Source of the DNA: an uncultured Clostridia bacterium
GTDB taxonomy: Bacteria; Bacillota; Peptococcia; Peptococcales; Peptococcaceae
NCBI GenBank assembly: GCA_944391285.1
Contig: CALXSY010000002.1
Span: 62,001 to 126,000 of the forward strand
Direction: 5' to 3'
DNA: 64,000 nucleotides
The notes under the pieces were generated by a model that worked only from the letters and a program-made list of their open reading frames with translations, did no database searches and had not been told where the DNA came from. Each line of letters opens with the position of its first letter. The first letter of the stretch is position 1. The position numbers were made by a program, and so were the translations under genes. Of the stretch, positions 1 through 64,000 are shown piece after piece.

Positions 1-1536
1 CATGCGCTCGGCGGTGGATAAATCCATGCGGTCGCCGATGCATTTGCCGTTGTTAACGATATTGTGATGGGTCAGCATTACGCCTTTGGGGAAACCGGTA
101 GTGCCGGAGGTATATTGCATGTTGCAGACATCATTGACATCAACCTGAGCTGCCATATGCAGGATTTCCTCTTGGGAAACTTGATTAGCCCGCTCAATAA
201 ACTCATTCCATTCCAAAGCGCCGGGCATTTCAAAGCCTACAGTGATAACATTGCGCAAGAAAGGAAGGCGTTTGGCATGCAAACTGTGACCTTTTTTGGT
301 CTGAGCCAACTCAGGGCAGAGCTCTTTGATGATTTCTTTATAATTGGAGTCTTTAAAGCCGTCAATCAAAATAACAGTGTGGGTATCGGATTGCCGCAGG
401 AGGTATTCTGCTTCGTGAATTTTGTACGCAGTATTCATGGAAACAAACACAGCGCCGATTTTAGTGGTTGCCCAAAAGGCGATGTACCACTGGGGAATAT
501 TGGTTGCCCAGACAGCTACATGGGTGCCGGCTTTAACACCGACTGCGACCAAGGCACGCGCCATTTCGTCCACATCATCTCTGAATTGGCTGTAAGTACG
601 GGTATAATCCAAGGTAGTATATTTAAAGGCAATCTGGTCGGGGAATTCTTCAACCATGCGGTCCAACACTTGGGAGAAGGTTTGCTCAATGATGCTCTCT
701 TTTTCCCAGATGAAATTACCGGTATGGGCTTTGTTGGAATAAAGGTGTTTCTTGCGCTTGGAAGGATTGTCGTACTGCTTCATTTTGTTGCTGACATAGG
801 TGAGAATGATTTCTAAATCATCCAAGCCTTCGGGCCAAGCAGGATTCCAGACGGTAGTGATGAAGCCGTCATAGTTAATGGATTTCAGAGCGTTCATCAT
901 ATCTACCAAGGGCAGATTTCCTTCGCCCAAAAGGGTGAAATTGCCTTTGCTGTCGCAGTCCATCAAATGCACTAATTTAACATAAGCGCCTAAGTTTTGA
1001 ATAGTTTTTTCGCTCTCTTCACCCTGTAAAAAAGTAGCGTGCATTTGCCAGTCAGAGGCGACATAATCGCTGGCCATAGTGTTGAGCAAATCTCTCAAAA
1101 GAGAGGTATCGGCAAAAATACCGGTAGTTTCAATCAAGATTACTATTTTTGCTTCGCCGGCAGCAGTGACAGCTTTTTCTAAAAAGCTGACAGCAGCGGC
1201 AAAATCCTCCGCACTGCCTTCTGCTCTGACGGTGATATAAGGAATATTGGCTCCTTTAGCAGTTTGGGCGGCTGCTTTAAAGGCAGCTATATTGGCTTCC
1301 TCATTTTCTTTGGAAGCGATGTTGATGTCCATACTCAAGGAGGAGAGAGTTAAATCCATGTCTTTCAGCTGGCGTTTGCTTTTGCCGACTAAATCATTTT
1401 GCAAAGGATTCATGCGTCCGCTGAATGCCTTGCTTGCCAAATCTATTTCGATACCGCCAAAGGCAGTATTTTTAGCCATATTTAAAAAGTTGTCCCAGGA
1501 ATAATCCCAGTGTTTGGTGGAAAATGCTAAATTCAT
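1..1536 (-). CDS. TIM-barrel (sugar phosphate isomerase-like) / AMP-dependent acyl-CoA ligase fusion, partial
   Basis: The frame is open without a stop from an ATG at 1536 to the left edge, giving at least 512 residues; the C-terminus lies outside the window. Residues 1 to about 250 read as a xylose-isomerase/AP-endonuclease-type TIM barrel, with a typical closing strand pattern (GEGNLPLVDMMNALK, then YDGFITTVWNP). After a charged linker (SKRKKHLYSNK) an ANL-superfamily domain begins near residue 280, with FPDQIAFKY and the AMP-binding P-loop YTSGTTGFPKG near residue 488. ANL enzymes activate carboxylates as acyl-AMP and usually form acyl-CoA. The start follows a good GGAGG and overlaps the upstream LeuA-like stop as ATGA, so the two genes are translationally coupled. 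The substrate is unknown. The domain fusion is directly visible; the function is inference. Confidence 0.82.
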   Translation of the reverse strand, partial: MNLAFSTKHWDYSWDNFLNMAKNTAFGGIEIDLASKAFSGRMNPLQNDLVGKSKRQLKDMDLTLSSLSMDINIASKENEEANIAAFKAAAQTAKGANIPYITVRAEGSAEDFAAAVSFLEKAVTAAGEAKIVILIETTGIFADTSLLRDLLNTMASDYVASDWQMHATFLQGEESEKTIQNLGAYVKLVHLMDCDSKGNFTLLGEGNLPLVDMMNALKSINYDGFITTVWNPAWPEGLDDLEIILTYVSNKMKQYDNPSKRKKHLYSNKAHTGNFIWEKESIIEQTFSQVLDRMVEEFPDQIAFKYTTLDYTRTYSQFRDDVDEMARALVAVGVKAGTHVAVWATNIPQWYIAFWATTKIGAVFVSMNTAYKIHEAEYLLRQSDTHTVILIDGFKDSNYKEIIKELCPELAQTKKGHSLHAKRLPFLRNVITVGFEMPGALEWNEFIERANQVSQEEILHMAAQVDVNDVCNMQYTSGTTGFPKGVMLTHHNIVNNGKCIGDRMDLSTAERM

Positions 1537-2951
1537 CTGTTATCCTCCTCGTAAGCAATTTTGTTGAGTGCGCTGACATAAGCACGGATGCTGGAACCGA
1601 TGATATCGGTAGAAATACCGGTGCCGGCATAGATTTTGCCGTTGTAGCGCAGTTTAACCAAAGCAGAGCCCATAGCTTCACGGCCTTCGGTGACGGATTG
1701 GATTTGGAAATCCTCCAGCTCATAATGATGACCGGTAATTTTTTCGATAGCTAAGAACGAAGCATCGATAGGACCGTCGCCTAAGCTGATGCCTTGCAAT
1801 AATTCACCGTTTTTCTGCAAGCAAACAGTAGCAGTAGAGGTGATTAAATTGCCGCTGTTGATGACATAGTTGTCAATCTTATAAGTAGCCGGCACTTGCA
1901 AAGCGGTGCTGGCGATGATGGCTTCCAATTCACGGCTGCTGACAAAATCTTTCTTTGAGGCGATATTGGCAAAGGCTTCGTAAACCCGAGCATTGTCTTC
2001 TTCGGATAATTCATAGCCTAACTTAATAGTGGCTTGAGCGATAGCGTTTAAATCGTCATTTTTATCAAAGGTGACATTGGACTTATCATTGGAAACGCCG
2101 AAATCAAAGGGTGATTTAGTGTTTCTTTGGGTTTGCTGCAAATTAGCCAATTTGCTGACAGAGCGGGTTAGCTCGGTAGTTTTAATGTTGGTAGCTAAGC
2201 CGTAGCGGTCGCCTTTTTCGGCTAAAAGGTGAACCATATAGTCCAAATTGGGGTACTCGTGGCTGTTTGCCATGGTTTTTAAGACGATGGCTCCTTTGCT
2301 TAAAGCGGTAAAGGCGCAGGCCTCGGCCATGTTCAATTTGCTGTAAATCTCTACACCTAAGTTAACTTGACTTAAAGCGGGAATTGCTTGGTATAAATCG
2401 TCGATAAATTTAGCCATTTCATCGGGCATCATCATGCCGGCGGAATCACAAACGGTGATTTGGCTTGAGCCGCTAGCAATAGCGGCTTCGATCATTTGTT
2501 TTAAAAATTCGCTGTCGCTTCTGGTAGCATCGATGGCTACAAATTCTACATTGGGGCAGTATTCTTTGACTTTTTTGATTAATTGGGCAGTCATTTCCAA
2601 AACTTGCGGCGGTTTTTTGTGGCAGAAATATTCCATCTGGACGACGGAGGTAGGCACAGCTATTTGCAGGACAACATTTTTGGCGCTATTTACACAATGC
2701 CAAGTATCCTCAATATTCTGCTCATTTAACTCCAGCTGGCAAACCATAGTGCTGTTAGCCAATATATCAACGGCCATTTTCAAAAACAAGCCGTCAGTTT
2801 TCACATTTTTAATACTGGGGAGCTCAATGGCATTTACTCCCGTACGCTCCAAAAGCTTTAACATTTCCACTTTCTCACGGAAGCTTAAAACATGATTGGT
2901 GCTTTTGCTGCCTTCTCTGAGGCTGATGTCAGACAATATAACGTTTTTCAT
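1533..2951 (-). CDS. LeuA-like protein (DRE-TIM metallolyase fold plus LeuA allosteric domain) lacking the HxH motif
   Basis: 472 residues from ATG 2951, which has a GGAG ribosome site; an upstream in-frame extension would run through the T-box leader and is rejected. The N-terminal half follows the isopropylmalate/homocitrate synthase barrel: LSDISLREG matches the DTTLRDG motif that holds the metal Asp and catalytic Arg. Residues about 350-470 match the LeuA regulatory domain (SLGDGPIDASF, and STDIIGSSIRAYVSALNK at the end). The barrel segment where LeuA has HCHNDLG instead reads VEIYSKLN, and the GERAGN loop reads SHEYPN, so two metal-ligand histidines are missing. It may be a divergent enzyme or a non-catalytic paralogue. 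A leucine-type T-box precedes it, and it overlaps the downstream fusion gene by 4 bases. Confidence 0.8.
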   Translation of the reverse strand: MKNVILSDISLREGSKSTNHVLSFREKVEMLKLLERTGVNAIELPSIKNVKTDGLFLKMAVDILANSTMVCQLELNEQNIEDTWHCVNSAKNVVLQIAVPTSVVQMEYFCHKKPPQVLEMTAQLIKKVKEYCPNVEFVAIDATRSDSEFLKQMIEAAIASGSSQITVCDSAGMMMPDEMAKFIDDLYQAIPALSQVNLGVEIYSKLNMAEACAFTALSKGAIVLKTMANSHEYPNLDYMVHLLAEKGDRYGLATNIKTTELTRSVSKLANLQQTQRNTKSPFDFGVSNDKSNVTFDKNDDLNAIAQATIKLGYELSEEDNARVYEAFANIASKKDFVSSRELEAIIASTALQVPATYKIDNYVINSGNLITSTATVCLQKNGELLQGISLGDGPIDASFLAIEKITGHHYELEDFQIQSVTEGREAMGSALVKLRYNGKIYAGTGISTDIIGSSIRAYVSALNKIAYEEDNR

Positions 2952-2982
2952 AAAAAATCTCCTTTCGAAAATAAAAATCAAT

Positions 2983-3016
2983 AAAAAAAATCCCTGAAAC
3001 ATTGCTGTTTCAGGGA
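2983..3016 (-). terminator. T-box regulated intrinsic terminator
   Basis: A 10-bp perfect stem at 2991-3000 and 3007-3016, followed on the minus strand by eight T residues. It lies immediately after the T-box core, as expected for transcription-attenuation T-boxes. Confidence 0.9.
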
Positions 3017-3249
3017 CGATAATTAACCGTGGTACCACCCAGATTGCCAATTGGCCGCTTTGGAGTCAATAAACTCTGTCGCTTTGATAACGGAGCGCTG
3101 CCGTGATTTTTTACTGTAAATGTTCAAAAATCATGCTCAGATACGAGACTGCTTAAAAGTTTTTTCATCAGCTTGCACCAAACGCTGACTCTCTAAAGAA
3201 AAAGTAAATTTAAGCTTAATATCTTCATCGCTAATGCATTATTTATTAT
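2983..3249 (-). promoter_or_regulatory. T-box leader (probable leucine specifier) upstream of the LeuA-like gene
   Basis: The conserved T-box core TGGGTGGTACCACGG lies at 3041-3027 (minus strand), followed by a terminator stem (CCCTGAAAC/GTTTCAGGG, 3016-2991) and a run of eight T. Stem I can be folded: AGATA pairs with TATCT and GCTTAAA with TTTAAGC. They flank an internal loop whose 3' side is AGTCTCG, placing CUC (leucine) followed by a purine at the specifier position. An AGAGAG element and a GGTGCAAGCTGATG segment fit the distal stem I. Uncharged tRNA-Leu would pair with it and favour the antiterminator. The T-box itself is clear; the leucine assignment rests on a hand fold. Confidence 0.93.
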
Positions 3250-3255
3250 TTTTGA

Positions 3256-3284
3256 AGTATATCTCATGTTGAGAAATTTGTCAA
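3256..3284 (-). promoter_or_regulatory. Sigma-A type promoter of the T-box leader
   Basis: On the minus strand TTGACA (3284-3279) and TATACT (3261-3256) are separated by exactly 17 bases, which puts the transcript start near 3249, just before stem I of the T-box. Confidence 0.85.
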
Positions 3285-3333
3285 GAGAAAAATTTCGCAA
3301 GTGAAATAAAAAAAACTAATCAGTATCCAAAGC

Positions 3334-4140
3334 TTAAAGCTGATGAAAGCTAACTTGCCGTTGTTTAAAGGTGGAAAGCTTGGTAATGCCCAAGGAGGGA
3401 AGCATCATGATAACTTCCTTTAAGCCGTAGCCCACATGGGGGATACGGTGGCTGTCTGCACCGACTGTCAATATTTCGCCGCCTAATTCATGATAGCGGC
3501 TGACTATGGGCAGATGGGGGATAGTGGCATGGGAATAATGTCTTAGACCGGAGGTGTTGATTTCGATGCCTTTGCCCCGGGCGATCAGCTTCTTTAAAAG
3601 ATTATCTACGATTTCCCTGCCGATGTGGTAATCGTCGCTTTCATATTGATAAGGCATCACTCGGCGGATAAAGTCGATATGCCCGCAGACATCAAAATCA
3701 TCAAAGCCGTCCAAAAGCTCGGACAATGTTTGATAGTAAGTGCAGTAAAGCCCGGCTTTGCCGCCGAAGCTTTGGAGATATTCCTGATTGCGCAGGCTTT
3801 GGCAGTTTAAGCGGTGCAAAGAAGCAATGACAAAATCAAAGGGATAGCTTCTGACAAAATTGCTGCACAAATCAAGGACTCCCGGATTTAAGCCTACTTC
3901 GACGCCGATATTAATAGTAAGTTCGCTTTGGTATTCCTTTTGCAAGCTCTCCAAAGTGGGAAAGTAGCGCTCGGCATCTAAGATATGGGTATCGTCATGG
4001 ATTTCCGCCGGCAATATGTCCATGTGATCGGTAATGGTGATTTCTTCAAAGCCCATTTCGATAGCTCGCTCGATAGCTTGCCGCGGCTCAACAACGCTGT
4101 CGGCAGAAAATGTAGTGTGCATATGATAATCTATCAGCAT
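3334..4140 (-). CDS. PHP-domain histidinol-phosphatase (HisJ/HisK type)
   Basis: 268 residues, the usual length for HisJ-family phosphatases. The PHP signature is complete: DYHMHTTFSAD at the N-terminus, ITDHMD near residue 37, a GVEVGLNP segment, GHIDFIRR near 158, and GADSHR near the C-terminus supply the metal ligands. The family removes phosphate from L-histidinol phosphate in histidine biosynthesis, but PHP proteins also act on other phosphoesters and no his genes are adjacent. It starts 19 bases downstream of the HAD phosphatase gene with its own AGGAG site, so the two form a small minus-strand operon. Confidence 0.85.
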   Translation of the reverse strand: MLIDYHMHTTFSADSVVEPRQAIERAIEMGFEEITITDHMDILPAEIHDDTHILDAERYFPTLESLQKEYQSELTINIGVEVGLNPGVLDLCSNFVRSYPFDFVIASLHRLNCQSLRNQEYLQSFGGKAGLYCTYYQTLSELLDGFDDFDVCGHIDFIRRVMPYQYESDDYHIGREIVDNLLKKLIARGKGIEINTSGLRHYSHATIPHLPIVSRYHELGGEILTVGADSHRIPHVGYGLKEVIMMLPSLGITKLSTFKQRQVSFHQL

Positions 4141-4159
4141 TTTACCACTCCTTTAAGTT

Positions 4160-4798
4160 TTAGCCCAGCATGTTGGCTAATTCCAATAAATCTTCGATAA
4201 AATAATCCGGTTCAAAGGTTTGGAGAAACTCTTTGCCGAAGGCGCTGTATAAAACAGCGGCAGTTTTGGTGCCGGCGTCTTTGCCGCACTGGATATCAAA
4301 ATTGCTGTCGCCGACCATGATAGCTTCCTTTGGAGCGACACCTAAAATCTCCAAAGCTTTTTTTGCCGGCTCACCGGTCGGCTTGTGATTGACGGTGTCT
4401 TCATAGGTTATAATGGTAGAAAAATAGGGCAAAAGGTCAAACTGCGCCAGATTTTGATAAGCGCCGTCATGGCGTTTGGAGGTTACTACCGCCAGCTTAT
4501 AGCCCTTTGCTTTAAACTTTTCCAATGCCTCAATGACATGGGGGCAGAGGGTAATATATTTGCTCTGGTCCAAAGATTGCTGGAAACGATGGTATTCGTC
4601 GATCAGCTCATCAGCTTCATTTGGCGCCATTTCGGCAAAAACTTCGCTTAAAGGTTTGCCGAAGGTTCTAACTAATTCTTCTCGTGGAGGGCAGGAGCCC
4701 GTTTTTTCTTTCAAAGTATGCTCAAAGCACTGCAAAATGATTTCGTTAGTATTGACAAGCGTGCCGTCAAGATCCAGTAAAATAGCTTTTATACTCAT
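4160..4798 (-). CDS. HAD-family hydrolase (PpaX / phosphoglycolate phosphatase-like)
   Basis: 212 residues from ATG 4798, preceded by GGGAG; a longer in-frame start at 4918 would precede the promoter and adds a low-complexity hydrophobic stretch. HAD motif I is LLDLDGTLVNTNE (nucleophile and acid Asp), motif II is VVTSKR, and motif III/IV is the lysine in KPTGEPAKKAL plus MVGDSNFDIQCGKDAG. This fits subfamily IA phosphatases such as PpaX (pyrophosphatase) or Gph (phosphoglycolate phosphatase), and the exact substrate cannot be read from sequence. It is first in an operon with the PHP phosphatase. Confidence 0.85.
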   Translation of the reverse strand: MSIKAILLDLDGTLVNTNEIILQCFEHTLKEKTGSCPPREELVRTFGKPLSEVFAEMAPNEADELIDEYHRFQQSLDQSKYITLCPHVIEALEKFKAKGYKLAVVTSKRHDGAYQNLAQFDLLPYFSTIITYEDTVNHKPTGEPAKKALEILGVAPKEAIMVGDSNFDIQCGKDAGTKTAAVLYSAFGKEFLQTFEPDYFIEDLLELANMLG

Positions 4799-4829
4799 AA
4801 TTTTCTCCCTTAAAATTAAATATAGCCAT

Positions 4830-4858
4830 ATTATAGCACTACTTGGGAAGTAAAGCAA
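4830..4858 (-). promoter_or_regulatory. Promoter for the HAD/PHP phosphatase operon
   Basis: Minus strand TTGCTT (4858-4853), 17-base spacer, perfect TATAAT (4835-4830). It also supports the start at 4798 rather than the longer frame. Confidence 0.7.
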
Positions 4859-4908
4859 AGAGAAATAACAAAAAATTTTAAAAAAATTTAAGTAAAGGTG
4901 AAAATTTT

Positions 4909-4937
4909 TTGACGGCAAATCAGTTATATGTTATAAT
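4909..4937 (+). promoter_or_regulatory. Promoter for the recG-rarA-mnmA operon
   Basis: TTGACG at 4909-4914, 17-base spacer, perfect TATAAT at 4932-4937. The ribosome site AAGGAGGAGGG precedes the recG ATG. Confidence 0.85.
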
Positions 4938-4978
4938 AAAAAATTAAGCAAAGCTTCGCTGAAAAGGAGGAGGGAAAG

Positions 4979-7048
4979 ATGAAAAAGCTTACTGATGACA
5001 TCACTGCCATCAAAGGCATTGGCGCCAAAAAAGCGCAGGATTTGCATAATTTAGGGCTGTGGCAGGCGGAAGATGTGCTTTACTATTTCCCCTTCCGCTA
5101 TGAGGATCGGACAGTTGTGGCTGATTTAAGCACGTTGAAAGATGGGCAAATGGCGTTAATCTGCGGAGAGGTGGCACAGGTGAATAATGTACGCCTGCCG
5201 GGGCGCAAAATTCTTTTAAGGGTTGTTTTGCGCAGTTTTGGCGGCAAAATTACCCTTTTGTGGTTCAATCAGCCTTATTTGGCGCAAAAATTTTCTTTAG
5301 GAAAAATCGTTTTAGCTTACGGGCGCTATCATTACAAGGGAGAAAAGCAGCTGGCGGTGAAGGACTATCGGATTTTGGCGGAGGAGGAAGAAGCCGAGCA
5401 ATATTTAGGGATTGTGCCGGTTTATCCTGCCAGCGAAAAAATTTCTGCCAATATGCTGCAAAAGCTGGTTGACGAAGCCTTAAAGGGCTATCTGCCTGTT
5501 GTCGGGGAATATTTGCCGGAAGCGATGCGGGAGAAATATCATTTGGCAGATTTAGCTTGGGCTCTTGAGGCTATTCATCATCCTAAGGAGTGGAAGGATT
5601 TAAATATCGCCCGCTACCGCTTGGTTTTTGATGAATTTTTGCTTTTAATCCTGAGTCTGCGGCAGAAAAAGAGAAATGAGAAAAAGTTAGGACTGGCGCA
5701 AAGGGCGGAGAGCACCTTGACCAAAGAATTTTTGGCAGATCTGCCCTTTCAGCTGACTTATGCGCAAAAAAGGGTTATTTTAGAAATAAAGCGGGACATG
5801 GAAAGCCCTTATGCCATGCATAGATTGCTGCAAGGTGATGTGGGCAGCGGTAAAACTATCGTGGCTTTATATGCCTTACTAAAAACTATAGAAAACAATT
5901 GCCAGGGAGTGCTGATGGTGCCGACAGAGATTTTGGCTGAGCAGCATTATCTGACCATGAACAAATATTTGGCGAAAAGTCAGGTGAAATTGAGACTTTT
6001 GACCAGTTCGCTCAATAAAGCCAAGATGAATGAGCTCAAAGAGCAGATAAGCTTAGGCAAAATAGATTTAATCATCGGCACCCATGCCCTTTTAGAGGAT
6101 AATGTGGAGTTTAAGAGCTTAGGCTTGGTGATTATTGACGAACAGCACCGCTTCGGTGTCCGCCAGCAGTTGGTTTTGCAAAACAAGGGAGCAAATGCCG
6201 ATTTGTTGGTGATGACAGCAACACCTATTCCCCGCTCGCTGGCATTAACCATTTACGGGGATTTGGATTTGTCGGTGATAGATGAATTGCCTCAAGGGCG
6301 TAAAAAAATTATCACCTGGCATATCGGTGAGAAAAAAAGAGAGGGCATGTACGGTTTTTTGGCAGAAAAAATGGCAAAGGGCGAGCAGGTTTATGTAGTG
6401 TGCCCTTTGGTGAGCCAGTCGGAAAAAATGGATTTAGCCAATGCCGAAGCCTTGGCGCACAAGCTGGCGCAGGAAGTGTTTCCCCAAAGGAGAATTGCCC
6501 TTTTGCACGGCAAGATGAAGAACGAGGAAAAGGCACAAATCATGGAAAAGTTTCGGCTGGGTGAAATTGATTTGCTGGTAGCTACTACGGTTATCGAGGT
6601 CGGGGTCGATGTGCCCAATGCCACGGTGATGGTTATCGAAAACGCCGAGCGTTTCGGTTTGGCTCAGCTCCATCAGCTGCGGGGGAGAGTTGGCAGAGGA
6701 GAGAAACAGGGATATTGTATCCTCATTTCCGAGCCCACTACCGATGAGGCTAAAAGCCGCATGCAGGTCATGACTAAGTCCAACGACGGCTTTTTTATCG
6801 CCGAGGAGGATTTAAATATCCGCGGTCCCGGGGAGGTGCTGGGGCTTAAGCAGCACGGTTTGCCAGAATTAAAAATTGCTAACTTGGCGGAGGATATCGC
6901 CATTTTAGAGGCGGCAAAAGAGGCGGCAGAGCAAATATTGGCTGAAGGTTTGGAGCATTACCCTAAGCTTACGGAGCGTTTGGAACGGGTAAGGACAAGC
7001 AAAATTTTAACGATGAACGGGGGAAAAGCCGATGGACAATTTATTTAG
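4979..7048 (+). CDS. recG: ATP-dependent DNA helicase RecG
   Basis: 689 residues, the usual RecG length. The N-terminus carries the helix-hairpin segment IKGIGAKKAQDL and an OB-fold wedge domain that binds branched DNA. The helicase core has Walker A GDVGSGKT near residue 286, DEQH near 387, MTATPIPRSL, and in the second RecA lobe TTVIEVGVDVPNA and QLRGRVGRG. RecG remodels stalled forks and processes recombination intermediates. Its end overlaps the start of rarA by 17 bases, so both are in one operon for DNA replication/repair. Confidence 0.97.
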   Translation: MKKLTDDITAIKGIGAKKAQDLHNLGLWQAEDVLYYFPFRYEDRTVVADLSTLKDGQMALICGEVAQVNNVRLPGRKILLRVVLRSFGGKITLLWFNQPYLAQKFSLGKIVLAYGRYHYKGEKQLAVKDYRILAEEEEAEQYLGIVPVYPASEKISANMLQKLVDEALKGYLPVVGEYLPEAMREKYHLADLAWALEAIHHPKEWKDLNIARYRLVFDEFLLLILSLRQKKRNEKKLGLAQRAESTLTKEFLADLPFQLTYAQKRVILEIKRDMESPYAMHRLLQGDVGSGKTIVALYALLKTIENNCQGVLMVPTEILAEQHYLTMNKYLAKSQVKLRLLTSSLNKAKMNELKEQISLGKIDLIIGTHALLEDNVEFKSLGLVIIDEQHRFGVRQQLVLQNKGANADLLVMTATPIPRSLALTIYGDLDLSVIDELPQGRKKIITWHIGEKKREGMYGFLAEKMAKGEQVYVVCPLVSQSEKMDLANAEALAHKLAQEVFPQRRIALLHGKMKNEEKAQIMEKFRLGEIDLLVATTVIEVGVDVPNATVMVIENAERFGLAQLHQLRGRVGRGEKQGYCILISEPTTDEAKSRMQVMTKSNDGFFIAEEDLNIRGPGEVLGLKQHGLPELKIANLAEDIAILEAAKEAAEQILAEGLEHYPKLTERLERVRTSKILTMNGGKADGQFI

Positions 7049-8330
7049 CAACACCATAAATCCTTTAAATGCCCCCTTAGCCCAAAGGATGCGTCCTAAA
7101 TCTTTGGACGAAATATTAGGGCAGGAGCATATTTTGGCTAAAGGCAAGCTTTTGCGCCGTTCTATCGACAACGACCGCCTGTCATCGTTAATTTTCTACG
7201 GTCCTCCGGGCTCGGGCAAGACCACTATTGCCAATGTAATCGCTAAAGTGACCAATAAATTTTTCCAAGGGCTCAATGCCGTCACCGACGGCGTGCCGGA
7301 ACTGCGCAAAATAGTGAAAAAAGCGCAGGAGGATTTGGAGCTGTACAATCAGCAGACTATTCTTTTTATCGACGAAATTCACCGTTTTAATAAGGCTCAG
7401 CAAGACGCCCTTTTGCCCTGGGTGGAAAAAGGCGTGGTGGTTTTAATCGGTGCTACCACTCAAAATCCTTATTTCAGCTTAAATCCGGCGCTTTTGTCCC
7501 GCTCTATCATTTTTAAATTAGAGGCAATCAGCGAAGAGGATATTATTAAGCTTTTAAAGCGCGCCTTAGCGGATAAAGAACGGGGATTGGGCAATTATAA
7601 GAGTGAGGTCAGCGCTGAGGCGCTGAAGCATTTGGCGCACTGTGCCCAAGGCGATGTGCGCATTGCTCTAAACGGCTTGGAGCTGGCGGTGATTTCCAGC
7701 GCTCCGGACGAAGAAGGCATAAGACATATTGACTTAGCCACAGCTGAGGAATCGATTCAGCGGCCGGCGGTGGTTTATGACGGCACCGGCGATGATCATT
7801 ATGATATCATCTCGGCATTTATCAAAAGCATGCGGGGTTCTGATGCCGATGCGGCAATTTATTATCTGGCACGGATGCTGGATGCCGGCGAAGATCCTTT
7901 GTTTATTGCCCGCCGCATGGTCATTTTGGCGGCAGAGGACGTAGGCTTGGCGGATCCTCAGGCTTTGGTGATTGCACAAAACGCGGCAGAGGCATTGCAG
8001 TTTGTGGGATTGCCGGAGGGACGGATAATTTTGGCGGAGGCGGTTATTTATTTAGCCTGTGCGCCGAAAAGCAACAGCGCCATCATGGCTGTTGATACCG
8101 CTTTAGCCGATGTGCGCAAAGGCAAAATTGCTCCGGTGCCCAAGCATCTGCGGGACAGACATTATAAAGGAGCGGCAAGTTTCGGTCATGGCGACGGCTA
8201 TCTTTATCCCCATTCCTATCCGGGAGCTTGGATTAAACAGCAATACTTGCCCGATAAGCTCCAAGGAACAGTTTATTACAGCCCTACAGCGCGGGATAAA
8301 ACCAAAAAACGACAGCAGGAGGAAGAATGA
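7032..8330 (+). CDS. rarA: Replication-associated recombination protein A (RarA/MgsA AAA+ ATPase)
   Basis: 432 residues. It begins with the family's APLAQRMRPKSLDEILGQEHI. Walker A is GPPGSGKT at residues 57-64, Walker B/DExH reads FIDEIHRFNKAQQDALLPWVE, and sensor 1 is GATTQNPYF. The C-terminal MgsA oligomerisation domain includes SDADAAIYYLARML and the RHYKGA motif. RarA acts at stalled replication forks. It overlaps recG upstream and the mnmA start downstream. Confidence 0.96.
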   Translation: MDNLFSNTINPLNAPLAQRMRPKSLDEILGQEHILAKGKLLRRSIDNDRLSSLIFYGPPGSGKTTIANVIAKVTNKFFQGLNAVTDGVPELRKIVKKAQEDLELYNQQTILFIDEIHRFNKAQQDALLPWVEKGVVVLIGATTQNPYFSLNPALLSRSIIFKLEAISEEDIIKLLKRALADKERGLGNYKSEVSAEALKHLAHCAQGDVRIALNGLELAVISSAPDEEGIRHIDLATAEESIQRPAVVYDGTGDDHYDIISAFIKSMRGSDADAAIYYLARMLDAGEDPLFIARRMVILAAEDVGLADPQALVIAQNAAEALQFVGLPEGRIILAEAVIYLACAPKSNSAIMAVDTALADVRKGKIAPVPKHLRDRHYKGAASFGHGDGYLYPHSYPGAWIKQQYLPDKLQGTVYYSPTARDKTKKRQQEEE

Positions 8331-9397
8331 TGAGCAAAGTATTAATCGGCTTAAGCGGCGGTGTTGACAGCGCTGTCAGCGCTTATTTGCTGAAAAAAGC
8401 AGGCTTTGAAGTGATAGGCTTGCATTTGCTTTTACTGCCGGAATATTGCCAGGCTTCCCGCTCGGCAGAGGACGCAGAAATGGTAGCGGAGCAGTTAGGG
8501 ATAGAATTTCAAACCTTAGACGGCAGAGAGGTTTTTCAAAAAAAGGTAATAGAGCCCTTTGCTTTTGCCTATTTTCATGGGCGTACTCCCAGCCCCTGCT
8601 TGGAATGCAACCGGGAATTAAAATTTGGCTTGATGGCGGATTTTGCTCAGAAAATCGGCGCCGATTATCTGGCTACCGGGCATTATGCCACCGTTAAAAA
8701 TGGCGAAGACGGCGAATATTATCTGGCTAAAGGTGCTGACAGCAAAAAAGACCAAAGCTATTTTCTCTGCCGCATCAATAAAGAAACACTTCCTCATTTA
8801 ATCTTTCCTTTAAGCGGCTACACCAAAGAGGAGATTCGCCGTATTGCGGAGGAGATCGGGCTAAAGGTTGCCGACAAACCGGAGAGCCAGGAGGTTTGCT
8901 TTATAAACGACAATGATTACAAAGGCTTTTTGCATACTCATTTCGGTCACGGCTTAAAAGGTGAATTGGTTGACGAAGAAGGCAAAGTGCTTTTGGAGCA
9001 TGAGGGTGTAGAAAATTTCACCATCGGTCAGCGCAAAGGTTTAGGCGTAGCTTTGGGCAAGGTAGTTTATGTAAGTAAAATTGACGCATCTACAGGCAGA
9101 GTGCATTTAGGGGAAAATGAAGCGTTGATGCAGACTATCCTTTGGGCAAAGGATAATGTTTTCCATACAGATTTGCCTATCGGCGAGGGCATAGCCGTAG
9201 AGGCTAAGGTGCGCTACCGGGCGCAGGCGGCGCCGGCTATGCTTTGGCGGCTCAATGAGAGCGAAAGCAAGGTCGTATTTGACGAGCCTCAGCGAGCAAT
9301 CACTCCCGGGCAGATCGTTTGCTATTATTGGCAGGACAGAGTTTTGGGCGGCGGAGTGATAGATAGGGTAGGAGATAAGGCTAATGATGAAGAATAA
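8330..9397 (+). CDS. mnmA: tRNA-specific 2-thiouridylase MnmA
   Basis: About 355 residues. The PP-loop SGGVDS is at the N-terminus. The catalytic cysteine pair is in PCLECNRELKF and SQEVCFINDNDY, and GHYAT, KDQSYFL and FTIGQRKGLGV are further family landmarks. It makes the s2U34 modification of Lys, Glu and Gln tRNAs with sulfur relayed from a cysteine desulfurase. Two ATGs are possible (8327 and 8330). The AGGAGG at 8317-8322 is 7 bases from the second, which is preferred, and TGATG then couples it to rarA. Confidence 0.96.
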   Translation: MSKVLIGLSGGVDSAVSAYLLKKAGFEVIGLHLLLLPEYCQASRSAEDAEMVAEQLGIEFQTLDGREVFQKKVIEPFAFAYFHGRTPSPCLECNRELKFGLMADFAQKIGADYLATGHYATVKNGEDGEYYLAKGADSKKDQSYFLCRINKETLPHLIFPLSGYTKEEIRRIAEEIGLKVADKPESQEVCFINDNDYKGFLHTHFGHGLKGELVDEEGKVLLEHEGVENFTIGQRKGLGVALGKVVYVSKIDASTGRVHLGENEALMQTILWAKDNVFHTDLPIGEGIAVEAKVRYRAQAAPAMLWRLNESESKVVFDEPQRAITPGQIVCYYWQDRVLGGGVIDRVGDKANDEE

Positions 9398-10121
9398 ACA
9401 TTTGAAAAATCTTTTAATCATAGTTTTTTGGTTAGCAGTTTGGGAAATAGCCAGCCTCATTGTAGGCTATCAGGTGCTGTTGGCCTCGCCGGACAGAGTA
9501 TTGGCAAAATTTATTGCCTTTTTGGGGATGAAGGATTTCTGGCTTTCCATAGGCATGTCGCTTTTAAAAATCATGCTGGGCTTTTTAGGCGGCATGGTGA
9601 TAGGCTCTGTTTTAGCTTTTTTGGGGGCAAAATTTTCCTTTGTGCATCAGCTGCTTTCGCCGTTATTAAATATCATCAAAGCCACACCGGTTGCCAGCTT
9701 TATCATTTTGGCATTAATCTGGATTAAAAGCGCTAACTTATCAACTTTTATCGCTTTTTTGATGGTACTGCCCATGTTTTATGCCAATATTTATCAAGGC
9801 ATCAAAAGCGTAGACGGCAAACTGCTGGAAGTAGCCAAGGTTTTCGGCTTGAATAAAAAGAGAACGGTTTTGGAGGTTTATCTACCCTCGCTGCGCCCCT
9901 ATTTAATTTCCACCTGCACCGTAGGCTTGGGTTTTGCTTGGAAATCGGGAGTAGCGGCGGAGGTTATCGGTTTGCCTGATAATACTATCGGCAATCAGCT
10001 TTATTATGCCAAGGTGTATCTGCAGACTGATGAATTGTTTGCCTGGACGGCGGCGATTATTATTTTAAGTATTTTGATGGAAAAGCTTTTATTGCAGGCT
10101 TTAAAGAGAATAGAACGCTAA
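9384..10121 (+). CDS. ABC transporter permease, SsuC/TauC (nitrate/sulfonate/taurine) type
   Basis: 245 residues with about six hydrophobic segments. The coupling-helix region GKLLEVAKVFGLNKKRTVLEVYLPSLRPYL matches BPD_transp_1 permeases of the NitT/TauT group, which also serve aliphatic sulfonates and thiamine precursors. It overlaps the end of mnmA by 14 bases and is followed by a strong terminator. No matching ATPase or binding protein lies next to it, so it either works with components encoded elsewhere or is a remnant. The substrate cannot be assigned. Confidence 0.85.
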   Translation: MMKNKHLKNLLIIVFWLAVWEIASLIVGYQVLLASPDRVLAKFIAFLGMKDFWLSIGMSLLKIMLGFLGGMVIGSVLAFLGAKFSFVHQLLSPLLNIIKATPVASFIILALIWIKSANLSTFIAFLMVLPMFYANIYQGIKSVDGKLLEVAKVFGLNKKRTVLEVYLPSLRPYLISTCTVGLGFAWKSGVAAEVIGLPDNTIGNQLYYAKVYLQTDELFAWTAAIIILSILMEKLLLQALKRIER

Positions 10122-10152
10122 AAAAGACACTTCCTTGGGAAGTGTCTTTTTT
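10121..10152. terminator. Bidirectional terminator between the mnmA operon and sigG
   Basis: Perfect stem AAAAGACACTTCC / GGAAGTGTCTTTT with a 2-4 base loop, A-rich on the left and T-rich on the right, so it can end transcription on both strands. The sigG stop is at 10165. Confidence 0.9.
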
Positions 10153-10164
10153 GGTGGGGAAATA

Positions 10165-10944
10165 TTAAACATACTTGCGCATTTGATTTAAGGCGCCTTT
10201 TTCCAGCCGGCTGACTTGCGCTTGGCTGATGCCGATTTCCTCGGCAACTTCCATCTGAGTTTTGCCCTGGAAAAAACGCAAATCAATAATTGCCTGCTCC
10301 CGTTCGCTTAAATGCTCGATAGCTTGGGTAACCAAAATACTTTCTAACCAGCGGTGGTCGGTGTTTTTTTGGTCGCCTACTTGATCCATCAGATAGATGG
10401 GATCGCCGCCGTCATTGTAAATAGGCTCAAAAAGACTCATGGGCTCTTGAATAGAGTCCATGGCAAAAACTACATCTTCCTTTGGCAGTTCAAGCTTGGC
10501 TGCTATTTCATCAACAGTGGGCTCTCTGCCTAATTCATTTGCCAGCTTTTCCCGAGCCTGCAAAGCGTGATAAGCGGTATCTCTTAAGGAACGGGAAACG
10601 CGGATAGCGTTGTTATCTCTGATATAACGGCGAATTTCGCCGATGATCATCGGTACGGCATAGGTGGAAAAGCGGACATTCTGGCTTAAATCAAAATTGT
10701 CAATGGCTTTCATCAAGCCTATGCAGCCCACTTGAAACAAATCATCTGAATCCTCATTGCGGTTGCTGAAGCGCTGCAGGACGCTTAAAACCAAACGCAA
10801 ATTGCAATAAATCAGTTCTTCACGAGCATGCTGGTTGTGGTTGGTTTGCAAATCATAAAAAAGACTGCGCATTTGCTCGTTTTTTAAAAGGGGGAGTTTG
10901 GAAGTGTCAATTCCGCAAATATCAACTTTACGCATTAAAGCCAT
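10165..10944 (-). CDS. sigG: RNA polymerase sporulation sigma factor SigG
   Basis: 259 residues from ATG 10944, six bases after GGGAGGT (the GTG/ATG further upstream overlaps the ribosome site). It has the SigG signature N-terminus KVDICGIDTSKLPLLKNEQM, region 2 DLFQVGCIGLMKAIDNFD and RFSTYAVPMIIGEIRRYIRDN, and region 4 FFQGKTQMEVAEEIGISQAQVSRLEKGAL. SigG directs late forespore transcription, including germination receptors such as the gerA-type operon in this window. No spoIIGA/sigE genes lie beside it. Confidence 0.96.
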   Translation of the reverse strand: MALMRKVDICGIDTSKLPLLKNEQMRSLFYDLQTNHNQHAREELIYCNLRLVLSVLQRFSNRNEDSDDLFQVGCIGLMKAIDNFDLSQNVRFSTYAVPMIIGEIRRYIRDNNAIRVSRSLRDTAYHALQAREKLANELGREPTVDEIAAKLELPKEDVVFAMDSIQEPMSLFEPIYNDGGDPIYLMDQVGDQKNTDHRWLESILVTQAIEHLSEREQAIIDLRFFQGKTQMEVAEEIGISQAQVSRLEKGALNQMRKYV

Positions 10945-10973
10945 GTTTTTACCTCCCAAGAAGAATATAATTT

Positions 10974-11003
10974 AGTTATTGCCACAACACAGAAGTATTA
11001 TGC
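10974..11003 (-). promoter_or_regulatory. SigF-like promoter of sigG
   Basis: On the minus strand GCATA (11003-10999) is a perfect -35 of the SigF consensus GYATA; 15 bases later GGCAATAACT (10983-10974) fits GGNNANANTR at most positions. In Bacillus subtilis sigG is transcribed by SigF, so the position agrees with known regulation. Confidence 0.6.
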
Positions 11004-11051
11004 GGACAAATGGGAGGAAAAATAAATTTGGAAGATAGCGTAAAATTGCAT

Positions 11052-11084
11052 AAAAAAAAACGATTGGGCAAACGCTCAATCGTT
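11052..11084 (-). terminator. Terminator of trkH
   Basis: Minus-strand stem AACGATTG / CAATCGTT followed by nine T, just after the trkH stop. Confidence 0.88.
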
Positions 11085-11099
11085 AGAAGATAAGAAAAT

Positions 11100-12545
11100 T
11101 TATTTGATTCGGCTGGGAATAATAACAGCCAAAACGGTGTAGATTTCCAGACGACCTAAAAGCATGAGAAAAATCATCCATACTTTCCCCGCTAAAGGCA
11201 TACTGGCGTAGGATTCCATAGGGCCGAATTCGCCTAATGCCGGTCCGATATTGCATAATGTTGCCGCAGCAACGGTGAAGCTGTCAAAAAGCTTTAAGCC
11301 GATAATGGTGAAAAACAATGTAGAAATGGCTATCAGGAAGATTGATAAAAAGAAAAAAGTAGAAACGCTTATGACTACGGAATCGTGGATGACAGCGTTG
11401 TTAATTTTTTGCCGGCTGACCAAGCGAGGGTGCAAATAGCGCTGAATATCAGCATAGGCTTGGCGAAATAAGATTACATAACGGTCGATTTTAATACTGC
11501 CTGAAGTTGATGAAGTGCAGCCGCCGCAGAAAAACAGCAGAATGATTAAACACAAGGAAAAGGTTGGCCATTGCTCATAGTTGTCAATGGCAAAACTGGT
11601 GGTTGTAATGGTAGAAATGACCTGAAAAGTGCCTTTTTGCAGACTTTCCAAAAAAGGCATATATCCTGACAAAAACAAATTTGCCGAGACTAATAAAGAG
11701 CAAATGATGGTTACTGCAAAATATGCCCGAACCTCAGTAGTTTTAAAAAGGGTTTTGAGTTTGTGAGAATAAAAGAATGTGCGATAATAAACGGCAAAGT
11801 TGATGGCGCAGAGAAACATTAAGACGCTGGCAACCATTTCGACGGCGCCGCTGTCGTAAAAACTCAAACTGGCATTTTTCGTGGAAAAGCCGCCGGTAGA
11901 AACAGTGGAAAAAGAGTGGCACAGCGAATCAAAAATGGGCATACCACAGAGGAAAAAAGCTAAAAAGCCGGCAAAGGTGAATATTAGATAAATGATCCAC
12001 ATGATCTTGGCATTGTCGCTGATTCTGGGGGTTAGTTTTTCGGCAATAATACCGGGCATTTCTGCTTTATATAGCTGAAGTCCGCTGGAACCGCCGCTGG
12101 AAAGAATAGCGATAAATAAGACCAAGATGCCCATACCGCCCAGCCATTGGGTCATGCTGCGCCAAAGGAGAATACTGCGGCTTAAAGATTCTACATCATT
12201 TAAAATACTGCTGCCGGTAGTGGTAAAGCCTGCTATAGTTTCAAAATAGGCATCAACTACATGCGGAATTGACCCGCTTAGAAGATAGGGCAGCATACCA
12301 AAAAAAGAGGCGATCAGCCAGCCGTAAGTAACGATGGCAAAGCCGTCCCGGTTGCGGATATGCTTAGTGGTGGCGCAGAGCTTGGTCAAGAGTATCCCTG
12401 AAAAAACCGTGAGCGGAATGCAAAACGCAAAAACCCAAACATCTTTTTCCTGATAATAGATGCTGGCAATAAACGGCAGTATCATACCGGTGCCGATAAC
12501 TATGAGAAGTTTGCCGATCATTTGAAAGACAACTTTAAACTGCAT
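11100..12545 (-). CDS. trkH: TrkH/KtrB-family potassium uptake protein
   Basis: 481 residues, rich in membrane segments. Four pore-loop repeats of the superfamily of K+ transporters can be seen, including the filter-type segments ETIAGFTTTGSSIL, FSTVSTGGFSTKN, ISTITTTSFAIDN and ATLCNIGPALGEFG, each with the conserved glycine or a small residue. A TRWLGG-like QWLGGMGILVL segment is typical of TrkH. It moves K+ across the cytoplasmic membrane and needs a TrkA/KtrA subunit, which is not in this window. Confidence 0.93.
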   Translation of the reverse strand: MQFKVVFQMIGKLLIVIGTGMILPFIASIYYQEKDVWVFAFCIPLTVFSGILLTKLCATTKHIRNRDGFAIVTYGWLIASFFGMLPYLLSGSIPHVVDAYFETIAGFTTTGSSILNDVESLSRSILLWRSMTQWLGGMGILVLFIAILSSGGSSGLQLYKAEMPGIIAEKLTPRISDNAKIMWIIYLIFTFAGFLAFFLCGMPIFDSLCHSFSTVSTGGFSTKNASLSFYDSGAVEMVASVLMFLCAINFAVYYRTFFYSHKLKTLFKTTEVRAYFAVTIICSLLVSANLFLSGYMPFLESLQKGTFQVISTITTTSFAIDNYEQWPTFSLCLIILLFFCGGCTSSTSGSIKIDRYVILFRQAYADIQRYLHPRLVSRQKINNAVIHDSVVISVSTFFFLSIFLIAISTLFFTIIGLKLFDSFTVAAATLCNIGPALGEFGPMESYASMPLAGKVWMIFLMLLGRLEIYTVLAVIIPSRIK

Positions 12546-12874
12546 GTGTATTTACCTCAAAATTAAGATTTTTTAAAGTTTAACTATAAAATATTGTAAC
12601 TGATTTTTGATATTTAAGCAAGAAAATTGTGTAAAGAAGCTAAAAAAACAGCAATTTTTTTGAAAAAAATCAAAATATATTGCCGAAAGATTAGTAAAAC
12701 AGTTTCATATTTTCAACTTTTTGACAGGATATGATTTTTCCTGTAATTGTTGCGTTAATTTCTAGTTTTTGTTGATTTTTAGACTAAATTATGGTAAAAT
12801 TTATATTATAAATTAATTGTCAAAAAGTTTGGCATATTGATAATTAAATAAAACAGATAAAAGGAGCGTAAAAA
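12546..12874. promoter_or_regulatory. Divergent AT-rich promoter region between trkH and the LysR gene
   Basis: 329 bases without a gene. It holds a rightward promoter TTGATT (12772-12777), 17 bases, TAAAAT (12795-12800) ahead of the LysR gene. It also holds TTGACA at 12721 inside an inverted repeat ACAGGA-N-TCCTGT (12724 to about 12743), which could be an operator. No RNA structure was recognised. Confidence 0.55.
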
Positions 12875-13807
12875 ATGTTAAAGGTTGAGCAATTATATTA
12901 TTTATATTTGGTCTATCGCTTTGGTTCTATTAAATTAGCAGCTCAATCCATTCCAGTGACACCTTCGGCAGTTAGTACTGCCATCCATAAGTTAGAAGAT
13001 GACATAGGAGTAAATTTAATGGAGCATAAATACAGAAGTGTAGAATTAACTGATGTAGCCAAAGAGATTGCTGTTGTTACAGAAGAAATTATGGATAAAA
13101 TGGACAAAATTGAAGAGATAATCACTAAGGCTAAAGGTGAGAGAGAAATATTGACAGATAATAAATTGAATTTTTATCTTTCCAGAGGTTATTATCAGGG
13201 TGGATTAGGTAAAATATTTGAGTTTATGGAGAAGATAGGATTTGATGCCAATGTGCCTGACATTTCATGCGGCAACGAAAAATATCTGGAATTTGTCAGT
13301 CAAGACAAAGACGCAGTCTTGATAAATTTTTTTAAAGAGCCGGCGGAAGATTTATTGGAGCAATATCCCGAAGTGGAATATTATAAGATTTTATCTTTGC
13401 GACCATGCGTTTATTGTGCGCGAAATTACTCCGGAATTGATGAGAAAATAAAGGAAATAACTCCTCAGGATGTTTGCAAATTGCCTATTTTGTTGTTTAC
13501 CGAAGGATTTGATTTGGCGATGCCAATTTGTGAAATGTTGGAAGAGTATGGTGAGTTAAATTTGATTGGCAAATATTCAAATATTTCTGTGATGACTGCA
13601 CTGCTGGAAAAAGGCAAAGGGGTCAGCGTGTCAACAGAAATAGTTCCGTTTTTTTCTATTGATACTTCAGGAGATTTATTGATGAGAACCATACCGATAA
13701 AAACAGATATGAGGTTGGCATTGATGGCTTGTTATAATAAAAGAATAGATGACAATAAAAAAGAGCTTCTAAAAAAAATGGCGAAGCACATTGTGGTAAA
13801 TATTTAA
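12875..13807 (+). CDS. LysR-family transcriptional regulator
   Basis: 310 residues. The N-terminal 60 residues are a winged helix-turn-helix of LysR type (YRFGSIKLAAQSIPVTPSAV, then STAIHKLEDDIGVNLMEH). The remainder is a divergent ligand-binding domain. It sits upstream of, and points the same way as, the DASS transporter and hydrolase genes, separated by a hairpin and a separate promoter that overlaps an inverted repeat. It is therefore likely the local regulator of that pair, though LysR genes are more often divergent from their targets. Confidence 0.88.
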   Translation: MLKVEQLYYLYLVYRFGSIKLAAQSIPVTPSAVSTAIHKLEDDIGVNLMEHKYRSVELTDVAKEIAVVTEEIMDKMDKIEEIITKAKGEREILTDNKLNFYLSRGYYQGGLGKIFEFMEKIGFDANVPDISCGNEKYLEFVSQDKDAVLINFFKEPAEDLLEQYPEVEYYKILSLRPCVYCARNYSGIDEKIKEITPQDVCKLPILLFTEGFDLAMPICEMLEEYGELNLIGKYSNISVMTALLEKGKGVSVSTEIVPFFSIDTSGDLLMRTIPIKTDMRLALMACYNKRIDDNKKELLKKMAKHIVVNI

Positions 13808-13836
13808 CGGTCTTGCAAAAGCAGGACCGAATTTTA
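13808..13836 (+). terminator. Probable terminator after the LysR gene
   Basis: Stem GGTCTTGC / GCAGGACC (one G-T pair) with an AAAA loop, followed by AATTTTATT. The T-tract is imperfect, so termination may be partial. Confidence 0.6.
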
Positions 13837-13888
13837 TTATAAATTAAATATTGTTTAATTTATAGAGAGTAAGTGAAAAAACAAAAAA

Positions 13889-13926
13889 TTGACTTATTCA
13901 TACAAAAAGATTATTATATATGTATG
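13889..13926 (+). promoter_or_regulatory. Promoter with overlapping inverted repeat for the transporter/hydrolase pair
   Basis: TTGACT (13889-13894), 17 bases, TATTAT (13912-13917). An inverted repeat CATACA (13899-13904) / TGTATG (13921-13926) brackets the -10 element and is a candidate operator, possibly for the adjacent LysR protein. Confidence 0.6.
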
Positions 13927-13998
13927 AGATAAATAATCAGCTGATAATTTATAATAAAAAGTTAAAAATATATTGTATTTAGGAAAGGGGTAAGTTTT

Positions 13999-15483
13999 AT
14001 GACCGTTACTACGCATCCGGAGATACAAAAGAAAATTGTTCGCAATTATATAAATATTGCGATTATTTTTGGCGTAATGATTCTTTTTCATTTTATTCCT
14101 GCTCCTGCTCCCATTACTCCGTTAGGAATGCAGATAATAGGAATATTTTTAGGCTTGATTTATGGATGGAGTACTTGTGGTATGTTATGGCCGTCTTTAG
14201 CAGGTATTTTAATGCTTGGCTTTACTGAATATGGTGTTAATCCTCAAACTGCATTAGGTATGGCAATTACTAATGCAACAGCAATTATGTCGTTAACTGC
14301 TTTTATTGCCTTAAATTATATCAGCGAAAGCGGACTAATTAATTATGTTTCCACTTGGTTGGTAACCAGAAAATTTGTTATCGGCAAACCCTGGGTGTTT
14401 ATGATTTTTCTTTGGGCTATGGGTGTTTTGATTTCTGGTATATTTAATTGTATTGTTTTAATCTTGTTTATGTTCGAATTTTTGATTCCGTTATTTAAAG
14501 AAATGGGCTACACTAAAGAAGATATGCTCCCAACATATATGCTTTTAGGAACTTCAGCAATTCCAGGATTATTAACGGTTTGGCCATGGTTTATGCCCAA
14601 TAGTATTTACACCAGAGGCATTATTTCTTCTGCTATTGGTTATGACATAGGCGCTATTGCTTATGTGATGTGCATAGTTTTTCCGATGGTACTTATGGCA
14701 ATACTGTACGTTTTAATCGGCAAATTTTTATTGAGAGTGGACACCTCCAAATTTGCTAACAGTGCTGATCTAATGTTAGCTAAAATTGAGGCAACAGGGG
14801 GAAACGGATTAACAGCTGAACAAAAACGTGGTGCGTGGGTATTAGCATTTTTCGCTGTTGGCTGTGCTTTGCCATCTATTTTTCCTTCAACTTGGCCGAT
14901 AATTAGCATTTTCTCTCGTTTAGGTGTTGTTGGTGTTTCAATGATTACAGTTATTGCCGTTATTGTTTTAATGACTAAAGACGGCACAACGTTTACCACT
15001 TTCAATCGTTTAATGCACGCAATGGATTGGAATATTATTCTGCTAACAGCAGCCATTATGACTATTGCAGGTTCTATTACCAGTGAAGGCACGGGAATTG
15101 TAGCAGCATTAAGTATGGTTATGATGCCGTTGCTTTCAAAAATGTCAATGGTTGCATTTGTTATTGCTGTTATGGTTATTATGTGTATTATCAGCCAATT
15201 CTCTATGAATATGGTTTTGCAGATGATTTTTGCTCCGTTGTTAGGACCGGTACTGGTACAGGCTGGATTTAATCCGATGATTGCCGTTATGGCAGTATAT
15301 TTAGGCACTCAGATGGCATTTTTAGCTCCATCCGGCAGTATGATGGCCGCTTTTGTTTTTGCCAAAACGGATTGGGTTAAACCAAGCTACATTTATAAGA
15401 TTTGCGTTCCCTGGATAATAATTACAATGATAATTTGGGTACCTATGTCAGTATCTTTCCCGGATATTTTCTGCCCAATGTAA
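13999..15483 (+). CDS. DASS/SLC13-family anion:sodium symporter
   Basis: 494 residues with roughly 11-13 hydrophobic segments. The start of the frame (RNYINIAIIFGVMILFHFIP) and the repeated hairpin/TM pattern with a C-terminal FLAPSGSMMAAFVFAKTDW fit the divalent anion:Na+ symporter / Na+:sulfate symporter group. Family members carry dicarboxylates, citrate or sulfate. Only about 90 bases separate it from the hydrolase gene, so the two are probably co-transcribed and the transporter likely brings in the hydrolase's anionic substrate. The substrate is unknown. Ribosome site AAAGGGG. Confidence 0.85.
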   Translation: MTVTTHPEIQKKIVRNYINIAIIFGVMILFHFIPAPAPITPLGMQIIGIFLGLIYGWSTCGMLWPSLAGILMLGFTEYGVNPQTALGMAITNATAIMSLTAFIALNYISESGLINYVSTWLVTRKFVIGKPWVFMIFLWAMGVLISGIFNCIVLILFMFEFLIPLFKEMGYTKEDMLPTYMLLGTSAIPGLLTVWPWFMPNSIYTRGIISSAIGYDIGAIAYVMCIVFPMVLMAILYVLIGKFLLRVDTSKFANSADLMLAKIEATGGNGLTAEQKRGAWVLAFFAVGCALPSIFPSTWPIISIFSRLGVVGVSMITVIAVIVLMTKDGTTFTTFNRLMHAMDWNIILLTAAIMTIAGSITSEGTGIVAALSMVMMPLLSKMSMVAFVIAVMVIMCIISQFSMNMVLQMIFAPLLGPVLVQAGFNPMIAVMAVYLGTQMAFLAPSGSMMAAFVFAKTDWVKPSYIYKICVPWIIITMIIWVPMSVSFPDIFCPM

Positions 15484-15575
15484 GAAATTTAAGTATTTTG
15501 GCATTGGTTTTAGCTAAAACCAGTTAAAGAGTTAATAATTAAATCACAATATTAATTTAAAAGGAGTGTTGAATT

Positions 15576-17681
15576 ATGGGTTTAAAGAGAGCTATGGTTA
15601 TCGGCTTAGATGCTGCTGAACCGGTATTGTGCCGCCGCCTGATGGACGAAGGCAAAATGCCCAACTTAAAAAAATTGTTAGATAATGGTGTTGCTAATCA
15701 TAATTTAGCTATGATTGGCTGTCTTCCCAGCGTTACACCGCCTAACTGGACTTCTATTGCTACCGGCTGCTGGCCTAGAACTCATGGAGTTACTTGCTAT
15801 GGCAATCAAACGTTAGGTCAAGCTTTAAACATTGAGGAAGTAAACTGGACCAGTGAAAATGTTACTGCTGATTTTATCTGGGAAGCCTTTGCTAAAGAAG
15901 GGAAAAGAAGCATTGCTTTGAGTTACTGCTCTGCTTGGCCTCCTCGTGATACTACCAATGATAATACTATTATCATTGATGGTTCCGGCGTAGTGCCTTT
16001 CTTAAGAAGCGGTATTGACTATCAAAAAGTTGTTACCTTCCAAGAAGGCGATTTTCCGATGGAATTTATTCCTCATACCATTAAAAGCGATAACAAAGAC
16101 TGCATAATCATGGGTGACCAATATGAGGAAATGAAGAAAAAATCTATCAATTCTCAAGCCAATATGCCTGCATGGGCTATGCCGGCATCAGTTTTAGGCT
16201 ATCCGGTATCTCCGGAAGATTTGGAAGAAGAAGCAAAATCAGGTGCTCATGAAGAAGCATATCGTCCATCTAAAGCTGATCAGATAAAAACGCCTTTGAA
16301 AAATCCTACCAACTGGAATTTTGAATTGCCCGCCGGTGCTAAAGAAGCTACCATAGTTTTGGCAAGTGGTACAGCACGCCGCTTTGCAGTAATCAGCGCC
16401 TCTGATGGGGTAAATTATGATACGGTAACTATTTATAAAAATAAGAAAACTGCTGAGCCTTTAGGCTTTGTTAAAGGTATTGGCAATTGGTCAGAATTTT
16501 TGTTTGACTACTACATTGTTGATGATGAGGAGCATCAAGTAAGCTATAGGCTTTATTTATGTGATATAGCCAAAGATGGTTCCAGTGCTATTGTATATTT
16601 CTCTCATGCAACAGATATGGATAATTTAGATTATTTTTATCCGCAAGCTATGGGACGCAAATTATACGATGAAGTAGGTCCGTTGACTCAGTTTGCTTCT
16701 GTTAATATTCGTGGTGACCATAAAGAAAATGATAAATTAGTATTCGATACCTATGCTAAAGAAGGCTGCGAGTGGTTTGCTAAAGCCAGCCATTGGCTGT
16801 TCAAAGAGTATCCTGATTGGCAATGCTTCTATGTACACATTCACTCTATTGATAACTTCCAGCACTGGTTTGTTAACGAAACTTTGCCTGACCGCAATCC
16901 TGAATATGCATATTACCAAGAGCTTATTGACAAGGTTTATGTCGAAAACGATAAATATATCGGCGAAATGATGCAATATTTGGATGACGATACCGCAATT
17001 TTCGTCGTTTCCGACCATGGCTGCATGCCTAAGAGCGCTGGCGATGAATATGCCGGTATTGGTCATATCGGAAGCTTATCCACCAAAGTTATGAGCGATT
17101 TAGGCTATACTGTGACTTATCGTGATGAAAACGGCAAATTGCAGATTGACTGGAGCAAGACCAGAGCTGTAGCCCGTCGTTCCTCTTATGTCTATGTAAA
17201 CTTAAAAGGACGCGATCCGCAAGGTATTGTTGAGCCTGAAGACTATCATCAATTAGTGCTGGATATCATCAGCGATTTGTATAACTATCGCAATGAGGAC
17301 GGCAAACGGATTATTGCCCATTGCTTCACCAGGGATGAAATGGAATACTTGGGCATGGGCGGTATTCACTGCGGCGATATCCTGTATCAATTGGTACCAA
17401 CTTTTAACAACGAGCATGCTAATGTTCTTTCTACTGTCCATCATGAAGGCTGGTCAATGCAGAACCTGTGCATTATGGGCGGCGGCGGCTTAAAGAAAGG
17501 TGTCTATATTGACCGTCCGGTTAGAATTACCGATATTGTACCGACAGTTTGTTATCTCACAGATACTAAAATGCCCGGCAGTGTTGAAGGCGGCGTAATT
17601 TATCAAGCTTTGGCTGACTTTGATGAAAGCAAATATGAACGCGGCGATGAATGGGCTCCATATGGTCGTTTAATCAAATAA
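15576..17681 (+). CDS. Alkaline-phosphatase-superfamily hydrolase (phosphodiesterase/nucleotide pyrophosphatase type)
   Basis: 701 residues without a signal peptide, so cytosolic. The bimetal site of the superfamily is complete: GLDAAEP (Asp12), nucleophile in SVTPPNWTSIATG (Thr54), then HIHSIDNFQHW and VVSDHG, with a late HHEG histidine. The pattern WTSIATGCWPRTHGV is typical of type I phosphodiesterases (PF01663). An insertion of roughly 110 residues (about 240-350) looks beta-rich and is not part of the catalytic core. Such enzymes cleave phosphate mono/diesters, phosphonates or sulfate esters. The pairing with a DASS importer suggests hydrolysis of an imported anionic compound. It has a good AAAGGAG site. 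Confidence 0.83.
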   Translation: MGLKRAMVIGLDAAEPVLCRRLMDEGKMPNLKKLLDNGVANHNLAMIGCLPSVTPPNWTSIATGCWPRTHGVTCYGNQTLGQALNIEEVNWTSENVTADFIWEAFAKEGKRSIALSYCSAWPPRDTTNDNTIIIDGSGVVPFLRSGIDYQKVVTFQEGDFPMEFIPHTIKSDNKDCIIMGDQYEEMKKKSINSQANMPAWAMPASVLGYPVSPEDLEEEAKSGAHEEAYRPSKADQIKTPLKNPTNWNFELPAGAKEATIVLASGTARRFAVISASDGVNYDTVTIYKNKKTAEPLGFVKGIGNWSEFLFDYYIVDDEEHQVSYRLYLCDIAKDGSSAIVYFSHATDMDNLDYFYPQAMGRKLYDEVGPLTQFASVNIRGDHKENDKLVFDTYAKEGCEWFAKASHWLFKEYPDWQCFYVHIHSIDNFQHWFVNETLPDRNPEYAYYQELIDKVYVENDKYIGEMMQYLDDDTAIFVVSDHGCMPKSAGDEYAGIGHIGSLSTKVMSDLGYTVTYRDENGKLQIDWSKTRAVARRSSYVYVNLKGRDPQGIVEPEDYHQLVLDIISDLYNYRNEDGKRIIAHCFTRDEMEYLGMGGIHCGDILYQLVPTFNNEHANVLSTVHHEGWSMQNLCIMGGGGLKKGVYIDRPVRITDIVPTVCYLTDTKMPGSVEGGVIYQALADFDESKYERGDEWAPYGRLIK

Positions 17682-17704
17682 CAAAAGTTGAATAACTAAG
17701 CTAT

Positions 17705-17751
17705 AAAGAGCCGGATATGTCAGCATGATGTTGTCATTTACCGGCTCTTTT
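17705..17751 (+). terminator. Terminator after the hydrolase gene
   Basis: Stem AAAGAGCCGG / CCGGCTCTTT with a 26-base loop and a short T run. Confidence 0.75.
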
Positions 17752-17771
17752 GCATTAACGGAGGTGAAGGG

Positions 17772-18590
17772 ATGAACATAATAGAAACTACAGATCTTTC
17801 TCATAAGCAGGGAAGCAAATACCTTTTGCAGGATATTAATTGGCAGGTGCGAGAACAAGAGCATTGGGTAATATTTGGCTCCAACGGCTGCGGCAAGACG
17901 ACATTATTGAGCACGGTGTGTGGTTATCGGGCGTTTAGCCAAGGCAGCATTAAATTGTTTGGAGAAAAATTAACCAAAGAAAATGCAGTTGCTTTGCGCA
18001 GTCAGGTAGGCTTTGTCAGTGCCTCATATTTGGATCGCTGTTTTCATAACGAAAGCGGGTTCGACATAGTTTTAAGCGCGAAATTTGGCGGATTTGGGCG
18101 AAGAAGCGATATAACTGATGAAGATGTAATACGAGCGCGCAAGCTTTTGCAAGCTTTTGGCATTGCTGCAAAAGGAGATTATCCTTACTGTATGCTGTCG
18201 CAGGGGCAAAAGCAACGGGTTTTATTAGCCAGATCATTAATAGTTGCGCCCAAACTGCTGATTTTGGATGAACCGCTTAACGGCTTAGATATCTATGCCA
18301 GAGATTATTTTTTGAATACGCTTCAGCAAATTGTGGCAGAAACTAATGTTACGGTGATTTATGTCACCCATCATGCGGAAGAAATTATGCCTTTCTTTAC
18401 TAAGGCAATGCTTTTGCAAAATGGCAAGGTATTTGCTCAAGGGGATATTAATGAGGTGTTCTCAGAGGAGACTTTGAGCAGATATTTTAAACATGAAACT
18501 AAAGCCGGCTGGCAGGGCGACAGATTTTATATTGGCATAGGGGAAGAGTTGCGTATGGATAGCAGTATTTGGAAAGGAGAGTGTTTATAG
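17772..18590 (+). CDS. ABC transporter ATP-binding protein (YlmA/ModF-like)
   Basis: 272 residues. Walker A is FGSNGCGKTTL near residue 36, signature LSQGQKQRVLLARSL, Walker B LLILDEPLNGLD, H-loop YVTHHAEE. The overall pattern (SNGCGKTTLLSTVCGYR, and GFVSASYLDRC) resembles stand-alone YlmA/ModF-type ATPases rather than a classic importer. No permease gene is adjacent. Its stop lies just ahead of the zinc-ribbon gene start. Ribosome site GGAGGTGAAGGG. Confidence 0.88.
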   Translation: MNIIETTDLSHKQGSKYLLQDINWQVREQEHWVIFGSNGCGKTTLLSTVCGYRAFSQGSIKLFGEKLTKENAVALRSQVGFVSASYLDRCFHNESGFDIVLSAKFGGFGRRSDITDEDVIRARKLLQAFGIAAKGDYPYCMLSQGQKQRVLLARSLIVAPKLLILDEPLNGLDIYARDYFLNTLQQIVAETNVTVIYVTHHAEEIMPFFTKAMLLQNGKVFAQGDINEVFSEETLSRYFKHETKAGWQGDRFYIGIGEELRMDSSIWKGECL

Positions 18591-18595
18591 GGGCT

Positions 18596-18997
18596 ATGGC
18601 AAACAAAACATATGGTAGTTACGATCATGAAGAATTGATAAAAAGAGCGAAGCATTGTGTTTGCAAGCGATGCGGTGGACCCTTAACCAATAGCTTAATC
18701 ATTTACGATATTTACGGTGGAGTAGGAGAAGAGCTTTACTGTCCGCATTGCCAGAAACAAGAATTCGGCGTGGAAAAAGAGATTTATGATATGGCTGAAT
18801 ATTATGTGGAGAATTTTCAATTCAATTACTTTTACGATATGGAAGAAAATGATGTTAACTTTGAGCTAAACGTAGCTAAAGTAGCAGATATGATGAGCTG
18901 GATTTTGAAAAATCTCAATCTTTTGGATGATAATGGCTTGAAAGATAACAAGCCTGACTATGAATACTATTTAAGGCGACGCAGAAAAAATAAATAA
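18596..18997 (+). CDS. Unrecognised zinc-ribbon protein
   Basis: About 133 residues from ATG 18596 (an in-frame TTG at 18569 lies inside the previous gene). Two cysteine pairs, CKRCG near residue 23 and CPHCQ near residue 50, form a likely zinc ribbon. The remainder is acidic and aromatic, ending with a basic RRRRKNK tail. I do not recognise the family. It lies between an ABC ATPase and an SDR with short gaps, suggesting one transcript. Confidence 0.65.
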   Translation: MANKTYGSYDHEELIKRAKHCVCKRCGGPLTNSLIIYDIYGGVGEELYCPHCQKQEFGVEKEIYDMAEYYVENFQFNYFYDMEENDVNFELNVAKVADMMSWILKNLNLLDDNGLKDNKPDYEYYLRRRRKNK

Positions 18998-19010
18998 GTG
19001 AGGCGGTAAA

Positions 19011-19766
19011 ATGCTGTTAAAAGACAAAATTGCTTTAGTAACCGGCGGCTCTGCCGGCATGGGGAAAAATATCGTGCTGTCTTATTTGCAGGAAGGGGCA
19101 ATTGTTATTGCCACAGCGCGCAGAGCAGAGAAACTGGAAGGTTTGCGCAATTGTACCGAGCATAATGAACGTTTATTTTTATTGCCGGGTGATGTGAGCA
19201 AAAAAAGCGATGTTGAAGGCTGGTTTGCTTTTATTAAAGAAAAATTCGGGCATTTGGATATAGTAGTGAATAACGCCGGTATCATGGATAATATGGAACC
19301 TATAGCCGATGTGACTGATGAAGTTTGGGAAAAAATATTAGCGGTGAATTTAAACGGTCCATTTTGGACTTGCCGTGAAGCTATTCAATTGATGCTAAAG
19401 CAAAATACTAATGGGGTGCTCATCAATGTTGCTTCCGGCGGCGGAATCGGCGGTGGACGAAGCGGTGCTGCTTATGTTGCATCTAAGTTTGGTTTGGTGG
19501 GCTTAAGCCGCAATATTGCTTATATGTACGCTCCGCAGGGAATTCGCTGCAACATCATTTGCCCCGGTGCGGTTAATACAGAAATAGGTAGTCACATGAA
19601 TAACGTTCACCCCTATGGCATGAAACGGGTTCAGGAAGGAGTCAAAAATATCAGAATTGGTGAACCGCAGGAAATCGCTGATTTGGCAGTGTATTTAGCC
19701 AGTGATAAATCATCGTTTATTAATGGAGCAACTATTGTGGCAGACGGCGGCAAAGGCGCTTGGTAA
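19011..19766 (+). CDS. SDR-family oxidoreductase (FabG-like)
   Basis: 251 residues, classical short-chain dehydrogenase length. The NAD(P)-binding TGGSAGMG is near residue 10, NNAG near 86, the catalytic Ser region is NVASGGGIGGG, and YVASK carries the Tyr/Lys pair. PGAVNTEI and the C-terminal VADGGKGAW also fit. Substrate unknown; the family includes 3-oxoacyl-ACP reductases and sugar or secondary-alcohol dehydrogenases. It starts 13 bases after the zinc-ribbon gene. Confidence 0.9.
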   Translation: MLLKDKIALVTGGSAGMGKNIVLSYLQEGAIVIATARRAEKLEGLRNCTEHNERLFLLPGDVSKKSDVEGWFAFIKEKFGHLDIVVNNAGIMDNMEPIADVTDEVWEKILAVNLNGPFWTCREAIQLMLKQNTNGVLINVASGGGIGGGRSGAAYVASKFGLVGLSRNIAYMYAPQGIRCNIICPGAVNTEIGSHMNNVHPYGMKRVQEGVKNIRIGEPQEIADLAVYLASDKSSFINGATIVADGGKGAW

Positions 19767-19770
19767 AATA

Positions 19771-19804
19771 AAAAAAGATAAGAGTTTAACTCTTATCTTT
19801 TTTT
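19771..19804. terminator. Bidirectional terminator between the SDR gene and brnQ
   Basis: Perfect stem AAAGATAAGAGT / ACTCTTATCTTT with TTA loop and A/T tracts on both sides; the two converging genes end on either side. Confidence 0.9.
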
Positions 19805-21122
19805 ATTTTTTTGCCGGTATTAATAAGCCCAGCAAACTGCCGACTACTGCCGGCAAAAACCAAGCCACTCCGGCATCATATAAAGGCAAAGCTTGGACAA
19901 AGCTGCTCAAGAAGCCTAAAGAAATATTTAAACTGTCTAAGCTTAAAATTACTGAGACGATAAAAGTGAAAAGCAAGCCCAGCCAATAAAAGCCCCGGCG
20001 GTTGCCGACTAATTTTGCAAAAAAGGCTTGCAGACTGATAATAATGGTTACCGGATAAATGATTAAAAGCACCGGTAAAGAGAATTTAATTAAGGTGGTT
20101 AAACCAACATTGGAAATTACTAAGCTGAAAAGCGTTGTGGCAAGAATCGCCGCCTGATAGCTGATGCGGGGGTACTGCACGGAGATATATTCACCAAAGG
20201 CGGTAATTAAACCGATAGCAGTAGTGATGCAGGCTAATAAAACAGCGATGCTTAACAAAAATACGCCGATTTTGCCGGTGGTGGTATTGGCAATGGCGAT
20301 TAGCATTTGCCCGCCGTTTTCAAAGGTACCTAAAGCGCCGCTGTGAGCTCCCAAATAAGCTAAGGCGAAGTAAACAATTGCTAAGACCACGCCGGAGCCA
20401 AAGCCGCTGATGATGGTATATTTGGCAATTGCTTTTTCCGAGCGCAAGCCAATCCCGCGGATAGCGGTGATGACAACTGCCGCAAAAGCTAATCCTGCCG
20501 GTCCGTCTACAGCATTGTAGCCTTCGATAAAACCGGTGAAGAAGGGATAATCCTGATAGCCGCCGGTTGCTTGTCCGATTTCGCCGTAAGGATTTAACAG
20601 CGCAGTAATAAAAATTAAAGCGATGGAAAACAAAAGCAGCGGAGTTAAAATTTTGCCGACGATTTCAACAATTTTTTTGGGATTGCGGCTGAGATAGTAA
20701 GCCAAAAAGAAAAATATAGAGGTAAAAATTACAGAAGCTAAGAGCTTGGATTCGCCGCTTAAGAAGGGCACTATCGTAATTTCAAAGGAAACAGTTGCTG
20801 TACGAGGCAAAGCAAAAAGCGGTCCGATTAAAAGGTAAATAGCCAAAGCGAAAACTACGGCAAATTTTTTGCCCACTAAATTACCTAAATCGTGCAAGTC
20901 TTGCCCGACTAAGCTGACAGCAGCAATACCTAAAATTGCTAAGCCTGCATCGCCCATGACATAGCCCAACAGGGCAGTAAAAACATTTTCGCCTGCCGCC
21001 GCACCTAAAGTGGGCGGGAAAATCATATTGCCGGCGCCGAAAAACATGGCAAAAAGCATCAAGGAAACGGCGCATATTTCTTTAAAACCCAGATGTTCCG
21101 TAGTATTTGAAGATTTTTTCAT
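19803..21122 (-). CDS. brnQ: Branched-chain amino acid transport system II carrier protein
   Basis: 439 residues, about 12 membrane segments. The opening MLFAMFFGAGNMIFPPTLG is the LIVCS-family signature, followed by GYVMGDAGLAILG and a DLGNLVGKKF loop. These are Na+- or H+-coupled importers of leucine, isoleucine and valine. It starts 33 bases after the VOC gene and is probably in the same minus-strand transcript. Confidence 0.95.
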   Translation of the reverse strand: MKKSSNTTEHLGFKEICAVSLMLFAMFFGAGNMIFPPTLGAAAGENVFTALLGYVMGDAGLAILGIAAVSLVGQDLHDLGNLVGKKFAVVFALAIYLLIGPLFALPRTATVSFEITIVPFLSGESKLLASVIFTSIFFFLAYYLSRNPKKIVEIVGKILTPLLLFSIALIFITALLNPYGEIGQATGGYQDYPFFTGFIEGYNAVDGPAGLAFAAVVITAIRGIGLRSEKAIAKYTIISGFGSGVVLAIVYFALAYLGAHSGALGTFENGGQMLIAIANTTTGKIGVFLLSIAVLLACITTAIGLITAFGEYISVQYPRISYQAAILATTLFSLVISNVGLTTLIKFSLPVLLIIYPVTIIISLQAFFAKLVGNRRGFYWLGLLFTFIVSVILSLDSLNISLGFLSSFVQALPLYDAGVAWFLPAVVGSLLGLLIPAKK

Positions 21123-21155
21123 AAAAACAACCCTTTCTTTAATTGCTTGCTTAGT

Positions 21156-21518
21156 TTATCCTCTGGGGACTATTTCTAACCAATATCCGTCCGGATCAGC
21201 AATAAAATAAATCCCCATTTCCGGATTTTCATAGCAAATGCAGCCCATTTTTTGGTGGAGCTCATGCGCTTTTTGAAAATCATCAGCTTGAAAAGCCAAA
21301 TGAAATTCACATTCGCCTAAATTGTATTTTTGCGGATGCTCATCTAAAGCGGTGAGTTCCAGTTCAAAATTGCTTGAAGGGTTGCCGATATAGACAATAG
21401 TAAAGCCGTTTCCTTTGATTCGGCGCAATTCCTTTAAGCCTAAGGCTTTTTCGTAAAATGCTAATGAAGCATCTAAATTGGCGACATTGTAATTTTCGTG
21501 AATCATTTTAAATTCCAT
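21156..21518 (-). CDS. VOC-family protein (glyoxalase/lactoylglutathione lyase-like)
   Basis: 120 residues, the length of single VOC units with two beta-alpha-beta3 repeats. MIHENYNVANLDASLAFYEKALG begins the first repeat, ELELTA and CEFHLAFQADD fall where metal-ligand Glu/His occur, and YFIADPDGYWLEIVP closes the second. It resembles glyoxalase I-like enzymes, but VOC proteins vary widely in reaction. ATG 21506 is an alternative start. Confidence 0.85.
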   Translation of the reverse strand: MEFKMIHENYNVANLDASLAFYEKALGLKELRRIKGNGFTIVYIGNPSSNFELELTALDEHPQKYNLGECEFHLAFQADDFQKAHELHQKMGCICYENPEMGIYFIADPDGYWLEIVPRG

Positions 21519-21651
21519 TCATAGCACATCCTTAAAGTTATTTTGCAAGATATTTAAAGCAACGTTATATAATATAACACATTTAAGGTAAAAAATCAAT
21601 GAAAAAAGGATATACCCGCCGCAAGAAATTGAAAATTAAATTTCGCAAAAT

Positions 21652-21688
21652 AAAAAAACACAGCTGCATATCAAGCCGCTGTGTTTTT
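21652..21688 (-). terminator. Terminator of the tRNA-Lys gene
   Basis: Minus-strand stem AAAACACAGC / GCTGTGTTTT followed by T residues, directly after the tRNA 3' end. Confidence 0.85.
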
Positions 21689-21689
21689 C

Positions 21690-21762
21690 TGGGGCATCAG
21701 GGACTCGAACCCTGGACACCCTGATTAAGAGTCAGGTGCTCTACCAACTGAGCTAAAACCCC
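21690..21762 (-). tRNA. tRNA-Lys (anticodon CTT)
   Basis: 73 bases on the minus strand, starting GGGGTTTTAGCTCAG, with D-loop AGTTGGTAGA, anticodon stem-loop CTGACTCTTAATCAG (anticodon CTT), and T-arm GGGTTCGAGTCCC. CCA is not encoded. The acceptor stem has one U-U mismatch at pair 6-67. Confidence 0.96.
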
Positions 21763-21871
21763 TCGTTTTTCAAGACTTTAAATATTATAGCGTATGAAGA
21801 AAAAATTGTCAAGATCTTTTTTGGGAATTTTCTTAGCATTATCTTGTTTTAGTAAAAATATTACCCATGAC

Positions 21872-21900
21872 TTGACTAAAGAATAGCGGCGTTGTAAACT
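21872..21900 (+). promoter_or_regulatory. Probable promoter of the YhgE/Pip gene
   Basis: TTGACT (21872-21877), 17 bases, TAAACT (21895-21900). Confidence 0.55.
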
Positions 21901-21932
21901 TAAAATAATAGTGACATTAAAGGGGAAAAAAG

Positions 21933-24140
21933 ATGAGAGAAATTTTACGGATTTTTTGTGATGACACTAAACGTTTGCTGAAAAACCCGGTGGCAATAAT
22001 AGTGACCATAGGGCTGGTGGTGATTCCTTCATTGTATGCCTGGTTTAATATTGTGGCTAACTGGGATCCGTACGGCAATACCGGCAATTTGGATATTGCT
22101 GTAGCCAATATGGATCAAGGTGTAACTATCGCTGATGCTTTGGCGGACTTTGAGGATTTGCCCAATGCGGATAAATTAGCTTTGGATCCCGATAAAACTA
22201 TAATGTGCATCGGCGACGAATTTGTCAATAATTTGCGGGAGAATGATCAAATAAATTGGATTTTTGTTGAGCAAGAAGAGGCATTAGCCGGAGTGGAGAG
22301 AGGAGAATACTATGCGGCAATAGTTGTGCCGGAGAATTTCAGCAAGGATTTCTTTAGTTTTTTAAGCGATGATATTGTGCATCCTACCCTGCAATATCAT
22401 GTCAATGCTAAGAAAAATGCCATTGCAACTAAAATTACCGATACAGTAGTTTCCAATATTAAAACTCAGGTCAACGAATCTTTTGTTAATACGGTGACCG
22501 AGATTTTCGGGATAACTGTTAATGATATTGCCGTCGAATTAGACGAAGTAAAAGATGCCACTTTAGGTGATAATTTAACCAATTTGCGCTTGATTGATGA
22601 AGCTTTGGTTAATATGGAGGATACTTTAACGATAATTGACAGCTCCTTTAAATCAACGGGAATTGTGCTGGAAAATACTTTAGAGGATATTCCTTATTTA
22701 AAAGAGGATTTGGAGAAATTAAAAACCGATAGTGTTGATGCGGCGAATTTAGGAGCAGCGGGCAAGAATCTGGCTCATATTACAGAGCTGACTTTGGAGA
22801 GCATTATGGCTAATACCGATGATCTGGCAGAGGTCATTAAAAAGCAGCTGGATATTACCTTAAATCTTGCTCAAGAAGCTGATCAAGCCGATTTATTAGA
22901 TGGTGTAACCACCATAACAGAAAAAAATATTGCTTTGCTGGAGAAAGCAGAGACCTTTGTTAATGATTTCTTTATTATAGACGGTCAAATCAAGCAAGGC
23001 TTGCTTGAGAGAATTGCCAATGTTAAAGACCGCGAGCAAAAAGTAATAGATGATATCAATGATTTAGAGGCTGATTTAAAAGGTTACGGCAGATTCAGCG
23101 AAAAGAATATGCAGAAAATCGAAAACAGCCTGCAGGAGATGGATACCGCCTGCAATGAGATGCATGAGTATTACCAAGATAAGATAGCACCGGTATTGGC
23201 GGATAATCTGGATAATCTGATTAATACCGCCGTTGATACTCCGCAGGCAGCAGAGCGGCTGCAAAGCATGCTTACCAATTTAAGCGGAGCGTTAAATGGC
23301 TTAGATGCTCTATTAAGCAATCAAGAGCAAAATTATGACAGCATTAAGCGTTTGCTGGAGCACAGCCGCGCTCAGGTTCAGGATTGCATCGCTATTTTGG
23401 AACGAGGCGAACAGCTGGGAGAGGAAAACTATCTTTATAATCTGATGACTAATGACCCGCAGAAGCTGGCGTCCTTTGTTTCTTCGCCTACCAATATTGA
23501 AACTATCACCATGTATCCGATTGCTAATTACGGCTCAGCGATGGCGCCTTTTTATACAGTGCTGTCCTTGTGGGTCGGGGCGCTTATTTTAGCGGCCATC
23601 CTCAATGTCAATATTACCAATCCGGCATTTAAAGGTTTCAGGCTCTATCAGCAATATTTTGGCAGAAGCATTACTTTTTCCATTTTAGGTGTGCTGCAAG
23701 CTTTGGTTGTTTCGTTAGGTGATCTCTACATTTTGCATATCCAATGTTTGTCACCGTGGAAATTTGTGCTGGTCTGCGTAGTATGCGGCTACACCTTTAA
23801 TAAGATTGTTTACACCTTGACGATTGCGTTAGATGATGTAGGCAAGGCTATTGCGGTAATTTTGCTGGTTTTGCAGGTAGCAGGCTCAGGCGGAACATTT
23901 CCCAGCGAGGTTATGCCGGAATTTTTCTCAGCAGTCAATTCGGTATTGCCCTTTAATTTTGCTCTGGCAGCTACCAGAGAATGCATTGCCGGGTTTTATG
24001 GCAATATGTACTGGCTCAATGTATTTTTGGAATTTTTGTATGTGCCGCCCTGCATTATTATCGGCTTGCTCACCTGGAAAAAGGTTTATAAAGCTAAAAA
24101 TTATTTCCGCCGCAAGATGGAAGAAACCGGCATCATGTAA
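21933..24140 (+). CDS. YhgE/Pip-family membrane protein
   Basis: 735 residues. One N-terminal membrane segment (VAIIVTIGLVVIPSLYAWFN, then IVANWDPYGNTGNLDIAVAN) is diagnostic of the YhgE/Pip (phage infection protein) family, also related to ABC-2-type export proteins. A long, coiled-coil-rich extracellular region (about 190-500) follows, then five or six C-terminal membrane segments from about residue 540. Family members include the Lactococcus phage receptor Pip and type VII-secretion-linked EsaA-like proteins. The function here is unknown. Confidence 0.9.
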   Translation: MREILRIFCDDTKRLLKNPVAIIVTIGLVVIPSLYAWFNIVANWDPYGNTGNLDIAVANMDQGVTIADALADFEDLPNADKLALDPDKTIMCIGDEFVNNLRENDQINWIFVEQEEALAGVERGEYYAAIVVPENFSKDFFSFLSDDIVHPTLQYHVNAKKNAIATKITDTVVSNIKTQVNESFVNTVTEIFGITVNDIAVELDEVKDATLGDNLTNLRLIDEALVNMEDTLTIIDSSFKSTGIVLENTLEDIPYLKEDLEKLKTDSVDAANLGAAGKNLAHITELTLESIMANTDDLAEVIKKQLDITLNLAQEADQADLLDGVTTITEKNIALLEKAETFVNDFFIIDGQIKQGLLERIANVKDREQKVIDDINDLEADLKGYGRFSEKNMQKIENSLQEMDTACNEMHEYYQDKIAPVLADNLDNLINTAVDTPQAAERLQSMLTNLSGALNGLDALLSNQEQNYDSIKRLLEHSRAQVQDCIAILERGEQLGEENYLYNLMTNDPQKLASFVSSPTNIETITMYPIANYGSAMAPFYTVLSLWVGALILAAILNVNITNPAFKGFRLYQQYFGRSITFSILGVLQALVVSLGDLYILHIQCLSPWKFVLVCVVCGYTFNKIVYTLTIALDDVGKAIAVILLVLQVAGSGGTFPSEVMPEFFSAVNSVLPFNFALAATRECIAGFYGNMYWLNVFLEFLYVPPCIIIGLLTWKKVYKAKNYFRRKMEETGIM

Positions 24141-24157
24141 AAATTAAAGTCTATCAA

Positions 24158-24182
24158 TCCCCGTTTTCGGGGATTTTTTTTG
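24158..24182 (+). terminator. Terminator after the YhgE/Pip gene
   Basis: Stem ATCCCCG / CGGGGAT with TTTT loop followed by eight T. Confidence 0.9.
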
Positions 24183-24220
24183 TGGGAAAAATTTTAAAAA
24201 AATTAAAAGAAGCTCTTGAT

Positions 24221-24249
24221 GTATATTTAGCCGGATATTAACGCACAAT
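24221..24249 (+). promoter_or_regulatory. Possible SigE-type promoter of spoIIP
   Basis: GTATATT (24221-24227), 14-base spacer, CGCACAAT (24242-24249). These match the SigE consensus (KMATATT / CATACANT) at 6 of 7 and 6 of 8 positions. SpoIIP is under mother-cell control in Bacillus, which fits. Confidence 0.45.
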
Positions 24250-24272
24250 AGGCAAAAAAGGAGGTATTTTTT

Positions 24273-25403
24273 ATGAAAAAGAAAATAAACATCTGGATAA
24301 TTATTTGCTTAGGTGTAGTTTTAAGTGTTGGGCTTGCCACGCAAGCTTGGGCAGATTTAATGCGGGAGTACGAAGAAATGGATGAGCTGGATGAGGGCGG
24401 TTTTTATATGCTGCATGATATAGAATCCGGCGAAGAATTGGAGCGAATGAATCGGGTTTGCTTTGAAGATGATGAAATTATTTTAAGCGACAATCGCCGC
24501 TATCGGGTTAGTGTGATAGATGATGAAGGATTTAAGGCGCATTGTGAACAAATTATGGATTACGAGGCGCCGGTTTTGGCAAAGCCGGTTATGGAGCAGA
24601 GCAATTTGGCTGAAGCCGGCACCAAAACTGTAGCTATTTATGCTACTCATTCCGATGAATCTTATGTGCCCACTTCCGGCACCGAGAGCCAGGAAGGCGG
24701 CGGTGATATTTTAGAAGTAGCGGAAACCATAGCCACTTATTTGGAAGACGAAGGTATAGAGGTTTTGCACAGCGACAACATCCATGATCCTCATGATGCT
24801 GATGCCTATGACCGTTCCAGAGAAACGGCAACTGATTTATTAAAAAGCGGCGATGTTTCGATGATAATTGATGTGCATCGTGACGGCGTGCCGGATCCGG
24901 AATTTTATGAGAACGAAGTAGACGGTGAGCAGGTCACCCAGATTCGCTTGGTTGTCGGCGCCAGCAATGAAAACAGCGAGGAAAACGAAGCTTTTGCTGA
25001 GCAATTAAAGGCTTATTATGATGAAGCCAAGCCCGGACTAATCAAGTCTATTTATATTGCTAAAGGAGAATATAATCAGGATTTGGCACCGCATTCGATT
25101 TTATTGGAAGTGGGTACACATACCAATAGCTTAGAGGAAGCTGAAGCCGGCGCCAAAATATTCGCCGAAGAATTGCCTGGATTTTTGCAGGTTTCCAGCG
25201 CTTCCGGCGACAGCACTGCCGGCAATACCACTAATGCTGCCAATGAAGATAATGCCGGCGAAGAAAACGCCGATGAAACTGAGCAAGCAGCAGATAATGC
25301 TGAAAGCCAAGGCAGCATCTGGCCGATAGTATTGATTGTCTTTGTAGTATTGGCAGCCGGAGCGGCTGTTTACTGGTTTACTAAAAAGGATGGGCAAAGA
25401 TGA
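24273..25403 (+). CDS. spoIIP: Stage II sporulation protein P (cell wall amidase/endopeptidase)
   Basis: 376 residues. Signal/anchor segment at residues 8-27, then the SpoIIP domain: AIYATHSDESYVPTSG (zinc His), an EGGGDILEVA segment with a second ligand Glu, IIDVHRDG, and LLEVGTHTNSLEEA. A low-complexity acidic linker precedes a C-terminal membrane segment (IVLIVFVVLAAGAAVYWF). With SpoIID and SpoIIM it degrades septal peptidoglycan to drive engulfment. It is first in a sporulation/germination block and overlaps the YIEGIA gene by ATGA. Confidence 0.92.
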   Translation: MKKKINIWIIICLGVVLSVGLATQAWADLMREYEEMDELDEGGFYMLHDIESGEELERMNRVCFEDDEIILSDNRRYRVSVIDDEGFKAHCEQIMDYEAPVLAKPVMEQSNLAEAGTKTVAIYATHSDESYVPTSGTESQEGGGDILEVAETIATYLEDEGIEVLHSDNIHDPHDADAYDRSRETATDLLKSGDVSMIIDVHRDGVPDPEFYENEVDGEQVTQIRLVVGASNENSEENEAFAEQLKAYYDEAKPGLIKSIYIAKGEYNQDLAPHSILLEVGTHTNSLEEAEAGAKIFAEELPGFLQVSSASGDSTAGNTTNAANEDNAGEENADETEQAADNAESQGSIWPIVLIVFVVLAAGAAVYWFTKKDGQR

Positions 25404-26308
25404 GTGCCTATGTAACGGCAATAATTCTGGCGATGGCAATGGGCTTTATGGACAGGCTGTATCTTTTGTGCAGTGATTACCGCAATTACCCGTCCTATCC
25501 GCATGGCTATATAATTCATCTTTCGCTGGGAGCAATAGCGGCTGCTTTGGCTGCTATTGCTATTCCGGCACTTTTGGAAAAAGAATATACAGCGATTACT
25601 TTTCTGGTTTTGTGCGCTCAGCAATTTCGGGATATTCGCAATATGGAGCGGGAAACACTGCTTAAATTAGAGGAAAATCAGCTGGTGCCGCGGGGAACTG
25701 ATTATATTGAGGGCATTGCCAAGGTGTTTGAGGCGCGCAATTATTTAGTCATGCTGGTGGCGCTGGTCACCTGCGGCGGGGCTATCTTTATCAATATTTG
25801 GGGCGGCGTGGTTTTAGGAGCTGTGATGATTGTCCTGAGCCGCCATCTCATGAGTGGCAAAACCATCGGGCAGGTAGCAAAAATCCGTGAGGGTAAGCTC
25901 AGCTTTCAAGGACCATTATTAATGGTGGACGATATTATCATCATGAATGTGGGCGAAGAAGCGGTCAAGCAGAAAATTTTGCAGGAAGGCATCGGAGTAG
26001 TTTTAGAGCCAAAAGATGCTGATGCCCGGGCGAGCTTGAATAATTTGGGACAAAGGCAGGCAATCTTGCACGATGTGGCAGCTTTGGTAGGCTCTAAAGC
26101 GGAGATTGGCGAACCGGCATTTACCCCGATGGCGCGCAAAAATGTTGACAGCGGAGCGATCGGTATTTATTTTTTGCCTAATGAACGGGATGTTGCCTGT
26201 GTGCTGAAGGCAGTCAGCCGCACTCCTCTTTTAGAAAGTGCCATTTTAAAGCCGTTGGCTACACAGATTGGTCGGGAGGCGGCAAAAGAGGGGGAGAAAA
26301 ATGAGTGA
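25400..26308 (+). CDS. YIEGIA-family sporulation-associated membrane protein
   Basis: 302 residues with the family-naming string DYIEGIAKVFEARNY near residue 98. Several hydrophobic segments fill the first 150 residues, followed by a soluble C-terminal half. The family is restricted to spore-forming Firmicutes, and its molecular role is not known to me. It is translationally coupled to spoIIP upstream and overlaps the small capping-subunit gene downstream. Confidence 0.88.
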   Translation: MSAYVTAIILAMAMGFMDRLYLLCSDYRNYPSYPHGYIIHLSLGAIAAALAAIAIPALLEKEYTAITFLVLCAQQFRDIRNMERETLLKLEENQLVPRGTDYIEGIAKVFEARNYLVMLVALVTCGGAIFINIWGGVVLGAVMIVLSRHLMSGKTIGQVAKIREGKLSFQGPLLMVDDIIIMNVGEEAVKQKILQEGIGVVLEPKDADARASLNNLGQRQAILHDVAALVGSKAEIGEPAFTPMARKNVDSGAIGIYFLPNERDVACVLKAVSRTPLLESAILKPLATQIGREAAKEGEKNE

Positions 26309-26483
26309 TATCATCGCTATCGTAGCGACCAAGGACAATGCTACCGATTTAAGCGGAGCGCAGGCGATTTTTTGGGTGGATACCATTGAGCAGGCACAGC
26401 GCAAGGCGCTGTTATTAGCAAGGATATTTAAAGCCATGGTGCATGATTTGGAAGGCGGGATATATTTAATCGTCAGACATTAG
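26301..26483 (+). CDS. Small capping-complex subunit for YIEGIA
   Basis: 60 residues starting MSDIIAIVATKDNATDL at ATG 26301, with GGGGAG upstream. The gene overlaps the YIEGIA gene by 8 bases. A short alpha/beta protein of this size follows YIEGIA genes in other spore formers and is described as its capping-complex subunit. The assignment is from sequence pattern and position. Confidence 0.8.
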   Translation: MSDIIAIVATKDNATDLSGAQAIFWVDTIEQAQRKALLLARIFKAMVHDLEGGIYLIVRH

Positions 26484-26497
26484 AAAGCAGGTGAAAT

Positions 26498-28057
26498 ATG
26501 AGAAAACCACAAAAAAGCGTACAAAAGCTGCTCGAAAAAGAAACTGAAAAGCAATTTTCCGGACCTAATCAGCCAATCAGCTATTTATTGAGTGAAAACA
26601 TTGCCTGGCTTAAGGAAAGATTCGGCGAATCCAATGATTTTGTCCTGCGGGAATTTAAAATCGGCAGCCGAGATGCTGCCTTGTGTTTTTTTGATGGTTT
26701 AATCGATAAACGCCTGCTCAATGTCGATGTATTGGCGGCACTGCAAGCAGCAGAGGGTGAGGTCAGCTATCGGGATATCGGCGAAAAATTGCTGGCAGTA
26801 GGTGAATTAAAAGAAAGCGCCTATCTCAATGAAGCGGCAAAGGGCTTGGAGGACGGCGACGGCGTGCTTTTGGTGGATAAAGCCACGGAGCTTTATATTA
26901 TCGGCGCCAAAGGCTGGAATATGCGTTCTATCGGGCAGGCGACCAATGAGGCTACTTTAAGGGGACCGCAGGAAGCATTCAATGAAAGCATCATCAACAA
27001 TGTTTCTATGCTCAGACGGCGCCTACATACAGAAAAATTAAAAATTCAGATTCGCACCATCGGCACAATGACCAAGACCAAGGTAGCGGTGGCTTATTTA
27101 GACGGAATTGTCAATGAAAAAATTGTGGAGGAAATTCAAAGAAGGTTAGATGCTATCAAGGAAGTAGACAGTATTTTAGATGGCGGCTGTATCGAGCAGT
27201 ATATCGAGGATAATACTTATTCGCCGTTTCCGCAGATGCAGATTACCCAAAAACCCGACCGGGTCAGCGCCAATCTTTTGGAGGGCAGGGTGGCAATAAT
27301 AGTGGACGGTTCGCCGGAGGTTTTGATTGCGCCGGCATTATTGGTGCAGTTTTTGCAGACGGCGGAGGATTATTACAGCCGCATCTGGGCGGGAAGCTTT
27401 GCTCGATGGATAAGATATATCGGTATTTTTGTGGCAGTGCTGTTTCCGGCGTTATATATAGCCATAACCTCTTATCATCAGGATATGCTGACAACGGCAA
27501 TGGCAATTTCAATTGCCGCCGCCAGAGAGGGCAAACCTTTTCCGGCGTTTTTGGAGGCGTTAATCATGGAAGCGGCTTTAGAATTGCTGCGGGAAGCCAG
27601 TATTCGCCTGCCTCGGGCGATCAGCAATACTTTAGGTATAGTGGGAGCGTTGGTTATCGGTCAGGCGGCGGTGGAGGCGCAGATAATTGCTCCGCAGGTA
27701 GTGGTAGTAGTTGCCTTGACGGCGATCGGAACCTTTACGGTGCCTTCCTTTGAGTTTTCCTATCCTATCCGGCTGATTCGCTTTCCGCTAATGATTTTAG
27801 CGGCTATTGCCGGGCTTTACGGGGTAATGGTCGGCGTCTTGTTTTTGCTGATTCATTTGGTGAATCTGAAATCAGTCGGTTGTTTTTATCTGGAACCTAT
27901 CGCTCCTTTGAAGCTCAGGGGGCTTAAAGATGTGATAATTAGAGCACCGCGCTGGCAGATGATGACCAAACCGCAGTTTACCAAAGCCAAAGAAAATACC
28001 CCGCAGAATTTTTGGCAGCGCAACTTTTTAAAGGTGAAGGGGAATGGCTATGAATAA
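26498..28057 (+). CDS. gerA: GerA-type spore germination protein, A subunit
   Basis: 519 residues. The soluble N-terminal domain (about 1-300) includes VDGSPEVLIAPALLVQFLQ and the family segment EDYYSRIWAGSFARWIRYIG. Membrane segments then run from about residue 305 to 460, including the conserved REASIRLPRAISNTLGIVGA. With GerB and GerC subunits it forms a germinant receptor in the spore inner membrane. The three genes overlap or touch, forming one operon that SigG would be expected to transcribe. Confidence 0.95.
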   Translation: MRKPQKSVQKLLEKETEKQFSGPNQPISYLLSENIAWLKERFGESNDFVLREFKIGSRDAALCFFDGLIDKRLLNVDVLAALQAAEGEVSYRDIGEKLLAVGELKESAYLNEAAKGLEDGDGVLLVDKATELYIIGAKGWNMRSIGQATNEATLRGPQEAFNESIINNVSMLRRRLHTEKLKIQIRTIGTMTKTKVAVAYLDGIVNEKIVEEIQRRLDAIKEVDSILDGGCIEQYIEDNTYSPFPQMQITQKPDRVSANLLEGRVAIIVDGSPEVLIAPALLVQFLQTAEDYYSRIWAGSFARWIRYIGIFVAVLFPALYIAITSYHQDMLTTAMAISIAAAREGKPFPAFLEALIMEAALELLREASIRLPRAISNTLGIVGALVIGQAAVEAQIIAPQVVVVVALTAIGTFTVPSFEFSYPIRLIRFPLMILAAIAGLYGVMVGVLFLLIHLVNLKSVGCFYLEPIAPLKLRGLKDVIIRAPRWQMMTKPQFTKAKENTPQNFWQRNFLKVKGNGYE

Positions 28058-29090
28058 AATCTCCTCCGGTCAGCTTTTCTTTTTGATGTTCATGGTTTAT
28101 AACAATGCTTACGGGGTGATATTACCTTATAATCTGGCGCAAACTCAAGCTTTAGGCGTGATAGGTGTTTTGCTGTTATGCGCAGCAGTAGGCGAAATAG
28201 TCATTTTTTTGGCATTGCGCTTAGGCAAGGACGGACGGTTTTTTTCGTTAAAAAGCCAAAATGCTTCCCTTTGGCAAAAATGTCAAGGGGTAATTTTGAG
28301 TTTCTTTTACTTGGCAATAGTCATTATTGCTATTGATTCTTTTTGCGGGATGCTGGAAACGGAGTTTCTGCGGGATACGCCCAAAGGGGTTTTATTGGTG
28401 ATGGCACTGGTGCCGTTATGCTATTTGGCGCTGCATGATTTAATCAATATAGCTTGGCTCAGCGTGATGATAATTCCCTTATCGTTGGTGGCTTATGTAA
28501 TTGCAGGAATTGGCAATATGGATAATTTTTGCCTGATGAATATTTTGCCTTTGCAAATTCAGTATGATAATTTTTTCCGCTGTTTTTTATTTGCTTTGCC
28601 TATTTATGCCCAAAGCTTTATTTTGGCGCAAATGTATCCTTATTTGCGCCGTCCGGAAAATGCCTTTAAAATAAGCTCTTTGGCATTGTGGGGGCATATT
28701 GGGCTTTTATTGGCACAGCAGCTTTTGGCTTACGGAGTTTTCGGAGCAATAGAGAGCGAAAGACTGTTGTTTATTCCCTTTGAGTTGATGGGAATACTGA
28801 CCTTTGGGCAATCTACCCTACGCATAGAAGCTTTGGCGATTTGGCATTGGCTGGCGATGGGGGTGCTGGGCGGAGCTTTATTTTTTAACGGTATTAAGGC
28901 GATTTGGCTGGGAGAGGAAAAGATGAAAGGCTATCTGCCTTTGGTTTTAGGGGCAGTTATTTGGATTGTGCTGGTTATTTTTGATGATTTGTATGCTTTT
29001 AATTTCTTAGCAAGGGTATTTGGCAGAATTACGGCAGGGGTCATCATTATCTTGATTTTCTGGCGAAGGAGTAAGGTCCATGAAAAGTAA
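28050..29090 (+). CDS. gerB: GerB-type germination receptor subunit (amino acid permease-like)
   Basis: 346 residues, ten or so hydrophobic segments, fits the GerAB/ArcD/ProY family (APC superfamily fold), which binds the germinant. The opening SGQLFFLMFMVYNNAYGVILP is typical. ATG 28050 is 7 bases after GAAGGGG and preferred over ATG 28044. It overlaps gerA by 8 bases and gerC by 11. Confidence 0.92.
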   Translation: MNKISSGQLFFLMFMVYNNAYGVILPYNLAQTQALGVIGVLLLCAAVGEIVIFLALRLGKDGRFFSLKSQNASLWQKCQGVILSFFYLAIVIIAIDSFCGMLETEFLRDTPKGVLLVMALVPLCYLALHDLINIAWLSVMIIPLSLVAYVIAGIGNMDNFCLMNILPLQIQYDNFFRCFLFALPIYAQSFILAQMYPYLRRPENAFKISSLALWGHIGLLLAQQLLAYGVFGAIESERLLFIPFELMGILTFGQSTLRIEALAIWHWLAMGVLGGALFFNGIKAIWLGEEKMKGYLPLVLGAVIWIVLVIFDDLYAFNFLARVFGRITAGVIIILIFWRRSKVHEK

Positions 29091-30201
29091 GGGACGGTAT
29101 TTGTGCCTGATATTGATAAGTGCGCTTTTGCTCAGCGGCTGCTGGGATAAAAACGAATTTACGGAGGTTAGCTTTGCTACGACGATGGCGATAGACAAAA
29201 TAGATGAAGAATACATTATTACTGTCATGCTCATGCTGCCCAAAGATGAAAGTCAAGGAGGCGAGGAAGCGCCTACTTGGCTAATAGAGGGCAGAGGCGA
29301 GAGCATTTACAAAGCCATCGAGGATTTAAACAATCGTTCCCCCCACGAAGTGCATTGGGGGCATATGCAGTTGGTAATCTTGGGCGAAGGCACGCTGGAT
29401 GATGTAGATACTTCCTTGGATTATTTTTTCCGCAGCAGCCAGTTTAGGCGCAATGACTATGTGGTAGCTGTTCAAGGAAACGGAGCGGAAATGCTGGAGA
29501 TTTCTAAGGAGCAGAGCAAGGTCAACACCTTTTATATTTACACTTTGCTGAAGGATTTAGAGGGCAGATATAAAAATTCGGCAGTAACTTTAAATGATTG
29601 CTTTGTTTGGGACAACTATCAAGGCGGAGGAGCTTATTTACTGCCGTGTATTGGTTTGGCTAAAGCCAGTGAGTTAACTAAAGCCGATGAAGAAATTCCT
29701 CAGTTAGAAGGTGCGGCTTTAATTCAAAATAACAAGCTAATCGAGTGGATGGATGAAGAATATATCGAAGGGTATCGTTTTATAACCGATGAAATTCATG
29801 ACGGCGCTTTTGTGATTAAAAATCCTTTAGGCGATGGGGATATTACGTTTTCCATCAAAGAAAGCAAGGCTGATTTGTCATGGAAAGATGAGGTTTTAAC
29901 TATTACGATTAAAGGCGATGTCAATTTGGCAGAAATATTGGGAGCCAAAGGACCGGTAGGCAAAAAAGAGTATGACAAGAAGGTGATCGAAGAGAAGGTT
30001 AATGAATATGTAAAAAAAGAAGCGGAAAAATGTTTAAATTACGCTGTCGGGCAGAACATCGATTTTCTGCATTTGGGTCAATGGCTTAACAGCTACCATC
30101 ACAAGGATTTTGCCCGCTATGACGGCGAGAATTATTTAGCGAAGCTTAATATCCAAGTCGAAAGCAAGTTTAAGCTGAAGCTGATAGATATCTATGAGTA
30201 A
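29080..30201 (+). CDS. gerC: Ger(x)C-family germination lipoprotein
   Basis: 373 residues. Lipoprotein signal peptide with lipobox LLLSGCWDKNEFTEVSF; the CWD-x-E after the lipid cysteine is a hallmark of GerC. The family's FLRSSQFRR-like segment (YFFRSSQFRRNDYVVAV) and the C-terminal domain with IDFLHLGQWLNSYHHKDF are present. Third subunit of the germinant receptor. Confidence 0.94.
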   Translation: MKSKGRYLCLILISALLLSGCWDKNEFTEVSFATTMAIDKIDEEYIITVMLMLPKDESQGGEEAPTWLIEGRGESIYKAIEDLNNRSPHEVHWGHMQLVILGEGTLDDVDTSLDYFFRSSQFRRNDYVVAVQGNGAEMLEISKEQSKVNTFYIYTLLKDLEGRYKNSAVTLNDCFVWDNYQGGGAYLLPCIGLAKASELTKADEEIPQLEGAALIQNNKLIEWMDEEYIEGYRFITDEIHDGAFVIKNPLGDGDITFSIKESKADLSWKDEVLTITIKGDVNLAEILGAKGPVGKKEYDKKVIEEKVNEYVKKEAEKCLNYAVGQNIDFLHLGQWLNSYHHKDFARYDGENYLAKLNIQVESKFKLKLIDIYE

Positions 30202-30288
30202 AAGTGAAAAAATTTTTTCCGGACATGTTTACAAACCGAAACGGCAATGATAAAATATTAAGCAATGAAAATGAGAAGAGGCTTAATA

Positions 30289-31191
30289 ATGACAAGAACA
30301 GTAGCAAAAAAATCTTGGGCAATGATCATTGCCGCCGGCTGCATGTGGGGAAGCATGGGCTTTTTTAACCGTTTTATAACCGTTTACGGCTTAAGCCAGC
30401 TGCAAATAGTTTATCTGAGGATGCTGGTGGCGACAGTAGGTTTGGGTTTGGTGCTGATGGGCACCTCAAAGGGCTTGTTTAAGGTGAAAATTAAGGATTT
30501 ATGGTGCTTTATCGGCAGCGGCATGATCAGTATGCTGTGCTTAAATATTACATATTTTTTTGCCATGCAGTATACGACCTTGTCGGTGGCGGCGTTATTG
30601 CTGAGCACTTCGCCGGCATATGTCATGCTGTTTTCGGCAGTGCTTTTCGGAGAAAGGCTCAATAAAAGAAAAGTGACGGCATTAATAGTCATGCTGGCAG
30701 GATGTGTTTTTATCACCGGTGCGGCAGAAGGAGAATTGGTGCTATCCTGGCAGGGGCTGCTTTTTGGCTTAGCCAGCGGCATTTGCTATGCTTTATACAG
30801 CATATTCGGTCGTTTTGCGTTAAATAAGGGCTACCAATCGGAAACTATTGCCTTTTATACGTTTTTGTTTGCCTTTATAGGCATTGCTCCTTTCGGCGAG
30901 GTGGGCTTAATAGCTCAGGCGGCGGATTTAAAATTGATAGTGCTGGTGTTAGCCATGGGTGTGGTAACGTGTATTTTTCCTTATGTGCTTTATACTAAAG
31001 GCTTGAGTGGAGTGGAGAATTCTCTGGCGGCGATTTTGGCAACCAGCGAGCCTATCACGGCGACATTGATCGGGGGCATCGTTTTTAAAGAGGAGCTGAG
31101 CTTGGGAAATTTTTTAGGCATCGTTTTAATTATCAGCAGCGTGCTGATTATGAACTGGCAGAAGAGGATAAGATATAAAGAATATATTTAG
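30289..31191 (+). CDS. EamA-family (DMT) transporter
   Basis: About 300 residues. Ten hydrophobic segments arranged as two EamA repeats: the first starts AMIIAAGCMWGSMGFFNRF, the second SWQGLLFGLASGICYALYSI, ending with PITATLIGGIVFKEELSLGNFLG. DMT proteins export metabolites or amino acids. ATG 30289 has AGAGG eight bases upstream; ATG 30265 would add eight residues. Confidence 0.88.
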   Translation: MTRTVAKKSWAMIIAAGCMWGSMGFFNRFITVYGLSQLQIVYLRMLVATVGLGLVLMGTSKGLFKVKIKDLWCFIGSGMISMLCLNITYFFAMQYTTLSVAALLLSTSPAYVMLFSAVLFGERLNKRKVTALIVMLAGCVFITGAAEGELVLSWQGLLFGLASGICYALYSIFGRFALNKGYQSETIAFYTFLFAFIGIAPFGEVGLIAQAADLKLIVLVLAMGVVTCIFPYVLYTKGLSGVENSLAAILATSEPITATLIGGIVFKEELSLGNFLGIVLIISSVLIMNWQKRIRYKEYI

Positions 31192-31265
31192 CTGATATAT
31201 TTTATGCTGACAACTTAGATAAAAAATAATTTTGCCGATAATTGGGCAATATTAAATTCTAAAGT

Positions 31266-31294
31266 TTGAAAAAAATATACAAAGGGTGTATAAT
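31266..31294 (+). promoter_or_regulatory. Promoter of the DtxR/MntR-type regulator gene
   Basis: TTGAAA (31266-31271), 17 bases, TATAAT (31289-31294). A TTAGCATGATGAAACTTG segment just downstream could hold an operator, but no clear palindrome is seen. Confidence 0.75.
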
Positions 31295-31342
31295 GACAGT
31301 AGTTAGCATGATGAAACTTGAAAAATTAAGGAGGGGACACTG

Positions 31343-31723
31343 ATGCAGGAATCAGGCGAAGATTATTTAGAAACTATACTGCTTTTAAAAATGCGTCAAG
31401 GCTATGTCAGAGCCATCGATGTGGCTAATGAAATGGAATATAGCAAAGCAAGCATCAGCCGAGCCGTCAAAATTTTGAAAGAACAGGGATTGATTTATTT
31501 AGACGATAACCGCATGATCAATTTTACCGAAGTAGGACGAAAAAAAGCGGAGGAAATTTATCATAGGCATCGTCTGATTACCGATTATTTGCATGAAGTA
31601 TTGGGAGTGTCGGAGGATACTGCGGCAAAAGATGCCTGCCGTATTGAGCATGTGATCAGCGCGGAAACTATCGAGAAGATAACGCAGGCTGTGGAAAAGA
31701 AAAAATTTGACAAGGCAGAATAA
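31343..31723 (+). CDS. DtxR/MntR-family metal-dependent regulator
   Basis: 126 residues, close to MntR without an SH3 domain. EDYLETILLL at the N-terminus carries the Asp/Glu metal ligands, followed by the winged helix SKASISRAVKILKEQGLI, then RHRLITDYL and DACRIEHVIS, which hold the His/Glu ligands. It is therefore a Mn2+- or Fe2+-sensing repressor. leuS follows after 60 bases with no clear terminator. Ribosome site GGAGGGG. Confidence 0.9.
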   Translation: MQESGEDYLETILLLKMRQGYVRAIDVANEMEYSKASISRAVKILKEQGLIYLDDNRMINFTEVGRKKAEEIYHRHRLITDYLHEVLGVSEDTAAKDACRIEHVISAETIEKITQAVEKKKFDKAE

Positions 31724-31783
31724 TTTTTATATAATAAAGACATTATGCGAAAAAAGAACTCGTGACAGAAAAGAGGAAGCAAG

Positions 31784-34240
31784 ATGCAGGAACGTTATGA
31801 CTTTACGGCCATCGAAAAGAAATGGCAGGAAAATTGGGAGAATGAAGGAATTTACAAGGTGAGCGAGGATTCGCCGAAGCCGAAATATTATTGCTTGGAA
31901 ATGTTTCCGTATCCGTCGGGCAATCTGCATATGGGGCATGTGCGCAATTATTCTATCGGTGATGTAATCGCCCGCTTTAAAACTATGCACGGATTTAATG
32001 TACTTCATCCGATGGGCTGGGACTCCTTTGGTTTGCCGGCAGAAAATGCCGCTATCAAGCACGGCGTAGCCCCGGCAAAATGGACTAAAGAAAATATTGC
32101 CAATATGAAGATGCAGTTAAAGGCTTTGGGATTAAGCTATGACTGGGACCGTGAGGTTACGACTTGCCTGCCGGATTATTATAAATGGACACAGTGGCTG
32201 TTTTTGCAGTTTTATAAAAACGGCTTGGCTTATAAAAAGGGAGCCAGCGTTAACTGGTGCCCGGGCTGTCAGACCGTTTTAGCCAATGAGCAGGTAGTGG
32301 AAGGCAAATGCGAGCGCTGTGATTCGGTCGTAGAGAAAAAATCCTTGGAGCAATGGTTCTTTAAAATCACCGATTATGCTCAAAGATTATTAGATGACTT
32401 GGATAGATTAGAAGGCTGGCCGGCAAAGGTTAAAACCATGCAGGAAAACTGGATCGGTCGCAGCGAAGGTGCGATGCTGCGCTTTAAAATTGCTGAAAAC
32501 GACGAACATTTCTGGGTGTACACCACCAGACCGGACACAGTTTTCGGCGTAACTTATGTAGTTATGGCGCCGGAGCATCCTTTGGTAGAAAAATTGATTG
32601 CCGGCACGGCGTATGAGAGTAAGGTAAGAGAATTTATCACCAAGGTGCAAAAATTGAGTGAAGTAGACCGTTCCTCCAGCGAATTGGAAAAAGAGGGCTT
32701 GTTTATCGGAGCTCATGCCATTAACCCTGCCAACGGCAAGGAAGTGCCGATTTTAATCGGTAACTATGTTATCTATGAATACGGTACCGGTGCAGTTATG
32801 GGTGTACCGAGCCACGATGAAAGAGACTTCTCCTTTGCCCGCAAATTAGGCTTGGAGATTATTCCGGTTATCTCTAAAGACGGCAGTATGTATACGGCTG
32901 AGGAGATGAGCGAGGCTTATATTGACGAGGGCAAATTAATCAACTCCGGTAAATTTGACGGCATGGACAATGAGCAGGCAAAGAGCGCTATTGTTGAGGA
33001 ATTGGCTAAAAGCGGCGACGGCGAGAAAAAGGTTAATTTCCGTCTGCGTGACTGGCTCATAAGCCGCCAGAGATTCTGGGGAGCACCGATTCCCATTGTT
33101 TATTGTGAGCACTGCGGTGCGGTGCCGGTGCCGGAAGATCAGCTGCCGGTTTTACTGCCCAGTGATATTGAGTTTAAGCCAACCGGTGAGTCGCCGTTAA
33201 AATACATGGACGAGTTTATCAACACCACTTGCCCTATCTGCGGGGCTCCGGCTCGCCGTGAAAGCGATACTATGGATACTTTTGTGTGCTCCAGCTGGTA
33301 TTATATGCGCTATAGTGATCCCAAAAATACCGAAAGACCGTTCAGAAAAGAAAAGGCTGATTACTGGTTAGATGTCGACCAATATATCGGCGGTGTCGAG
33401 CATGCGATTTTGCATTTGCTGTACTCCAGATTTTTCACCAAGGTTTGTCATGATTTAGGCTTGGTTGAGGTGGAAGAACCGTTTAGAAATCTCTTAACTC
33501 AAGGCATGGTTTTAAAAGACGGCAGCAAGATGAGCAAATCCAAAGGCAACACTGTAAGCCCGGTAGAAATAGTCGGCAAATACGGTGCTGATACTGCCAG
33601 ATTGTTTATTCTCTTTGCCGCTCCGCCGGAAAGAGATTTGGAGTGGAATGACCAGGCGGTAGAAGGCTGCTATCGCTTCTTAAACAGAGTATGGCGGATT
33701 ATCGACATTTACGAAGCCGGCAAAGCTCAGGGCGGCGATAGTTTCGGCAAAGCAGAGAAGGATTTGCGCCGATTATTGCACAACACCATTAAAAGAGTAA
33801 CTGAGGATATCAGCGTGCGTTTCAACTTCAACACAGCGGTCAGCGCTATTATGGAGTTGGTTAACGGCATGTATCAGTATAAAGAAAATAATAATAACCA
33901 AGCTGTCATGACAGAAGCAGAAGAAGGGTTATTGTTGCTGTTGGCGCCTTTTGTACCGCATATTACCGAGGAATTGTGGCATGAAATCGGACATACTGAC
34001 AGCATTCACAAGCAAACATGGTCGGTAGTTGATGAGAAGGCTTTGAGTGTTGATGAAGTAACTATAGTAGTACAGATCAACGGCAAGGTTCGTGACAGAG
34101 TGGAATTGGCGGCTGATTTGGCTCAGGAAGAGGTTAAAGCACAAGTGCTGAGCCGGGAAAAAATTGCCGCTGCTTTAGACGGCAAAGAGCCGAAGAAAGT
34201 AGTAGTAATTCCCAACAAACTGGTTAATATCGTTTTATAA
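31784..34240 (+). CDS. leuS: Leucyl-tRNA synthetase
   Basis: 818 residues, standard bacterial LeuRS. The class I HIGH motif reads HMGH at residues 49-52 ([14 protein letters not shown]), KMSKS is at 582-586, the editing domain contains TTRPDTVFG and the zinc-like CPGC/CERC pairs, and the C-terminal domain ends with [10 protein letters not shown]. It charges tRNA-Leu. No T-box was found in the 60 bases upstream. Confidence 0.98.
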
Positions 34241-34331
34241 TTTGTCAAATGGCAAAAATTTTATCTACAAATGCCCGTAGAGCTTATGATATAATAGCTT
34301 GCGGGCATTTATGAGAGATAGGAGGTAATTT

Positions 34332-35714
34332 ATGCAGTATAATATACCTCGCATAGTAGTAGGAGCCGGTCAAGGTCGCTCAGGAAAGACAACCTTTACC
34401 TTAGGGCTTTTGCGGGCTTTATACAATCGTGGTTATCAGATGCAGCCATTTAAAAAAGGACCGGATTATATCGACCCCAGCTGGATGACCTTTGCCTCCG
34501 GCGGAGTAGAATGCCGCAATTTAGATGCTTTTATGATGGATAAAGAGCAGATTAAAAGCACCTTTATTAAACATAGCTTAAACAAGGACATAAGCATTGT
34601 TGAAGGGGCAATGGGATTATTTGACGGACTTGATATCGAGGGCAGCAACAGCACGGCGGAGATTGCTAATATGTTAGATGCGCCGATTATTCTGGTGGTT
34701 AATTGTCAAAGAATCACTCGGTCAGTGGCGGCTCTCATTAATGGCATTACAAGCTTTGACGAGCGCTTAAAGTTCGGCGGGGTGATATTGAATAATGTAG
34801 CCCGTGCCAGACATCAAAATATTATGACCGGGTCAATCGAAAAATATTGCAATATTGAAATTCTCGGCACTATCCCCAAATCCAGCGATATTGAAATACC
34901 CGACCGCCATTTAGGCTTGATTCCTGCCGGCGAGATGGAGAGTTTGCAAAAACGGGTGGATAAATTAGGCAGTTTGATCGGCGATAATGTCAATATCGAA
35001 AGAATTTTGGAGATTGCCAAAGCAGCTAAGCCATTAGAGGGCGAAGTAAAGAGTGCTCCGATTGTGGTAGAGGACAAAAAATGCCGGGTAGGTGTTTTAA
35101 GAGACCGGGCATTCAGCTTTTATTATCCGGAGAATATCGAGGCTTTGGAAGAAGCCGGAGCGGAGATAGTCTATATTGACTCCATGAAAGACAACCATTT
35201 GCCTGATATAGCAGGAATGTATATCGGCGGAGGGTTTCCGGAAGTGATGGCGGAAGAAATTTCTGCCAATAAGACATTGATGGCAGAAGTGAAAGCCAAA
35301 GCCGAGAAAGGCATGCCTATTTATGCTGAATGCGGAGGTTTGATGTATTTATGCAGGAATATTATCAATAATGATAGAAACTATTCTATGGTTGGCTTAT
35401 TTGACTGTGATGTGCAAATGGAGAAGAAGCCGCAGGGACATGGCTATGCTATTCAAGAGGCGTTAGAGGGACAGGTTTTCTTTGAAAAAGGAGAAACAAT
35501 CTTAGGTCACGAGTTTCACAATTCCCGCATCGTCAATTTAGCTGATGAGGTGAACTTTGCTTATCAAACGAAAAGAGGAAAAGGCATCAGGAATGGTTAT
35601 GACGGTTTGTGTTATAAGAATGTTTTAGCCTGCTATCATCACCTGCATGCAGCGTCGGTGGAAGATTGGGCGGATAATTTCGTAAAATTGGCTAATAAAT
35701 TCATAAAAAAATAA
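34332..35714 (+). CDS. dsrN: Cobyrinate a,c-diamide synthase family; probable siroheme amidase DsrN
   Basis: 460 residues. The N-terminal half is an ATP-binding amidoligase (P-loop GAGQGRSGKTTF near residue 12, KKGPDYIDPSWM, EGAMGLFDGL). The C-terminal half is a class I glutaminase with Cys334 in YAECGGLMYL, the HEFHNS segment and a final YHHLHA. This is the CbiA/CobB architecture. It lies directly upstream of ferredoxin-dsrAB and no cobalamin genes are in the window. Homologues in this position, DsrN, amidate siroheme to siroamide for sulfite reductase. The DsrN reading depends on context; CbiA for cobalamin is the alternative. Confidence 0.82.
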   Translation: MQYNIPRIVVGAGQGRSGKTTFTLGLLRALYNRGYQMQPFKKGPDYIDPSWMTFASGGVECRNLDAFMMDKEQIKSTFIKHSLNKDISIVEGAMGLFDGLDIEGSNSTAEIANMLDAPIILVVNCQRITRSVAALINGITSFDERLKFGGVILNNVARARHQNIMTGSIEKYCNIEILGTIPKSSDIEIPDRHLGLIPAGEMESLQKRVDKLGSLIGDNVNIERILEIAKAAKPLEGEVKSAPIVVEDKKCRVGVLRDRAFSFYYPENIEALEEAGAEIVYIDSMKDNHLPDIAGMYIGGGFPEVMAEEISANKTLMAEVKAKAEKGMPIYAECGGLMYLCRNIINNDRNYSMVGLFDCDVQMEKKPQGHGYAIQEALEGQVFFEKGETILGHEFHNSRIVNLADEVNFAYQTKRGKGIRNGYDGLCYKNVLACYHHLHAASVEDWADNFVKLANKFIKK

Positions 35715-35916
35715 ATAACACAAGAAATGCTGGAATAGAAGATAAAAAAGATACAATATATTTATAAAAAATTTGCGAAATACTCTTGCAAAATCGGCGC
35801 AAATATGGGAAGATAGAAGTGTGTTTGAGTACATTCATTTCGAATGTTAGGTTGCTGGGATTTTGTGATATTCATTTGCGAACAATCTAAAATCAAAGAA
35901 AGGAGATGTACGAAAG
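35715..35916 (+). promoter_or_regulatory. Upstream region of the ferredoxin-dsr genes with a repeated element
   Basis: 202 bases without a gene. Two near-identical direct repeats, ATTCATTTCGAA (35833-35844) and ATTCATTTGCGAA (35870-35882), lie 37 bases apart; the first sits in a small palindrome CATTC-N5-GAATG. They may be regulator sites. The ferredoxin ribosome site AAAGGAGATG follows. No clear sigma-A promoter was found. Confidence 0.4.
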
Positions 35917-36099
35917 ATGTATATGGTTTCTGTAGACGCAGATAAATGCGTAGGCTGCGGAGCTTGTGCTGCTGCTTGCCCTGGTTCCGTTTATACTATC
36001 GAAGACGGAAAAAGCGTAGTTGGCGAAAATGAGTGTATGGGTTGCTATTCCTGCACTGCTATTTGCCCGGCTGAAGCTATCACTATTAGCGAGTTTTAA
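35917..36099 (+). CDS. 2[4Fe-4S] ferredoxin
   Basis: 60 residues with two CxxCxxCxxxC(P) clusters: CVGCGACAAACP near residue 11 and CMGCYSCTAICP near residue 40. A small soluble electron carrier. Its position just before dsrA suggests that it feeds electrons to the sulfite reductase, or that it is a cluster-specific carrier. Confidence 0.93.
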   Translation: MYMVSVDADKCVGCGACAAACPGSVYTIEDGKSVVGENECMGCYSCTAICPAEAITISEF

Positions 36100-36150
36100 T
36101 TTTGCTAAAAAGCATTAATTAACTATTATATTTTTATACTACGGAGGTGT

Positions 36151-37374
36151 ATGAATTTGTCAAGCAAAGTTAGACCTATGATTGATGAATTAAAGAACGG
36201 CAAATGGCCTTCTTACATCAAAGAGATCGAAAAAAGTGCTGCTGACGGAAATGCTACCCATGCTTCTCAATGTACAGCATTGCTCGATTTGCTCGAAGAT
36301 TCCTTTAACGAAAAACGTCCTCACTGGAAACACGGCGGTATCGTTGGTGTTAGAAGTTACGGCGGCGGTGTAATCGGTCGTTATACTGATAATCCGGAAA
36401 AATATCCTGAGGTTACTGAGTTCCATACTTTACGTATCAATCAACCTTCCGGTTGGTTCTATAAATCCGATGATATCCGCACTCTCTGCGATATCTGGGA
36501 AAAACATGGTTCCGGTTTGACCAACTTCCACGGCGCTACCGGTGACATCGTATTCTTGGGAACTACTACCGAACATTTGCAACCTTGCTTCAATGATTTG
36601 TCCGAAGCTGGTTGGGACTTGGGTGGTTCCGGTTCTGACTTAAGAACTCCCAGCTGCTGCGTTGGTCCTGGTCGTTGCGAATACGCTTGCTTTGACAGCT
36701 TGGATTTGTGCTACAACTTAACTCAAACTTATCAAACTGAGTTGCACAGACCAATGTGGCCTTACAAATCCAAAATTAAAATTTCTGCTTGTCCTAACGA
36801 CTGCGTTGCTTCTCAGGCTCGTGCTGACATTTCCATCATTGGTAAATGGAGAGACGCTATCATTGTAGATCAAGCTGAAGTTGCTAAATATGCTGACGCA
36901 GGTTTAGATATTGAAAACTTAGTTTGCGGCTACTGCCCGACTGCTTGCTGCAGCTATGATGCAGAGAAAAAAGAAATTAACATTGATAATGCAAACTGCA
37001 CTAAATGCATGCACTGCATCAATGCTATGCCTAAAGCTTTGCATGTAGGTCAAGAAAAAGGTGCTACCATCATGCTCGGTGGTAAAGCTACTATCGTACA
37101 ATCCGCATTCCTCTCTTGGGTTATCGTTCCTTTCATGAAATTAGACAAAGAAGACGATTATCAAGAGTTGAAAGATTTCTTAGAGAAAGTTTGGGAATGG
37201 TGGGATGAGAACGCCAAAGTTCGTGAACGTCTCGGTGAGTTAATTTACAGAAAAGGTATGGCTGAATTCTTGAAAGCCGTTGAATTAGATCCAATTCCGC
37301 AGATGGTTAAACATCCGCGTGAAAACCCATACTACTTCTGGTATCCAGAAGATTTTAACGGAGGTGACAAATAA
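36151..37374 (+). CDS. dsrA: Dissimilatory sulfite reductase subunit alpha
   Basis: 407 residues, somewhat shorter than many DsrA. The siroheme/[4Fe-4S] cysteines are seen as [15 protein letters not shown] (about 168-182) and [19 protein letters not shown] (about 209-227). The ferredoxin domain follows with [12 protein letters not shown]; the [16 protein letters not shown] segment is characteristic. With DsrB it reduces sulfite in the cytoplasm, passing a sulfur intermediate to DsrC. C-ending Phe/Tyr codons are frequent, as expected for high expression. Ribosome site GGAGGTG; dsrB begins at the last base of its stop codon. Confidence 0.97.
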
Positions 37375-38447
37375 TGATCGCACAATTCGCTCCTACTGAT
37401 ATCGGACCTCCCCATTATTGGGACAAAATGCCTGAAATGTGCCAAAAGAACTACGGCAAATGGCAGTATCATGAGTATGAAAAAATCGGCGTTATGAAAC
37501 ACGTTGGTCCAGAAGGTGCTTTGTACACTGTACGTGTAGGTTCTCCTCGTTTATTGAGCACCGTAACCTTAAGATGGTTTGCTGAATTAGCAGACAAATA
37601 TTGTGATGGTCATTTGCGTTTCACCAGCCGTCATAACGTTGAGTTCTTGTTGGTTGATCATGCAAATATTGATCCATTAGTAGAAACTTTGGAAGCTGCT
37701 GGCTGGCCTGTTGGCGGTACCGGCAAATCCTTGAAAAACTTAATTCATACTCAAGGCTGGGTACACTGCCATTCCTCCGCTACTGATGCTTCCGGTACTG
37801 TTAAAGCAGTTATGGATGATCTCTATGAGTACTTCAAGAGAGATGATCTGCCGGCTAAATTGAAAATTTCTATGGCTTGCTGCTTGAATATGTGCGGTGC
37901 TGTACACTGCTCCGATATCGCATTTGTTGGTGTTCACAGAAAGATTCCTCGTGTAGACGATGCCGGTGTTGCTAACTCTTGCGAAATTCCAAATGTTGTT
38001 GCTTCCTGCCCGAATGCTGCTATCAGACCTAATCCGAAAGCTAAATCCGTTATCATCAACGAGGAGAAATGCATGTACTGCGGTAACTGCTTCTCTGTCT
38101 GCCCGTCCTTACCGATCGCAGACCCTGAAAACGATGGTATCGCTGTATTTGTTGGTGGTAAAGTTTCCACTACTCGTAAAGGTCCTGCATTCAGTAAGTT
38201 AGTAATTCCTTACATTCCTAACGAGCCTCCGAGATGGGACAGCTTAGTAAAAGCTATCAGAAACTTGGTTGAGGTTTGGGTAGAGAATGCTCGTCCGGGC
38301 GAAAGATATGGCGAATGGATTGAGAGAATCGGTTGGGAGAAATTCTTCGAGATGACTGGTTTAGAGTTCACCGATAAACACATCGACGACTTTACCTTCT
38401 CCGTAAAAACCTTCCGTACCAACGCTCAATTCAAATTCACCGAGTAA
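37374..38447 (+). CDS. dsrB: Dissimilatory sulfite reductase subunit beta
   Basis: 357 residues. Typical features are [40 protein letters not shown], the cofactor cysteines in [29 protein letters not shown], and a ferredoxin domain with [16 protein letters not shown]. DsrB carries the functional siroheme (siroamide) in A2B2 sulfite reductases. Start and stop with dsrA overlap as TAATG. Confidence 0.97.
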
Positions 38448-38494
38448 TTTGGTTTAAAGTGTGGTAAACTATTTTTACTAAGGTGGTGTTTAAA

Positions 38495-38701
38495 ATGGCT
38501 GAGTACACAAGAGAAGAATTAGAAGCTAAGATTTTGGAATTTTTAGCTCCGGAAGGAAAAAAAGCTAAAAATAAAGAAATCGCAACTGCTTTAGGCGTTT
38601 CTAAAAAGGAAATTGACTTAGCAGTAAACGAATTAGCCAAAGAGGGTAAGGTAGAATTCCTTTATTTGGGAACTTCTTACGTTACCTTGCCAAAGGCGTA
38701 A
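38495..38701 (+). CDS. dsrD: DsrD, sulfite reductase activator
   Basis: 68 residues from ATG 38495 with AAGGTGGTG upstream. Winged-helix-like sequence (LLAPEGKKAKNKEIATALGV is close to family pattern: EFLAPEGKKAKNKEIA, then KKEIDLAVNELAKEGKVEFL and TSYVTLP). DsrD has been shown in sulfate reducers to activate DsrAB allosterically rather than bind DNA. Its presence fits reductive, not oxidative, use of DsrAB. Confidence 0.92.
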   Translation: MAEYTREELEAKILEFLAPEGKKAKNKEIATALGVSKKEIDLAVNELAKEGKVEFLYLGTSYVTLPKA

Positions 38702-38713
38702 GAGATGTTGCTT

Positions 38714-38746
38714 GATGCTGTGCGGAGCAATGCTTCGCATAGTATT
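38714..38746 (+). other. Intercistronic hairpin between dsrD and the small ORF
   Basis: ATGCTGTGCGGAGCA and TGCTTCGCATAGTAT pair as an imperfect stem with a minimal loop and no T-tract. It looks like an mRNA processing or stability element rather than a terminator. Confidence 0.5.
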
Positions 38747-38761
38747 TAGGAGGGATGAAAA

Positions 38762-38962
38762 ATGTCATTGATGGACGACTGCATAGAGTTATTGGCATTT
38801 TGGGATGCATATGCCTATGAGATGAAAAATACTAAAGCCAGTGAGTATAAAATGGGCATTGGCGAAGGTATTGATCAGGCTGCCGAGATGCTGAGAACTT
38901 ATCTGGTTGAATATCCTGAGTTTGTTGATCCCAAAGTAGAATTAGACAAATTTAAAATGTGA
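38762..38962 (+). CDS. Unrecognised 66-residue protein within the dsr cluster
   Basis: Starts MSLMDDCIELLAFWDAYAYE with a strong AGGAGGGATG site, and sits between dsrD and dsrC with 12 bases to the next start. It is acidic and predicted alpha-helical, with one cysteine and the motif KMGIGEGIDQAAEML. I do not recognise the family. Position and ribosome site support a real gene expressed with dsrC. Confidence 0.75.
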   Translation: MSLMDDCIELLAFWDAYAYEMKNTKASEYKMGIGEGIDQAAEMLRTYLVEYPEFVDPKVELDKFKM

Positions 38963-38974
38963 GGTGCTTACAAA

Positions 38975-39292
38975 ATGCCAACAATTGAAGTTAATGGCCA
39001 AACTGTAGAGTTAGACGAAGACGGTTTTATCGTTGTATTAGACCAATGGAATGAAGACGTTGCTAGATATTTAGCAAAAGAAGAAGGTATTGATGAATTA
39101 ACCGAAGATCATTGGAAATTGATCAAATACTTGAAAGATTACTTTGCTGAGTACGGTATCGCTCCTATGATCCGTAAGATGACCAAACAATCCGGTTTCT
39201 CCTTAAAAGAAATCTATGATTTGTTCCCATCTGGTCCTGCTAAAGGAGCCTGCAAAGTTGCTGGCTTGCCAAAACCTACCGGTTGCGTCTGA
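38975..39292 (+). CDS. dsrC: DsrC / TusE-family sulfur carrier protein
   Basis: 105 residues. Opens TIEVNGQTVELDEDGF, has the DHWKLIKYLKDYF and GIAPMIRKMTK segments, and ends GACKVAGLPKPTGCV, which keeps both redox cysteines (CysB and the penultimate CysA). Both are needed for the trisulfide that DsrAB forms with sulfite, so this is a true DsrC rather than TusE. The trisulfide is normally reduced by DsrMKJOP, not in this window. Confidence 0.96.
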   Translation: MPTIEVNGQTVELDEDGFIVVLDQWNEDVARYLAKEEGIDELTEDHWKLIKYLKDYFAEYGIAPMIRKMTKQSGFSLKEIYDLFPSGPAKGACKVAGLPKPTGCV

Positions 39293-39333
39293 TTTATCAA
39301 AAGTCGCCTGAACCGCGCAGATTTGAAATGCTT

Positions 39334-39366
39334 AAAACCGATAAGCTTCAGGCTTATCGGTTTTTA
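39334..39366 (+). terminator. Terminator of the dsr cluster
   Basis: Stem AAAACCGATAAGC / GCTTATCGGTTTT with a short loop and a T run. It is the first strong terminator after dsrN. Confidence 0.9.
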
Positions 39367-39391
39367 TTATTTGTGCTTTGAAAAAAATGCA

Positions 39392-39422
39392 AATAAAAAA
39401 ACCACATCTTTCGATGTGGTTA
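39392..39422 (-). terminator. Terminator of the cold shock gene
   Basis: Minus-strand stem ACCACATC / GATGTGGT followed by a T6 run. Confidence 0.85.
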
Positions 39423-39454
39423 ATTGCGTCTGTCAAAATCTTTAACTATATATA

Positions 39455-39652
39455 TTAAAGTTTTACAACATTAGCAGCTTGAGGACCTCTAGCGCCTTCA
39501 ACTACGTTGAATTCAACTTCTTGACCTTCTTCTAAAGTTTTGAAGCCTTCTTGTTCAATAGCAGAAAAATGTACGAATACATCTTTGCCGTCTTGACCTT
39601 CGATGAAGCCATAGCCTTTTTCAGCGTTAAACCATTTTACTTTACCTTGCAT
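39455..39652 (-). CDS. Cold shock protein (CspA family)
   Basis: 65 residues from ATG 39652. RNP1 and RNP2 read KGYGFIEG and DVFVHFSAI, in [19 protein letters not shown], ending [10 protein letters not shown]. An RNA chaperone that binds single-stranded RNA/DNA. An in-frame extension to 39670 adds six residues without a better ribosome site. Confidence 0.96.
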
Positions 39653-39831
39653 TAAAACCCATCCTCTCAAGAATAAACTGTAACATTTTACCTGTTACTA
39701 ATATTGATTATAACTGTTTTGTGATAATTTAGCAAGAGTTTTTTTATTTTTTAATTGGAACGCTTTAATAATAAAACACAATCAATAAAATAAAAAATAA
39801 TTATCCAAACTAATTATCAAAAAACATTATA

Positions 39832-40368
39832 TCAGCTTAACTCAGGAATAATAATTCCATAATTACCATCTTTGCGTTTGTACACGACATTGATTTCGTT
39901 GCTGGCACCATTTTGGAAAACGAAGAAATCATGAGAGAGCAATTCCATTTGCATAATTGCTTCTTCTTCGCTCATTGGTTTAACGGCAAAATGTTTAGTG
40001 CGGGTAATTTCACCATTTTCCTGCAAAGTATCAGGTGCTTCTTCGCTAATCACAGGGGCAGAGACTCCTGTTTCCTTGGATTTGCGATTGATGCGGGTTT
40101 TGTATTTGCGAATCTGACGCTCCAATTTCTCCTCAACTGCGTCAATGGAAGCGTACATATCGTCGCTTTGAGCCTCTGCCCTAAGGATATAGCTGCCAAT
40201 GGGAATAGTTGCTTCTACTTTATGCAATGAATGCTGCTCGACAATCAAAGTAATCGTACCGGTCATTTCCTCGGTAAAATATTTTTCCAACTTACCCAAA
40301 CGTTTGTATACATAATCGTTTAAGGCATCGGTGATTTGTGTGTTTTTTGTTTTTAATTTGAGTTTCAT
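39832..40368 (-). CDS. hpf: Ribosome hibernation-promoting factor, long form
   Basis: 178 residues from ATG 40368 with GGAGAGG upstream. The N-terminal S30AE domain covers about 1-100 (ITDALNDYVYKRLGKLEKYF, then DMYASIDAVEEKLERQIRKYK). The C-terminal dimerisation domain (about 120-178) has AVKPMSEEEAIMQMELLSH and ends GIIIPEL. Long HPF forms 100S ribosome dimers in stationary phase. Its place before secA is common in Firmicutes. Confidence 0.95.
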   Translation of the reverse strand: MKLKLKTKNTQITDALNDYVYKRLGKLEKYFTEEMTGTITLIVEQHSLHKVEATIPIGSYILRAEAQSDDMYASIDAVEEKLERQIRKYKTRINRKSKETGVSAPVISEEAPDTLQENGEITRTKHFAVKPMSEEEAIMQMELLSHDFFVFQNGASNEINVVYKRKDGNYGIIIPELS

Positions 40369-40582
40369 AAAAACCTCTCCTTTATAAATCAACTAAAGAA
40401 AGTCACCTTTCTTTTCAACTACAGTATAGCATACTTCTCGGCAAAAGTAAATGTTTTTTATAAATTTTCTATATAGATATTTGGCAAATATTTTACGTTT
40501 AACGTCGAAATAAATTATAGAAATATCTGGTGAAAAGCGTTCGGAGATTAATGTAAAAATGACGAAAAATGAGTAAAATCTC

Positions 40583-40611
40583 TTGTTTTTTCGCTGGTTT
40601 TGTTATATGAT
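40583..40611 (+). promoter_or_regulatory. Probable secA promoter
   Basis: TTGTTT (40583-40588), 17 bases, TATGAT (40606-40611). The rest of the 293-base gap between hpf and secA shows nothing I can name. Confidence 0.55.
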
Positions 40612-40661
40612 AAAGAGAAAGCTTTGCACACCAAAAAATATTGAAAGGGTGTTTAAATAAA

Positions 40662-43172
40662 ATGGGTATAGAAGTTTTGTTTAAAAAATTTAGTGACGAC
40701 AATAAAAAAGACATAAAAAAATTGGAAAAAGCTGTGGCGCGGATCAATGCCCTTGAGCCTCAGATGGAGGCTTTGAGTGATGAAGAATTGCAGGGAAAAA
40801 CTGCCGAGTTTAAGGAGCGTTTGGCTAATGGGCAAACATTAGACGATATCTTGGAGGAAGCTTTTGCGGTAGTGCGGGAAGCCTCCAAAAGAGTTTTGGG
40901 CATGCGTCATTTTGATGTGCAGCTGATGGGCGGCATGGTTCTGCATCAAGGACGTATCGCCGAGATGAAAACTGGTGAAGGTAAAACTTTAGTGGCAACC
41001 TTGCCGATATATTTGAATGCTCTGACCGGTAAAGGCGTGCATTTGATCACAGTCAATGATTATTTGGCTACCCGCGACAGTGAGCAAATGGGCAAGCTTT
41101 ATAATTTCTTAGGTTTATCAGTAGGCTTGATTGTTCATGGTCTGGACTTTGCCCAAAGAAAAGAAGCCTACAATGCCGATATTACCTACGGCACCAACAA
41201 TGAGTTTGGTTTTGACTATCTGCGTGATAATATGGTTATGCAGATGAATAATATGGTACAAAGGGAATTAAATTTTGCCTTGGTGGACGAGGTCGACAGC
41301 ATCTTAATCGACGAAGCCCGTACTCCGTTAATCATTTCCGGTGCTGCCGCTAAACCCAGAGAGTTATATAAAACAGTGGCTCGTTTGATCACCCTCTTGA
41401 AGCCGGAGGAGCACTATACCGTTGATGAAAAGCAGAAAAATGTTACTTTAACCGAAGCCGGTGTTGAGCGCATGGAGGAACTTTTGGGCGTAGAGAATCT
41501 GGCAGATGAGGCTAATATGGAGCTGAGCCATCATGTCAACCAAGCTTTGAAAGCCCAGGTTTTGATGAAAAAAGACCGGGATTACGTCGTCAAAGACGGC
41601 GAAGTCATCATCGTTGACGAATTTACCGGGCGCTTGATGTTTGGACGCCGTTACAGCGAGGGCTTGCATCAGGCTATTGAAGCTAAGGAAGGCGTTAATA
41701 TTGAAAAGGAATCGCAGACCTTAGCGACCATTACCTTCCAAAATTACTTCCGCATGTATAAAAAGCTGGCCGGCATGACCGGTACAGCAAAAACTGAGGA
41801 AGACGAGTTCCGTGGTATTTACGGCATGGATGTTGTGCAGATTCCGACCAATAAGCCGGTTATTCGTGTCGATAAGCCAGATGTAGTTTACCGCACCCAG
41901 ATGGGCAAATATAAAGCTGTTGCTGACATGGTTGCTGAGCGCCATGCTGTCGGACAGCCGGTGTTAGTCGGTACAGTATCAATCGAAATATCGGAGCTTT
42001 TAAGCGAGATTATCAAGCGCAAAGGTATCCCGCATAATGTTTTGAATGCTAAATATCATGAGCAAGAGGCAGAAATTATTGCCAAAGCCGGACAATGGGG
42101 CGCAGTAACTATTGCGACCAATATGGCCGGTCGTGGTACGGACATTGTTTTAGGCGAGGGCGTTAAAGAGTTGGGCGGCTTGTATATCATCGGTACCGAG
42201 CGCCATGAATCCCGCCGTATTGACAATCAGCTCCGCGGACGCAGCGGTCGTCAGGGCGATCCGGGTACTACCCAATTTTATATTTCCTTAGAAGATGATT
42301 TAATGCGCCGCTTCGGCTCGGACAATATTGCCGGCATGATGGATAAAATCGGCATGAATGACGATACGCCTATTGAAAACAAAATGATTTCCCGCAGTAT
42401 CGAAAATGCTCAAAAACGGGTGGAAAGCCGCAACTTTGAGATTCGTAAGCATGTCTTGGAGTATGACGATGTCATGAATCAGCAAAGGGAGATTATTTAT
42501 GGTGAGCGCCGTCAGGTATTGATGGAAGAAGATGTGAAGGATAACATCTTGAAGATGGCTGAGAAAACCATTGATGAGATGGTAACTAATATTGCAGCAG
42601 GCGAAACTTATCCGGAAGCTTGGGATTTGGACAGCTTGGATCAAGAGTTTGAAAAGGTTTTCGCAATGGAAAATGTCCTGCCCAGAGAAAATATTCCCAA
42701 CATGAGCGGCGATGATGTGCGCCAATACTTAAAGGATATTGCGCTTAACCGCTACGAAGAGCGGGAAGCAGAGCTGGGCAGCGAAATGATGCGCAGCTTG
42801 GAGCGCATGATTTTGCTGAAAAATGTCGACAGCAAATGGATGGATCATTTAGATGCGATGGATCAGCTGCGCCAAGGTATTTATTTGCGGGCGTACGGTC
42901 AGAGAAATCCTTTGATCGAATATAAAAATGAAGCCTTTGAGGCATTCCAAAATATGATTTACGCTATCCAATACGATACCGTATCGATGATGTATCGGGT
43001 TAAAGTGCAAGTGGTGGAAAAACCTCAAGAGCGTACGGATATATTAAATGCTACCCACGGTGATGAAGCACCGGCTAAAAACAAGCCGAAAGTCAACAAA
43101 GAAAAAGTCGGACGCAATGAATTATGTCCCTGCGGCAGCGGTAAAAAATATAAAAATTGCTGCGGCAGATAA
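40662..43172 (+). CDS. secA: Preprotein translocase ATPase SecA
   Basis: 836 residues from ATG 40662 (upstream TTG 40641 lies in the ribosome site). Walker A reads MKTGEGKT near 102, [19 protein letters not shown] follows, and [16 protein letters not shown] marks the second nucleotide domain. The C-terminal SEC-C zinc motif is [20 protein letters not shown]. SecA drives protein export through SecYEG. Confidence 0.98.
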
Positions 43173-43226
43173 ATGTCAGGCACTTAAGGGAAAAAACGAG
43201 AGATTTATATATAAGGATGTGATTTT

Positions 43227-44343
43227 ATGGATTTTGAAATTAAAAAGACTCTGGAGGAAGCCAGAGCAATCCTAAAAGATTTGAGGGAGTCTCTTTGACT
43301 TTGCTACCAGAGAGCAGAAAATAAAGGAATTGGAAGATTTATCAGCAGCAGCTGATTTTTGGGATAATCCGGAAGAAGCGCAGAAGGTAATGCAGCAAAT
43401 TTCTACCCTGCGCAGCAAGATTGAGCGTTACAATGAAGTTAAAGCCATGCTGGAGGACTGCGAAACTTTGTATGAAATGGCAAAAGAAGAGGGCGACGAC
43501 GAGGAATTATTAAACGAAGCCTTTGAAAGCCTAAAGCCGATGATGAAGGAATTGCAGGACTTTGAACTGGAAACTTTGCTCAACGGACAATATGATGCCA
43601 ATAATGCCATCATCTCCATTCACCCCGGTGCCGGCGGCACTGAGGGGCAAGACTGGGCAGAAATGCTCTATCGGATGTATGTGCATTGGGCTGAAAACCA
43701 TAAATATAGTGTCACGGTTTTGGATTATCTGGCCGGTGAAGAAGCAGGAATTAAAAGCGTCACCTTGCTTATCAAAGGAGAAAATGCCTTTGGCTATTTA
43801 AAGGCAGAAAGAGGAGTGCATCGTTTGGTAAGAATATCGCCCTTTGATGCTTCGGGACGACGCCATACCTCTTTTGCCGCTTTGGAGGTCATGCCGGAGG
43901 TTGAAAACGATGATTCTATCGAGATCGATCCTAAGGATTTGCGCATTGATACCTATCGTTCGACTGGTGCCGGCGGACAGCATATCAATACTACTGATTC
44001 GGCAGTGCGCATAACCCATTTGCCGACGGGAGTAGTTGTGCAGTGCCAAAACGAGCGCTCGCAGATTCAAAACAGAGCGACAGCGATGAAGATGCTGACC
44101 AGTAAGCTGGTCGAGCTAAAAATGAAGGAGCATGAGAAAGAATTAGCCGCTTTGCAGGGTGAGCAGCAGGAAATTGGCTGGGGCAGCCAGATTCGCTCTT
44201 ATGTTTTCCACCCGTACAGCATGGTTAAGGATCATCGCACCAATGTAGAAAAAGGCAATGTGCAGGCAGTTATGGACGGGGATATTGACGAGTTTATTCA
44301 AGCCTATTTAAAAATGCAGGCAGCTAAAAAAATCGGCGGCTAA
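43227..44343 (+). CDS. prfB: Peptide chain release factor 2, with programmed +1 frameshift
   Basis: Translation starts at ATG 43227 and runs 23 codons to an in-frame TGA at 43296, then shifts +1 into the main frame (GAC at 43297) through 44343, giving about 371 residues. The main frame shows the RF2 tripeptide region SPFDASGRRHTS, the GGQ loop STGAGGQHINTTDSAVRITH, and RSQIQNRATAMKML. RF2 ends translation at UGA and UAA. Low RF2 slows decoding of the internal UGA and raises the frameshift, which is autoregulation. Coding starts in the main frame alone would miss the N-terminal 23 residues. Confidence 0.96.
43284..43299 (+). promoter_or_regulatory. RF2 programmed frameshift site
   Basis: Internal Shine-Dalgarno-like AGGGAG, three bases, then CTT TGA C. 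Both the slippery CUU UGA C and the SD spacing match the well-known prfB site. Confidence 0.95.
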
Positions 44344-44366
44344 GCTTGAAAAGAGGAGGCGGCAGT

Positions 44367-46220
44367 GTGAGCATAGCGGAAAAATTGGCGGCTTTGCCGG
44401 ATAATCCCGGAGTGTACTTGATGAAAAATCAAGAAGGGAAGATAATTTATGTCGGCAAAGCGGTGAATTTAAAAAATCGTGTGCGTTCCTATTTTCGCAC
44501 CTTGCCTGCCGAAGCGCTGAAAACCAAAGCTTTAGTGCGCAATATTGCTGATTTTGAATATATCATTACAGACAGCGAAGTAGAAGCGCTGGTCTTAGAA
44601 TGCAATTTAATCAAAAAATATCGACCTAAATATAATATTAGCTTAAAAGATGATAAAACCTATCCTTATTTAAAAATAACCAATGAAGATTACCCCAGAG
44701 TTTTGGTAACCCGGCATTATGTCAAAGACGGCGGAAAATATTTCGGTCCTTATCCGTCAGTGACGGTTTTAAGAGAAACTTTAGAGCTTTTGCACAGCAT
44801 ATTTCCCTTTCGCTCCTGCAAGCAGAAAACCTTTACCAATGACAGACCATGCTTGAACTACCAGATCAAGCGCTGCTATGCTCCTTGCGCAGGCAAGATT
44901 TCCAAAGAGGAATACGGTGAGCTGATTGCCAAAATCAATGATTTTTTTGCCGGCAATCACGATGATTTGCTGAAAAGCTTAAATGAGCAGATGAATAAAG
45001 CGGCAGAAGATTTGAATTTTGAGCAGGCAGCCCGCTTTCGCGACCAGATCCGCGGGATTGAAAAGGCTATTGCCGAGCAAAAAGCCGTTTTAGCCAGCGG
45101 CGATGACAAAGATGTGCTGGGGATGTGCTTTGACGGCGGCGAAGTAGTTTTGCAGGTGTTTTTTGTCCGCGGTGGCAAAATCGTCGGCAGAGAGAACTAT
45201 TGGCTGAAGGAAACGGAGGACGGCGGCGAAGCGCAGGTTTTGGCAGCGTTTATCAAGCAGTTTTACTTAGACAATCAGTTTATTCCGCCGGTGGTGCTGG
45301 TGCAAGCCTTGCCGGCTGATGAAGAAATCATTAAAAAATGGCTGAGTGAAAAACGAGGCAGCAAGGTACAGTTTGTGGTACCCAAAAGAGGCAAGCAAAA
45401 GGAACTGCTGGATTTGGTAGTGCGCAATGCCGAAGAGGAAGCGGAAAAGCGCAATGCTTTGCATGAAGCAGACAAAAAACGTTTGCAAGAAGCTTTGGAG
45501 CAGCTTCAAAAAGAGCTTAATCTGTCAAAATTGCCTAAACGAATCGAATGCTACGATATTTCCAATACTCAAGGCACGGAAAGCGTGGCGTCCATGGTGG
45601 TTTTTGTGGACGGCAAGGCAAAAAAAGACCAATACCGCCGTTTTCGCATAAAAACAGTTATCGGACCTAATGACTTTGCCAGCATGAATGAGGTTCTGAA
45701 AAGAAGATTAGGGCATATGGATAATGATAAAGAGTTTGCTAAGGATAATCCTGACTTAATCATTGTCGACGGCGGCAAAGGACAGCTGTCAATGGCAGTC
45801 GAAGCTTTAGAGGAAATGGGCTACGATGACATAGCAATTTGCGGCTTAGCCAAAAAGGAAGAGATTTTATTTTTGCCCGAACGGGAGGAAGGGGTCTACC
45901 TGCCCCGGGATTCTCAAGGGTTATATTTAGTACAAAGAATTCGTGACGAAGCTCACCGCTTCGCTATTACCTACCACCGCTCGCTGAGAGGCAAGCGCAA
46001 TCTGTCCTCGGTATTAGATGATATTCCCCATGTGGGGGAGAAGCGCAAAAAAGCGCTTTTACAGCATTTTGGCTCGTTAACTAAGATTATGCAGGCAGAT
46101 AAAGAGCAAATAGCCGAGGTTGAGGGAATCGGTGAAATGGTGGCAGAAGAGATATATCAATATTTAAAGACTCATCAGGATTTACAGGCGAGATTGAAAA
46201 AAACAGGAGGAAAAGGATGA
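44367..46220 (+). CDS. uvrC: Excinuclease ABC subunit C
   Basis: 617 residues from GTG 44367, seven bases after GAGGAGG. The GIY-YIG nuclease is at the N-terminus (NPGVYLMKNQEGKIIYVGKA), the UVR motif near residue 210 (LNFEQAARFRDQIRGIEKA), the RNase H-like endonuclease domain with CYDISNTQGTESVASMVVF and IVDGGKGQL, and a C-terminal HhH pair (IPHVGEKRKKALLQHFGS). It makes both incisions in nucleotide excision repair. It follows prfB by about 24 bases. Confidence 0.97.
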   Translation: MSIAEKLAALPDNPGVYLMKNQEGKIIYVGKAVNLKNRVRSYFRTLPAEALKTKALVRNIADFEYIITDSEVEALVLECNLIKKYRPKYNISLKDDKTYPYLKITNEDYPRVLVTRHYVKDGGKYFGPYPSVTVLRETLELLHSIFPFRSCKQKTFTNDRPCLNYQIKRCYAPCAGKISKEEYGELIAKINDFFAGNHDDLLKSLNEQMNKAAEDLNFEQAARFRDQIRGIEKAIAEQKAVLASGDDKDVLGMCFDGGEVVLQVFFVRGGKIVGRENYWLKETEDGGEAQVLAAFIKQFYLDNQFIPPVVLVQALPADEEIIKKWLSEKRGSKVQFVVPKRGKQKELLDLVVRNAEEEAEKRNALHEADKKRLQEALEQLQKELNLSKLPKRIECYDISNTQGTESVASMVVFVDGKAKKDQYRRFRIKTVIGPNDFASMNEVLKRRLGHMDNDKEFAKDNPDLIIVDGGKGQLSMAVEALEEMGYDDIAICGLAKKEEILFLPEREEGVYLPRDSQGLYLVQRIRDEAHRFAITYHRSLRGKRNLSSVLDDIPHVGEKRKKALLQHFGSLTKIMQADKEQIAEVEGIGEMVAEEIYQYLKTHQDLQARLKKTGGKG

Positions 46221-46555
46221 AACAATTTATCGTACGATTGTTAATTAATGCTATGGCGTTAATGGCGACAGCTACCTTAATTGACGGTATCAGTGCTAAC
46301 GGCTTCAGCGGAGCTATCATAGCGGCGTTAGTTTTGGGAATTATTAATGCGGTAATTCGACCGGTATTGCTGCTCTTTACTTTACCGTTAAATTTTTTGA
46401 CTTTAGGCTTATTTACCTTTGTCATTAATGCTTTGATGCTGATGCTGACCAGTTTCTTTGTTTCGGGATTTGTGGTAGACGGCTTTTTTGCCGCATTAGT
46501 TGGTTCAGTAGTCTTGTCAGTCATCAGCGCAGTTTTGACTTGGCTGGTAAAATAG
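46217..46555 (+). CDS. Four-TM membrane protein (YvlD / phage-holin-like family)
   Basis: 112 residues with four hydrophobic segments; the signature GIINAVIRPVLLLFTLPLNFLTLG is typical of the PF04020 family annotated as phage holin family or YvlD. Function unknown; despite the name there is no prophage here. It overlaps uvrC by 4 bases and precedes nfo by 9. Confidence 0.9.
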   Translation: MKQFIVRLLINAMALMATATLIDGISANGFSGAIIAALVLGIINAVIRPVLLLFTLPLNFLTLGLFTFVINALMLMLTSFFVSGFVVDGFFAALVGSVVLSVISAVLTWLVK

Positions 46556-46564
46556 GAGGATAAT

Positions 46565-47392
46565 ATGCCTATCGGAGCACATATGACTATCGGCAAAGGC
46601 GTTAACAAAGCCTTGGACGATGCCCTGAGCATCGGTGCTGATACAATGCAGATTTTTACCCGCAATCCTCGGGGCGGCAAAGCTAAGGAAATTGGTGAAG
46701 ACGAGGCAAGGTTATTTCGCAGGCGCATCGAAGAATTAAATTTTGGACCATGGATTGCCCATGCGCCTTATACAGTTAATCTCTCTTCGGTCAAGGAAGA
46801 AGTCAGAGAGTTTGGTATTCAGACCTTGAAAGAGGATTTAAAGCGAGTGGATTTTTTAGGCGGGCAGTATTTGGTAGTACACAGCGGAGCTCATACCGGT
46901 CAGGGCACCGCAAAAGGGCTGGAGCTTTTAGCGGAGGCGCTGGAGGAAATTTTGGCTCAATCTCCGCCAACGGTCAGTATTCTTTTAGAGGGCATGAGCG
47001 GCAGCGGCAGTGAGCTGGGAGCGACCTTGGAGCAGTTAAAATGGGTGTTAGGCAAGCTGGATAAGCCTAATTTGGGAGTGTGTTTAGACACGGCTCATTT
47101 ATTTGCAGCCGGCTATGATGTGCGCCGGTGGGAGAAACTCTGGCAGAATATTGACGAGATTATCGGTGAAAAATATGTTAAGGCAATGCACATCAATGAC
47201 AGCGTAGTGGATTTGGCGAGCCATAAGGATAGGCACGCCCCGCTGGGCGGAGGTATGATTGGGCTGGAAGCCTTTGCAGAAATAGTTAAGCATGAGCAAG
47301 TACGGCGGCTGCCGTTAATATTAGAGACGCCAAACGAATTGGCAGGCTGGGAAAAAGAGATAGCGCTTTTAAGGAAATATCAAAAAGTATAG
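46565..47392 (+). CDS. nfo: Endonuclease IV (AP endonuclease)
   Basis: 275 residues. TIM barrel with the trinuclear zinc residues visible in HAPYTVNLSS, HSGAHTGQG, LLEGMSGSGSELGA, CLDTAHLFAAGYD, MHINDS and KDRHAPLGGGMIG, and ILETPNE at the C-terminus. It cleaves abasic sites in base excision repair, and sits with uvrC in a repair-rich operon. Confidence 0.96.
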   Translation: MPIGAHMTIGKGVNKALDDALSIGADTMQIFTRNPRGGKAKEIGEDEARLFRRRIEELNFGPWIAHAPYTVNLSSVKEEVREFGIQTLKEDLKRVDFLGGQYLVVHSGAHTGQGTAKGLELLAEALEEILAQSPPTVSILLEGMSGSGSELGATLEQLKWVLGKLDKPNLGVCLDTAHLFAAGYDVRRWEKLWQNIDEIIGEKYVKAMHINDSVVDLASHKDRHAPLGGGMIGLEAFAEIVKHEQVRRLPLILETPNELAGWEKEIALLRKYQKV

Positions 47393-47403
47393 GGGGATTT
47401 ATC

Positions 47404-48267
47404 ATGAAGTGGAAAATTGTTGTAGACTCATCATGCGATTTAAGGGAATTGGATACTTTAGGCAATGATGAGATCGGCTTTGAGGTCGTACCGCTTAAAG
47501 TCATAGTAGGCGAAAGAGAGTTCGTCGATGCTAAAGGCTTGGATACAGCGGAAATGATGGAGGTAATGAAAAATTACAACGGCAAAACTTCCAGCTCGAC
47601 ACCGAATATCGGGGAGTGGAAAGAAGCCTTTGCCGATGCGGAAAATGTTTTTGCTGTCACTATTACCGGCACCCTTTCCGGCAGTGCTGCCAGTGCTAAC
47701 AATGCTAAAAGAATCCTGGAGGAAGAGGGAAGCAAGCAAAATATTAAAATAATCGATACCCTTTCCACCGGTCCGGAGATGAGTTTATTGGTCGAAAAAA
47801 TAGTTGAGCTGATCAATAAAGGTCTCTCCTTCGAAGAAATCTGCACAAAAAGCGAAAAATATCTCAGCACAACCCACCTACTATACGTTTTGGAGTCCTT
47901 GGATAATCTGATCAAAAACGGTCGTGTCAGCAAATTGGAAGGCGGCTTGGCAGGATTATTGGGCATCAGAATCTTAGGCATCGCCAGCCAAGAAGGCACC
48001 TTGGAGTTATTGAGCAAATGTCGGGGACAGAAAAAGGTTTATGACCAAATGTTTGAAAAGATGGTGGAGTACGGCTATAACGGCGGCAAGGTCATCATCA
48101 GCCATTGCTTTAACGATAAATGGGCGGAGTATCTGAAAGAAAAAATTAAAGATAAATTCAATGCCTGCAAGGTAACTATTATGCCTACCGGCGGTTTGTG
48201 CAGTTATTATGCGCAAATGCATGGCATCCTGCTGGGTTTTGAAACTAAAGCTACTGCTAATGCTTAA
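47404..48267 (+). CDS. DegV-family fatty-acid-binding protein
   Basis: 287 residues. Starts WKIVVDSSCDLRE, then the family's KTSSSTPNIGEW and TITGTLSGSAASANNAK, and STGPEMSLLVEKI. DegV/FakB-type proteins bind a fatty acid for the kinase FakA. No fakA is in this window. It is last in the uvrC-nfo transcript. Confidence 0.9.
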   Translation: MKWKIVVDSSCDLRELDTLGNDEIGFEVVPLKVIVGEREFVDAKGLDTAEMMEVMKNYNGKTSSSTPNIGEWKEAFADAENVFAVTITGTLSGSAASANNAKRILEEEGSKQNIKIIDTLSTGPEMSLLVEKIVELINKGLSFEEICTKSEKYLSTTHLLYVLESLDNLIKNGRVSKLEGGLAGLLGIRILGIASQEGTLELLSKCRGQKKVYDQMFEKMVEYGYNGGKVIISHCFNDKWAEYLKEKIKDKFNACKVTIMPTGGLCSYYAQMHGILLGFETKATANA

Positions 48268-48275
48268 ATTATAAA

Positions 48276-48312
48276 GCTTGCGTGGAAAATACTTTCTGCG
48301 CAAGCCTTTTTA
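48276..48312 (+). terminator. Terminator after the DegV gene
   Basis: Stem GCTTGCG / CGCAAGC with a 17-base loop followed by CTTTTTAC. Confidence 0.7.
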
Positions 48313-48414
48313 CATAATTATAACGCCATATGGTTTATTTAGCGAGAAATTCAGTCAAATGTAAAATTTATGAAAAATATTTATTTCTTCTTTGGGCATT
48401 ATGCTTTATATATG

Positions 48415-48443
48415 TTGACGAAAGAAGTAAATAATGGTAAGAT
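48415..48443 (+). promoter_or_regulatory. Promoter of the BMP lipoprotein gene
   Basis: TTGACG (48415-48420), 17 bases, TAAGAT (48438-48443). Confidence 0.65.
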
Positions 48444-48489
48444 AAATAAGTAGTATTACAACTATTTCAACTAATTGGAGGGTGTAAAA

Positions 48490-49602
48490 ATGAAAAAGAA
48501 AATCAGTGTATTGCTGATCGTCGTTATGGCACTGGCTATTATGCTTGCCGGCTGCGGTGGCGATGAACAAGGTAATGCGGAAGGCATGGACAAGGTTAAA
48601 GCCGGATTTATCTACATCGGCGCTGCCAATGACGGCGGTTATTCCCAAGTTCATGAAGAAGGTCGTCAGGCTGCCGTTGCTTCCTTAGGCGAAGATCGGG
48701 TAGAAACTGTAGTAGCAGAGAATATTCCTGAAGACCAAACTGTTGAGGGTATCATGAATGACATGATCGACCAAGGCTGCAACATCATTTTCGCCAACAG
48801 CTTTAACTATCAGCCATTTGTTGAGGCTGTAGCTAAGGAAAATCCTGATGTAAATTTCATGCATTTTTCCGGCAGTATCTTGGGCGAAAACTACGGTAAC
48901 TATTTCGGCAGAATGTATCAACCCCGTTATTTAACCGGTATTGTAGCCGGCATGACCACTGAAAACAATAAAATCGGTTATGTAGCTGCTCATCCTACTC
49001 CTGAGGTTATCCGCGGTATCAATGCTTTTACTTTAGGCGTACGCAGTGTTAACCCCGAGGCAAATGTATATATCGTTTGGACCAATACTTGGTATGATCC
49101 GGCTGTTGAGAAACAAGCTGCTGAAGCTTTGTTAGACGGTCAAGGCGTTGACACTATCTGCCAGCACCAAGACACCACCGCTGCACAGCAAGCTGCTGCT
49201 GAGCACGGCGCTTACTCTGTAGGCTACAATATGGATATGTCTCAAGCTAACGAAGAAGGCTTCTTAGTATCTGCTGTTTGGCATTTAGGCGCATTCTATA
49301 CAGATCAATTGGATAAAATGCTCCAAGGCACTTGGGAACCTACCGTTTACTGGGGAAGCATGGCTGACGGTGTAGTAGGCTTATCTGATTACGGTCCGGC
49401 TGTAAGCCAAGAGGCTAAAGATGCTGTTGCTGCTGCTCAGGAAAAGATCTTCAGCGGTGAATGGGATGTCTTTACCGGTCCTATCTATGACAACCAAGGC
49501 AATTTGGTCGTTGAAGAAGGACAAGCTTTAACTGATGAAGAAATGTTGAGCATGATGTGGTTGGTTGACGGCGTTATCGGCGAAGTACCGGAGACTAACT
49601 GA
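48490..49602 (+). CDS. BMP-family nucleoside-binding lipoprotein (ABC substrate-binding protein)
   Basis: 370 residues from ATG 48490 (GGAGGG upstream; TTG 48475 is inside the ribosome site). Lipoprotein signal peptide with lipobox MLAGCGG. The mature part has the BMP pattern KAGFIYIGAANDGGYSQVHE, FANSFNYQPFVEAVAKENPDV and the IGYVAAHPTPEVIRGINAF segment. BMP proteins bind purine nucleosides for the NupABC-type importer encoded 1 kb downstream. A strong terminator separates it from carD. Confidence 0.93.
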   Translation: MKKKISVLLIVVMALAIMLAGCGGDEQGNAEGMDKVKAGFIYIGAANDGGYSQVHEEGRQAAVASLGEDRVETVVAENIPEDQTVEGIMNDMIDQGCNIIFANSFNYQPFVEAVAKENPDVNFMHFSGSILGENYGNYFGRMYQPRYLTGIVAGMTTENNKIGYVAAHPTPEVIRGINAFTLGVRSVNPEANVYIVWTNTWYDPAVEKQAAEALLDGQGVDTICQHQDTTAAQQAAAEHGAYSVGYNMDMSQANEEGFLVSAVWHLGAFYTDQLDKMLQGTWEPTVYWGSMADGVVGLSDYGPAVSQEAKDAVAAAQEKIFSGEWDVFTGPIYDNQGNLVVEEGQALTDEEMLSMMWLVDGVIGEVPETN

Positions 49603-49603
49603 T

Positions 49604-49639
49604 AAAAAAACCTCTGTTCTTTTGAACAGAGGTTTTTTC
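49604..49639. terminator. Terminator after the BMP gene (bidirectional)
   Basis: Stem AAAAACCTCTGTTC / GAACAGAGGTTTTT, A- and T-rich on each side; the carD-like gene converges from the right. Confidence 0.92.
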
Positions 49640-49671
49640 AATGCCGCTTGTAAGGGATTTAGAGATGGGCT

Positions 49672-50214
49672 TTAAGCTTGAAGCGCTTTTTCAGAAGATA
49701 AATCGGCTGATTCTTCCAGTTTTTCGCTGATAAAATCAACGACTTGCTGGGGTGAAATGCCTAAAACGAAAGCAAATTCATCATATAGAAGCTTTTCGGC
49801 ATCTTTAAAGAAACGTTCGTCGGACACGTGCATTTTGCTGCTGCGTTTATTTTGCAGGCGTTTTTGCCGCTGCAAATAGAGAGTTTTGATTAAGCTGATT
49901 AATTGGTAGCGATCGCCTTCGTCAATAATATGCTGGAAAACTTCTTTGCGTTTATGGTCATCTTCGATCCAGATATAATCTGCCTGGGGCATGGCGGAGA
50001 TCAGCTGATAGATTTCTTCTTTTGAGAGAATACTGCGCATTTTGCTTTTAAGCTTAAGGTTGTTGGTGGGGATGTAGATGGTGGCTTTCTCATCATAAAC
50101 GGGGCGCAGGATATAATACTCAATTTCTTTGCCGCCGAAATTGCGGGTAGTTATTTCGGCGATTCGACAAATGGTATTTAAGGTATACAGCACGAAATCG
50201 TTGACTTGATACAT
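49672..50214 (-). CDS. CarD/CdnL-family transcription regulator
   Basis: 180 residues from ATG 50214 with AGGAGGAG upstream. N-terminal Tudor-like RNA polymerase-interacting domain (MYQVNDFVLYTLNTICRI, YYILRPVYDEKATIYIPTNN) and a helical C-terminal domain. CarD proteins bind RNA polymerase beta subunit and stabilise open complexes. It lies inverted between the BMP gene and its ABC partners. Confidence 0.88.
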   Translation of the reverse strand: MYQVNDFVLYTLNTICRIAEITTRNFGGKEIEYYILRPVYDEKATIYIPTNNLKLKSKMRSILSKEEIYQLISAMPQADYIWIEDDHKRKEVFQHIIDEGDRYQLISLIKTLYLQRQKRLQNKRSSKMHVSDERFFKDAEKLLYDEFAFVLGISPQQVVDFISEKLEESADLSSEKALQA

Positions 50215-50546
50215 AATTCTCCTCCTTTTTAGCAAATATATTTATATATAGTATATCATATTCTTTAAAAAAAATACAGTGTTTAAACTAAAAATTTTTC
50301 TGGCATAAGCCAAAAAAAATTTATTGGCAATGATTGCAATAGATATTTATTAAAACAAAAAATAACTTTTATCTTGCAAAAAGACCCGGCAACGCCTTTA
50401 TTATTAGCTTTTTGGAATTTTTATTAATAAATTATCTTAATCTTCTTGACGAATAATTTATAAACGTGTAAAATTATAATACAAGTAGTCTCATCGCTGT
50501 AAAGTAGGTTACGGCGATTTTTTTAATTATAAGGAGTGCAGAGAAG
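50215..50546 (+). promoter_or_regulatory. Promoter and leader region of the nucleoside ABC operon
   Basis: 332 bases without a gene. TTGACG (50446-50451), 17 bases, TAAAAT (50469-50474) would start a leader near 50481. A minus-strand TATACT near 50250 may serve carD. No purine riboswitch core was found. Upstream of the promoter the sequence is AT-rich with nothing else I can name. Confidence 0.6.
50491..50525 (+). terminator. Leader hairpin with T-tract (possible attenuator)
   Basis: ATCGCTGTAA / TTACGGCGAT form a 10-bp stem with one G-U pair and a 6-base loop, followed by seven T, all between the promoter and the ABC ATPase start at 50547. A terminator so close to the promoter implies conditional read-through. 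Confidence 0.7.
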
Positions 50547-52085
50547 ATGGACAATCATACTGCTTATATTGAAATGGTGGGCATTACCAAAACCTTTGGC
50601 AAAGTAATAGCCAATCATGATATCAATCTTCAAGTAGAAAAAGGCGAGATTCATGCTCTTTTAGGTGAAAACGGCGCCGGCAAAAGTACATTGATGAATA
50701 TGCTTTCCGGTATATATACTCCCGACAGCGGGGAAATATATTTGGAGGGCAAAAAAGTCAGCTTTAATTCGCCTAAAGATTCTATTGATGCCGGCATCGG
50801 CATGGTGCATCAGCATTTCAAAGTTATCGAAGTAATGACTGCGGCAGAAAATGTCTTGCTGGGGCAAAAGGGCGGAATCTTGTTTAAAAAGGAAGAGAAG
50901 AAAAAGATTGCCGAAATCTCCGAGCGCTATCATTTACAGGTAGAACTGGACAAAGTGGTTAATGATATGTCGGTAGGCGAAAAGCAGAATTTGGAGATTT
51001 TAAAGGTGCTCTACCGCGGAGAGAAAATCTTGATTTTGGACGAGCCAACTGCAGTCTTAACACCGCAGGAAACGGAAAAGCTGTTTCAAATCATGCGGCG
51101 CATGAAAGAAAACGGCTGTGCGGTTTTATTTATCAGCCATAAGATGAATGAAGTTATGGAGATTACCGACCGGGTCACAGTTTTGCGCAAAGGAACAACG
51201 ATTAAGACTTTAAACACCAAAGAAACTAATCCTCAGGAACTGACGGAGCTGATGGTTGGTCACAAGATGGACTTATCCATTGAGCGGGTGGAGCAAGAGC
51301 GTGGAGATTTGGCTTTAAAGGTCAGCGATTTGACAGTAGTGGCTAATGACGGACACCAGAAGCTGAAAAATGTTGCCTTTGAGTTGTATTTCGGCGAAAT
51401 TTTAGGTGTAGCCGGAATTGCCGGCAGCGGACAGAAGGAATTGTGTGAGGCTATTGCCGGTTTGCAGGAGGTAAAAAGCGGCGAGATTATGTTTAAAGGC
51501 GAAAATTTAGCCAAATTAACGCCGCGCAAGATTATCGAGCTGGGAATTCACATGAGCTTTGTGCCGGAAGATCGCTTGGGCATGGGTTTAGTGGCAGGCA
51601 TGGATATGGTTGATAATTTGCTTTTGAAAAAATACCAGAAGCAAAAGGGATTATTTTTGGACAAAAAGCCGGCTATTGAGCAGGCGCAAAAAATCACCGA
51701 TGAGCTGGAAATCGTTACTCCCGGCATTTCTAATTATCCGGTGAAAAATCTTTCCGGCGGCAATATTCAAAAGGTGCTTTTAGGCAGAGAGTTAGATTTA
51801 TCGCCGGAGGTTTTGGTGACAGCTTATCCGGTCAGAGGATTGGACATCAACACCTGCCATAAGATTTATGATTTGCTCAACGAATCCAAGAAAGATATGG
51901 TAGCGGTTTTATTTATCAATGAGGATTTAGATGTTTTAATCGATTTATGCGACAGAATTATGGTGCTTTCCAACGGTGAAGTAATTGATGTAGTAGATGC
52001 TCATAATATCACCAAGGAAGAAATCGGGTTGATGATGCTCGGCAAAAGGGTGAAGGGTGGTGATTCGGTTGTTTCAAATAATTAA
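50547..52085 (+). CDS. Nucleoside ABC transporter ATP-binding protein (two ABC domains)
   Basis: 512 residues with two ABC domains. The first has Walker A GENGAGKST near 39, signature VGEKQNLEILK and Walker B LILDEPTAVLTP. The second has GIAGSGQKEL, FVPEDRLGMGL, signature LSGGNIQKVLLGREL and VRGLD. This tandem layout is typical of sugar/nucleoside ABC importers such as YufO/NupA. Its 3' end overlaps the permease start. Confidence 0.93.
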   Translation: MDNHTAYIEMVGITKTFGKVIANHDINLQVEKGEIHALLGENGAGKSTLMNMLSGIYTPDSGEIYLEGKKVSFNSPKDSIDAGIGMVHQHFKVIEVMTAAENVLLGQKGGILFKKEEKKKIAEISERYHLQVELDKVVNDMSVGEKQNLEILKVLYRGEKILILDEPTAVLTPQETEKLFQIMRRMKENGCAVLFISHKMNEVMEITDRVTVLRKGTTIKTLNTKETNPQELTELMVGHKMDLSIERVEQERGDLALKVSDLTVVANDGHQKLKNVAFELYFGEILGVAGIAGSGQKELCEAIAGLQEVKSGEIMFKGENLAKLTPRKIIELGIHMSFVPEDRLGMGLVAGMDMVDNLLLKKYQKQKGLFLDKKPAIEQAQKITDELEIVTPGISNYPVKNLSGGNIQKVLLGRELDLSPEVLVTAYPVRGLDINTCHKIYDLLNESKKDMVAVLFINEDLDVLIDLCDRIMVLSNGEVIDVVDAHNITKEEIGLMMLGKRVKGGDSVVSNN

Positions 52086-53136
52086 GCGCAGTGAGATTAC
52101 TACCTTAAAAAAGACGATTAATATGCTTATAGCTATATTTTTGGCCTTGGTTACGGTAGCAATCTTTTTGGCTATTTTGGGCTATAATCCCTTAAGCGTT
52201 TATGCTTCCATGCTGGACGGAGCCTTTGGCAGCAATTACCGCATTAAACAAACAATCGTCAATACCATTCCTTTGGTTATTACTTCTTTGGGTATTTTGA
52301 TTGCCTTTAAGATGAAATTTTGGAATATCGGCGCCGAGGGACAAATTTTAATCGGCGGCTTTTGCGGCGGCTATTTCGCCTATAATTTTGCTTATTGGCC
52401 TAAACCGATTTTATTATTGGTCATGCTGATTGCCGGTTTTATCGGCGGCGGCTTGTGGGGCTTGCTGGCAGGGTATTTAAAAACACGCTGGCATGCCAGT
52501 GAAGCCATCACCACCTTGATGATGAACTATATCGCCTTAAAATGGATTGTCTACTTGCAGTTCGGACCGTGGAAGGATCCCAATGCTTTTGGCTATCCTA
52601 CCATGAGCCGTTTTGCGGAAAATGCGATTTTTCCTAAACTTTTCGGCGTGCATATCGGCTGGATTATTGCCCTGGTGCTGGTAGTGGCGGTGCATATCTT
52701 TATGACCCGCACCAAAAAGGGCTTTGAAATTGCGGTAATAGGCGAAAGTGAAAACACCGGTCGCTATGCGGGCATTAATATTAAACGCACCATGCTTTTG
52801 GCAATATTTTTAAGCGGTGCCTTGTGTGGTTTAAGCGGTATTATTCAGGCTTCGGCGGTAAATAATATTTTATCGAGCACTTTAGCCAACGGCTTAGGTT
52901 ATACGGCAATTATTACCACATGGCTGGCTCATTTAAATGCACCGTTGACTTTGGTAGTCTGTTTTTTGTTCGCTGTTTTAACTCAAGGCGGCAGCTTTAT
53001 TCAAACGGCAATGGGCATTCCTTCATCGGTAGCCACCGTATTGCAGGCGATGATTTTATTTTTCGTTTTGGGCAGCGAGCTCTTTAATAATTACAAAATC
53101 GTGCGCAAAAATAAACAGCAAAAGGAGGTCAAATAA
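52057..53136 (+). CDS. Nucleoside ABC transporter permease (YufP/NupB type)
   Basis: 359 residues, about ten hydrophobic segments. Landmarks are FWNIGAEGQILIGGF, KTRWHASEAITTLMMNYIAL, and VIGESENTGRYAGINIKRTM with LSGALCGLSGIIQA, typical of BPD_transp_2 permeases of this system. Starts GTG 52057 or 52060 after GAAGGG, overlapping the ATPase gene by 29 bases. Confidence 0.92.
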   Translation: MVIRLFQIIKRSEITTLKKTINMLIAIFLALVTVAIFLAILGYNPLSVYASMLDGAFGSNYRIKQTIVNTIPLVITSLGILIAFKMKFWNIGAEGQILIGGFCGGYFAYNFAYWPKPILLLVMLIAGFIGGGLWGLLAGYLKTRWHASEAITTLMMNYIALKWIVYLQFGPWKDPNAFGYPTMSRFAENAIFPKLFGVHIGWIIALVLVVAVHIFMTRTKKGFEIAVIGESENTGRYAGINIKRTMLLAIFLSGALCGLSGIIQASAVNNILSSTLANGLGYTAIITTWLAHLNAPLTLVVCFLFAVLTQGGSFIQTAMGIPSSVATVLQAMILFFVLGSELFNNYKIVRKNKQQKEVK

Positions 53137-54071
53137 TGGATTGGTGGATTGGATTTTTAAGTGCGGCAGTAGTTGCCGGAACGCCTTTGTTGTTTGCCTC
53201 TTTGGGCGGTATTTTGTCCGAGCGGGTAGGAAATCAAAATTTAGGTATTGAGGGCATGATGCTGATGGGCGCTGTCAGCGGCTTTATCGTGGCAGTTAAA
53301 ACTTCAAGTCCCATTTTGGCAATGCTGGCGGCGGCTTTGGCAGGCTTGGCAGGAGCGTTTATTTACGGGGTGCTGGCAATCACCTTCCGCACCAACCAAG
53401 TTGTCAGCGGCTTGACCTTAACGATGTTTGGCACCGGCTTAGCCAGTTTTTTGGGCAAGCCTTATGTAAGCATGATGACACCGCAGGCGATAAAAAGCTT
53501 TTTTGCCAGCCGTCCAATTCCTATTTTGGGCGATATTCCTTTTATCGGACCGATATTTTTTAAGCAGGATATTTTTATTTATTTTGGCTATGCGCTGGTT
53601 ATTGTCTTAGGCTTTTATATTTATAAAACCCGTCAGGGCTTGAATATGCGGGCTGTAGGACAAAATCCGGCGGCAGCTGATGCGGCAAGTATCAATGTCA
53701 CGCTGTATAAATATGTGCATGTGCTTTTGGGTGGCGCTTTGTGCGGCTTGGGCGGCGCATATTTATCATTGGTGTATGTACCGAGCTGGCAGGAAAATAT
53801 TACTGCCGGATTAGGCTGGATTGCCGTTGCTTTAATTATTTTTGCGACTTGGAATCCCTATAAGGCAGTTTTTGGCTCCTATTTGTTCGGCGGCTTAACT
53901 ATTTTAGGCTTCCGCTTACAGGGAGCGGGAATTCATATCAATCAATATTTGGTCGATATGACGCCCTATGTCGTTACGATTTTAGTTTTAATTTTGGTTT
54001 CGCAAGGGCACAGTGTGAAAAATGCTCCGCCGAAATCTTTGGGACTGCCCTATTTTCGCGAGGAACGTTAA
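53136..54071 (+). CDS. Nucleoside ABC transporter permease (YufQ/NupC type)
   Basis: 311 residues, eight or nine hydrophobic segments. ASLGGILSERVGNQNLGIEG at the N-terminus, RTNQVVSGLTLTMFGTGL, and MRAVGQNPAAADAASINV are typical of the second permease. It overlaps the previous gene as TAATG, so both are made together as a heterodimer. Confidence 0.92.
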   Translation: MDWWIGFLSAAVVAGTPLLFASLGGILSERVGNQNLGIEGMMLMGAVSGFIVAVKTSSPILAMLAAALAGLAGAFIYGVLAITFRTNQVVSGLTLTMFGTGLASFLGKPYVSMMTPQAIKSFFASRPIPILGDIPFIGPIFFKQDIFIYFGYALVIVLGFYIYKTRQGLNMRAVGQNPAAADAASINVTLYKYVHVLLGGALCGLGGAYLSLVYVPSWQENITAGLGWIAVALIIFATWNPYKAVFGSYLFGGLTILGFRLQGAGIHINQYLVDMTPYVVTILVLILVSQGHSVKNAPPKSLGLPYFREER

Positions 54072-54099
54072 AAAGCTTGAGTTTGCTCAAGCTTTTTTT
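54071..54099 (+). terminator. Terminator of the nucleoside ABC operon
   Basis: Stem AAAAGCTTGAG / CTCAAGCTTTT with a short loop and a T7 run. Confidence 0.92.
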
Positions 54100-54218
54100 G
54101 TTGTATAAATTTGGCAAAAAAGTTTTTCGCTGAAAGATTGCTCCCAAAGATTAACGCTCATTATTACGAGTTTTCTTGGCAAAATAGTAATATCCCAAGA
54201 CAAAGTGAGGTTAGGAAA

Positions 54219-54446
54219 ATGAGAAAAAATGTCGGCTTATTTGAAGCATTTTTGCGCACGATGATCGGCTTTTCCATGTTTGGCAAAGGCATAAATTGGA
54301 GAAGCAGCATTATGGTTGGCCTTGGCTCCATGCTGATCGCCACCGGCATTACCAGATATTGTCCGTGCTATCAAATGCTTAACCGCTCAAGCTTAGACAC
54401 TCCTTGGAAATACGCCAAGGCAACAGCGGGCAAAATCATGCATTAA
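54219..54446 (+). CDS. DUF2892-type small membrane protein
   Basis: 75 residues from ATG 54219, after GAGGTTAGG. Short hydrophobic segments (EAFLRTMIGFSMFGKGI and SIMVGLGSMLIATGITRYCPCY) with a CPCY motif typical of YgaP-like DUF2892 units. A longer frame to 54111 has no ribosome site. Function unknown. Confidence 0.75.
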   Translation: MRKNVGLFEAFLRTMIGFSMFGKGINWRSSIMVGLGSMLIATGITRYCPCYQMLNRSSLDTPWKYAKATAGKIMH

Positions 54447-54517
54447 GAAAATTTATTTGCAAATTTCTGCCGTTCCTCCTATAATTAAGCTATGAATTAA
54501 TTTTAGGAGGGATAACG

Positions 54518-55093
54518 GTGGAAATTAACAGAGAAGAAGCTTGGGAGTTATTGAATAAGTACAACAAGGAAAAGTTTCATTTGCAGCACGCCTTAACTTT
54601 AGAAGCGGTGATGAGATATTTTGCCGAAAATCTGGGCTATAAAGACCAGGCAGAATATTGGGCAACGGTGGGACTTTTGCACGATATCGACTTTGAGATG
54701 TATCCTGAGGAGCACTGCAAGAGAGCGCCGGAATTGTTAGCCGGATTTGATGCGGATTTTATTCATGCAGTTTGCAGTCACGCTTACGGCTCCTGCAGCG
54801 ATGTAGAGCCAACTTTGGAGATGGAGAAGGTGCTTTTTGCAGTTGATGAGCTAACCGGGCTTATTTGGGCAGGCGCTTTGATGCGCCCCAGCAAAAGTAT
54901 TCAGGATATGGAGCTTAAAAGCGTGAAGAAAAAGTACAAGGATAAGCATTTCGCTGCCGGCTGTTCCCGGGAGGTTATCGCTAAAGGAGCGGAAATGCTG
55001 GGCTGGGATTTGGACAAGCTTTTAGGCGAAACTTTGGAAGCGATGAGAGCTTCGGAGATGGAAATTAACGAAAAAATGGCTCAATTGGCATAA
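54518..55093 (+). CDS. HD-domain phosphohydrolase
   Basis: 191 residues from GTG 54518 with AGGAGGG upstream. HD signature is HLQHALTLEAVMRY then LLHDIDFEMYPE, with HAVCSHAYG and VLFAVDELTGLIWAGALM, supplying the metal residues. Family members hydrolyse nucleotides or phosphoesters; the substrate is unknown. Confidence 0.88.
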   Translation: MEINREEAWELLNKYNKEKFHLQHALTLEAVMRYFAENLGYKDQAEYWATVGLLHDIDFEMYPEEHCKRAPELLAGFDADFIHAVCSHAYGSCSDVEPTLEMEKVLFAVDELTGLIWAGALMRPSKSIQDMELKSVKKKYKDKHFAAGCSREVIAKGAEMLGWDLDKLLGETLEAMRASEMEINEKMAQLA

Positions 55094-55124
55094 AAAAGAA
55101 GCAAGCGTTACGCTTGCTTCTTTT
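55092..55124. terminator. Bidirectional terminator between the HD gene and the stalk/propeller gene
   Basis: Stem AAAAGAAGCAAGCG / CGCTTGCTTCTTTT with TTA loop. Confidence 0.92.
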
Positions 55125-55138
55125 GTTTGAGGTGAAAT

Positions 55139-56782
55139 TTACTTTAATTGGGCACTGCAAATATTTTCATTGGCAGTGTTGTAATAGTAAAGCACATCAT
55201 CGCTGACAAAAGTGGAGGTATAAGCCGCAGGATCGGCAGATTTAAAGACGATTTCGCCTGTTTTGTCGATAACGATGAGGCGGTAAGAGGTTTGTGTAAT
55301 CTCGGGGCAGAGCACTACCAGATAATCATCTTTAACGGTAAAGTTGGACAGATACTCAGCCTCTTCAATGGTTTCTACTTGTCCGGATGGGGAGATTTTA
55401 AGGAGCTTAGCGGGGATAGTGCTGGTAGAGGTGGAACTATTAATGGTTGAGAGGTAGACATAGTTATTTAATACTTGGATAGTGCCGATATTTTGTACAC
55501 CTTGCGGAAGGGCATAAACTTCTGAAGTTGTACTGCTTTGGAGATTATAGCGATAAACGGTATTATCGCAGAAGTAATAGAGATTTCCGTTATCGATGGT
55601 GAAGTAAGCTACCTCTTGGCCTTCCGGAGTGATGCGTACGGTTTCATTGGTGGTCACATCAATGCGGTGGATACCAGTGGTTTCACTTGAGTCTGAAGCT
55701 TGATTAAATGCCGGGATATAGAAATATTTACTGCCGTCATAGTAAGCGACATTGGTTGTATGACCGCCTTCGCCGCCGTCAGAAGATACTTTCCAGTTCC
55801 AGCCATAGATATAATCTGAAGAACCGATCTTTTGCCAGTTACCTGCTTGGTCAAGCATTAACAAATTACTATCGTAAGGTCTGGGACCGGCATAAGATTT
55901 AAACTGATCCTTGCCGAAAACATAAAGATGATGACTGCTGGTGTCTAACTCAACAGCTTCGCCTTTGTCATTAAAGGTGTAGAGACAATCATAGCCCATA
56001 ATAGCGCCGCCGTTATGGTAAGAAAGGTAAACTTTACCGTTTTGCTCAGATAAAGAAGGTAAGCAGTAAGTTTTGCCGTCACCATAACTGTTTAAAGGCA
56101 GTTGATAAGCGGCTTTAGCCTGAGCAGGAGCAGTTAAAGGAGCGCTCATGATAACGCCTTCGTCAGCGGCATAGTAGACGTATTTGCCGTCGGTGGCGAC
56201 AACATTTTTAAGCAGGCTGGAGTTGGACTGCTGGGGCAATGTGCCGTAGGTTTTGGCAGCATTGGCGCCGGAGGAAATGATTAAGCCATCGGCAGTGGTG
56301 AAAGAGTACTGCCAGTTAAATTCATCGACACAAAAGCGCCAGGTCATGGGGAAATATGTCACATCTCTAAAGAGCAAAAGGGGATATTCCTCTTTGGCAT
56401 TATCGATGGCTTGCCCGTTTACCGTAATGGGGAAAGAAGCGATTTGGGCTTTATAAGATTTAGCATTTTTATTGGTCTGAGTGTAAGGATGGTAAGCACC
56501 CTGAATGCCGGTGGTGTCAATAAATAATCCCGTTTTGGCATCGGTCCAGCCGGTTTCTAAGCCTAAGAAACGGCAATCATAATAGGTCATGGGGAAATAG
56601 GTGATATCCTTGTAGACGATCAAAGGATACTGACTGTAATCATTGTCAATCTCGGTGTCGTTTAAGGTGACATCGAAGCTTGGTAATGTAACACTGACAG
56701 AGCCGGAGGCGGCAAAGACAGGAGCCGCGGTGGGCAAAAGCAGACCGAGAGCCAAAACCATTGACAGAAGACGTTTTTTCAT
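55139..56782 (-). CDS. Secreted stalk-domain / beta-propeller protein (copy 1)
   Basis: 547 residues from ATG 56782. Signal peptide KKRLLSMVLALGLLLPTAAP ending AFAASG. Two successive stalk-like (copper amine oxidase N-terminal-like) units follow, each with a pattern NDYSQYPLIVYKDITYFPM / KEEYPLLLFRDVTYFPMTW. After about residue 190 come repeated YxY-type beta strands of a DUF5050-like propeller (KYVYYAADEG, GNLYYFCDNTVYRYNL). Function unknown; probably cell-surface or secreted. A close paralogue lies just downstream of its promoter side. Confidence 0.85.
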   Translation of the reverse strand: MKKRLLSMVLALGLLLPTAAPVFAASGSVSVTLPSFDVTLNDTEIDNDYSQYPLIVYKDITYFPMTYYDCRFLGLETGWTDAKTGLFIDTTGIQGAYHPYTQTNKNAKSYKAQIASFPITVNGQAIDNAKEEYPLLLFRDVTYFPMTWRFCVDEFNWQYSFTTADGLIISSGANAAKTYGTLPQQSNSSLLKNVVATDGKYVYYAADEGVIMSAPLTAPAQAKAAYQLPLNSYGDGKTYCLPSLSEQNGKVYLSYHNGGAIMGYDCLYTFNDKGEAVELDTSSHHLYVFGKDQFKSYAGPRPYDSNLLMLDQAGNWQKIGSSDYIYGWNWKVSSDGGEGGHTTNVAYYDGSKYFYIPAFNQASDSSETTGIHRIDVTTNETVRITPEGQEVAYFTIDNGNLYYFCDNTVYRYNLQSSTTSEVYALPQGVQNIGTIQVLNNYVYLSTINSSTSTSTIPAKLLKISPSGQVETIEEAEYLSNFTVKDDYLVVLCPEITQTSYRLIVIDKTGEIVFKSADPAAYTSTFVSDDVLYYYNTANENICSAQLK

Positions 56783-56868
56783 AAAATCACATTCCTTTCT
56801 TTTGCAAAACTTCAAGCATTTTTGAACATACATCTATTATAATAAATAGGCTTGAGCTGGTCAAGAGC

Positions 56869-58536
56869 CTAAGAGTTAAGAGTTACGGAGCAAATTTCTT
56901 TTGTAGCGGTGTTGTAGTAGTAAAGGGTATCGTTCACTATACAAGTAGAGACAAGAGTGGTGGTGTCTGCGGATTTAAAAATAGTCTCGCCGTTTTTGTC
57001 AATGACAATAAGGCGGTAAGGGGTTTGCGAAATTTCGGGGCAGAGCACTATCAGATAATCGCCTTTTGCGGCAAAGTCGGTCAGAAATTCCGCTTCGTCA
57101 ATAGTTTCCGCCTGCCCGGAGGGAGAGATTTTAATCAGCTCAGTCAGCAATAAATCATCGTCATAGGCTTGGCTTGTTTGCAGATAAATACTATCGCCAA
57201 AAACTGTGTAGCGGTAAGGGGCAAGATGTTCTGGTGCGAACTGGTAAATTACTTCAGTTTTCTCATCTTTTAGGTTATAGCTGTAAATGGTTTTGCCATA
57301 AATATATGTCAGATTATCCTGTATTATTTTAAAGGAGGAAATTTCCATATCCTCGGGAGTGATGCGCACGGTTTCATCGGTAGTGATGTCTATGCGGTAA
57401 ATGCCGGTAGTTTCCGAGTAATCATTGGGGTCAGCATCATGCTTGGTATAAGCTTGTGCTTGATTAAAAGCGGGAAGATAGAGGTATTTATTGCCGTCAT
57501 AGTAAGCGCTGCTGACGGAAAAACCGCCTTCATAGTTTGCTTTAAATTCCCAGTTTAAACCGTAGATATAATCGGCAGAGCCGACGTTTTTCCAATTACC
57601 GGTTTTATCAAGCAGATATAAATTATTGCGTTTTACATCAGAAGCGATATAACACTTAAACTTAGTGTCACCAAAGGTGCGAATTCTTTCAGTCGTTGAA
57701 TTATTTCTTTCAACCGCTTCGCCATTTTCATTGATGACAAAGTAGTAAGGTCTGCCGGTAGTAGCCGAGCCTAAAAAGTAAGAAAAAGTGATTTCTCCGT
57801 TCTGCTCAGAAAAAGAAGGTTTGACATAACCATCGGAGATGTAGTTGACCGGCAGTTGGAAAACGCTTGTAGTATATGATAAATTATCCAAAGATGCACG
57901 TTTAATAATGCCTTGTTCATCGATATAATAAACATATTTGCCGTCGGTAGCAACATCATTTTGCAGATATGGATCTTTAGATTGCTTTAGCAGGGTGCCG
58001 TAGGATTTAACAGCGCCGTAGTTAGATGAGATTACTAAGCCATCAGCGGTTGAAAAAGAATATTTCCAAGAAAATTCATCAACACAGAAGCGCCAGGTTA
58101 AGGGAAAATAAGTCACATCCCGGAAAAGCAAAAGGGGATATTCCTCCTTGGAATTATCAATAGCTTGCCCGTTTACGGTGATGGGAAATGAAGCGATTTG
58201 GGCTTTAGCTGATTTGGCATTTTTGCTGGTCTGAGTGTAAGGATGGTAAGCGCCTTGGATGCCGGTGGTATCGATGAATAATCCCGTTTCGGCATTTTCC
58301 CAGCCGGTTTCTAAGCCTAAGAAACGGCAGTCGTAATAGGTCATAGGGAAATAGGTGATATCCTTGTAGACGATCAAAGGATACTGGCTGTAATCGTTGT
58401 CAATCTCGGTGCCGTTTAAGGTTACAGCAAAGCCGGGCAGAGTTACACTAACCGAGCCGGAGGCGGCAAAAGCCGGAACGGCGGTGGGCAAAAGCAGACC
58501 GAGAGCCAAGAGGATACTGCAAAGTTTTTTTGGCAT
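56869..58536 (-). CDS. Secreted stalk-domain / beta-propeller protein (copy 2)
   Basis: 555 residues from ATG 58536 (GTG 58545 also possible). Same plan as the neighbouring copy: signal peptide ending AFAASG, two stalk units nearly identical to copy 1 over the first 150 residues, and a diverged propeller half (KYVYYIDEQGI, ITFSYFLGSATTGRP). Same strand, 86 bases apart, so this is a tandem duplication. Confidence 0.85.
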   Translation of the reverse strand: MPKKLCSILLALGLLLPTAVPAFAASGSVSVTLPGFAVTLNGTEIDNDYSQYPLIVYKDITYFPMTYYDCRFLGLETGWENAETGLFIDTTGIQGAYHPYTQTSKNAKSAKAQIASFPITVNGQAIDNSKEEYPLLLFRDVTYFPLTWRFCVDEFSWKYSFSTADGLVISSNYGAVKSYGTLLKQSKDPYLQNDVATDGKYVYYIDEQGIIKRASLDNLSYTTSVFQLPVNYISDGYVKPSFSEQNGEITFSYFLGSATTGRPYYFVINENGEAVERNNSTTERIRTFGDTKFKCYIASDVKRNNLYLLDKTGNWKNVGSADYIYGLNWEFKANYEGGFSVSSAYYDGNKYLYLPAFNQAQAYTKHDADPNDYSETTGIYRIDITTDETVRITPEDMEISSFKIIQDNLTYIYGKTIYSYNLKDEKTEVIYQFAPEHLAPYRYTVFGDSIYLQTSQAYDDDLLLTELIKISPSGQAETIDEAEFLTDFAAKGDYLIVLCPEISQTPYRLIVIDKNGETIFKSADTTTLVSTCIVNDTLYYYNTATKEICSVTLNS

Positions 58537-58667
58537 GATTAGCACATCCTTTTTTAATCATTTTGTCATAATTTTGTCACCAATTCTTCATAAAATTAAT
58601 ATACTATAACACAAAATGGAAGTCAATAAAAACAGGATAATCTTGACAATTACTTAACAAATCACTC

Positions 58668-58697
58668 TTGACACGGAAGGACAAATTGTGATAAAAT
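58668..58697 (+). promoter_or_regulatory. Promoter of the NiCo leader
   Basis: TTGACA (58668-58673), 18 bases, TAAAAT (58692-58697). Confidence 0.8.
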
Positions 58698-58789
58698 GCA
58701 AAGAAAGATCAGGCAATTTATAGCCGGGCCAAAAGGGCAGTGGATTGATCCGCGGGACAGATGAAGATTTGTCCGGCGGATATTTTTTT
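58698..58789 (+). promoter_or_regulatory. NiCo (czcD) riboswitch with terminator
   Basis: The leader carries CAGGCAAT, AGCCGGGCC, GGGCAGTGG and GCGGGACAG in the order expected for the Ni/Co-sensing czcD RNA, whose four helices meet at these G-rich joints. The last motif is also in the 5' arm of a terminator, ATCCGCGGGACA / TGTCCGGCGGAT (58748-58781, one G-G mismatch) followed by TTTTTTT. Metal binding would hold GGGACAG in the aptamer and prevent termination. The downstream gene is a cation exporter. Recognised from memory of the motif; not searched. Confidence 0.85.
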
Positions 58790-58829
58790 GCATAAAAGAC
58801 TAAGCTATAGATATTTAGGAGGGTTTAAG

Positions 58830-59744
58830 ATGAGTAAGCCTAAAGTTATTACTAATGAGGTAGAAATAAAAAAACTGATTAAAGAAGTGAGTATGGTAGG
58901 CATTGGGGTTAATGTGCTCTTGGTTATATTCAAACTTTTTGCCGGCATAATCGCTAATTCGGGAGCAATGATTTCTGATGCAGTGCATTCGGCAAGTGAT
59001 GTTTTGGCGACATTTTTAGCTTTGCTGGGTGTTAATATGGCGCAGAAAGGACCGGATAAGGAGCATCCGTACGGTCACGAAAGGCAGGAATGTGTAATTT
59101 CCATCCTTTTAGCCGGCATACTTTTAGTAACGGGAATCGGTATCGGCTATCAGGGATTGGAGAAAATATTAAATATGGAGCAAGAAACGATTGCTGTCCC
59201 GGGCACACTGGCTTTAATCGCAGCTATAGTTTCTATTGCTACTAAGGAATGGATGTACCATTATACTAAAAGGGTGGCTTTAAAAATTAATTCAGCAGCC
59301 TTTTTAGCCGATGCTTGGCACCATCGCTCTGATGCCTTTTCCTCCATCGGGGCGCTTATCGGTATTGCTGGAGCAAGGCTGGGTTATCCGGTGTTGGATC
59401 CTTTGGCTTGTGTTATCATTTGTGTATTCATAGTAAAGGTTGCCTTTGACATATTTAAGGAAGCAACTTATAAAATGGTTGACCGGGCTTGTGACAGCGA
59501 ATTTGAAGAGAGACTGCGGGAATTTATATATGAACAGGAAGGAGTCATGGGCATTTATAATCTGCGCACGCGTTTATTTGGCAATCGAATTTATGTCGAT
59601 GTGGATATTTATGCTGACGGCGAAGAAACCTTAAATCAAGCTCACAGCATAGCAGAAAGGGTGCATAAAGGTATTGAGGAAAACTTTCCGGAAGTTAAGC
59701 ATATCATGGTGCATGTCAATCCTTGGGGCTGTAAAAATTGTTGA
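58830..59744 (+). CDS. Cation diffusion facilitator, likely Co2+/Ni2+ exporter
   Basis: 304 residues from ATG 58830, after TAGGAGGG. Six hydrophobic segments; the transport-site motifs are SDAVHSASDVLAT (TM2) and ADAWHHRSDAFSSIG (TM5), and a cytosolic C-terminal ferredoxin-like domain ends MVHVNPWGCKNC. CDF proteins exchange divalent metal for protons to remove excess metal. The NiCo riboswitch upstream argues for cobalt/nickel. Confidence 0.93.
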   Translation: MSKPKVITNEVEIKKLIKEVSMVGIGVNVLLVIFKLFAGIIANSGAMISDAVHSASDVLATFLALLGVNMAQKGPDKEHPYGHERQECVISILLAGILLVTGIGIGYQGLEKILNMEQETIAVPGTLALIAAIVSIATKEWMYHYTKRVALKINSAAFLADAWHHRSDAFSSIGALIGIAGARLGYPVLDPLACVIICVFIVKVAFDIFKEATYKMVDRACDSEFEERLREFIYEQEGVMGIYNLRTRLFGNRIYVDVDIYADGEETLNQAHSIAERVHKGIEENFPEVKHIMVHVNPWGCKNC

Positions 59745-59823
59745 CAACAAGAAAAAATGGTAGTATACTAACATATATATCATTGTTGGCAGCAATAGCC
59801 ATTGAGGAAAGAAGGGAAATTAT

Positions 59824-61266
59824 TTGGGCAGAGTAATGGATGGTGATGAAATTCATCGCAAAAGATGGTATATTTGGCTAATGGTGGCGATCATTACTTT
59901 TGCTAATTGTGTTGATACCAGCTCGTTAAATGTAGCTTTGCCGGTAATTGCCGATGAGTTAAATATAACGATGGCGCAAGTGGAATTGGTTGTTACTTTG
60001 AATTTGATAACTATCATCAGTTTGATTTTAAGCTTTGGCAGATTAGGCGATATTAAGGGCAAGGATAGAATATTTACCTGCGGTATAGCTGTTTTCTTTG
60101 TTGGCTCGCTGATTTCTTTTTTAGCACGGCAGTATGAAATACTTTTGCTGGGAAGAATAGTAGCCGGAATGGGCGCAGCAATGACGATGGCGTTAAATCA
60201 AGGTATTATTGCCGAGGTTTTCAGCCGGGGACAACGAGGCAGAGCTTTGGGAATGCAGGGCAGTTTAGTTGCTTTGGGTACTATGCTGGGACCGGCGGTC
60301 GGGGGATTTATGACCGATACCTTTGGCTGGAATACGGTATTTCTTTTGAATATTCCCGTTTGCTTGATTGATTTCTTCTTTTGTTTGTGGCTTTTGCCTC
60401 ATTTAGAGGGCGATAAGGATATGAAAATCGACATCAAAGGCTCCTTGGTGTTTGCGGTGTTCATTATCAGCTTATACTTATCCATTAAATTTTTGCAAAA
60501 CGGTCACGAAGGTTATATTAAATTTATAGGGCTGTTTATCTTTGCTTTGGCTGTCGGCTGGCTGTTTTACAGGGAAGAAAGAAAAAATACCAGCCCGATG
60601 CTGGACTTTTCCCTTTTCTCTACCAAGCTATTTACGGTAAGCGTTTTTTGTTCATTTTTAGGTTTTTTTGCTATTTCCAGCAATAACTTTATCATGCCCT
60701 TTTATTTGCAGAAGGTGTTGGGATTTTCGGTAGGAGATGCCGGGCATTTGATGATGATTTATCCCTTGATGATGGTTTTGGTGGCGCCGATGAGCGGTGC
60801 GCTTTCGGATAAGATAGGTTCAGAAGTTTTAGGAGTAATCGGCTTGAGCTTTGGCGTCGCAGGTTTAGGAATAATGAGTTTGTTAGGCGAAAATTCCTCG
60901 GTTTTGCTATATATATTTGGCACGGTAGTTATGGCTTTTGGCTTTAGTACCTTCCAGTCACCCAATACGTCGCTGATTATGAGCACCGTGCCGCCCAATA
61001 AAACCGGAGCGGCAGGAAGCTTAAACGGTTTAACCAGAAATTTAGGCAATATCTTTGGTATCTCTATTTCCACTGCAGTTTTATACAACCTGATGAGTAT
61101 GCGTTTAGGATACCAGGTCGATAGTTTTGTGGAAGGCAGAGCCGATGTGTTTGTTTTCGGCATGCGGGGAATTTACTTTTTGGCGATGGGTTTAGCGGCT
61201 GTAGGCTTAATTTTAAGTATTTTGCGCTTAAGAAGCCATAGCAAAGCCAAAAGTAAAAATAATTAA
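59824..61266 (+). CDS. MFS transporter, DHA2 (EmrB/QacA) type
   Basis: 480 residues, about 14 hydrophobic segments. MFS motif A occurs as GRLGDIKGKDRIF, and motif C as GPAVGGFM near residue 160. The pattern with TSSLNVALPVIADEL at the start is typical of drug:H+ antiporters of the DHA2 group. Start: TTG 59824 with AAGGG upstream, or ATG 59836. Substrate unknown. Confidence 0.9.
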   Translation: MGRVMDGDEIHRKRWYIWLMVAIITFANCVDTSSLNVALPVIADELNITMAQVELVVTLNLITIISLILSFGRLGDIKGKDRIFTCGIAVFFVGSLISFLARQYEILLLGRIVAGMGAAMTMALNQGIIAEVFSRGQRGRALGMQGSLVALGTMLGPAVGGFMTDTFGWNTVFLLNIPVCLIDFFFCLWLLPHLEGDKDMKIDIKGSLVFAVFIISLYLSIKFLQNGHEGYIKFIGLFIFALAVGWLFYREERKNTSPMLDFSLFSTKLFTVSVFCSFLGFFAISSNNFIMPFYLQKVLGFSVGDAGHLMMIYPLMMVLVAPMSGALSDKIGSEVLGVIGLSFGVAGLGIMSLLGENSSVLLYIFGTVVMAFGFSTFQSPNTSLIMSTVPPNKTGAAGSLNGLTRNLGNIFGISISTAVLYNLMSMRLGYQVDSFVEGRADVFVFGMRGIYFLAMGLAAVGLILSILRLRSHSKAKSKNN

Positions 61267-61270
61267 GATT

Positions 61271-61299
61271 TTAGACGACTTCGGTCGTCTTATTTTTTT
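61271..61299 (+). terminator. Terminator after the MFS gene
   Basis: Stem AGACGAC / GTCGTCT with TTCG tetraloop and a T7 run. Confidence 0.9.
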
Positions 61300-61332
61300 G
61301 GGGGAAAAATTAGTTAATGGGGTGAAAAATAA

Positions 61333-61361
61333 TTGCCTTTTAGCCGGCTTTGGGGTATAAT
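61333..61361 (+). promoter_or_regulatory. Promoter of the DUF1385 gene
   Basis: TTGCCT (61333-61338), 17 bases, TATAAT (61356-61361). Confidence 0.65.
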
Positions 61362-61473
61362 TATAAATTAGGTTAGCAAAGCAAGGATGGATTAAAAGCA
61401 TTTATGAATACTTAACAGGAATAAGAAAATAAAAAGCAGAAGTAAGATAGATAAACTATAAGGAGGATGAAGC

Positions 61474-62454
61474 ATGAAATACCCTTACGGCGGACAAGCG
61501 CTGATTGAAGGCGTAATGATGAATGGCAGGGAAAACAGCGCTATTGCCGTGCGCAAAGCTGATGGCACTATTTCGGTTAAGATGGAGAAATTGAACCGCA
61601 TCGGAGATAAATATAAATTTTTGAAATGGCCCTTTATCAGAGGCAGTGTAAATTTGGTGGAATCAATGGTTGTAGGCTTCAAAGCCTTGACTCATTCGGC
61701 AAATGAATCAGCCGAATATGAGGAGGAAGTGCTGGAGGTTAAGGATATTATCTTAAGCGTAGCCATTGCTCTGGTGCTGGGAGTGGGATTGTTTTTTGTT
61801 TTGCCGGTTGTTTTAGCGCATTTGCTGACACCGTTGGTGGAGAGCAGCTTTTGGCAGAATATGATTGAAGGCTTAATCAGAGTAGGAGTATTCTTGATTT
61901 ATGTTATTGCTATATCGCGCATGAAGGAAATTGCCCGGGTATTCCAATACCATGGAGCAGAGCACAAAACTATTCACGCTTATGAGCATGACCGGGAATT
62001 AATTCCGGCAAACTGCCAAGAATATACAACACTGCATCCTCGCTGCGGCACCAGCTTTTTGTTTATCGTCATGATTATCAGTATCATCGTCTTTTCTTTT
62101 TTAGGAGTAGAAAATTTCTGGTGGCGAGTGACTTCCCGGGTTATTTTATTGCCGGTAGTTGCGGGCATAAGCTATGAGTTTTTAAAATTTACCAGCCGGC
62201 ATATGGACAATAAGCTGGTTAAAGCTGCCGCCTATCCGGGATTGATGCTGCAAAAGCTTACCACCAAAACTCCCGATGATGATATGCTGGAGGTGGCGAT
62301 TGTTGCCTTAAAAAAGGTGCGGGAAAAGGAGGAAAATATTCCCTTTGAACCTCTCACTTCGCCGGTAGAAATGTGGCAGGAGAAAAAAGAGAAAATAAAT
62401 GCTGAAGAACAAGCAGTCAGTGAAAATTTGAACGAAGAAAAGGAGAGCCTATGA
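61474..62454 (+). CDS. DUF1385 (YqhQ-family) membrane protein
   Basis: 326 residues. Family signature YGGQALIEGVMMNGREN at the N-terminus, FQYHGAEHKTIHAYE near residue 160, and HPRCGTSFLF near 187. Four or so membrane segments between about 80 and 240, and an acidic C-terminal tail. Function unknown. The lipoprotein oxidoreductase gene starts inside its stop (ATGA). Confidence 0.93.
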   Translation: MKYPYGGQALIEGVMMNGRENSAIAVRKADGTISVKMEKLNRIGDKYKFLKWPFIRGSVNLVESMVVGFKALTHSANESAEYEEEVLEVKDIILSVAIALVLGVGLFFVLPVVLAHLLTPLVESSFWQNMIEGLIRVGVFLIYVIAISRMKEIARVFQYHGAEHKTIHAYEHDRELIPANCQEYTTLHPRCGTSFLFIVMIISIIVFSFLGVENFWWRVTSRVILLPVVAGISYEFLKFTSRHMDNKLVKAAAYPGLMLQKLTTKTPDDDMLEVAIVALKKVREKEENIPFEPLTSPVEMWQEKKEKINAEEQAVSENLNEEKESL

Positions 62455-64000
62455 AAAAACTTTTGACATTAATCCTTTTGGTGACCGTTATCTTAAGCGG
62501 TTGCAGCTTTGGCAGGCAAACGGGGGAAAATCCCGTTAACGAAGGAGTGGATTATGATATTATAGTCTACGGCGGCGAGCCGGAAGGGGTGGCAGCGGCA
62601 GTATCTGCTGCCAGAAACGGCATGAAGACCTTGCTTATTTGTGAAGACGAAGCCTTGGGCGGCTTGATGACTTTGGGCTGGCTCAACTTTATCGATATCT
62701 GCGAAGGCAGAGACGGCACCATGCTGACCGGCGGTATTTTTAAAGAGTTTTATGACAAGGTCGGCGGGACTGCCTTTGACATCGAAAAAGCTAAAAGTGT
62801 CTTTTTAGAAATGGTGGAAAATGAGCCGACCATGGATTTAAAGCTGAGCTGTTCGCTGGTTGAGCCGATTATGGAAGAAAAGGAAATCAAAGGCTTAGTA
62901 ATTGAGGAAAACAGCGAAGAAGCAAGCTATACTGCTTCGGTAATAATCGACGCGACAGCCGATGCTGATTTGGCGGCGGCTGCCGGAGTGCCGTATACCT
63001 TTGCCGGAGAGGATATCGGCGAAAAGGATCGGCAAATGGGAGTAACCTTGGTCTTTAAGCTGGCGGGAGTTGACTGGGATGAGGTTGTTGATTATCTGGA
63101 AAACGACGACAATGCCGGAACCGGTGCCACCGAAAAAGCCGCTTGGGGCTACACCCGCGAGGGTTACGGCTATGTGCCGCAGGATGAATTGATGCGCTTA
63201 AGGGGCTTCAATATTGCCAGACAGGATAATGGTGATGTGCTGATCAACGCTTTGATTATCTTCGGCGTCGATGTTTTGGACGAGGAAAGCAAAGCGGAGG
63301 GCATCATTCGGGGACAAAAGGAACTGGAGTATATCGTGCCTTATTTGCGGGAAACCTGCGTAGGCTTTGAAAATGTAGAATTGATAGGCACAGCTGAGCA
63401 ATTGTATGTGCGGGAGAGCCGTCATATCATCGGCAAATATCAGCTGACTATCGACGATGTTTTGGAAAACCGTGATAGAGAGGATAAAATAGCTATCGGC
63501 GGCTATCCGGTCGATGTGCAGCCTACTGCTACACAAACCTACGGCACAGTTATCGGCAGTCCTGACCGCTATGCTATCAGCTATGGCTGTATTGTACCGT
63601 TAGAGGTGGAAAATCTTTTGGTGGTAGGCAGAAGCGCCTCTTATACTTCATTGGCAGCGGGCAGTGCCCGGGTTATTCCCAATGGTATGGCTTGCGGCGA
63701 GGCCGCCGGAGTAGCCGGTGCTTATGCTGTTAATCATGATATGTATGTGAGCGAGATCTACGGTAATGATGAAGCAATCGGCGATATTCAGGATACTTTG
63801 AAGAAGCAGGGGGCTTATCTGGAAGACTTTTATCTGCCGGAAGCGGTGATGGAGCATTGGGCATATGACGGCGTAAAAACCATCAGAGCCTTAGGACTTT
63901 TGGACGGCGGCTACAGCAACGATTATGGCTTGGATAATGAATTGGGCAAATGGAAATTCCAAAATTTATATAACAAGCTTTTGGACAAATTAGAAATTGA
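62451..64000 (+). CDS. FAD-dependent oxidoreductase lipoprotein, partial
   Basis: At least 516 residues, continuing past the right edge. Lipoprotein signal peptide with lipobox VILSGCSFG, then a dinucleotide-binding fold IIVYGGEPEGVAAAVSAARN of the FAD_oxidored (PF12831) group, a LGGLMTLGW segment, VIIDATADADLAAAAGVPY, and the closing VENLLVVGRSASYTSLAAGS. These enzymes use FAD, often with xanthan-lyase-type or fumarate-reductase-like labels; the reaction here is unknown. Being anchored outside the membrane is unusual for a flavoprotein without a Tat motif. Overlaps the DUF1385 gene by 4 bases. Confidence 0.85.
   Translation, partial: MKKLLTLILLVTVILSGCSFGRQTGENPVNEGVDYDIIVYGGEPEGVAAAVSAARNGMKTLLICEDEALGGLMTLGWLNFIDICEGRDGTMLTGGIFKEFYDKVGGTAFDIEKAKSVFLEMVENEPTMDLKLSCSLVEPIMEEKEIKGLVIEENSEEASYTASVIIDATADADLAAAAGVPYTFAGEDIGEKDRQMGVTLVFKLAGVDWDEVVDYLENDDNAGTGATEKAAWGYTREGYGYVPQDELMRLRGFNIARQDNGDVLINALIIFGVDVLDEESKAEGIIRGQKELEYIVPYLRETCVGFENVELIGTAEQLYVRESRHIIGKYQLTIDDVLENRDREDKIAIGGYPVDVQPTATQTYGTVIGSPDRYAISYGCIVPLEVENLLVVGRSASYTSLAAGSARVIPNGMACGEAAGVAGAYAVNHDMYVSEIYGNDEAIGDIQDTLKKQGAYLEDFYLPEAVMEHWAYDGVKTIRALGLLDGGYSNDYGLDNELGKWKFQNLYNKLLDKLEI

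Follow-up and report, generated by a model that had tools for sequence, protein, structure and literature searches.

A predicted helical-hairpin protein encoded directly after dsrD is very probably a component of the Dsr system in one DsrAB clade of Firmicutes

Introduction

What is the small gene between dsrD and dsrC in the dsr cluster of an uncultured Peptococcaceae bacterium (assembly GCA_944391285.1), and does its product belong to the sulfite-to-sulfide machinery? The gene, here called X (or the "SEYK protein"), lies in a stretch of 64,000 nucleotides (contig CALXSY010000002.1, positions 62,001 to 126,000; "the window"). An earlier note, made from the letters of this DNA, had suggested that X may be a new accessory factor for DsrC or DsrAB in Firmicutes. 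A literature search turned up no description of a gene in this position.

Results

X is a real gene in a dsr cluster

The genes of the cluster were arranged as dsrN(cbiA)-ferredoxin-dsrA-dsrB-dsrD-X-dsrC, with the following features:

34332..35714, + strand, a,c-diamide synthase of the dsrN/cbiA type, by homology for siroheme amidation
35917..36099, + strand, 2[4Fe-4S] ferredoxin, 60 aa
36151..37374, + strand, dsrA (TIGR02064, 534.5 bits)
37374..38447, + strand, dsrB (TIGR02066, 465.4 bits)
38483..38701, + strand, dsrD, start ATG at 38495 (68 aa), by homology a winged-helix DsrAB activator
38714..38746, + strand, predicted RNA stem-loop of 15 bp between dsrD and X, no T-tract
38748..38753, + strand, Shine-Dalgarno sequence of X (AGGAGG), from sequence
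38762..38962, + strand, X, 66 aa, ATG start, TGA stop
38961..38966, + strand, ribosome site of dsrC (GAGGTG), overlapping the X stop codon, from sequence
38975..39292, + strand, dsrC (TIGR03342 and PF04358), both C-terminal cysteines present (GACKVAGLPKPTGCV)
39334..39364, + strand, intrinsic terminator after dsrC, ending the operon

The flanking dsr genes were as the earlier note had named them, dsrA, dsrB and dsrC all passing curated cut-offs. DsrN functions in siroheme amidation (PMC10504309). The dsrD gene was identified by phmmer homology to DsrD of other clusters; against PF08679 its product scored 13.5 bits (cut-off 24.2). As DsrD of this lineage falls under the Pfam cut-off, pipelines may overlook dsrD and label such operons dsrD-less.

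The 66-residue frame was confirmed on the + strand, a perfect AGGAGG 8 nt before its ATG bore out the claim of a strong ribosome site, and the X stop was indeed 12 bases from the dsrC ATG. A longer N-terminus was excluded by an in-frame TGA one codon upstream of the ATG. Overlap of the X stop with the dsrC ribosome site makes translational coupling probable. The final 12 nt of X (38948-38959, AAATTTAAAATG) were near-invariant as nucleotides in the family (8/10); lying just 5' of the dsrC ribosome site, they may be a translation enhancer, or else encode a conserved KFKM tail.

The dN/dS of X was 0.023 in the closest pair, 0.05-0.17 in other pairs with unsaturated dS, and 0.28 in one more distant pair. 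A chance reading frame was ruled out by homologues in other genera and families, by purifying selection and by the conserved slot described below. X is thus a real gene under strong purifying selection.

X occupies one slot and is confined to dsrA-positive genomes

A first contig scan with the single X sequence as query gave no matches, and a scan with an X alignment gave 11 loci. The earlier note had proposed looking for homologues in the same slot of Firmicute dsr clusters, and the outcome was clearly positive: X directly followed dsrD in 20/20 in-operon loci, which came from three families of its own order (f1, f2, f3) and three elsewhere in the phylum (f44, f53, f79). The gene 3' of X was dsrC in 15 loci, a ferredoxin gene and then dsrC in three (L065, L069, L072) and dsrM in one (L063), while one locus (L068) ended with its contig. 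Since dsrD always adjoined X and the next gene varied, dsrD rather than dsrC is the constant neighbour.

By whole-genome tblastn and HMM searches, X was found in 10/13 genomes of the same family and 14/21 of the order; within the order, it was present in 14/15 dsrA-positive versus 0/6 dsrA-negative genomes. The lone dsrA-positive genome lacking it (G006) was 79%-complete and had only a 194-codon dsrA piece on a contig fragment. For the phylum, 299 evenly sampled Bacillota genomes were searched with an X profile made from the own order only (E < 1e-4), so that matches in families outside the order were a genuine prediction. There, dsrA was present in 41 genomes and X in 17, and all 17 X carriers had dsrA (hypergeometric P about 7e-17), as did 12/12 carriers beyond the order (P 2e-12); these P values overstate the independence of the genomes, which are related to one another. 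Among public relatives carrying X, most were Peptococcaceae bacteria, with several of animal-gut origin, and the rest were Clostridia or Clostridiaceae MAGs. Plasmids and phages searched for X gave no match.

X marks a single DsrAB clade

In a DsrAB tree of 46 rows (quick search, no bootstrap), the 18/18 clusters with X in the slot and complete dsrAB formed a single clade (SH-aLRT 100), and the X label required one change versus a shuffled mean of 14.5. Because these 18 loci form one fully supported clade, X was probably recruited once into the dsr operon of one DsrAB clade and then retained. Identities of X and DsrAB were correlated (Mantel r 0.82, 0/2000; 17 loci), as expected under joint inheritance. 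Co-divergence of DsrD with X was considered and dropped, the FLYxGTS motif being common to DsrD of X-bearing and X-less clusters.

X was absent from Moorella-, Desulfosporosinus-, Desulfotomaculum-type and other dsr clusters, and a universal Firmicute Dsr factor was rejected on this ground. A new accessory factor is still the best reading, as no known dsr protein explains X, but its extent had been drawn too widely: it belongs to one DsrAB clade and not to Firmicutes as a whole.

Several Firmicute clusters (L126, L127, L129, L133) contained, alongside the canonical set, another dsrAB pair that had diverged strongly, together with a further short DsrC-like protein.

A hairpin between dsrD and X

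The stem-loop after dsrD in the window was strong (z -6.0). Among X-bearing loci, the post-dsrD gap had z < -2 in 11 of 17; the control gaps reached this value in 1/12 cases after dsrN, 1/13 after the ferredoxin gene and 1/17 after dsrB. Besides the window, such hairpins were present in L051, L053-L055, L057-L059, L061, L063, L065 and L066, and among relatives the location was kept while the sequences were unrelated. Terminator prediction in the window did not call the 38714-38746 hairpin, because it has no T-tract, and Rfam gave no match to it; in Desulfotomaculum-type clusters, T-tracts were frequent in the hairpin after dsrD. The hairpin probably separates expression of dsrABD from that of X-dsrC, through processing or partial termination.

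Predicted structure and conserved residues

AlphaFold predicted X as a two-helix hairpin (helices 3-23 and 28-48, mean pLDDT 88). E28, G32 and G36 were invariant in 24 members, Y29 and A40 were near-invariant, and K25 was nearly invariant. No conserved cysteine or histidine pair that could serve as cofactor ligands was found in the members. Searches of Pfam, NCBIfam and PHROGs gave nothing convincing; in the PDB, the best sequence match had E 0.21 and the best Foldseek match E 2.6, with generic hairpins only (e.g. Rop variants). X is a protein family that no database describes, attached to a known pathway.

X is distinct from DsrD, DsrC and DsrT

The claim that X is unlike any recognised dsr protein held: it matched none in Pfam or NCBIfam, and DsrD, DsrC and DsrT were each excluded by test. 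X is not DsrD, having no PF08679 match, a predicted helical hairpin and a separate dsrD gene before it. Nor is it DsrC/TusE, as it has no PF04358 match and its tail is KFKM; dsrC is the next gene.

The gene dsrT often adjoins dsrM (PMC10504309), and in L063 X lay directly upstream of a dsrM-like gene, a frequent dsrT site. That X is DsrT in disguise is nevertheless hardly credible, since a separate RsbRD_N (PF14361) gene stood before dsrK in three genomes (G000, G057, G104):

L150 11251-11826, RsbRD_N (PF14361) gene in the DsrT position
L147 11331-11885, RsbRD_N (PF14361) gene in the DsrT position
L149 9591-10142, RsbRD_N (PF14361) gene in the DsrT position

This protein has 183-191 aa, X has 66 aa and no Pfam match, and the own genome, L147 and L149 have both genes; the RsbRD_N gene is called DsrT here by its position. 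DsrT and X are alike as unexplained accessory genes of dsr operons. The RsbRD_N domain hints at kinship between the protein in this position and stressosome-type regulators.

Unlinked paralogues

SEYN-type paralogues of X were found outside the dsr operon in Desulfotomaculum-type sulfate reducers of families f69, f78 and f97:

L070 9946-10131, SEYN-type paralogue
L071 2128-2319, SEYN-type paralogue
L073 9892-10086, SEYN-type paralogue
L074 9920-10153, SEYN-type paralogue
L075 9926-10123, SEYN-type paralogue

AlphaFold predicted for a distant member the same hairpin as for X, and the two types share an E-Y-x-x-G-x-x-x-G core and have so far been restricted to dsrA-positive genomes. They differ in location and in the N that replaces lysine after SEY. 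In f69 and f78 the paralogue had as its neighbour a conserved protein of ~115 aa; two members of it were scanned and neither matched Pfam. One genome (G196; L064 6663-6851 and 17951-18112) held both X types, neither in its dsr cluster, the SEYK-type immediately upstream of moeA. G196 was the sister row of the X clade in the DsrAB tree.

Metabolic setting

ATP sulfurylase was missing in the ten order members tested, the own genome included; the latter encoded dsrK-J-O-P-M, with the RsbRD_N protein at the DsrT site, plus an additional pair of dsrMK-like genes. Because ATP sulfurylase is absent and dsrK-J-O-P-M is present, we infer that the source organism, a gut-type Firmicute, is a sulfite (or organosulfonate) reducer. 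The X-bearing Firmicute lineage is best read as consisting mainly of sulfite reducers that lack ATP sulfurylase, whereas this enzyme was present in the genomes carrying unlinked SEYN relatives (G102 was left out of the test).

Discussion

X was conserved in its dsr-operon location and restricted to dsrAB-positive genomes, as would be expected of a Dsr accessory protein, and these patterns of gene order and occurrence make it very probable that X is a component of the Dsr system. What it does there is graded lower. At roughly even odds, X would be a cytoplasmic hairpin, recruited once and kept as an integral component of sulfite reduction, that serves as a DsrAB-docking regulatory subunit. Since a conserved cysteine/histidine pair is lacking and the invariant residues form a polar cap and a small-residue face, X would act through protein docking instead of catalysis. 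The polar cap (E28, present throughout, with K25 and Y29, present in nearly every member) would lead into the face G32-xxx-G36-xxx-A40, which could allow tight helix packing. The most likely partner would be the DsrAB complex beside DsrD, where X may be a small subunit additional to DsrD, with a regulatory or docking role, tuning DsrAB turnover or sulfur hand-over to DsrC.

DsrD is described as an allosteric activator of DsrAB in the passage of PMC10591310 that cites Ferreira 2022, and on that description it would be a precedent for a small, non-catalytic DsrAB subunit such as X. Both proteins are small and soluble, DsrD is non-catalytic and X probably is too, DsrD is encoded directly after dsrAB and X directly after dsrD, and every X-bearing cluster has the two genes next to each other. 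They share no sequence similarity, however, and DsrD is a winged helix (PF08679) whereas X is a predicted helical hairpin. Ferredoxin and DsrN are likewise accessory genes co-encoded in Firmicute dsr clusters, but their families are known and have cofactors or enzyme domains, and X has neither.

The order of genes could instead point to DsrC, with which X would be co-expressed and which, or whose trisulfide, it would escort between DsrAB and the membrane complex DsrMK(JOP). X is followed directly by dsrC in 15/20 loci, its stop codon overlaps the dsrC ribosome site, the hairpin after dsrD splits X-dsrC from dsrABD in most relatives, and in L063 dsrM comes directly after X. Yet a ferredoxin gene intervenes between X and dsrC in L065, L069 and L072, dsrC is ~2.5 kb from X in L063 while adjacency to dsrD is never broken, and DsrC of X-less clades works without X; we regard such an escort as unlikely. 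The same tight junction would also fit a translated spacer whose amino acids matter little and which mainly links translation of dsrC to the mRNA upstream, for the dsrC ribosome site overlaps the X stop and the last 12 nt (AAATTTAAAATG) are near-invariant (8/10). This is very improbable given a dN/dS of 0.02-0.17 in the closest pairs, three residues invariant over deeply diverged families, and retention of X even where the next gene is not dsrC.

Small helical proteins are often chaperones, and X is co-encoded with dsrN (siroheme amidation) and ferredoxin, so that X might assemble DsrAB, by inserting siroheme or [4Fe-4S] clusters or by holding the subunits during maturation. With no conserved cysteine or histidine in X, and with DsrAB maturing without X in X-less clades, an assembly role appears quite unlikely.

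Two observations weigh against the docking-subunit reading. Many dsr clusters of Firmicutes function without X, so that DsrAB chemistry in itself does not require it. The paralogues of f69, f78 and f97, which lie outside the dsr operon, show that the family can act, or once acted, elsewhere. A more far-reaching reading, at a little under even odds, is that X would be an additional, undescribed regulatory or docking subunit of DsrAB, beside DsrD and DsrC, in one mostly sulfite-reducing Firmicute lineage, and that the SEYN relatives would provide the same function, unlinked, in Desulfotomaculum-type sulfate reducers.

Dissimilatory sulfite reductase is central to the sulfur cycle and to sulfide production in the gut, and understanding of its control by small proteins is just starting, via DsrD. 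X is a ready marker for its DsrAB clade and, if the proposed role is true, its universal retention there would explain how the X-bearing DsrAB clade differs.
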